IMG/VR virus record: IMGVR_UViG_3300032240_000498
Location: 1-27,160 of that record
Origin: a virus
Length of the DNA stretch: 27,160 bases
Strand: one strand, 5' to 3'
In this document: one piece after another, positions 1-27,160 of the stretch
Numbering within the stretch: position 1 is the first letter of the stretch
How the letters are laid out: every line of letters starts with the position of its first letter
Notes under the pieces: generated by a model
What the model was told of the DNA's origin: nothing
The model's input: only the letters and a program-made list of their open reading frames with translations
Databases searched by the model: none
Made by a program: the position numbers and the translations under genes

Positions 1-2
1 AT

Positions 3-1061
3 CTCGCTCTCCTCGAATCAATTAAAATTGCGGATGGAGGCAATACAAAAGTATCAGCAGATGCGATCCCAAGCATTCTCCAAGAAGCACTAGCAGTATC
101 TTTCGACGAACATGTAGGGCACGATTACTTGGAGAATGGTGCTGAACGTTATGCGTTCTACCATTTGGAAGAGGATAAGATTCCATTCCACCTTGAATAC
201 TTCAATAAAATTACCAAAGGTGGTCTGCCTAACAAGACATTAAATGTAGCACTTGCTGGCACAGGTGTGGGTAAGTCACTCTTCATGTGTGACTATGCTG
301 CCAACTGTCTATCACTCGGTCGTAATGTTCTCTACATTACTATGGAGATGGCAGAGGAGAAGATTGCTGAGCGTATTGATGCTAACTTGTTTAACGTCAA
401 TATCAAAGACCTTATTGATTTACCAGAATCAATCTTCAACAATCGTATCAATGAACTGAAACGTAAAACACAAGGTCGTCTTATCATCAAAGAATATCCA
501 ACAGCTGCTGCACACGTTGGGCATTTCAAAGGTCTTCTCAATGAACTATCATTGAAGAAGGTATTCAAACCAGATATCATTTTTATTGATTATCTAAATA
601 TCTGCGCTTCTGCTCGCTACAAAGGTGCTATCGTAAACTCATATACTTATGTCAAGGCAATCGCAGAGGAACTTAGAGGATTGGCAGTTGAACACAACGT
701 TCCAATCGTCACTGCTACACAAACTACTCGCAGTGGTTATGGTAATAGTGATGTCGATCTCACTGATACCAGTGAGTCCTTTGGTCTCCCTGCTACTGCT
801 GACTTCATGTTTGCTCTCATTGCTACAGAGGATTTGGAGAAGGATGGTAAGATCATGGTGAAACAATTGAAGAACAGATATAATGACCCCACCATGTATA
901 AGAGATTCTTAGTTGGGGTTGACAGAGCACGAATGAAGCTCTATAATGTTGATAATGCTGTTGACCTCACTTCTGATAAAGAAGAGGAGTATGACTTCGA
1001 AGAGATGGCAGCGAAACAAAGCAAAGATACTAAAAGCAAATTTACCAGTTTTATTTTATGA
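3..1061 (+). CDS. 41: Replicative DNA helicase, T4 gp41/DnaB family (5' end outside window)
   Basis: The reading frame is open from base 3, so the gene begins before the window. The first in-frame start-like codon seen (TTG at 129) is not the real start, because coherent protein sequence precedes it. A RecA-fold ATPase core is visible: Walker A GTGVGKS at about 258-278, a hydrophobic Walker B strand ending IDYLN, and the arginine/glycine-rich segment TTRSGYGNSDVDL typical of gp41 and DnaB C-terminal domains. The enzyme unwinds the replication fork as a hexamer and works with primase gp61, encoded here at 8982. The stop overlaps the mazG start (ATGA). The C-terminus is acidic then lysine-rich. 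The family call is firm; the missing N-terminal domain cannot be judged. Confidence 0.93.
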   Translation, partial: LALLESIKIADGGNTKVSADAIPSILQEALAVSFDEHVGHDYLENGAERYAFYHLEEDKIPFHLEYFNKITKGGLPNKTLNVALAGTGVGKSLFMCDYAANCLSLGRNVLYITMEMAEEKIAERIDANLFNVNIKDLIDLPESIFNNRINELKRKTQGRLIIKEYPTAAAHVGHFKGLLNELSLKKVFKPDIIFIDYLNICASARYKGAIVNSYTYVKAIAEELRGLAVEHNVPIVTATQTTRSGYGNSDVDLTDTSESFGLPATADFMFALIATEDLEKDGKIMVKQLKNRYNDPTMYKRFLVGVDRARMKLYNVDNAVDLTSDKEEEYDFEEMAAKQSKDTKSKFTSFIL

Positions 1062-1468
1062 GTAAGCAAGTTGACCTGAATAAGTATACTCAGTTTGTTG
1101 ATGGCACTACGAGTTATCCTTCTAAATCTAATGAAGAATTCATTGCTCGTATTCAACAACTTTCTGAGCGTGATGTTCCCATCGCTCGTCTGATGACTGC
1201 TGCTGTAGGTCTCTCGGCTGAAGCAGGTGAATTCACTGAAATTATTAAGAAGATTGCCTTTCAAGGCAAGGAACTGACTGAAGATAATCGCACCCATCTT
1301 ATCAAAGAACTTGGTGATGTGTATTGGTATTTCACTCAGGCACTGCTTGGATTGGATGTTGATCTGAATGAAGTGGTGCTGACCAATGTGATGAAACTCA
1401 CTGCCCGATACCCTGAGGGTGCTTTCGATGTGTTCCGATCTGAGAACCGAGCAGAAGGCGACATTTGA
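1058..1468 (+). CDS. mazG: MazG-type nucleoside triphosphate pyrophosphohydrolase
   Basis: A 136-residue single-domain MazG-like all-alpha NTP pyrophosphohydrolase. The metal-binding helices show as SAEAGEFTEIIKK and, downstream, KELGDVYWYF, the E-x-x-E plus ExxD arrangement of the family. The C-terminal KLTARYPEGAF is typical of short phage MazG proteins. It would hydrolyse (d)NTPs to monophosphates and pyrophosphate. In cyanophages it has been discussed both for ppGpp manipulation and for recycling host nucleotides. It overlaps the helicase stop by four bases, so the two are probably translationally coupled. It is followed by a promoter-like and hairpin region rather than another close gene. 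Confidence 0.9.
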   Translation: MSKQVDLNKYTQFVDGTTSYPSKSNEEFIARIQQLSERDVPIARLMTAAVGLSAEAGEFTEIIKKIAFQGKELTEDNRTHLIKELGDVYWYFTQALLGLDVDLNEVVLTNVMKLTARYPEGAFDVFRSENRAEGDI

Positions 1469-1486
1469 TTAAACCTGTGCTATGAT
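1458..1486 (+). promoter_or_regulatory. Possible sigma70-like promoter at the end of mazG
   Basis: GCGACA (four matches to TTGACA) at 1458-1463 and TATGAT at 1481-1486 are separated by 17 bp. The -10 is good and the -35 weak. It could give early expression of the gene at 1527. Confidence 0.35.
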
Positions 1487-1516
1487 GGGGGGACACCTAA
1501 ATAAGGGTGGACCCCC
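1487..1516 (+). promoter_or_regulatory. GC-rich inverted repeat with T4-type late box in its loop
   Basis: A G-run followed by ACACC faces GGGTGGACCCCC, giving an imperfect stem (5 GC pairs, a two-base mismatch, 4 more pairs). The loop carries CCTAAATA at 1496-1503, a T4-like late promoter box. A late transcript would start around 1509, beyond the left arm, so only read-through transcripts could form the hairpin. The same arrangement recurs at 13591 and 19900. Confidence 0.5.
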
Positions 1517-1526
1517 TTTCCTGTAG

Positions 1527-3302
1527 ATGGCATCCCAGAACAAACACCTTGAGCACTTAGAAGACGAGTTAATCAATTATGGTTACGGTGGATACGTCGC
1601 TTCTAAAGACCTCATTCAGAATTTTGTTGACGAACTTGGTGGTCGTCCTACTGGTAACGTAACCGTTACGACGAAGTGGGATGGCGCTCCTGCTGTGGTT
1701 TGTGGCATCGACCCAGAGAGCAAGCAATTTTTCGTCGGCACCAAATCAGTATTTAATAAGAAAGAACCTAAGGTCAATTTCACGGAAGAAGATATTGATA
1801 AGAATCATGGTGAAATCCCTGACCTCGCCAAGAAGCTAAAGTATTGCCTGAAGTATTTTGCTGAATTAAATATCAAAGGAATCATTCAGGGTGACTTGCT
1901 GTTCACTGATGAAGATGTAGTAACCAAGAATATTGATGGTGAACGTTACTATACGGCAACCCCCAACACGTTAACGTATGCTTGGCCTGCTGATAGCAAG
2001 TTGGGTAAAGCAGTTCATGGTGCCAAGATAGGCGCTGTATTTCATACTTATTATAGTGGTAGTGGACCTGTCAATACTTTAAATGCTGGTTTTGGTGTTA
2101 GTCAATTCAATTTAAAATCTACTAATAATGTCTTTCTGGCATCAGCGACGATGGATAACATCAGTGCTAATTCTGGTTTGACTGTTGCTGAAGAACGTAT
2201 ACTTAAATCTGTCATCTCTGTAGCAGATCGTAATGCATCGATTGCCAAACCTTTCATTGAAATGGTGGCACACGAAGCAACCAAACAGTTTACGCTTGGT
2301 TATACGATGAAGCGTTTTACCAACAGTTATGTGAAAGAAGGACAGAAGATCAATAATACCAATGTCTTCATGTCTAAGTTTGAGGCAGCATATAAAAAAT
2401 CTTTGGTGGAAAAGATTGAAGATTTGAAGTCAGAGAAATCTAAAAATGAATACCGTGACAAGTTAGCATCTGGTCTTCAGTTCCTTGAAGATAACAAGCG
2501 AGCATTCAAAGCATTCATTGTCATTTACAACTCTTTCACTAACGCTAAGAATCTCATCAACAACAAACTCGCTGGTCTCAGCGATACTAAAGTATTCCTG
2601 CGTAGCGGTGACAACTTTGTGGTGACGAAGCCTGAGGGTTTTGTTGCTATCGTTGATGGTAAGGCAGTAAAGATTGTTGACCGCTTGGAGTTTTCCCGTG
2701 CTAACTTCACGCTTGAGAAGTCGTGGCGCCCTCCTACTACTGAGGGAGCTAAGGTTGCTGCGTTTACTTTCGGTCGCTTTAATCCCCCTACGACGGGACA
2801 CGAGCTACTGATAAATAAGGTTAAGGAGTTTGCTGGTGGTGGGGATTATTTTATATTTCCTAGTCATTCACAAGACAAGAAAAAAAATCCTTTGGTGGCT
2901 GAACAAAAAGTTAAGTTCATGAAAGAAATGTATCCTTCTCATAAGGATGCAATCATATACGATGTTCAAATCCGTGATGCTATTAAAGCATTGAAATGGT
3001 TAGAAGAAAAGGGATATACAGATGCTATTTTTGTTGTAGGGTCCGACCGTGTTCCTGGATTTCAATTTATTAAACAATATAATGGTAAAGATTACTGTAT
3101 GAATACTGTTGAAATAAAGAGTGCTGGCGAACGTGACCCTGATGCAGATGATGTATCTGGTATGTCTGCAAGTAAAATGCGTAAAGCAGTAGCAGAAAAA
3201 GATATGCCAACTTTTATTTCTGGATTGCCTAAAAATTTTGTAACCAAAAAAAAGGCAATGGTTACTGAACTATTCAAAGCAGTGATGGAGGGAATGGAGT
3301 AA
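1527..3302 (+). CDS. Fusion protein: KxDG ligase-like nucleotidyltransferase + NMN-adenylyltransferase-like domain
   Basis: A 591-residue protein with two nucleotidyltransferase domains. The N-terminal part (about residues 40-395) has a plausible covalent ligase/RNA-ligase motif series: motif I KWDGAP with Lys50, a motif III-like IQGDLLF near 120-126, a motif IV-like PEGFVAIV at 369-376 and a motif V-like AVKIVDR at 380-386. The C-terminal part (about 408-591) is a cytidylyltransferase/NMNAT-like Rossmann domain with GRFNPPTTGH at 416-425, VGSDR near 504-508 and the closing SGMSASKMR motif. The family is likely known in T4-like cyanophages, but its substrates are not evident. A possible role is NAD+-linked nucleic-acid ligation or RNA repair; that is inference. 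From about base 2810 the DNA becomes noticeably AT-rich with A-runs. The stop overlaps the next ATG (TAATG). Confidence 0.8.
   Translation: MASQNKHLEHLEDELINYGYGGYVASKDLIQNFVDELGGRPTGNVTVTTKWDGAPAVVCGIDPESKQFFVGTKSVFNKKEPKVNFTEEDIDKNHGEIPDLAKKLKYCLKYFAELNIKGIIQGDLLFTDEDVVTKNIDGERYYTATPNTLTYAWPADSKLGKAVHGAKIGAVFHTYYSGSGPVNTLNAGFGVSQFNLKSTNNVFLASATMDNISANSGLTVAEERILKSVISVADRNASIAKPFIEMVAHEATKQFTLGYTMKRFTNSYVKEGQKINNTNVFMSKFEAAYKKSLVEKIEDLKSEKSKNEYRDKLASGLQFLEDNKRAFKAFIVIYNSFTNAKNLINNKLAGLSDTKVFLRSGDNFVVTKPEGFVAIVDGKAVKIVDRLEFSRANFTLEKSWRPPTTEGAKVAAFTFGRFNPPTTGHELLINKVKEFAGGGDYFIFPSHSQDKKKNPLVAEQKVKFMKEMYPSHKDAIIYDVQIRDAIKALKWLEEKGYTDAIFVVGSDRVPGFQFIKQYNGKDYCMNTVEIKSAGERDPDADDVSGMSASKMRKAVAEKDMPTFISGLPKNFVTKKKAMVTELFKAVMEGME
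2810..2817 (+). promoter_or_regulatory. Intragenic T4 late-like box
   Basis: GATAAATA lies inside the fusion gene, at the start of its C-terminal domain and at the point where base composition becomes AT-rich. It may be chance or an internal late start feeding 3302-4992. Confidence 0.2.
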
Positions 3303-4708
3303 TGGCAACTACTGGTAAAGATAAATGGGAAAAATATTTTAAAAATAATGAAGTAGAAACTTTTGTGAAAGCAAATAGTTCTAATAGTAAAGATCAAAAT
3401 TATATCTATGATTTAACGGGACTCAAAACTAATAAAAGATTGGAGCACGGGCATTCCGTAACAGTTATGAAAACTGGTGTTTATTATGATAATGGTTCTT
3501 ATGCAAATAAAGTTTTGGTTGAATATGATAGGGGTCAACTAGGTTATCTTCATATTAACTGTGTAGACAAAGTAAAAAATGGCAGAGCAACTATGCAAAT
3601 AGAATCTGCCAAACTGATTAATCTTGGTGAAGATATTATAGTTGATAGTTTAAATGGACAGACAAATGTACCGTGTAAGGCATTTAGAACTCCACAATCT
3701 TTATCTACATCTATCATTAGTGGATTGGAAAATGAACCTTCAGTTCCAGATTATATTACAGAACAGTTTACTGAATATTTTGCTCATGATTTGGTGAGTG
3801 GAATAAAAGGAATCTCTTGGAATGCTGGTATAGGTGATAAAGAAAAAAATACATTAGCTGCATATCTTGGGGAACTTTTGATAGGATATATGGCATTATC
3901 AAGAGATTCGGATGCATTTAATGTGCCAGAGATTGTTGCTTATGATATAGAATATTTTGCAGTTCCTACCGATCCTTCTTTTCCAGGAATCGATTCTTTT
4001 ATTCAATATAAAAGTAAAGGAAAAAAAACATCGGGGGGGAAATATTTAATATCATCAAAAGCTGGGAGAGGTGCTAAAGCTTCTATATGGAATAATGTGA
4101 TGCCTTTAGTTGTTAATGCTAAAAAGAAAAATAGTTCTGGGTGGCAATCTTTATCTAGAAATAGTATATTAAAAAAACTAGTATCTTCTTTTGAAGCAGT
4201 TCCTAATGCCGCAGCAAATGGAAAAAAAGTTGTGTATCATTTTGGTGTCAATCACATATTAAATCAAGCGGCAAATGCAACAGATGCTTATAGTTTATTT
4301 ACTAAGTTAAAAAGTGGTAGAATGTCATCTGAAAACAGAAGTTTGTTGGAACAAGCTAGACAAATACAAGCAGGATTAAGTTCTCAAAATTATCCAGAAG
4401 CGGCATCTAGAGATGTGAAAACAAACTTAAATGCTTCTGGTGGAAAAGCGATGACAGTGTTTTTTGCTAGATATATAGCAGATGAATTGATGAAAGATCA
4501 ACAAGCAATAAACTTTATTCTTTCTTGTTTATCTGGCAAAAAATTCTATCAAGCAAACTTAAATATGAGTAGGTGGAGATCTGGTACAATACTATATTCA
4601 ACCACTCACGTTACTGATACTTCTATAAAAATAACAGGAACCAAGTCAGGAACAAACAGTTTAGATGCTACACAAGGCACAGTGAACTACGAATTAGAAT
4701 TTAAATGA
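3302..4708 (+). CDS. Unknown 468-residue protein, AT-rich gene
   Basis: I do not recognise a family with confidence. The protein is mixed alpha/beta, rich in Ser, Asn and Lys, with no signal peptide or membrane segment. A central stretch, GIDSFIQYKSKG followed by YLISSKAGRGAKAS, has an Asp then Ser-Ser-Lys spacing that faintly recalls PD-(D/E)xK nucleases, but the Glu/Asp before the Lys is missing, so a nuclease role is only a guess. Codons are A/T-ending with many A-runs, unlike the helicase, nrd and porin genes. It is coupled to the fusion gene upstream (TAATG) and to the small gene downstream (ATGA), suggesting one transcript and perhaps a shared job. Confidence 0.6.
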   Translation: MATTGKDKWEKYFKNNEVETFVKANSSNSKDQNYIYDLTGLKTNKRLEHGHSVTVMKTGVYYDNGSYANKVLVEYDRGQLGYLHINCVDKVKNGRATMQIESAKLINLGEDIIVDSLNGQTNVPCKAFRTPQSLSTSIISGLENEPSVPDYITEQFTEYFAHDLVSGIKGISWNAGIGDKEKNTLAAYLGELLIGYMALSRDSDAFNVPEIVAYDIEYFAVPTDPSFPGIDSFIQYKSKGKKTSGGKYLISSKAGRGAKASIWNNVMPLVVNAKKKNSSGWQSLSRNSILKKLVSSFEAVPNAAANGKKVVYHFGVNHILNQAANATDAYSLFTKLKSGRMSSENRSLLEQARQIQAGLSSQNYPEAASRDVKTNLNASGGKAMTVFFARYIADELMKDQQAINFILSCLSGKKFYQANLNMSRWRSGTILYSTTHVTDTSIKITGTKSGTNSLDATQGTVNYELEFK

Positions 4709-4992
4709 AATCACTCAAAGAAATACAACAACTTTCAAAGCAAAAGACCTACGTTCTTGGTAAGGTATTTGCTGAAGGTGATTGGGTTGAAAATGTTAAT
4801 GGTGACGTAGGAAAGATTCACAGACGTGGTGTAAACTATATCATTGCAGTAACAGAAGATGGCAAGATGTTTCGTGCATGGGTAAAAGATCTCAAAGAAT
4901 ACTGTGGGAATGAGAATACATACATGTCACCCAAGCAGAAAGTCAAAGCATTTATAAATAAAAATAAACGTAAAGAGAACAATGACGATTGA
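4705..4992 (+). CDS. Small conserved-type phage protein with SH3/KOW-like strand pattern
   Basis: A 95-residue protein. The middle section, GDWVENVNGDVGKIHRRG then YIIAVTEDGKMFRAWVKDL, reads as alternating beta strands with glycine turns, like a small SH3/KOW-type barrel. The tail is basic and ends in a Lys/Asn/Asp-rich segment. Its function is unknown. Its ATG overlaps the preceding stop (ATGA), and its last bases contain the late box at 4953 for the next gene, whose start lies inside this one. Confidence 0.6.
   Translation: MKSLKEIQQLSKQKTYVLGKVFAEGDWVENVNGDVGKIHRRGVNYIIAVTEDGKMFRAWVKDLKEYCGNENTYMSPKQKVKAFINKNKRKENNDD
4953..4960 (+). promoter_or_regulatory. T4-type late promoter box
   Basis: A perfect TATAAATA, 21 bases before the ATG of the Asp-rich gene at 4982. 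The expected start of transcription is near 4967. It marks the following gene as late. Confidence 0.65.
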
Positions 4993-6004
4993 CGAGTTTT
5001 CACAACAGTTATTAGAAAGCCTTTTTGCTCGCCTTGAAGAAGCCAAATGCATGAAGTGCGGTAAGGAAGAGTGTGAGTGTGACGACGATGACGACGATGA
5101 TGATGAAGGCGAAGCAAAGAAAAAGAAAATGAAAGAATCGAAAGATGAAGAAGATGATGACGATGATGAAGAGGATGATGCTGGTAAAGGCAAGAAAAAG
5201 AAAATGAAAGAAGGTTGGAAAGACGAGGAAGATGACGATGATGATGACGATGATGAAGGTGAGTCGAAAGGTAAGAAAAAATCTCGTGCTTTCAAAAAGA
5301 TTAAAGAATCTTTAGACAAAAGATTAGAAGAAGCAAAGAAGTCAAAAAAGAAAGACAAGGATGATGACGATGATGATGACGATGATGACGATGACGACGA
5401 TGATATGGATGAGAGCTTTTCTTTAGCAGAAAAAAAAACTGTAAAAATGGATGGCAAAGATGATAATGGTTTTAAATCTTGCTGGAAAGGATATAGGAAA
5501 GCGGGCACCAAAGTAAAAGGTGATAAAGAAGTTAACAACTGTGTTCCTAAAGAAGAAACACAATATGAAGAACTAAAAGGTGGACAGAAAAAAATCGACG
5601 CCAATCATAATGGTAAAATTGATGGACAGGATTTCAAAATCCTTCGTGGCAAGAAAAACAAAACTGTTAAAGAAATGTTAACAGTTACTGAAGCAGCTCC
5701 TAAGGCAGTTAAAAAAAAAGTAGAGATTGAGGTGATGCCAAACATCCCCACTCCAAACGACCCAGAGCCACCTAAAGCACCAGAAGACATGGCGACTAAA
5801 ACGCCAAAGAAAAATAAAAAAACAGTAAAAGAAGAAACAGAACAACTTGATGAAAAGAAACTTTCGGCAAAAGAAACAGCAAAGAAAGAAAAGTTTGTTA
5901 AAGGAATGAAAAAAAAGTTTGGTTCTTTCAAATCAAAGTATGGTGATAGAGCAAAAGATGTGATGTATGGAACTGCCACATCGATGGCAAAGAAGGCAGC
6001 ATAA
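4982..6004 (+). CDS. Asp-rich modular low-complexity protein with EF-hand-like loop (virion/prohead-type candidate)
   Basis: A 340-residue mosaic. The N-terminus MTIDEFSQQLLE is followed by a Cys cluster (CMKCGKEECEC, residues 23-33) that could bind metal. Four runs of Asp (longest about 15, residues 127-141) alternate with Lys-rich blocks. Next come a SCWKGYRKAGTKVKG module (167-180), an EF-hand-like loop DANHNGKIDGQD at 206-217 with acidic or Asn residues at positions 1, 3, 5, 9 and 12, a Pro-rich linker, and a C-terminal KYGDRAKDVMYGTAT module (319-333). As I recall, similar modules recur in marine myovirus proteins. I/L-x-E sites (LLE|S, IKE|S, LEE|A twice) match the T4 gp21 prohead protease consensus, so a core or internal head role is possible. 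The Asp tracts are GAY triplet repeats likely to vary in length. Confidence 0.65.
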   Translation: MTIDEFSQQLLESLFARLEEAKCMKCGKEECECDDDDDDDDEGEAKKKKMKESKDEEDDDDDEEDDAGKGKKKKMKEGWKDEEDDDDDDDDEGESKGKKKSRAFKKIKESLDKRLEEAKKSKKKDKDDDDDDDDDDDDDDDMDESFSLAEKKTVKMDGKDDNGFKSCWKGYRKAGTKVKGDKEVNNCVPKEETQYEELKGGQKKIDANHNGKIDGQDFKILRGKKNKTVKEMLTVTEAAPKAVKKKVEIEVMPNIPTPNDPEPPKAPEDMATKTPKKNKKTVKEETEQLDEKKLSAKETAKKEKFVKGMKKKFGSFKSKYGDRAKDVMYGTATSMAKKAA

Positions 6005-6007
6005 ATA
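6000..6007 (+). promoter_or_regulatory. T4-type late promoter box
   Basis: CATAAATA overlaps the stop codon of the Asp-rich gene and lies 28 bases before the small gene at 6036. Confidence 0.5.
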
Positions 6008-6035
6008 AAACCGACCCATATAACCAGAGGTTACT

Positions 6036-6215
6036 ATGTCAGCTCTAATCGCATGGGCAATCGCTAACCAAGCACTTATTGCAACTGTTCTTTTTGCAGT
6101 TTCAGAAGCACTTGGAGCAAACCCAAAAGTCAAATCAAATGGTATTCTTTCACTTATTCTTTTACAAGTTCAAGGACAACTAAAAGCAAAAGGTGCTAAA
6201 GATCTTACTCCTTGA
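6036..6215 (+). CDS. Small hydrophobic late protein, 59 residues
   Basis: ATG at 6036 is preceded by an AGAGG ribosome-binding site (about 6026-6030). The product begins MSALIAWAIANQALIATV, a hydrophobic helix, and ends in a Lys-rich tail. It is flanked by a late box at 6000 and a strong terminator at 6240, so it has its own small transcription unit, which suggests high late expression. No family recognised; a small virion or membrane-associated protein is plausible. Confidence 0.65.
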   Translation: MSALIAWAIANQALIATVLFAVSEALGANPKVKSNGILSLILLQVQGQLKAKGAKDLTP

Positions 6216-6239
6216 TTATAGATTTAAATAATCTTTTAG

Positions 6240-6273
6240 GGGGATGCAGGCATATGCAAGCATCCCTTTTTTT
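6240..6273 (+). terminator. Strong intrinsic terminator
   Basis: GGGATGC at 6241-6247 pairs with GCATCCC at 6260-6266, and seven T follow. An inner GCATATGC palindrome extends the hairpin. It ends the 6036 gene and abuts the late box of the next gene. Confidence 0.85.
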
Positions 6274-6280
6274 ATAAATA
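6273..6280 (+). promoter_or_regulatory. T4-type late promoter box
   Basis: A perfect TATAAATA directly after, and sharing its first T with, the terminator T-tract. It lies 37 bases before the structural gene at 6317, which has a GAGGAAA ribosome-binding site. Confidence 0.7.
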
Positions 6281-6316
6281 TCTTTTAGAATACGAATATT
6301 TTTATAGAGGAAACCG

Positions 6317-7453
6317 ATGGCAATTTTCGGAACAATCGACGCTAAGGCGTTGGCAAATAACTTAAGTGTTACTAATGGTAGTCAAACAGTAACTACTACT
6401 GGTGATTTTACAGATAAAACAACGGCAAACTATGTTAGACCAGGAGACGTTCTTTCTTTGAGCGGTGTGCAGTATACTGTTGTTGCTGTTGATTCTGCAA
6501 CATCTTTACGTCTCACAGTTCCTTACGCTGGTTCAACTGGCACAGTAACTGCTGCAAATGCTATTCGCAGAACTCCACCTAAAGAAGTTGCTGAAGTTCT
6601 GTTTAATGAGAACAGTCAATACAATCACTATCCATCTGGCACTTCATTAATCTTTATTGATAACACTGAAGCACAACTTACAGAAAACAAAGTTCGTGGT
6701 TTCAGAGGTCCAGGTTGGTATACCTATAGAACTTATACTGATGGTGATGGCAATACTCGCCACAAGACAGAGTGCATTGCATTCGCTCATCAAACTGCTG
6801 CAAACGCTGGTGACTATGGCACTGCTGATGGTGGCACGGAAGATAATCCTGCTGCAGACGTAACTTCAACCATTACTATTTCTGGTCAACCATCTAACCA
6901 GAGCACATACGGTCCTGCTGGTGCTATTCGCACTGTAACTAGAACTGGAACAGCAGCTGCTGGAACAGGAAGTTACACCATCACTGGTGCTACTACTGGT
7001 AACGTAGTAACCAACGTTTCTGGTGGTGCTGCTCCTGCTGCTAACGGATATGAATTTACAGTTTCTCGTTCTGGCGGAACCTATACTGTTACCGTTGTAA
7101 CTGGTGGTTCTGGATTTGCTGCTACTGATACAATCCTTGTCAAGGGCAGTCAGTTGGGTGGTGTTGATACAACCAACGATCTTACGATCACAGTTGCTAC
7201 TGTTGCATCTGGTGCTGCTACATTCTCAGTTACTGCTTCTGTTGGAACTGGAACTCTTATCTATCAATGGCAACGTCAGACAGCGACTGGAACTTCCTGG
7301 TCGAATGTTTCTGGTGCTACTTCATCTTCACTCGCTCTTACTGGTCTCACAACTGCAGATACTGGTAAAAAATATAGAGTCAAAGTTGGTGGATCTGCTG
7401 GTGGACAGGAAGTTATTTCTGATACTGCAACCCTCACTGTAACTGCTGCATGA
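6317..7453 (+). CDS. Virion structural protein with C-terminal Ig-like domain (Hoc-like candidate)
   Basis: A 378-residue protein rich in Thr, Ser, Gly, Ala and Val. The N-terminal segment (MAIFGTIDAKALANNLSVT) and a central region around VRGFRGPGWYTYRTYTDGDG precede a Gly/Thr-rich beta section. The last 80 or so residues have the Ig-like pattern: IYQWQRQ with a core Trp, SSSLALTGLTTADTGKKYRV, then a final strand TATLTVTA. Ig-like domains on T4-like virions decorate capsid or tail surfaces (for example Hoc) and are thought to aid weak attachment. No signal peptide. Placement behind a perfect late box supports a structural role. The exact virion location is unknown. Confidence 0.7.
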   Translation: MAIFGTIDAKALANNLSVTNGSQTVTTTGDFTDKTTANYVRPGDVLSLSGVQYTVVAVDSATSLRLTVPYAGSTGTVTAANAIRRTPPKEVAEVLFNENSQYNHYPSGTSLIFIDNTEAQLTENKVRGFRGPGWYTYRTYTDGDGNTRHKTECIAFAHQTAANAGDYGTADGGTEDNPAADVTSTITISGQPSNQSTYGPAGAIRTVTRTGTAAAGTGSYTITGATTGNVVTNVSGGAAPAANGYEFTVSRSGGTYTVTVVTGGSGFAATDTILVKGSQLGGVDTTNDLTITVATVASGAATFSVTASVGTGTLIYQWQRQTATGTSWSNVSGATSSSLALTGLTTADTGKKYRVKVGGSAGGQEVISDTATLTVTAA

Positions 7454-7454
7454 T

Positions 7455-7814
7455 ATGATTTTCAATGAGTTGACACCAGACAACTGGTTGTTATTTGCAA
7501 TCAAAAACTATAACAACCCGTTGTCTGTTACATATGATGACTTTGAAGAAGAACTTCAAAAGTTTAAATATATTAAAAGATTATTGAGACGTTATGATAC
7601 GACAGGTGAGTTGAAACACCATTTGATTCTCAATCATATTATTACACTATATAATGTATTCAATGACGCAGCAACGCTGCTTCTATTTTATAAAATAGAA
7701 TCGCAATACTGGCCCATTCTAAAAGCATTCATGGTGTTTTTAGATCGATTACCAGAAGATGTAGATACAACAGATGTAGACGAATCATGTCTGAAACTTC
7801 TCAAACTACTGTGA
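7455..7814 (+). CDS. Conserved-type cyanophage hypothetical protein, helical
   Basis: A 119-residue, mostly helical acidic protein starting MIFNELTPDNWLLFAIKNYN, with a central FKYIKRLLRRYDTTGELKHHLILNH section and a leucine-rich C-terminus. The pattern resembles a small hypothetical family I associate with T4-like cyanophages, without a known function. It begins one base after the structural gene stop and its last 28 bases overlap the next gene. Confidence 0.65.
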   Translation: MIFNELTPDNWLLFAIKNYNNPLSVTYDDFEEELQKFKYIKRLLRRYDTTGELKHHLILNHIITLYNVFNDAATLLLFYKIESQYWPILKAFMVFLDRLPEDVDTTDVDESCLKLLKLL

Positions 7815-8527
7815 ATGAAATGATGGCAGGTGATGGATCTGGTCTAGCACTTCCTCCTGCCTTTGTCTTTGTCAACACAAAGAAAAAGAAAAACCTGAAA
7901 AAGACCAAACTAGAAAAACTAGATGGTCGCAAAAAGAGTGCTAGAAACCTAATCAAACGTGTAATGCAAAGGAGAACATCTAAAATGTCGGAAGAAGCAA
8001 AAGAAATTATTAGTGAGGTGATTTCTGATACCGAGAAGGCACAGAAACAAATCAAAGCCTCTAAAGAAATGAGAGCAAAACGTGACCTTCAAGCGAAGCG
8101 CACGGATGCTAAAAAGAAAATGTCGGATAAAGCAGATGAGATGAATGTTCTTCTCAGAGCTCGTATGTCTGATTTCAAAAAGAAATCAGCAGAGAAACAA
8201 CAGAAAGCAGATAAGCAAGTGATGAAAAAAGAAGATGTAGATATCTCTATGCCAAGAACTGGTTCTGCTGGCGGCGTAGATGTATTCACTACTGCTCTTA
8301 AAGTTGCTGAAGAAGGTTCAGCATATGGTAGAGACCCCGAGATTTCATTTGCTAATCTTGTGTTCCAAGATGGTACTCGTGGAAGAATCGGTGTATTTGA
8401 TGCCAAGAGAATCCTTACAACATACGAAGGTCTGTCGGCAGAGAACAGAGACAAGTTTCGTGTTATGCTTAATATGAGTGCTACATCTTACGCTAAAGCA
8501 TTGGAGTTTGCAGTTCATAACGTTTAA
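7787..8527 (+). CDS. Unknown basic coiled-coil-like protein, 246 residues
   Basis: No family recognised. Residues 30-150 are Lys/Glu/Ala-rich and strongly helical, with the look of a long coiled coil or nucleic-acid-binding scaffold. Residues 155-246, from GGVDVFTTALKVAEEG, form a compact globular-looking domain ending SYAKALEFAVHNV. It overlaps the previous gene by 28 bases and is followed by a 12-base gap with an AAGGGGAG ribosome-binding site for the next gene. A late or structural scaffold role is possible from position only. Confidence 0.6.
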   Translation: MSETSQTTVNEMMAGDGSGLALPPAFVFVNTKKKKNLKKTKLEKLDGRKKSARNLIKRVMQRRTSKMSEEAKEIISEVISDTEKAQKQIKASKEMRAKRDLQAKRTDAKKKMSDKADEMNVLLRARMSDFKKKSAEKQQKADKQVMKKEDVDISMPRTGSAGGVDVFTTALKVAEEGSAYGRDPEISFANLVFQDGTRGRIGVFDAKRILTTYEGLSAENRDKFRVMLNMSATSYAKALEFAVHNV

Positions 8528-8539
8528 TTAAGGGGAGTC

Positions 8540-8944
8540 ATGCCATTCAGAGTTGGAAAAGACCTTTCAGTATTAGAAGCGAAATTTCAAATATATGAAG
8601 ATCTCTCCAAAGAGATGCTTGACAAACTTGAAAGAGCAGTTGATAGAATCAGTGAGGGCAATCAAGCGGTTGCCCTTATTTTAGAACGACATGAAAATAG
8701 ATTGGAGCAAGTAGATAAAGCAGATGCTGCTATACTTGAACTGATTAAAGATCTCAAAGATAAAATTAGAGAAATTGAAAAGAAACTAGAAGAAGTATCA
8801 CAAATCAAATGGATGACTCTTGGTTGTGGTGCTGTACTTGTAGTGTTGGCAGGAGCATTTTCTACACTAGCATCTGGTTGGTGGACACCTGCAGGTATGC
8901 AAGATGCTGCATCTGCAGCAAAGGCGCCCTTGACAAGCAAATGA
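8540..8944 (+). CDS. Coiled-coil plus single-TM protein, XhlA/holin-accessory-like
   Basis: 134 residues. Residues 10-95 form a long amphipathic coiled coil (LEAKFQIYEDLSKEMLDKLE and LIKDLKDKIREIEKKLEEV). A transmembrane segment follows (WMTLGCGAVLVVLAGAFSTLA, about 97-117), then a short Ala-rich tail. This layout matches XhlA-type haemolysin or holin-accessory proteins and some tail-associated membrane proteins. A clear AAGGGGAG ribosome-binding site precedes ATG 8540. The 3' end contains the sigma70-like promoter of the primase operon. Confidence 0.6.
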   Translation: MPFRVGKDLSVLEAKFQIYEDLSKEMLDKLERAVDRISEGNQAVALILERHENRLEQVDKADAAILELIKDLKDKIREIEKKLEEVSQIKWMTLGCGAVLVVLAGAFSTLASGWWTPAGMQDAASAAKAPLTSK

Positions 8945-8958
8945 TTCTGTGTTATCCT
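8930..8958 (+). promoter_or_regulatory. Sigma70-like promoter for the primase-nrdAB block
   Basis: TTGACA at 8930-8935, a 17-bp spacer and TATCCT at 8953-8958, 24 bases before the primase ATG. The -35 is perfect. It lies inside the end of the preceding late-looking gene, separating early/middle from late expression. Confidence 0.6.
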
Positions 8959-8981
8959 AAGGATAACCAAATCTTTACAGC

Positions 8982-9968
8982 ATGAACTACATTGACACCA
9001 AGTATATTGGGTTGGTATCTTCACAACTGATGAAGTTTACTGAAAAGAAAAAAGGAACTTATAACTTTCGTTGCCCTTATTGCGGTGACTCAGCAAAGAA
9101 ACAAAATAAGGCACGAGGATATCTATTCTCTATGAGAGATAGTTTTGTCTACAAGTGTCATAACTGTGGTGTCACTCGCAACTTCTCTCAGTTTCTGAAG
9201 GATCAAAATGCTATGCTCCATGGTGAGTATGTGTTGGAGCGTTATAAAGAAGGGATGACTGGTAAGAACTATCAGGTCGAAACACCTGATTTTAAACCAT
9301 TTGTTACTAAACCAGTATTTAAAAAAAATATTTTTAGCGAGCTTTCAACTATCGAATCGCTAAATAATACACACCCAGCAAAACAATATCTGCTCAATCG
9401 AAAGATACCAGAGTCATTTTACTCTAACTTCTACTACGCAGAGGATTTTAATGCTTGGGAGAATAATCAAAATACAATTAAAGAACCTAGAATTATACTC
9501 CCACTAATCTCGGAAGATGGAAACGTATTTGGATATCAAGCGAGGTCTCTTAATAAAAATGCAAGCCTTCGCTATATCACTACCATCTTGGATAAGGAAT
9601 ATCCTAAACTATTTGGACTTGATCGTATAGATGCTAATGAAAATATTTACGTCACAGAGGGTCCGTTCGACTCTCTTTTCTTGTCTAACGGACTGGCGAT
9701 GTGTGGTGCTGATGTTGTACTTGATCGGGTATATTACCCTAGTAGAACATTTGTTTACGACAATGAACCACGCAACAAACAAATCGTTGACAGATACGAA
9801 AAGTGTATTGATAAAGGAGAAAGCATTGTAATCTGGCCAGAATCAGTTAGAGAAAAAGATATCAATGATATGTTTTTAGCTGGTCATAATGTACAATCTA
9901 TGGTAGAATGTAACACCTATACAGGTTTAGAAGCAAAAGTAAAACTTAATCTTTGGAAGAAAATATGA
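8982..9968 (+). CDS. 61: DNA primase, T4 gp61 family
   Basis: A 328-residue primase that makes RNA primers at the fork with helicase gp41. The N-terminal zinc ribbon is visible: CPYCGDS near residue 30 and CHNCG near residue 60. A Toprim-like fold follows, with VTEGPFDSLFL (the conserved Glu and the Asp of EGxxD) and later FVYDNEPRNKQ and EKDINDMFLAG acidic clusters that would bind metal. Length and order fit gp61. It is the first gene of a block with nrdA and nrdB and overlaps nrdA by four bases (ATGA). Confidence 0.9.
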   Translation: MNYIDTKYIGLVSSQLMKFTEKKKGTYNFRCPYCGDSAKKQNKARGYLFSMRDSFVYKCHNCGVTRNFSQFLKDQNAMLHGEYVLERYKEGMTGKNYQVETPDFKPFVTKPVFKKNIFSELSTIESLNNTHPAKQYLLNRKIPESFYSNFYYAEDFNAWENNQNTIKEPRIILPLISEDGNVFGYQARSLNKNASLRYITTILDKEYPKLFGLDRIDANENIYVTEGPFDSLFLSNGLAMCGADVVLDRVYYPSRTFVYDNEPRNKQIVDRYEKCIDKGESIVIWPESVREKDINDMFLAGHNVQSMVECNTYTGLEAKVKLNLWKKI

Positions 9969-12277
9969 GCAACGGAATCAAAGTTAAAAAACGTGATGGA
10001 TCTACAGAATCTCTTAACCTTGATAAGATTCATATGATGGTAGAATGTGCCTGTGGTGGTTTGGCAGGAGTGTCGCCATCTCAGGTAGAAATTAATTCTG
10101 GTATTCAATTTTATGATGGGATTACTACAAATGAAATCCAAGAAATTCTTATCAGGTCAGCTAGTGATCTTATTGAACTTGACACTCCAAATTATCAGTA
10201 TGTTGCTGCTCGTCTCCTTCTTTTCGGTTTATATAAGCAGGTCTTTGGAGATAGTTGGAAAAACGGTTTTCCCTCAGTAGGTGAACATCTTACCAAAGGT
10301 ATCATGAAAGGTATCTATGATAAAGAACTTGCTGGTAAATATGCAGATGAAGAGTGGGATAAGATCAACTCATGGATTGACCATGATCGTGACTATTTGT
10401 TTACATATGCTGGTCTTCGTCAAGTAGTTGATAAATATCTGGTACAAGATAGAAGCAGTAAAAGTGTCTTTGAGACACCACAATACGCTTATATGTTGGT
10501 TTCAGCAACCATCTTCGCTGAATATCCTAAGGCAAATCGTCTGTCATATGTGAAGAGGTATTATGACGCAATCAGCAAACACAAAATCAACGTGCCGACT
10601 CCCATCCTCGCAGGAGTTAGAACGCCTCTCAGACAATTTGCGTCTTGTGTTCTTGTTGATAGTGATGACACCCTCGATAGCATCTTTAGCAGTGACATGG
10701 CTATTGGTCGCTATGTTTCTCAACGTGCAGGAATCGGTATCAACGCAGGTCGCATCCGTGCTCTCAACAGCAAAATTAGAGGGGGCGAAGTATCTCACAC
10801 TGGAGTTATACCGTTTCTCAAAAAGTTTGAAGCAACTGTCCGTTGCTGTACGCAAAATGGTATACGAGGAGGAAGTGCGACAGTCCACTTCCCAATCTGG
10901 CACAGGGAAATCGAAGATATCTTAGTATTAAAAAACAATAAGGGAACCGAAGATAATCGTGTTCGCAAGTTAGATTATAGTATTCAAATCAGCAAACTTT
11001 TCTATGAAAGATTTATCAGAAACGAAAACATTTCTCTCTTCTCTCCACACGACGTTCCTGGTTTGTCTGATGTTTTTGGGATTGCTGGATTTGATGAGTT
11101 ATACAATGTTTATGAACGAGATGAATCTATTCCAAGAAAAACTATTGGCGCTCAAGAACTCTTTTTGGACCTCCTAAAAGAAAGAGCAGAAACTGGTCGT
11201 ATTTACATTATGAATATCGATCATTGTAATGATCACTCTTCTTTCAAAGACAAAGTTTGGATGAGTAATCTTTGTCAAGAGATTACACTTCCCACCAAAC
11301 CACTGCAGCACATCGATGACCCCGATGGTGAGATTGCTCTGTGTATTCTTTCTGCTGTTAATGTTGGTAAACTGAAACACCTTGACGACCTTGAAGAACT
11401 CTGTGACCTTTCTGTAAGAGCACTGGATGAACTGATTGATTACCAAAAGTATCCAGTTATTGCTGCAGAACAATCAACGAAGAATCGTCGTTCACTTGGT
11501 ATTGGTTATATCGGTCTCGCTCACTTCCTTGCTAAGCATCAAGTTAAGTATTCTGATGGTGCCGCTGCTCACATCGTTCATGGTTTGACAGAAGCATTCC
11601 AGTTTTATCTACTAAAAGCTTCTAATCAACTTGCTGTTGAAAAAGGTAAGTGTGGTTATTTTGATCGTACTAAGTATGCCGATGGTATTCTTCCAATTGA
11701 TACATACAAGAAAGATATAGACGAAATCGTGCCTAATGTTCTCCATTATGATTGGGAATCTCTCAGGGAATCTATCAAGCGCCACGGTCTTAGGAACTCA
11801 ACATTGTCCGCACAGATGCCATCGGAGAGCAGTTCCGTTGTGTCAAATGAGACAAATGGAATCGAACCTCCCCGTGCATTCCTATCCATTAAAAAATCAA
11901 AGAAAGGAGTTCTCAAGCAGATTGTTCCTCAGTATCAATCTCTTAAAAACTATTATACGCTGCTGTGGGATATGCCTAACAATACTGGGTATATTAATAT
12001 TGTTGCAGTTATGCAGAAATTCTTTGATCAAGCGATTTCTGGAAACTGGTCGTATAATCCAGAGCATTATGCCGATAATGAAGTGCCTGTGTCGGTAATG
12101 GCACAGGATCTTCTCAACACATACAAGTATGGTTGGAAGACATCTTACTATCAAAATACATATGATATTAAGAAGGAGGAAGACGACGAAGAGAAAAAGA
12201 AATCAGTTGAAAGTTTACTTAACTCAATTTTAGAAGGAACACAGGAGGAAGAAGATTGTGACAGTTGCAAAATTTAA
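9965..12277 (+). CDS. nrdA: Ribonucleoside-diphosphate reductase, class Ia alpha subunit
   Basis: About 770 residues, starting at the ATG that overlaps the primase stop; a TTG 12 bases upstream is in frame but less likely. An N-terminal ATP-cone (VKKRDGSTESLNLDKI) suggests allosteric activity control. Catalytic features: redox Cys in FASCVLVDSDD, partner Cys in ALCILSAVNVG, the thiyl-radical motif NLCQEI, and the radical-transfer tyrosine pair in SYYQNTYD. The C-terminus CDSCKI is the swinging-arm CxxC re-reduced by thioredoxin or glutaredoxin, possibly the glutaredoxin encoded at 24481. It makes dNDPs for phage DNA synthesis. Its end overlaps nrdB. Confidence 0.96.
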   Translation: MSNGIKVKKRDGSTESLNLDKIHMMVECACGGLAGVSPSQVEINSGIQFYDGITTNEIQEILIRSASDLIELDTPNYQYVAARLLLFGLYKQVFGDSWKNGFPSVGEHLTKGIMKGIYDKELAGKYADEEWDKINSWIDHDRDYLFTYAGLRQVVDKYLVQDRSSKSVFETPQYAYMLVSATIFAEYPKANRLSYVKRYYDAISKHKINVPTPILAGVRTPLRQFASCVLVDSDDTLDSIFSSDMAIGRYVSQRAGIGINAGRIRALNSKIRGGEVSHTGVIPFLKKFEATVRCCTQNGIRGGSATVHFPIWHREIEDILVLKNNKGTEDNRVRKLDYSIQISKLFYERFIRNENISLFSPHDVPGLSDVFGIAGFDELYNVYERDESIPRKTIGAQELFLDLLKERAETGRIYIMNIDHCNDHSSFKDKVWMSNLCQEITLPTKPLQHIDDPDGEIALCILSAVNVGKLKHLDDLEELCDLSVRALDELIDYQKYPVIAAEQSTKNRRSLGIGYIGLAHFLAKHQVKYSDGAAAHIVHGLTEAFQFYLLKASNQLAVEKGKCGYFDRTKYADGILPIDTYKKDIDEIVPNVLHYDWESLRESIKRHGLRNSTLSAQMPSESSSVVSNETNGIEPPRAFLSIKKSKKGVLKQIVPQYQSLKNYYTLLWDMPNNTGYINIVAVMQKFFDQAISGNWSYNPEHYADNEVPVSVMAQDLLNTYKYGWKTSYYQNTYDIKKEEDDEEKKKSVESLLNSILEGTQEEEDCDSCKI

Positions 12278-13439
12278 ACTAACCGATACCCCAGTTAGCG
12301 TAGAAGGAATGACGGTATTTAATACCAAACATGTAGATGTAAAGAAGCAACCAATGTTCTTTGGTGCTCCATTGGGTATTCAAAGATATGATACCTACAA
12401 GTATCCTATCTTTGATAAGCTAACTCAACAACAACTTGGATACTTTTGGAGACCTGAAGAGGTCTCCCTTCAAAAGGATCGTGCAGATTATGCTACTCTT
12501 CGTCCAGAACAAAAGCATATCTATACTTCTAATCTAAAGTATCAGATCATGCTTGACTCTGTGCAAGGTCGTGGTCCTGGTATGGCATTCATTCCCTACT
12601 GTTCTCTCCCAGAACTTGAATCAGCAATGACTATCTGGGAGACGATGGAGATGATTCACAGTCGCTCGTATACATACATTATTAAGAATATCTATTCTGA
12701 TCCATCAGAAGTATTTGATACGATCCTTGATGATCAGAATATCCTTGATAGGGCGAAAAGCGTAACAGAAGCATACGATGATTTCATTCGTGCTGCCCAA
12801 GAGTATTCTTCGGGCAATCAATGGCAGCATCAACTAGAAGGAGTAGATGCTGCTAAACAAACTCTCTACGAGTTGAAGCGTAAACTCTATCGTGCAGTGA
12901 TTAATGTAAACATTTTAGAGGGGATTAGGTTCTATGTTTCGTTCGCATGTTCGTTCGCTTTTGGCGAACTTAAACTTATGGAGGGATCCGCTAAGATTAT
13001 CTCTCTCATCGCCAGAGACGAAAGCCAACATCTTGTCCTTACGCAAAACATTATCAAAAACTGGCTTAATGGAGATGACCCAGACATTCTTCAAATCGCT
13101 AAAGAAGAAGAAGCATGGACAGTAGAACAGTTTAAGAAAACTGTAGATGAAGAGAAAGCATGGGCGCAGTATCTATTCAAAGATGGTAGCATCATTGGTC
13201 TCAACGATAAACTACTCAACTCTTATGTTGAGTATATTGCCAACCGTCGTATGAGAGCGATTGGTTTGAAGCCTGTGTTTGATACTCCTATGTCAAATAA
13301 TCCACTGCCTTGGACTCAGCACTGGTTATCTTCTAAGGGTCTGCAAGTTGCCCCACAAGAAACAGAGGTTGAGAGTTATGTCATTGGCGGTATTAAACAG
13401 GATGTTAAGAAAGATACTTTCGCTGGTTTTAAACTGTAA
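12258..13439 (+). CDS. nrdB: Ribonucleoside-diphosphate reductase, class Ia beta subunit
   Basis: 393 residues, starting at GTG 12258 just downstream of AGGAGGA (12243-12249) and overlapping the end of nrdA by 20 bases. Metal-ligand and radical residues are present: LDSVQG (Asp ligand), METMEMIHSRSY-type helix (residues EMIHSRSY give the Glu, His and radical Tyr), EGIRFYVSFAC (Glu) and ARDESQHL (Glu, His). This is the diiron-tyrosyl radical form that activates NrdA. The C-terminal AGFKL tail would dock on NrdA. Confidence 0.96.
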   Translation: MTVAKFKLTDTPVSVEGMTVFNTKHVDVKKQPMFFGAPLGIQRYDTYKYPIFDKLTQQQLGYFWRPEEVSLQKDRADYATLRPEQKHIYTSNLKYQIMLDSVQGRGPGMAFIPYCSLPELESAMTIWETMEMIHSRSYTYIIKNIYSDPSEVFDTILDDQNILDRAKSVTEAYDDFIRAAQEYSSGNQWQHQLEGVDAAKQTLYELKRKLYRAVINVNILEGIRFYVSFACSFAFGELKLMEGSAKIISLIARDESQHLVLTQNIIKNWLNGDDPDILQIAKEEEAWTVEQFKKTVDEEKAWAQYLFKDGSIIGLNDKLLNSYVEYIANRRMRAIGLKPVFDTPMSNNPLPWTQHWLSSKGLQVAPQETEVESYVIGGIKQDVKKDTFAGFKL

Positions 13440-13591
13440 TGGAAGATTGGAAAGAGAAAGCACTGAAGTACGAAAAACTATCGGAGCACAACAAACGAAT
13501 ACTCAGAGAGGGACCGAAAGCTCTATCAGAAGCATGGTTTCTGGGAGCAATGAAAAGAAAATACTACCAGACCCCTGGTTCAACTGAATAG
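13439..13591 (+). CDS. Small basic protein after nrdB, 50 residues
   Basis: The ATG overlaps the nrdB stop (TAATG). The product runs MEDWKEKALKYEKLSEHN to the end GSTE, and is helical and charged. Tight coupling to nrdB and an intact frame up to the terminator support a real gene; no family recognised. The region just before the stop leads directly into the late-box hairpin at 13591. Confidence 0.5.
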   Translation: MEDWKEKALKYEKLSEHNKRILREGPKALSEAWFLGAMKRKYYQTPGSTE

Positions 13592-13598
13592 ATAAATA
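13591..13598 (+). promoter_or_regulatory. T4-type late promoter box partly inside a terminator stem
   Basis: GATAAATA overlaps the stop of the small gene and the first base of the hairpin. Late transcription would start near 13604, at the hairpin loop, leaving out the left arm. Confidence 0.6.
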
Positions 13599-13619
13599 CC
13601 TCCATCATGGAGGTTTTTT
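13598..13619 (+). terminator. Terminator/SD-sequestering hairpin before the nuclease gene
   Basis: ACCTCCA (13598-13604), loop TCA, TGGAGGT (13608-13614), then a run of T. The right arm contains GGAGG (13609-13613), nine bases before ATG 13623, so the stem would both end nrd transcripts and hide the ribosome-binding site on any read-through RNA. Confidence 0.75.
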
Positions 13620-13622
13620 ATT

Positions 13623-13961
13623 ATGAATCCACAGTCAGCAAAAGCAAAGGGTCGCCGTCTGCAACAGTGGGTAAGAGATAAACTCATTGAGATGCTTGAG
13701 GTTCACCCTGAAGATATTGAATCTCGTAGCATGGGAGCAGGTGGCGAAGATCTTATCATGGCTCGTGCTGCAAGGTTAAAGTTTCCTCATAGCATCGAGT
13801 GCAAGAACGTGGAGAAGCTAAATATATGGGATGCCTATGAGCAAGCATCTGCCAACTCTGGTGACTATGAACCACTTGTCGTCATTAAAAAGAATGGTAA
13901 AAAACCACTGGTTGTGGTAGACGCAGAGTATTTCATACGTTTATTCGGAGAGAAAAAATGA
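13623..13961 (+). CDS. Putative PD-(D/E)xK nuclease (resolvase/Vsr-like fold)
   Basis: 112 residues. A basic N-terminal helix (AKAKGRRLQQWVRDKL) is followed by a nuclease core: GAGGEDLIM with Asp43, then SIECKN with Glu59 and Lys61, the D...ExK signature. A strand and helix follow (PLVVIKKNG, PLVVVDAEYF). The family cuts DNA; a role in junction resolution, recombination or host DNA degradation is possible. Its ATG follows the GGAGG that lies in the terminator stem, suggesting late-only translation as for T4 gene 49. It overlaps the next gene by four bases (ATGA). Confidence 0.75.
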   Translation: MNPQSAKAKGRRLQQWVRDKLIEMLEVHPEDIESRSMGAGGEDLIMARAARLKFPHSIECKNVEKLNIWDAYEQASANSGDYEPLVVIKKNGKKPLVVVDAEYFIRLFGEKK

Positions 13962-14629
13962 CATTAGATCTTCATAACTTTTTCAAGTATTATGATGATA
14001 AAAATGAAAATCATGTAGCGGCAGTTCAATGGTTGGAAGACCATCTGCCCGAAAAGTTCATGGATGATTCAGAAACTGAGTGGGTTAATATTTTCAGAAC
14101 AAAACCACCCACTCCAGCAGTTTTGAATGTTCCATACTTCAACCAAGTAGATAACTATAGAGATGCACAAAGAACATGCAACTCTTCGTCATGCGCTATG
14201 TGCCTTGCTTTCCTCAAGCCAGGTAGCATTAAAGGAGACGACGATTACATTAGAAAAGTATTTGCGATTGGTGACACTACAGATCATGCCGTTCAGACGA
14301 AGGTTCTGGCAGGTTATGGTGTTAAGTCACACTTTAGTTACGGTCTTTCTTTTGCTGATATTGATCGCAGCCTCGATGCTGGGAAGCCAGTTGTTATTGG
14401 TATCCTCCACCGTGGTCCTCTATCTGCTCCTACTGGTGGGCACATGGTTGTAGTGATCGGCAAGACGCCAGATGGTAAAGGTTATTTCATTAATGATCCA
14501 TATGGTTCATGCAATGATAACTACACTGGTCCAGTAACAAATGGTAAAGGAACAATCTATACCAAAGCAATGCTCAAGTATCGTTGGTGCCCAGGTGGCA
14601 ACGACGGTTGGGGTCGCATTTTCGATTGA
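13958..14629 (+). CDS. C39-like papain-fold peptidase with N-terminal shared module
   Basis: 223 residues. Residues 4-50 (LHNFFKYYDDKNENHV, then [14 protein letters not shown]) are nearly the same as the N-terminus of the next gene. After a Pro-rich linker comes a peptidase C39_2-like domain: VPYFNQVDNY at 58, the catalytic-type Cys74 in TCNSSSCAM, His162 in GGHMVVVIG and Asp180 in NDPYG. No signal peptide. It probably cuts peptide cross-links or another host/virion protein. It lies between a nuclease and a GH19 lysin, coupled to the former by ATGA. Confidence 0.78.
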   Translation: MTLDLHNFFKYYDDKNENHVAAVQWLEDHLPEKFMDDSETEWVNIFRTKPPTPAVLNVPYFNQVDNYRDAQRTCNSSSCAMCLAFLKPGSIKGDDDYIRKVFAIGDTTDHAVQTKVLAGYGVKSHFSYGLSFADIDRSLDAGKPVVIGILHRGPLSAPTGGHMVVVIGKTPDGKGYFINDPYGSCNDNYTGPVTNGKGTIYTKAMLKYRWCPGGNDGWGRIFD

Positions 14630-14647
14630 TAACCAAGGAGAACAATA

Positions 14648-15361
14648 ATGGCAAGAATCGATTTACATAACTTTTTCAAGTTTTATGATGACAAAAATGA
14701 CAACCACGTTAAAGCAGTTCAGTGGTTAGAGGATCATCTTCCAAAAGAATATATGGAAGATAACGCTGAGTGGGCTGAGATTTACAGAAAAAAGAATGAA
14801 GCCGCTGCTCCAGCCTCAAGTAGTGGCGGCCCTGTTCTCGTAACAAAAAAGCAACTTGCTTATATTTGGAACTGTGGCGAGAATCTTATTGAAGACGCAG
14901 AAGTTGACGAAATGAATCATGGTCTGAACTTCTTTAAGATTAATACTCCAGTTCGCATTTGTCATTTTATGTCACAGATTTCACATGAATCTGGTGGTGG
15001 AAGATATAAGGAAGAACTTGCTTCTGGTGCCGACTACGAAGGTCGTTCAGATCTTGGTAATACACAACCAGGAGACGGCAAAAAGTTTAAGGGTGCTGGA
15101 TACATTCAAATGACTGGTCGTGCAAACTATCAGGCATTTGCAAACTACATTAAAGACCCTAATGTTATGCAGGGTGTTACCTATGTTGCCAAGAAGTATC
15201 CAATGACTTCTGCTGGTTTCTGGTGGCACAATAATAACATGAATGCTTTGTGTGATTCAAATCCATCAGTTGACCAAGTAACTAAGCGTGTTAACGGTGG
15301 ATATAACGGTCTCGATGACCGTAAGAGATACTATGCTCGTTGTTGTGAGGTTATTAAATGA
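14648..15361 (+). CDS. GH19-type endolysin (chitinase/lysozyme fold) with same N-terminal module
   Basis: 237 residues. The N-terminal 50 residues duplicate the module of the preceding C39 gene, joined by an Ala/Ser/Gly linker to a GH19-like catalytic domain from about residue 65: [12 protein letters not shown] with catalytic-type Glu114, [32 protein letters not shown] and a closing [20 protein letters not shown]19 phage lysins cleave the glycan of peptidoglycan. A ribosome-binding site AAGGAG precedes ATG 14648. No signal peptide, so export would need a holin. The stop overlaps the next ATG (ATGA). Confidence 0.88.
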
Positions 15362-15828
15362 AGACATACGATCAATTTATAACTGAGGCTCAGGCACGTT
15401 GCCAGAGAACATCTATGGATGAGTTTGAAAAACTTGTTCATAAGTTTCTGCCTTATTGCTTTAAGGAGCTAAAGTTAAAATCGATCCCACCTCTTCATTT
15501 TGATAACAAATCTAATGGTCATTTACATGTCAAAGATATTCCAGGTGTGACAATTATTAAGGATAGTGGATTCAGTCAAGTCAAAGGAACTTTTGGTCAG
15601 ACCAGTCAAAAAAATAGAATCGTAGTGAATATAGCAAACCGTCAACCACTTGACGCATTGAGAACTTTAGCACATGAATTAGTCCATTACCATCAACACA
15701 TACATGGTGTTCATGGTAATGGAGATACAGGAAGCCCCACTGAAAATGAGGCAAATGTTCGTTCTGCTATTATCATGAGGAACTTTGACTTCTCACATCC
15801 TAACGTATTTAAATTGCCTCCTTTGTAA
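15358..15828 (+). CDS. Zinc metallopeptidase with T4 capsid-targeting-like N-terminus
   Basis: 156 residues. A gluzincin-type zinc site is visible: AHELVHYHQ with HExxH at 106-110, and downstream PTENEANVR (about 127-135), which can supply the third Glu ligand. The first 11 residues, [11 protein letters not shown], closely match the capsid-targeting sequence of T4 internal proteins as I recall it (MKTYQEFIAEA), and ITE|A fits the gp21 protease cut consensus (L/I-x-E). By family logic the protein could be packed in the head, trimmed, and injected with DNA. It starts by ATGA overlap with the GH19 gene. An alternative role is a third wall-active enzyme of the lysis cluster. Confidence 0.8.
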
Positions 15829-15854
15829 TATTGTTAACAAATTACAAAAGGACA

Positions 15855-16217
15855 ATGAACACAACTAAAACAAAAGAAGCCATGGGACAATTAATTCGTA
15901 TTGCTATTTTGAGTTGGTCTGCTGCTCTTCTGACAGCATCATATGCAGGTCTCCTTGCTAAGATGGACCCTACATTTATTGCTACCGTATTCACTGCTTC
16001 TGCTGCGACATTCGGTATTAATACATTGAAGAATGATAAACAGGAAGATGCCAGAAATCCCGAACCTCCAATCACAACAGTTGAACCAACTCCAGAACCA
16101 GAGTATCCAACCGTTGCAGCAGAACCAGTTGCCATCGCTGAATCAACAGAAGGTTGCCCTACCTGTGGTTCAGGAACTACCGAAGACGATAATACAGTCC
16201 CAGTCGGCAGGGTCTAA
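15855..16217 (+). CDS. Small membrane protein, holin-like
   Basis: ATG 15855 is preferred over an upstream in-frame TTG (15831) because AAAGGA lies at 15846-15851. 120 residues: a short basic N-terminus, one or two hydrophobic segments (LIRIAILSWSAALLTASYAG and FIATVFTASAATFGI), then a Pro/Glu-rich acidic tail ending with CPTCG. Position after the lysin and peptidase genes suggests a holin or lysis-regulating role; this is by context. The last 170-185 bases overlap the next gene in another frame. Confidence 0.65.
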   Translation: MNTTKTKEAMGQLIRIAILSWSAALLTASYAGLLAKMDPTFIATVFTASAATFGINTLKNDKQEDARNPEPPITTVEPTPEPEYPTVAAEPVAIAESTEGCPTCGSGTTEDDNTVPVGRV

Positions 16218-16815
16218 CGCACCTCCAATAACACAGGGTTTGGCATTACCAATAGTAAATACGCCAGACCCTGCTGTTAATTATCCTGTGATTAATGTTC
16301 CAACACAGGAAGAGTTTGATGCGGCTGTAAAAGCAGAACAAAAAAAGAAGGAAGGAGAGAAGGAAGAAAAATCAAGAGGACTTCCTGACAGTAAACCTGT
16401 ATTACCACAAATACAAATTCCTGTTCAAAATACACAGGATAATCGGAATATTTCCGATCAACCATCCACAAATAGTAATATGGGGGTGCCTGTTATTGAA
16501 GTACCACTCGTCGGACCAGTTCCAGTTCCTCCAAAAGAACAAGTTATACTTGCTGGCACCACTGCTACTGCTTCTGTTGCTGCGGCTCTTATTGGCAAAT
16601 CTTTGGTGGAATGGATGGTAAAGAAGATGAAACCAATAGTTGAACAACTATTTGTAAGGGGTAAGAAACTTCTTAGTAAAGATCTCACCCCATATGAAAC
16701 TCAAGTTTATTTTGCTTTTGAAAAATCTGCTTCTCTCAAGAAAGTCAATAAATTACTTAAGAAAGAACAGAAGATTCAAAAGAAAGAACAATATAAAAGA
16801 TTTCACGAAAAGTAA
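16033..16815 (+). CDS. Pro/Gln-rich protein with one membrane segment
   Basis: The frame runs from ATG 16033, with an in-frame alternative ATG at 16048 (MPEIPNLQSQQLNQ). The N-terminal 80 residues are Gln/Pro-rich and lie across the holin-like gene in another frame. A Lys/Glu segment near 100-117 precedes more Pro-rich sequence, a hydrophobic segment (VILAGTTATASVAAALIG) and a basic C-terminus rich in KKEQK. No family recognised; a virion- or membrane-associated protein is plausible. The true start is uncertain and may lie further in. Its stop codon directly touches the stop of the minus-strand nuclease gene. Confidence 0.6.
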   Translation: MINRKMPEIPNLQSQQLNQLQNQSIQPLQQNQLPSLNQQKVALPVVQELPKTIIQSQSAGSNAPPITQGLALPIVNTPDPAVNYPVINVPTQEEFDAAVKAEQKKKEGEKEEKSRGLPDSKPVLPQIQIPVQNTQDNRNISDQPSTNSNMGVPVIEVPLVGPVPVPPKEQVILAGTTATASVAAALIGKSLVEWMVKKMKPIVEQLFVRGKKLLSKDLTPYETQVYFAFEKSASLKKVNKLLKKEQKIQKKEQYKRFHEK

Positions 16816-17205
16816 TTATTTTTGTGCCCAAGGACATGCCTTTGGCATATAAACTACAGCATGACCAGTTGCTACTGCTTGTTGGTTAATCTCAGTTCCA
16901 TCGGCAAGGAAGAGACGACCAACAGTTCTACCATAAAGATCTTTGGTAACTCTTTCAATTTTAATATCTTGATTGAGAACTAAATCAGATAACCATTTCT
17001 GTGCTGCTGGACCACCGATAGGATCTTTTTTACCGTGCTTGTTATTAGTTACTTCTGGAGCATCAATACAAGCAAGACGAATCTTTTCACCAGCTGCTGT
17101 GGTTACAGTATCTCCATCATGAACTCCAACAATAACATCTGCCTTAACAGCAAGTGTTGCTAACGAAAGGGCAGCAATCACTGCACCAATTTTAAAAAGT
17201 TTCAT
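16816..17205 (-). CDS. Secreted thermonuclease (SNase/TNase family)
   Basis: 129 residues. A Sec signal peptide (MKLFKIGAVIAALSLATLAV, cut near VKA) is followed by an OB-fold nuclease: VHDGDTVTTAAGEKIRLACI, IDAPE with Glu51, Arg43 and Asp48, and YGRTVGRLF with Arg93/97, corresponding to the catalytic and calcium-binding residues of staphylococcal nuclease. It would degrade DNA or RNA in the periplasm or outside the cell. It is the last gene of a seven-gene minus-strand operon, two bases after the previous gene. The domain is slightly shorter than staphylococcal nuclease. Confidence 0.9.
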   Translation of the reverse strand: MKLFKIGAVIAALSLATLAVKADVIVGVHDGDTVTTAAGEKIRLACIDAPEVTNNKHGKKDPIGGPAAQKWLSDLVLNQDIKIERVTKDLYGRTVGRLFLADGTEINQQAVATGHAVVYMPKACPWAQK

Positions 17206-17207
17206 AT

Positions 17208-17420
17208 TTAAAAAGGTAATTTGAACTTCTCTGTATTTAGTTTGGGAATAGGTAGTTTTTCCAATGCTTTTGATACTTGTTTCTCTACCACAGCACCCAC
17301 AAACTCTTCTGGGTTATCCAAAATCTTTTGTGCTTTCTGATAAGTTGTGTAAGCACCATAGCAAAGCACAGCACTAACGCTCAAACTTAATACAGATAAT
17401 CCTAATGCTAGTTTATTCAT
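17208..17420 (-). CDS. Small membrane-anchored protein, 70 residues
   Basis: An N-terminal hydrophobic segment (LALGLSVLSLSVSAVLCYGAY) acts as signal anchor, followed by a charged helix and the conserved-looking VVEKQVSKALEKLPIPKLN. As I recall, similar small proteins occur in T4-like cyanophages, function unknown. Its ATG overlaps the stop of the gene upstream on the minus strand (four bases), so it is part of the same operon. Confidence 0.65.
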   Translation of the reverse strand: MNKLALGLSVLSLSVSAVLCYGAYTTYQKAQKILDNPEEFVGAVVEKQVSKALEKLPIPKLNTEKFKLPF

Positions 17421-17611
17421 TCTCTTCCCTCCTCCTTATGAATCCAAATTTTTAAATCTTTGACGTATTTTCTTAATGTTTCTGCTTGTGATAAATGCCA
17501 GTCATCTCCTGTTTTGATATGTAATCTGATGTGTTCATCAACAGCATCAAGGCACTTTTTAATTACAGGATTCCAAGGTTCCCGAATAGGAGTATTCCAT
17601 TCTCTTGACAT
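17417..17611 (-). CDS. Small cytoplasmic hypothetical protein, 64 residues
   Basis: MSREWNTPIREPWNPVIKKC then a His/Trp-containing helical stretch. No signal peptide and no recognised family. It sits between two operon members with short spacing, which supports a real gene. Confidence 0.55.
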   Translation of the reverse strand: MSREWNTPIREPWNPVIKKCLDAVDEHIRLHIKTGDDWHLSQAETLRKYVKDLKIWIHKEEGRE

Positions 17612-17617
17612 AATACC

Positions 17618-17725
17618 TCACTTTTTTTTACCACCATTTTTTGCTTTTTTGGCAGTAGCATTACCTTGATTTTGTTTAGGTTTCTTGGTTGCTTTATTAC
17701 TGCCCTTGTTTTTTGACTTGGACAT
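17618..17725 (-). CDS. Tiny Lys-rich protein, 35 residues
   Basis: An intact ORF from ATG at 17725: MSKSKNKGSNKATKKPKQ, ending in KKK. It overlaps the end of the preceding minus-strand gene by 29 bases and ends six bases before the next start, fitting the operon. About 40 percent Lys, so a nucleic-acid-binding or packaging peptide is possible. It is short and low-complexity, so moderately supported. Confidence 0.5.
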   Translation of the reverse strand: MSKSKNKGSNKATKKPKQNQGNATAKKAKNGGKKK

Positions 17726-18299
17726 TATTCTGTGGCACAGATAACGTAGTATTTATCTGAGGATATCTCACAACTACGTCAGAACATATCTTAGCGTAAG
17801 GAGAATCTGGGTGAAATGTAATCCCAGATTTAATTGCTTCGCCACATTTTAATAATCGAACAAGTTCAAAATCTAAACGTGCTTTATCTGCTTCTGCGTT
17901 TTGTCTTTTGATTTCTACTTTTGCTCTTTCCTTACAAATTTCTTGTAAAGAACCATCCAAGGGAAAGTTGAATCCCATACTAATACCACCATTACCAGTA
18001 TAAGATTGGTAAGTTGCTGGGTCTTTACTTCCATTCATGTTGCCTAATATGAATGGTGAAACACTCATAGTGGGCCCTTGACAACTAACCCCTGCTCCGT
18101 ATGTATTAGTAGAATACGGCCCTTGGAGGACTTGAACTGCTTGGTTAGTAACGTTTCCTGTAGCAGAAGCAGTAGGACCAGCAATATTAGTATTACTAGG
18201 AGCCTGCTGTGCCAATACGGGAGATACATATAAACTTATTGTGTAAAGACAGATACTGAGTTTGTGGTAGAATCTTGTGATGTTGTTCGATCTATCCAT
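17697..18299 (-). CDS. Secreted protein with signal peptide, 200 residues
   Basis: A signal sequence near residues 13-30 (LSICLYTISLYVSPVLAQQ) follows an unusually long N-terminal extension. The mature part is Gly/Asn/Ser-rich with a few Cys (VSCQGPTMS, LQEICKER, LLKCGEA, AKICSDV), a helical KVEIKRQNAEADKARLDFEL and HPDSPYAKICSDVVV. This resembles a cyanophage hypothetical family; function unknown. Its start overlaps the upstream gene by 64 bases, so a later start is possible. Confidence 0.65.
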   Translation of the reverse strand: MDRSNNITRFYHKLSICLYTISLYVSPVLAQQAPSNTNIAGPTASATGNVTNQAVQVLQGPYSTNTYGAGVSCQGPTMSVSPFILGNMNGSKDPATYQSYTGNGGISMGFNFPLDGSLQEICKERAKVEIKRQNAEADKARLDFELVRLLKCGEAIKSGITFHPDSPYAKICSDVVVRYPQINTTLSVPQNNVQVKKQGQ

Positions 18300-18595
18300 G
18301 TTTCTTTTGCCAATCCAGGACCAAGATAAGTTTCGCTGAACTGGAATGGAGCACCTTGAGTCATGATACTATAGTTTGCTCCTTGTTGAGGAGTGCCAGG
18401 AATATTAATATTAGTTCCAGATACAGTATATGATGAACCAGTTGTATATTCAACTTGGTGAATCGTTTCTATAATTTGTGTGTGAGTTTCTGTGGTTGCC
18501 GTAATAGTTCCCCTTGTAAAATTGGGAACAACCTGTTCAGCTAGGGCAGGACAAGATGACCCTAGCAGGAATAAACCCGCTAGGATATGTCTCAT
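18236..18595 (-). CDS. Secreted beta-rich protein, paralogue of the next upstream gene
   Basis: 119 residues with a clear signal peptide (MRHILAGLFLLGSSCPALAE). The mature chain is Thr/Ser-rich and beta-like. It shares a pattern with the product of 18592-19053: SSYTVSGTNINIPGT versus GEYSVSGSNIKANTF, and FQFSETYLG versus FVFSETSRA. It is probably a tandem duplicate. Function unknown; a secreted or envelope-exposed role follows from the signal peptide. It starts by four-base overlap (ATGA) with the upstream gene. Confidence 0.68.
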   Translation of the reverse strand: MRHILAGLFLLGSSCPALAEQVVPNFTRGTITATTETHTQIIETIHQVEYTTGSSYTVSGTNINIPGTPQQGANYSIMTQGAPFQFSETYLGPGLAKETWIDRTTSQDSTTNSVSVFTQ

Positions 18596-19053
18596 TTGAA
18601 TACGCTCAACTCAACGCTACGTTGTGCTGTTGCTGTTGTTCCTGCTCCACCAGCAGTAACTGTTGGAACACCAGATGTCGTTAATGTACCAGCGAGAGAA
18701 CCCTTGTCTCCTGCTAACTGAGTAACACTATCCCCATAAAGGTTGGGAGAAGCAATAACTCCACCACTGACCGACTGAGTGGTGACTGATGTATCAGCAG
18801 CTCGTGAAGTTTCTGAGAAAACAAATCCTTGACCTGCTGTGTTGACATCATATGAACCAGTGGAACCAACGCCACCAAATGTATTTGCTTTAATATTCGA
18901 ACCAGAGACCGAGTATTCCCCGCCAATTCTGGTTGATTGTACCGCTGCACCCTGGACGTTTAATTGTACGGAATCAGTAATCCTTGATGTAATTTCACCT
19001 GCAAAAACAGGAGTAGTTAAAAATAACGAAAAGACAAATGCTAATCTTTTCAT
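18592..19053 (-). CDS. Secreted beta-rich protein, first gene of the minus-strand operon
   Basis: 153 residues, signal peptide MKRLAFVFSLFLTTPVFAGE, then a Gly/Ser/Thr/Val-rich chain with repeated short strands (IGGEYSVSGSNI, GSTGSYDVNTAG, GFVFSETSRA). It lacks Cys. It is a paralogue of the next gene. It is downstream of a minus-strand late box at 19080-19087, so probably a late gene. A role in the host envelope or virion surface is inference. Confidence 0.7.
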   Translation of the reverse strand: MKRLAFVFSLFLTTPVFAGEITSRITDSVQLNVQGAAVQSTRIGGEYSVSGSNIKANTFGGVGSTGSYDVNTAGQGFVFSETSRAADTSVTTQSVSGGVIASPNLYGDSVTQLAGDKGSLAGTLTTSGVPTVTAGGAGTTATAQRSVELSVFK

Positions 19054-19079
19054 TTTTCTGTATAAAATACGACTAAATG

Positions 19080-19087
19080 TATTTATG
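19080..19087 (-). promoter_or_regulatory. T4-type late promoter box, minus strand
   Basis: CATAAATA read on the minus strand, 26 bases before ATG 19053. It would drive the seven-gene operon 19053 to 16816. Confidence 0.55.
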
Positions 19088-19114
19088 TTTCATGGTGGTT
19101 CGGAACTCACCCTC

Positions 19115-19143
19115 TTGACACCTCCATAAATATGTGCTATATT
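19115..19143 (+). promoter_or_regulatory. Combined sigma70-like and late promoter
   Basis: TTGACA at 19115-19120 and TATATT at 19138-19143 with a 17-bp spacer. CATAAATA (19125-19132), a T4 late box, is inside the spacer. Both would feed the lysozyme gene at 19251. Confidence 0.6.
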
Positions 19144-19250
19144 ATGCTGTTCGTCATGAGAACGTGAGTGACAATAGAGCCGTGGAAGGTGCCCACCGAG
19201 AGGTTGGGTGTACCCCCCTTCTATACGGATGTAGAGTTCAATCAAACTAA
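19144..19250 (+). promoter_or_regulatory. Structured leader before the lysozyme gene
   Basis: About 105 bases without a gene. GTTC/GAAC arms near 19151-19166 and a GGT-CCCA / TGGG-ACC arrangement near 19189-19213 suggest stem-loops, followed by a C-run and T. No obvious ribosome-binding site lies in the last 15 bases. It may be a regulatory leader; I do not recognise a riboswitch class. Confidence 0.35.
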
Positions 19251-19892
19251 ATGCAACAATTCCTTACAGTAGCCCTGCCTGTTTTGGCAACGGTTACAAC
19301 CAGTACGGCAACACTGCCTAGCGTGTTTCCTCCTCCCCCCTTGAGTGCCCCGCCACCATATTCTATTATTCGAGAGGAGCCTACATTAAAGACAGCGACC
19401 AAAACGGTTGCTCCCGAGAAGTCAAAAGAGAAAAGGCTAATTTGTAAAGGGTGTAATGAAAATGAGAATGCTACCCTGGCATATTTCCAGGAACGTGGTA
19501 TTAAAGACAGAAACGCCCTTGCTACTATTTTAGGAAACATTAAGCAAGAATCTAGATTCACGCCTAATGTTTGTGAAGGTGGTAGTAAACGGTCCTATTA
19601 CTCCTGCTGGGGTGGTTATGGACTGATTCAATGGACATCTGCCAATAGGTATTATGGATTGGGTGATTTTGCTAGAAAGTATGGTGGGTCACCATCATCA
19701 CTTGATACGCAACTTCGTTATCTTACAAACGAAATCCAGTGGCAAAAGATTGAGGAGAAGATGAAAACTCCTGGTAAATCGATTTATCGCTATATGGATT
19801 ATGCGTATGATTGGATTGGTTGGGGATATCATGGTGCCCGTACAGAGTATGCCTATGATTATGCATCCCGACTGACTCAGGTAGAAGTTTGA
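19251..19892 (+). CDS. Phage_lysozyme2-type (tail-lysozyme-like) muralytic protein
   Basis: 213 residues. A hydrophobic, Pro-rich N-terminus (MQQFLTVALPVLATVT, then FPPPPLSAPPPY) may serve as signal or anchor, followed by a basic linker with a CKGC pair. The catalytic domain spans about 75-213: ALATILGNIKQESRFTPN with catalytic-type Glu100, GGYGLIQWTSANRYYGL and DWIGWGYHGARTEYAYDYA. These match the phage tail lysozyme family that cleaves peptidoglycan. It is the third clear wall-active enzyme in the window and has its own early-plus-late promoter. Confidence 0.82.
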   Translation: MQQFLTVALPVLATVTTSTATLPSVFPPPPLSAPPPYSIIREEPTLKTATKTVAPEKSKEKRLICKGCNENENATLAYFQERGIKDRNALATILGNIKQESRFTPNVCEGGSKRSYYSCWGGYGLIQWTSANRYYGLGDFARKYGGSPSSLDTQLRYLTNEIQWQKIEEKMKTPGKSIYRYMDYAYDWIGWGYHGARTEYAYDYASRLTQVEV

Positions 19893-19899
19893 ACAACTG

Positions 19900-19907
19900 A
19901 ATAAATA
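19900..19907 (+). promoter_or_regulatory. T4-type late promoter box next to a terminator
   Basis: AATAAATA just before the stem at 19909. The expected late start (about 19913) lies in the left arm of that stem, so late RNA would not form the full terminator. Confidence 0.5.
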
Positions 19908-19908
19908 T

Positions 19909-19932
19909 GCGGGGAGACAATCCCCGCTTTTT
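19909..19932 (+). terminator. Intrinsic terminator after the lysozyme gene
   Basis: GCGGGGA (19909-19915), loop GACAA, TCCCCGC (19921-19927), then five T. Confidence 0.85.
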
Positions 19933-19944
19933 ACTATTACTAAT

Positions 19945-20457
19945 ATGAAAATATATAAAAATTCTATAAGTGATAAATTATTAAAAGAATGTACTGAAAA
20001 AATCAGAGCAGAAATAACAAAACCAACTTGGATGACCAGTACAATATGTTGGGGGGCGGAAATAAAAAAGAACATTACTGGTAGTTGTATGTTTTGTAAT
20101 GTTGATCAATATTTGGCAAATAAATTAACGGATGAATTAAAAGAATATTTTCCTGAACATGATGAATTAATATTTCAGTATTATGTTTGGCAACATGATG
20201 CTGGCATATCAATACATGATGATAAAGGACATAAATTTGGCGCAACTTTATATTTAAATCCAGAATGGCATGTCAATTGGGGAGGATTGTTTGTTTGGTA
20301 TGATTCTTTTGAAAATTATGCGGAAGGAAAAGCAAATTGTTTAATACCAAAAAGTAAAACATTAGTATTAAATGACGAAACACAGCTGCATCTTGTCACT
20401 CCAGTATCTTCAACATCTCCAGAAATCAGAGTTACTATACAAATTTGGGGAAAATGA
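19945..20457 (+). CDS. 2-oxoglutarate/Fe(II)-dependent oxygenase-like protein
   Basis: 170 residues with a double-stranded beta-helix pattern. The iron triad is visible: His91 and Asp93 in SIHDDKGHKFGATLYLN, His149 in QLHLVTPV, with Arg162 in EIRVTIQIW to bind 2-oxoglutarate. YLNPEWHVNWGG resembles the prolyl-4-hydroxylase-like phage branch. T4-like cyanophages often carry several such oxygenases; substrates are unknown (DNA base, protein or small molecule). AT-rich codon use differs from its neighbours, a hint of separate acquisition. It overlaps the next gene by four bases. Confidence 0.82.
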   Translation: MKIYKNSISDKLLKECTEKIRAEITKPTWMTSTICWGAEIKKNITGSCMFCNVDQYLANKLTDELKEYFPEHDELIFQYYVWQHDAGISIHDDKGHKFGATLYLNPEWHVNWGGLFVWYDSFENYAEGKANCLIPKSKTLVLNDETQLHLVTPVSSTSPEIRVTIQIWGK

Positions 20458-20855
20458 TTAACTTCGGTAAAAAGAAACCAGATATAAAACAATACGCTAT
20501 AATCAGTGTAGTGTTAACAACTATTATCGCCACTCTTTCTCAGTGTACAGGAATATCACAGAATAATATTTGGGATTTACTTGATGAAGTACAAAGAAAA
20601 TATTTTCCCCAAACCATTCTGAATGAGTTTATACTCAACGATCCTGAGAAACTTAATAGAAGAATCACCAGAGATGTTGATAGAGCAATAGATGATTACT
20701 GGGCACAATCTGGTTTATCAAAAGCAGAGGTATCAAAACCTCGCTATATAGAAGAAGCAAACGACGAAACATTATGTTATAGTGATGAGTGTAAGACACT
20801 CGCCCCACCCATGAGGTTATGTGCCCCATGGCTTGACACCTGCCCTAAGGAGTGA
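20454..20855 (+). CDS. Small single-TM protein, 133 residues
   Basis: ATG 20454 overlaps the oxygenase stop (ATGA); an in-frame TTG at 20445 is less likely. A basic N-terminus, a TM segment (YAIISVVLTTIIATLSQCTGI), an amphipathic LLDEVQRKYFPQTILNEF region and a Cys-containing tail (LCYSDECKTLA, LCAPWLDTC). It resembles a cyanophage hypothetical family; function unknown. Its 3' end carries the promoter for the first tRNA. Confidence 0.65.
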   Translation: MINFGKKKPDIKQYAIISVVLTTIIATLSQCTGISQNNIWDLLDEVQRKYFPQTILNEFILNDPEKLNRRITRDVDRAIDDYWAQSGLSKAEVSKPRYIEEANDETLCYSDECKTLAPPMRLCAPWLDTCPKE

Positions 20856-20861
20856 TAGAAT
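20833..20861 (+). promoter_or_regulatory. Sigma70-like promoter for tRNA-Arg/tRNA-Val
   Basis: TTGACA (20833-20838), 17-bp spacer, TAGAAT (20856-20861). The expected start is at about the first base of the tRNA at 20870. Confidence 0.75.
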
Positions 20862-20869
20862 ACTCTCAT

Positions 20870-20943
20870 GTCTCGGTAGCTCAGATGGATAGAGCATCTG
20901 CCTTCTAAGCAGTTGGTCACAGGTTCAAGTCCTGTCCGAGACG
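20870..20943 (+). tRNA. tRNA-Arg(TCT)
   Basis: Acceptor GTCTCGG pairs with CCGAGAC, the anticodon loop CTTCTAA gives TCT, and the T-loop is TTCAAGT. 74 bases, with no encoded CCA. It decodes AGA. Confidence 0.95.
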
Positions 20944-20946
20944 CTC

Positions 20947-21018
20947 GGGAGATTGGCGCAGCGGTAGCGCAGCTGCTTTACACGCAGACGGTCATTGGTT
21001 CGAATCCGATATTTCCCA
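20947..21018 (+). tRNA. tRNA-Val(TAC)
   Basis: Acceptor GGGAGAT pairs with ATTTCCC with one wobble, anticodon loop TTTACAC gives TAC, T-loop TTCGAAT. The anticodon stem has a G-A mismatch at its base. No encoded CCA. It lies three bases after tRNA-Arg. Confidence 0.9.
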
Positions 21019-21027
21019 TATAAGATT

Positions 21028-21243
21028 ATGAATACATACTATATCTCTTTAATAGTGCTCTGTGCGATGATATATATTATCTGGCAGGATCCAAATGTGC
21101 CAGAATATATCAACCTCAGAATAAAACTTCTTCACATTGATTTTATTCGGTGGAGAATGGCAAGGAAAATGAGAAAAGAACTTAAGAGTGATATGAAAAC
21201 ACTTGAAAAATGGATAAAAAAAAATGGCAAGGATAAGATGTAA
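21028..21243 (+). CDS. Small membrane protein, 71 residues
   Basis: ATG 21028 is preferred, since an upstream in-frame start would lie inside tRNA-Val. N-terminal TM segment (YYISLIVLCAMIYIIW), then a very basic amphipathic region (RWRMARKMRKELKSDMK). Unknown family. It overlaps the next gene by 20 bases. Confidence 0.55.
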   Translation: MNTYYISLIVLCAMIYIIWQDPNVPEYINLRIKLLHIDFIRWRMARKMRKELKSDMKTLEKWIKKNGKDKM

Positions 21244-21481
21244 TGCTTGTGGAACAGAGTTAGAAGTTTATCAAGCAAATAAAAGTAAAGCGTGTGGATG
21301 TGACAACCATACTATGATAAGATTAGATAGAAATGGATTGCCTATTATCACAGGTAACGATCTATCATTGGTTACTGGCATCGAAGGAGTCAGCAAACCT
21401 AAAGAAAAAAAGCTTGACACTCCCACACCAATGGAGTATACTAAAAGGATTCCAAGAAAAATGGAGTTTGAAGTTCGCTAG
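21224..21481 (+). CDS. Small zinc-ribbon-like protein, 85 residues
   Basis: Starts MARIRCNACGTELEVYQ with a CxxC pair and a later CGC giving a likely zinc site (C6, C9, C24, C26), then LPIITGNDLSLV, similar to small cyanophage proteins of unknown function. The stop shares one base with tRNA-Ser, and the tRNA promoter is inside its 3' end. Confidence 0.65.
   Translation: MARIRCNACGTELEVYQANKSKACGCDNHTMIRLDRNGLPIITGNDLSLVTGIEGVSKPKEKKLDTPTPMEYTKRIPRKMEFEVR
21414..21442 (+). promoter_or_regulatory. Sigma70-like promoter for tRNA-Ser(GCT) and possibly the porin
   Basis: TTGACA (21414-21419), 17-bp spacer, TATACT (21437-21442). No other promoter is visible before the porin at 21607. Confidence 0.7.
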
Positions 21482-21568
21482 GAAGATTGGCCGAGAGGTT
21501 TAAGGCAGCAGTTTGCTAAACTGCCGAAGGAGTCAATCCTTCCGATGGTTCGAATCCATCATCTTCCG
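21481..21568 (+). tRNA. tRNA-Ser(GCT)
   Basis: Acceptor GGAAGAT pairs with ATCTTCC; anticodon loop TTGCTAA gives GCT; long class II variable arm; T-loop TTCGAAT. 88 bases, no CCA encoded. Confidence 0.95.
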
Positions 21569-21570
21569 TT

Positions 21571-21586
21571 GCCCTCTGGGCATTTT
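21571..21586 (+). terminator. Weak hairpin after tRNA-Ser
   Basis: GCCC-TCT-GGGC followed by ATTTT. The stem is short, so leaky termination into the porin is likely. Confidence 0.4.
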
Positions 21587-21606
21587 GTAAATTAACAATA
21601 AAAAGT

Positions 21607-23082
21607 ATGAAAATCAAACAACTGATGCTTGCGCCTGTTGCTTTGGGAATGATTGCTCCTGTTGCTGCGAATGCCGCAGACCTTAACCTGGCAGCAGTCA
21701 ATCAATATTCCTCTAGTGATCAGGTAACAAGTGTCTCACAATTTTCCGATGTGAAACCTACTGACTGGGCTTACCAAGCACTCTCTAATCTGGTTAATCG
21801 TTATGGTTGTGTTGCTGGTTATCCTAATGGCACCTTTGGTGGTGCTAAAGCAATGACTCGTTTTGAGGCAGCAGCACTTCTGAATGCTTGCCTTGATCGT
21901 GTCACTGAAACTACCGATGAACTTAAGCTCCTTCTAAAAGAGTTTGGTTCAGAACTTACTGTTCTTCGTGGTCGTGTAAATGGTCTTGAAGCAAAAGTTG
22001 GTCAACTTGAAGCAACCCAGTTCTCCACCACTACCAAACTTCATGGTGAAACTTTCTTCACTTTGGCTGGTATTCCTGGAGCAGTTACTAATGCTGGTCA
22101 AAGTGTGGGTTCTACCACATTTAATTATGATCTTCGTTTGAAACTGGATACTTCCTTCACTGGTAAAGATTTGCTACGCACTCGCCTTCGTGCTGGTAAC
22201 TTTGTCAACTCTCCTTTTGATACGGATGGTTCACTTTTCCAACTGGATAAAGCAACTGGAACTAACAATCTAGTTAAGATTGATCGTCTGTATTATCAGT
22301 TCCCTGTTACTAAAGGTCTGACTGCTACTGCTGCTGCTATCATTGAAAACAATGATCTAGCATGGATTCCTTCAGCATATGAATCTAACATTTTAAACTT
22401 CTTTGATGTTGCTGGTGCTCCTGGTGTTTATAATAAAGTCAAGGGTGCTGGTGGTGGTTTCCAGTATATTCAACCTGGCAAACAAGGAGTTATTTTGGGA
22501 GCTAACTATATTTCTCAATCTGGTAATGATTCTACCAAAGGTGAGTTCAACTCTGCTTCTGCTCTGAACCTGATGGCACAAGTTGGTTATCGTGCTCCTC
22601 AGTGGGGTGCTGCTTTTGGTTATCGTTATGGCACTCAGGGCACTGCTCCAACCGTATTTAATGGTGTTGGTGGTGCTACTGGTGAACTTGCTAATAACCA
22701 ATATTCCAATGGTTACGCAATCAATGCTTACTGGCAACCACAAAAATCTGGTATCGTTCCTTCAGTTTCTGGTGCTTATAGCTGGAACACTGTGAGTGGT
22801 GTTTCTACTCCCAATGGTGCTACCAATAATAAAACTTGGTTCGTCGGTCTTCAGTGGAGCGATGTATTTGCCAAGGGTAATAATGCTGGTATTGCTTATG
22901 GTCAACCTGGCAACGCTAATGGTGTGACTTCAAATGCTTCCATCATGGAAATCTTCTACAAGTATAAGGTGTCTGATAACATCAGCATCACTCCTGCGAT
23001 TCTGTATGTTTCCAACAACCAACAGTTCCAAAATGCTTCCTCTAACTGGGGTGGCGTCATTCAAACCAAGTTCACTTTCTGA
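21607..23082 (+). CDS. Cyanobacterial-type outer-membrane porin (SLH + OprB-like)
   Basis: 491 residues. Signal peptide ends MIAPVAANA-AD. Residues about 41-98 form an SLH domain (SQFSDVKPTDWAYQAL, GCVAGYPNGTFGGAKAMTRF) that anchors to the cell wall. A coiled coil follows (TDELKLLLKEFGSELTVL to VGQLEA). From about 140 a 16-18-strand-type beta barrel continues to the terminal Phe (GGVIQTKFTF), the usual signal for outer-membrane insertion. This is the architecture of Synechococcus Som-type porins, which let small solutes cross the outer membrane. It sits between two tRNA-Ser genes and six bases upstream of a permease gene, so it is probably host-derived and working with it. Confidence 0.9.
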   Translation: MKIKQLMLAPVALGMIAPVAANAADLNLAAVNQYSSSDQVTSVSQFSDVKPTDWAYQALSNLVNRYGCVAGYPNGTFGGAKAMTRFEAAALLNACLDRVTETTDELKLLLKEFGSELTVLRGRVNGLEAKVGQLEATQFSTTTKLHGETFFTLAGIPGAVTNAGQSVGSTTFNYDLRLKLDTSFTGKDLLRTRLRAGNFVNSPFDTDGSLFQLDKATGTNNLVKIDRLYYQFPVTKGLTATAAAIIENNDLAWIPSAYESNILNFFDVAGAPGVYNKVKGAGGGFQYIQPGKQGVILGANYISQSGNDSTKGEFNSASALNLMAQVGYRAPQWGAAFGYRYGTQGTAPTVFNGVGGATGELANNQYSNGYAINAYWQPQKSGIVPSVSGAYSWNTVSGVSTPNGATNNKTWFVGLQWSDVFAKGNNAGIAYGQPGNANGVTSNASIMEIFYKYKVSDNISITPAILYVSNNQQFQNASSNWGGVIQTKFTF

Positions 23083-23088
23083 TAAGTT

Positions 23089-24129
23089 ATGGATCTATTA
23101 ATGGGTATCTGGGAGAAAGTTTTGTTTCTCCCTTACATCATCGGCATTATGATTGTCGGTGGTCTTGTAAAACAATACGGAGTGCTTAACGAAGTATTCG
23201 TAGCACTTCGCAAAACATTTAAATCAAATCGTTTAGTTGTTGCTGCTACTGCTCTCGCTGGTGGTGTTCTACCCATTGAAGGGCGTGTCGTTATGTCGGC
23301 ACCCCTTCTGGATTCTATCTCCAGTGACAAATCACAATCTCGTTCCAAGTTTGGTATTGTAGATTATCTTTCTACTCACCACTATTACTGGTGGTCACCA
23401 CTTGAGAAAACAGTTGTGCTTCCGATGGCAGCATTAGGTATCTCGTATACCACACTTATGTCACATACGATTATTCCTCTTGCGATTGTTCTAACATTTG
23501 CTGGAGTTTATATCTTCAAGTATGTGAAAGAAACGGACGTAGAAATCGTTGAAGAAACTCGTTCTTTTAGTTGGAACCGACTTCTGAAAGGTTGGGCACC
23601 TATTGTAGCTACAATGTGGTTCCTCGTTTGTTATGGTGACCCCGACTATCCTTACCTCTTTGCTCTTTGGTTTGGTGGTCTTGCTACTTACTATTCATAC
23701 ATCTGTAATGATTGGAAGTGGGGTCGTTATATCAACTGGAAGTTTGCTGGTCTTGCTGCTATAGTTCTTGTCTTGGCAGGAGCATTTAGTGAACTCAAAG
23801 AACCTGTCTTGGAATATCTGAAGATTACTTCAGCACAAGGTTCGGTTGCTCTGGTAGCAGTTTCTGTGATCGGATTCTTGGCATCATTTGCTATGGGTTC
23901 TTCGGGTAAGTATGCTGGTATGGCAACTTTGCTTGCTCAAGCATTTGGTGTTGGTTACTTGACATGGTTTCTATGTATTGAGTATGCTGGATACATCATC
24001 TCACCAATGCATAAGTGTCTGCTGATTGGTCAGCAATACTTTGGCACTCCTATCAGAACTTACTATAAGGTTCTTGGTATGTTGATTGCTGCTTTGGTTG
24101 GATACGGAGCACTGACTCTAGTGTTCTAG
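23089..24129 (+). CDS. DUF401-like inner-membrane permease
   Basis: 346 residues with about nine hydrophobic segments. Key family-like motifs: ALAGGVLPIEGRVVMSAPLL, DYLSTHHYYWWSPLEKTVVL, the long GFLASFAMGSSGKYAGMATL, and near the end YAGYIISPMHKCLLIGQQYF. These follow the DUF401 integral-membrane family (ion-transporter-like fold), where the LPxxGxxxxSAPLL and SPxHxCL motifs are conserved. The substrate is unknown; an organic or inorganic anion is an inference from the fold. It starts six bases after the porin stop with no ribosome-binding site of its own, suggesting coupled translation. The stop lies against the hairpin-promoter region before tRNA-Ser(TGA). Confidence 0.8.
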   Translation: MDLLMGIWEKVLFLPYIIGIMIVGGLVKQYGVLNEVFVALRKTFKSNRLVVAATALAGGVLPIEGRVVMSAPLLDSISSDKSQSRSKFGIVDYLSTHHYYWWSPLEKTVVLPMAALGISYTTLMSHTIIPLAIVLTFAGVYIFKYVKETDVEIVEETRSFSWNRLLKGWAPIVATMWFLVCYGDPDYPYLFALWFGGLATYYSYICNDWKWGRYINWKFAGLAAIVLVLAGAFSELKEPVLEYLKITSAQGSVALVAVSVIGFLASFAMGSSGKYAGMATLLAQAFGVGYLTWFLCIEYAGYIISPMHKCLLIGQQYFGTPIRTYYKVLGMLIAALVGYGALTLVF

Positions 24130-24171
24130 GGGGTTGACAAACCCCCCGACCTCCTATATAATGTGGAGGTC
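24129..24171 (+). promoter_or_regulatory. Sigma70 promoter embedded in two inverted repeats
   Basis: TTGACA (24134-24139), 17 bp, TATAAT (24157-24162): a perfect consensus. The -35 lies in GGGGGTT-GACA-AACCCCC, the -10 in GACCTCC-(10 bases)-GGAGGTC. It drives tRNA-Ser(TGA), and the first repeat may also close the permease transcript. Confidence 0.75.
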
Positions 24172-24178
24172 AACAAAT

Positions 24179-24263
24179 GGAAGTGTGTCCGAGTGGTTGA
24201 AGGAACTTGTCTTGAAAACAAGCATGGTGAAAGCCATCGTGGGTTCGAATCCTACCACTTCCG
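24179..24263 (+). tRNA. tRNA-Ser(TGA)
   Basis: Acceptor GGAAGTG pairs with CACTTCC, anticodon loop CTTGAAA gives TGA, variable arm about 14 bases, T-loop TTCGAAT. 85 bases, no CCA encoded. Confidence 0.95.
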
Positions 24264-24387
24264 TTGGAGTTACTCGTTATGCAGATAGCATAGAAGGAGG
24301 CTCCATTTTCAACCTATCATTTGCGCTGGAGCTGATAATCCAGAATGCCGTGATAGCGGGGCGGGGGTTAATCCTCCTCCCCAACCT
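24264..24387 (+). other. Structured spacer between tRNA-Ser and tRNA-Pro
   Basis: No convincing gene. TATGC-AGATA-GCATA makes a small hairpin (24275-24289), GGAG/CTCC flank it, CTGGA/TCCAG another, and GGGGCGGGGG-TTAAT-CCTCCTCCCC (about 24359-24383) a strong one with one mismatch. An AAGGAGG occurs at 24293 without a good start codon. It could be processing or regulatory structure, or a decayed RNA gene. Confidence 0.4.
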
Positions 24388-24461
24388 CGGGGCGTAGGTC
24401 AGCTTGGTAGACCGCCTGCTTTGGGAGCAGGATGTCGCAGGTTCAAATCCTGCCGCTCCGA
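24388..24461 (+). tRNA. tRNA-Pro(TGG)
   Basis: Acceptor CGGGGCG pairs with CGCTCCG (one wobble), anticodon loop TTTGGGA gives TGG, T-loop TTCAAAT. 74 bases, no CCA encoded. Confidence 0.94.
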
Positions 24462-24480
24462 TTCTTCTTATGGAGATTTA

Positions 24481-24744
24481 ATGTTAGTAATTTACACCCG
24501 TGATAACTGCCCATACTGCAGTAAACTCAAAATTGTTTTAGATAGTTTTTCTGTCAAATACAAGACACTCAATTTAGGGGTTGACTTTGACCGCCCAGCA
24601 TTCTATACTGAGTTTGGTCAAGGTGCTACTTTTCCACAAGTAGTTATTGATGGTATGATTATGGGTGGTTGTACAGATACAATTGAATATCTAACCAGCA
24701 TTGGTTGCCTACAAGAAGAAAAAGACATGGAGTGTATGGTATGA
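24481..24744 (+). CDS. Glutaredoxin
   Basis: 87 residues from ATG 24481, with GGAG at 24472-24475; an upstream in-frame ATG lies inside tRNA-Pro and is rejected. Thioredoxin fold with the redox motif CPYC near residues 10-13, cis-Pro segment TFPQVVIDG and GGCTD near the C-terminus. It is expected to reduce the C-terminal CxxC of the NrdA encoded in this window, or other substrates, in the cytoplasm. It overlaps the antitoxin-like gene by four bases (ATGA). Confidence 0.92.
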   Translation: MLVIYTRDNCPYCSKLKIVLDSFSVKYKTLNLGVDFDRPAFYTEFGQGATFPQVVIDGMIMGGCTDTIEYLTSIGCLQEEKDMECMV

Positions 24745-24914
24745 AAACGATTACAGAAGAAACTTTTTGCCACGACTTTGATGAAATCATGGACAACGTG
24801 ATGCTCAACAAAGAAAGTTTTATCATCACTACACCTGATGGCGGTGACGTTCTTCTAATGCCGTATGAAAACTATGCACGAATACAAGGGGAATTAACTC
24901 AGTTGGTAGAGTAG
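24741..24914 (+). CDS. Phd/YefM-like antitoxin (orphan), ending inside tRNA-Ala
   Basis: 57 residues: MKTITEETFCHDFDEIMDNV, then SFIITTPDGGDVLLMPYENY. This follows the N-terminal DNA-binding fold of Phd/YefM antitoxins (short strand, helix, IIT strand, LLM strand, YENY helix). It lacks the usual long toxin-binding tail and has no RelE/Doc-like neighbour, so it may repress transcription or counter a host toxin. The last 27 bases of the gene are also the 5' part of tRNA-Ala. The start overlaps the glutaredoxin stop. Confidence 0.75.
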   Translation: MKTITEETFCHDFDEIMDNVMLNKESFIITTPDGGDVLLMPYENYARIQGELTQLVE

Positions 24915-24960
24915 CGCCTTTGCAAGGCGAATGTCAGCGGTTCGAGTCCGCTATTCTCCA
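24888..24960 (+). tRNA. tRNA-Ala(TGC)
   Basis: Acceptor GGGGAAT pairs with ATTCTCC (one wobble), anticodon loop TTTGCAA gives TGC, T-loop TTCGAGT. Its first 27 bases are the end of the antitoxin-like gene. Confidence 0.93.
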
Positions 24961-24964
24961 TAAG

Positions 24965-25057
24965 GGGGGTGTAGCTCAATTGGCAGAGCGGAAAGCTTAT
25001 ACCTTTCGTATACGGCAGATTACCGTGCGGTTGGGGGTTCGAGTCCCTCCGCCCCTA
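24965..25057 (+). tRNA. tRNA-like gene, anticodon TAT (Ile) with unusually long variable region
   Basis: Acceptor GGGGGTG pairs with CGCCCCT (two wobbles), D-arm GCTC/GAGC, anticodon stem GAAAG/CTTTC with loop CTTATAC (TAT), T-arm GGGGG-TTCGAGT-CCCTC. About 25 bases lie between the anticodon stem and T-stem, including ACGG/CCGT, making a 93-base class II-like molecule. Isoleucine tRNAs normally have a short variable loop, so identity is uncertain; a short insertion is an alternative. Confidence 0.7.
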
Positions 25058-25074
25058 TCCTACAATGAATTATT

Positions 25075-25323
25075 ATGACAACACCAAAACAAACAAAAGA
25101 AGAATTTCTGTATCCAACACCTCCAATTAATCCAGATACCGACATGAGTTTTTTGGATATTACATTAATTAATAACATCAATAATTTTTCAATACACGTT
25201 GGATATCTTAATGCAATGGCAATTGGTGGAAAGAAAAAACCTGAAGACGTTTATCAAGAAATTAAAAAACTTTATAAAGCAATGAAATCATCTCGTAAAT
25301 CGCTGAGGGGATCATGGTTCTAA
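25075..25323 (+). CDS. Hypothetical protein, 82 residues
   Basis: Begins MTTPKQTKEEFLYPTPPINP, with an Asn/Ile-rich middle and a Lys/Arg-rich C-terminus. No clear ribosome-binding site or family. It overlaps the next gene by ten bases, which supports real coding. Confidence 0.5.
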   Translation: MTTPKQTKEEFLYPTPPINPDTDMSFLDITLINNINNFSIHVGYLNAMAIGGKKKPEDVYQEIKKLYKAMKSSRKSLRGSWF

Positions 25324-25931
25324 CACAAGGATTAACAGGAATTGAAGAAGAAGAGCCTGGATTTGAGATTACTCATCTTTCATTCAGAAAAAAAAGATCT
25401 AACAATATGTGTGGTGGTCCAGTAGATTACTACATCGGTAACATCGTATTTCGTTTGACTAACGAATCTGCGAAAGGTCGCATGGAATACATTCTGAAAG
25501 AAAATGAAAGAGTTCGTGTAGCACCAGATGAAGAGTTACACAACAAGTATTACGATGGTCTTCATTTCAAGTTTGGAAATAAGGATTTGGAAGATGTGAT
25601 AAAAAGTGATGACCCAGAAGAAGATGGTGCAATAGAAGAAGATGGTCAAAAGTTTTATAAGCTTGACATCATCAACAAAGAAGGTATCAAAAATGAAGAT
25701 GTATTCATCTATGCTTACCGTCGTAACATGGATCCCCTACATGATTTCGTACAATACATTGAGAAGTTTGATTGTTATCGAATGCACGAATACTTCCAAG
25801 ATACACCAGTAGTTCGTGGTATAATACAGTATCTCCAAGACATGAAAGATGGTAAACCAAATCCTAGCCGCACTGTCTACCATGAGCAGTTCCTCAACAC
25901 GCTCACCAACCTCTGCTGGTGGTGGGACTAG
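25314..25931 (+). CDS. Unknown acidic protein, 205 residues
   Basis: Mixed alpha/beta, acidic, with the central segment KSDDPEEDGAIEEDGQKFYK and Trp-rich C-terminus (TNLCWWWD). No signal peptide. No family recognised. Good ATG and long intact frame. Its end overlaps the zinc-ribbon gene at 25882. Confidence 0.6.
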   Translation: MVLTQGLTGIEEEEPGFEITHLSFRKKRSNNMCGGPVDYYIGNIVFRLTNESAKGRMEYILKENERVRVAPDEELHNKYYDGLHFKFGNKDLEDVIKSDDPEEDGAIEEDGQKFYKLDIINKEGIKNEDVFIYAYRRNMDPLHDFVQYIEKFDCYRMHEYFQDTPVVRGIIQYLQDMKDGKPNPSRTVYHEQFLNTLTNLCWWWD

Positions 25932-26064
25932 AATCTGTTCCCGTTGCAAAACTGAATACCCCCTTGACAGCACCCACTACCAAGTGGTAAAATACTTTCG
26001 TACAGGATTCTCCTACTACTGCAATGACTGCAACAAACCAAAGCTGCGTGAAGACCATTCTTGA
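25882..26064 (+). CDS. Zinc-ribbon small protein, 60 residues
   Basis: Start taken at ATG 25882; an in-frame ATG at 25849 would extend it 11 residues. After a Ser/Thr-rich start it has ICSRCKTEYPLDSTHYQV and YYCNDCNKPKL, two CxxC pairs 27-30 residues apart, typical of a zinc ribbon such as those preceding phage HNH nucleases, but without the HNH part. It overlaps both neighbours. Confidence 0.6.
   Translation: MSSSSTRSPTSAGGGTRICSRCKTEYPLDSTHYQVVKYFRTGFSYYCNDCNKPKLREDHS
25964..25993 (+). promoter_or_regulatory. Sigma70-like promoter inside the zinc-ribbon gene
   Basis: TTGACA (25964-25969), 18-bp spacer, TAAAAT (25988-25993), upstream of the small genes at 26024-26677. Confidence 0.5.
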
Positions 26065-26287
26065 TCGTTTCCCCTATCGTTACGTTCAAGTAGGCACCCT
26101 AGAAATCAATGGCAAACCTGACTGCCGTATTCAAAAAGTAGATTCATATACTGGTCGCTACCGTGATATGTATCTTTGTGATAACGAGATGCAGTTTATG
26201 ACAGCGATTGAAGATTTTGAATACACCAAATGGCTTGACCCAGACACAGTTCCATGCTACGTTAAAGAGGATGACTACGATGAATGA
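26024..26287 (+). CDS. Small hypothetical protein, 87 residues
   Basis: MTATNQSCVKTILDRFPYRY, then beta-type VGTLEINGKPDCRIQKVD and an acidic C-terminus. Resembles small cyanophage proteins; function unknown. It overlaps the gene before by 41 bases and the next by eight. Confidence 0.55.
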   Translation: MTATNQSCVKTILDRFPYRYVQVGTLEINGKPDCRIQKVDSYTGRYRDMYLCDNEMQFMTAIEDFEYTKWLDPDTVPCYVKEDDYDE

Positions 26288-26477
26288 TAAAGCACTTTAT
26301 CAACTTGAGAGAGCAATCGATGCTCTAACACAAATGGCAAAGTATATGCGTGAAGAACAAGCACCGAGCACTCCAGTAAAGTTTAATGAGCACATGGGTG
26401 TTTTTGCGCCTTATACATATTATACAGAGTCACGGACGGACTATAACAGCACTGGTGGAGTCAACGTTACCCTTTGA
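26280..26477 (+). CDS. Small hypothetical protein, 65 residues
   Basis: Start at ATG 26280; an in-frame TTG 72 bases upstream is unlikely. MNDKALYQLERAIDALTQMA is a clear amphipathic helix, followed by a Tyr/Thr-rich segment. No family recognised. Its stop lies six bases before the next ATG. Confidence 0.5.
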   Translation: MNDKALYQLERAIDALTQMAKYMREEQAPSTPVKFNEHMGVFAPYTYYTESRTDYNSTGGVNVTL

Positions 26478-26482
26478 ATGCT

Positions 26483-26677
26483 ATGAATCCTGTTAGAATG
26501 AGAATCGTTGAAGAACTTGACAACGGAGATGAAGTTATTACTTACTTTGATGTCTCTATGATTGACAAAAGATTTTACTATGTGTATGATGAAGTTAATC
26601 ATGGACCCTTTGACGATTTTGATGATGCTGTGCAGGCAGCATACGAGGATTTGATTCCTCAACCTGTCTCGGAATGA
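26483..26677 (+). CDS. Small acidic hypothetical protein, 64 residues
   Basis: ATG 26483 is chosen over a TTG at 26474 that overlaps the previous stop. MRIVEELDNGDEVITYFDVS, then FDDFDDAVQAAYEDL: strongly acidic, possibly a DNA-mimic or inhibitor by charge, but no evidence beyond that. Confidence 0.5.
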   Translation: MNPVRMRIVEELDNGDEVITYFDVSMIDKRFYYVYDEVNHGPFDDFDDAVQAAYEDLIPQPVSE

Positions 26678-26833
26678 CATTAAACTTGCCCTGGTCGGGA
26701 ACCCCCTCGATGAGTTTCCAATTTCTCTTTAAAGAATTGGTGGTGCGGATGGGATAACTCCCGCCCAGTTTCCTGCCTCTGGTCAAAGGGCAGGTGGCGA
26801 GCCTGCTCACACGGGGGTTGACCTCCCCCACTC
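26678..26833 (+). other. Gene-free structured stretch before tRNA-Leu
   Basis: No convincing gene. Inverted repeats: CCAATT/AATTGG near 26719-26741, GGGA/TCCC near 26750-26762, CCTGCC/GGGCAGG near 26773-26795, and GGGGG-TTGACCT-CCCCC (26813-26829). The last echoes the hairpin at 24129. Higher GC than its surroundings. It could be a structured ncRNA or processing region. Confidence 0.45.
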
Positions 26834-26916
26834 GCTCCAGTGGTGGAACGGTAGACACAGCGGACTTAGAATCCGCCGCCTTAAAAAGCGTGGAAGTTCA
26901 AATCTTCTCTGGAGCA
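26834..26916 (+). tRNA. tRNA-Leu(TAG)
   Basis: Acceptor GCTCCAG pairs with CTGGAGC, anticodon stem GCGGA/TCCGC with loop CTTAGAA gives TAG, class II variable arm, T-loop TTCAAAT. 83 bases, no CCA encoded. Confidence 0.94.
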
Positions 26917-27120
26917 TTGATACTGCTGGAAATATTCGGTGGTATCATTAGGTAAGGAAAGTAAAAGGAGCATGGGAACCAGTGACACATCTGAAACGTA
27001 TGGAGATACCGCACCTGCCTAACTATCTGGCCAGATAGAATTAGCCCCCTATTGAATGTGGATTGGGCACCATATAAGCTCAAAAAGAAAGGTTTGCTTC
27101 CTTTCAAGCCTCTATATAAA
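26917..27120 (+). other. Gene-free stretch with three strong inverted repeats
   Basis: A 13-bp stem with four G-U pairs (26918-26947), a perfect 16-bp palindrome CTATCTGGCCAGATAG (27023-27038), and GAAAGG-TTTGCTT-CCTTTC (27087-27105). A 16-codon ORF at 26972 has GGAG only one base from its ATG and is not supported. TATATAAA near 27114 could be a -10 box. It may be a candidate ncRNA or regulatory region. Confidence 0.5.
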
Positions 27121-27160
27121 TTAGCATTAACTCAATCATGGTAGAGTGCCCGCTCTAGAG
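27121..27160 (+). tRNA. Possible tRNA 5' half, cut by the window end
   Basis: TTAGCAT, then T-A, ACTC-AATCATGGTA-GAGT as a D-arm with the conserved GG, and the start of an anticodon stem (CCCGC). The rest is outside the window, so identity cannot be given. Confidence 0.35.

Follow-up and report, generated by a model that had tools for sequence, protein, structure and literature searches.

The closest described counterparts of the protein analysed here are the internal proteins IPI, IPII and IPIII of bacteriophage T4. They combine a 10-residue N-terminal targeting sequence and an (I/L)xE|A cleavage site with a small basic body, and mutagenesis has assigned targeting to residues 4 and 7 and processing to residues 8 and 10 (PMC9026906). 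T4 also packages an enzyme in its head, the ADP-ribosyltransferase Alt, which is injected and has expressed but unpackaged relatives, ModA and ModB. Minimal zincins made of an HExxH motif and a Glu have been described in phage proteins as the MPTase domains of polyvalent proteins (Iyer et al., 2017, PMC5512222). Finally, a cytidylyltransferase/NMNAT, a SAM hydrolase and an APH kinase belong to the enzymes detected by mass spectrometry (MS) in virions of the cyanophages S-CREM2, S-SCSM1 and S-SM1.

We analysed a window of 27,160 nucleotides, a 27-kb fragment comprising positions 1-27,160 of the IMG/VR virus record IMGVR_UViG_3300032240_000498. It shares the gene order gp61 - nrdA - nrdB - RusA-like nuclease - C39 peptidase - lysozyme with T4-like cyanophages (Kyanoviridae), and its virus is a T4-like cyanophage with freshwater cyanobacteria as hosts. 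The open reading frame at 15358-15828 (+) encodes a protein of 156 amino acids that starts with MKTYDQF and continues to HELVHYHQ...ENEAN. Its start codon is sound and unambiguous. The ATG at 15358 directly follows a TAA and overlaps the stop codon of the upstream lysozyme-like gene as ATGA, a putative ribosome-binding site, GAGG, can be read directly from the sequence 7 nt 5' of it (15347-15350, +), and start and leader are kept throughout the window clade, a set of 12 sequences that comprises 11 distinct homologues of 61-94% identity and the window protein itself. Residues 1-10 (15358-15387, +) form a putative T4-type capsid-targeting leader, for which cleavage by the prohead protease is predicted after E10 (ITE|A). 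The remaining 146 residues (15388-15825, +) correspond, according to the family alignment, an AlphaFold2 (AF2) model and zincin structural neighbours, to a predicted mature zinc metallopeptidase of 16.5 kDa and pI 9.4, compared to pI values of 9.6 and 9.7 for mature IPII and IPIII. Thus, the window protein resembles the T4 internal proteins in the key residues of its N-terminal 10-residue targeting sequence, its cleavage site, its small basic body and a gene position just downstream of a lysozyme gene. It differs from them in that the bodies are unrelated, that the internal proteins have not been described as peptidases, and that the phages belong to different families (Straboviridae versus Kyanoviridae) and infect different hosts.

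The initial annotation had likened the leader to the N-termini of all three T4 internal proteins. In the T4 record this holds for IPII and IPIII, which both start with MKTYQEFIAEA and share 8/11 residues with the window leader; IPI, in contrast, begins with MKTFKEFTSTTTPVSTITEA. We then scanned 88,247 ATGs, on both strands and in all frames of 12 T4-like genomes and the window, for identity to the T4 leader. The numbers of ATGs with 3, 4, 5, 6, 7, 8, 9, 10 and 11 matching residues are 5765, 782, 78, 10, 4, 4, 2, 0 and 2, respectively. At least 8/11 matches are therefore found at just eight ATGs, two of them in T4 genes, one in the window, three in phage B23 and one each in DSL-LC02 and DSL-LC03. 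All eight are gene starts. Because such ATGs are so few and exclusively mark gene starts, chance does not explain the match, and a fortuitous N-terminus was set aside.

Within the window clade the leader is conserved at the positions that matter in T4. Position 4 is Y or F, position 7 is F, position 8 is I or L and position 10 is E in 12/12 sequences, while position 9 takes six different residues. The window protein itself has the aromatic residue 4 and F7 of the T4 capsid-targeting sequence, and its leader directly abuts the (L/I)xE prohead-protease site. Comparisons outside the leader were ignored for L004, which is one codon out of register, and dN/dS on a leader of only 33 nt is too noisy to be informative. 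Distant homologues have either a shorter leader or none: more distant clades begin with M(R/K)FKEFLTESKK, MYFSEWRK or MHTFKSFLIEE, and homologues of the S-SRM01 type lack the leader altogether and start with MSLIGKRKGRP. Since the leader varies or is missing in the distant clades, it is separable from the peptidase. Moreover, the S-SRM01 homologue is encoded in the replication region, which together with its missing leader indicates that the enzyme can serve unpackaged, as ModA and ModB do in the case of Alt. The initial annotation had asked for conservation of the leader apart from the catalytic domain, which is what the close homologues show, and had regarded homologues lacking the leader as evidence against packaging. 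Such homologues are confined to distant clades of the S-SRM01 type, and on sequence comparison they read as modular gain or loss of the leader rather than as a refutation.

The initial annotation had also suggested looking for the leader on other proteins of the genome. To extend this to related genomes, we used a 7-position score that was fixed before the later genomes were added (K/R at position 2, T/S at 3, Y/F at 4, F at 7, a hydrophobic residue at 8, E/D at 10 and A/S at 11, with a score of at least 6 required). In the 12 T4-like genomes and the window, this score is reached by 30 of 9,984 ATGs in N-terminal zones versus 1 of 13,685 internal ATGs, and 300 permuted versions of the motif gave a mean of 0.13 and a maximum of 2 matches. 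In T4 it recovers ipII, ipIII and 61.1, and the 30 leader proteins have diverse, unrelated bodies. Furthermore, 32 starts of the form MKx[FY]xxF[LIMV]xE occur in 16 viral contigs that carry the peptidase family, in a single orientation within each contig, and the reversed pattern does not occur in them. Recurrent leader-bearing bodies are a cytidyltransferase, an approximately 104-aa protein (PHROG 1742), a DPBB-type lytic transglycosylase and the peptidase. In L145 and S-SRM01 the peptidase gene adjoins that of a leader-bearing cytidyltransferase. Related genomes thus encode further proteins with the same leader, and MS detects several of these proteins in virions. Together with the conservation of the leader in the window clade, this supports the part of the original proposal that concerns a T4-style targeting leader joined to an independent zinc-peptidase domain.

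Some of the leader proteins deserve a description of their own. The region L136:3462-4393 contains three successive leader ORFs, starting with MKTFKEFRELSES, MKNFKSFITEE and MHTFKSFLIEE, the last of which is the peptidase, and this capsid-cargo cassette lies 3' of a structural-looking gene. At L122:4704-5305 (B23 122703-123304, complement), next to baseplate genes, two adjoining genes encode small basic proteins whose leaders, MKTYSQFITEA and MKTYREFISEA, are almost identical to that of T4, and the S-CRM01 homologue of the longer one is annotated as an acetyltransferase. T4 gp61.1 (NC_000866 18966-19130, complement; 54 aa, MKTFKEFIKEDMVAG) also scores as a leader protein and, judged by its sequence, may be an unrecognised T4 internal protein. 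A small domain of the pattern CxxCxMWxxPxxCTAVxGxI is fused to the peptidase in L200 (L200:3941-4771) and in S-SRM01 stands alone after the leader MKSFQEFLFEE (47292).

These data also bear on a different view of the N-terminus, in which its 11 residues merely make up helix one of the peptidase fold and resemble T4 because both converged on a common type of amphipathic N-terminus. Amphipathic N-termini are indeed common, and the AF2 model shows residues 4-14 as a helix. However, this helix is separate from the fold and modelled with low confidence (pLDDT 62-68), the linker that follows the leader varies in length, leaderless homologues keep an intact catalytic core, and the motif sits on unrelated bodies and is hardly ever internal. 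We therefore find this explanation barely plausible.

Next we asked whether the leader class is found among proteins of purified virions. For S-CREM2, whose virion proteome comprises 52 proteins (PMC10665884 Table 3), we searched for the anchored leader motif at the N-termini of the complete set of 219 annotated proteins, 167 of which are undetected in virions. All five matches, a SAM hydrolase, an APH-like kinase, a cytidylyltransferase and the two unknowns gp13 and gp136, are in the tabulated virion proteome, compared to 0/167 undetected proteins (Fisher p = 0.00065, for a loose motif that was relaxed after some of the N-termini were known). With the stricter MKx[FY]xxF[ILMV]xE, 3/3 matches are in that table (p = 0.013). 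Leader-bearing NMNAT/cytidyltransferases are also reported from virions of S-SCSM1 (PMC9602691) and S-SM1 (PMC3037559). S-SCSM1 QFG06286, by contrast, has the leader yet is not annotated as a virion protein, and the authors of the S-CREM2 study caution that non-structural proteins may co-purify (PMC10665884). The three virion reports, in the sections drawn upon (PMC10665884, PMC9602691, PMC3037559), do not mention a targeting leader, and in the set of papers searched here "capsid targeting" and "cyanophage" occur together only in a T4 review. The virion data thus suggest that the leader class marks virion cargo in cyanophages. The enzymes concerned share the leader class of the window protein and differ from it in their activities.

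In the same S-CREM2 virion table, a Cas9-like protein (OR473000 7704-10313, complement) has FASFMAEA at residues 19-26 and a segment, MKAERLGLVSDGHGS, that resembles one following the leaders of cytidyltransferases; it is a possible injected Cas9-type nuclease. S-CREM2 gp108, which is annotated as a metallopeptidase, was considered as a member of the peptidase family and turned out to be a different, secreted-looking protein.

Processing of the leader would depend on a prohead protease of the gp21 type. Homologues of gp21 are present in 5/5 related cyanophages examined (37-44% identity). At the position where T4 gp23 is cut (SFLTE|A), the cyanophage sequences read SFLSE|A in S-SRM01, NFLSE|A in P-SSM2, ILTE|T in Syn9 and MLNE|V in S-PM2. 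Cyanophage gp23 thus keeps an (L/I/M)xE site, so the (hydrophobic)-x-E rule seems to be retained in cyanophages, and the ITE|A of the window protein fits it. The proposal that this is a gp21-type cut site is in line with these gp23 sites and with the invariant I/L8 and E10, and we infer that a prohead protease of the window phage would cut there; the fragment does not extend to the head genes of this phage, its gp21 and core proteins included. Once loaded into the prohead, the enzyme could alternatively act on core or cargo proteins within the virion and so assist maturation, rather than work in the next host. Virion MPTases have been proposed to process polypeptides inside the head (PMC5512222), and the peptidase is small and has a single domain. 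This reading is nevertheless unlikely, as gp21 already serves prohead maturation in the group, leaderless relatives exist, and the peptidase is accessory, most sequenced Kyanoviridae giving no tblastn match to it.

The mature part was predicted in the initial annotation to be a metallopeptidase on the basis of HELVHYHQ, and the family-wide alignment bears this out. In 29 sequences H106, E107 and H110 of the zinc-binding HExxH motif (HELVH, residues 106-110; 15673-15687, +) are invariant, as is E129, the presumed third zinc ligand, in S-P-T-E-N-E-A (15742-15744, +). The AF2 model (pLDDT 78.4, pTM 0.77) shows the minimal zincin arrangement, with a helix, a small sheet and two C-terminal helices, one of which contains HExxH (97-115) and the other the Glu (127-146). 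Its best structural neighbours are zincins, namely Wss1/SPRTN (Z 7.2-8.0; for Wss1, the top neighbour, Z 8.0, 4.6 Å, 104 aligned residues) and also IrrE/PprI (M78) and CapP; since the Z values are moderate, the claim is limited to the fold class. Alignment and model thus point to a zincin-type metallopeptidase with HExxH and a downstream Glu. Foldseek alone gave no match with E < 0.001, the best being SPRTN at 0.038, and a sequence search of solved structures retrieved nothing relevant. Pfam Peptidase_M78 (IrrE-like) matches the window protein with 16.3 bits (E 0.0085), below the gathering cut-off of 22 bits, and 19/19 family members at E <= 1, the best at 1.6e-4. Pfam MPTase-PolyVal (PF18818) does not match the window protein but 7/19 relatives (best E 0.038), all NCBIfam matches are sub-threshold, and PADLOC gives only sub-threshold capP-like matches. 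Members of the SprT/SPRTN/Wss1 group have an HExxH motif with a His as third ligand. Membership in this group was rejected, since in the 29-sequence alignment the invariant residue after HExxH is E129 and no downstream His is invariant.

Relatives of the peptidase are encoded in 477 viral stretches, the best 80 of which were kept. A search of bacterial and archaeal GTDB genomes gave 41 pattern candidates, none of which was confirmed, so that no host origin was traceable; the family was found only in viruses. Some relatives combine the peptidase with a NUDIX, dCMP-deaminase or 5'-nucleotidase domain in one protein, and fusions of this kind to nucleotide-handling enzymes have been described for injected polyvalent proteins (PMC5512222). 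Unlike these proteins, the window protein has a single domain, stays below the Pfam thresholds and carries a T4-type leader, predicted to serve packaging.

The peptidase gene is preceded by genes for a C39-like cysteine peptidase (13958-14629, +; Pfam PF13529, E 1.8e-14) and for a GH19-like endolysin or lysozyme (14648-15361, +; PHROG 181 endolysin, E 2.7e-43), with which it has a 4-bp overlap. A lysozyme occupies the same place in homologous loci, in some relatives as a GH24-like enzyme next to a retained peptidase. The order C39 - lysozyme - metallopeptidase is constant in the window clade, and this, with the overlap, would fit a late lysis module with an incidental leader, in which the three proteins jointly attack the cell envelope. 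However, by eye the peptidase has no obvious signal peptide, the folds closest to it are those of cytoplasmic or effector zincins (Wss1/SPRTN, IrrE, CapP) rather than peptidoglycan peptidases, distant homologues have no adjoining lysozyme, and in S-CREM2 the C39 and lysozyme genes are paired but the peptidase is missing. T4, too, has ipIII and ipII after its lysozyme gene e. Hence we regard a role in lysis as quite improbable. The late promoter CTAAATA was uninformative, with 5 sites in the window versus 5.1 expected.

Several other features of the window were of note. The C39 peptidase and the lysozyme share an N-terminal DLHNFFKxYDDKNxNH domain (PHROG 3617; 13958-15361), which in relatives heads different lysozymes. 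An SNase-type nuclease gene with a signal-like N-terminus is inverted in the window (16816-17205, -) and lies directly 3' of the peptidase gene on the + strand in L003, L010, L133 and L134, which makes it a mobile neighbour. The protein encoded at 4982-6004 is very acidic and contains long runs of Asp as well as an EF-hand-like segment, DANHNGKIDGQDF, and the counterpart of this region encodes virion proteins in S-CREM2 and S-PM2. Moreover, the downstream part of the window contains a cyanobacterial-type SLH/OprB porin gene (21607-23082) and, at 20870-26916, eight genes for tRNAs (Arg, Val, Ser, Ser, Pro, Ala, Ile, Leu).

By analogy with T4, we consider it likely that the window protein is a capsid-targeted 16.5-kDa basic zinc peptidase, trimmed by the prohead protease and packaged and injected like the internal proteins. 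As the prohead assembles, the first approximately ten residues would dock the precursor into its core, and a gp21-type protease would cut after I-T-E and free the mature enzyme. The latter would stay among the packaged DNA, be ejected with the genome and, when infection begins, be active in the cytoplasm of the cyanobacterium, where it would cleave a host protein. That this protein is a regulator or a defence factor is a guess. Packaging is the step for which the analogy and the independent virion-proteome test of the leader class argue well. As predicted enzyme cargo of the head the peptidase would be comparable to Alt, from which it differs in chemistry and targeting sequence. Among zincins, the M78 and CapP models match it weakly; relative to IrrE/PprI, CapP and Wss1/SPRTN, its closest folds, it stays below curated cut-offs, and its Glu contrasts with the His of SPRTN.

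On balance we lean slightly towards the broader view that T4-like cyanophages have a general, swappable, capsid-addressed delivery system, in which one leader would load mixed enzymes for injection and the same peptidase would be packaged or left unpackaged depending on the phage. Its arsenal would include the zinc peptidase, the SAM hydrolase, the kinase and the NMNAT/cytidylyltransferase, and possibly the Cas9-like nuclease and the DPBB transglycosylase. The route by which enzymes enter cyanophage virions has so far been unexplained, and authors were unable to exclude contamination. A recognisable leader would allow the enzymes injected by each T4-like cyanophage to be predicted at the sequence level. 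With the zinc peptidase, a ready-made protease would arrive together with the DNA, for immediate host takeover or counter-defence.
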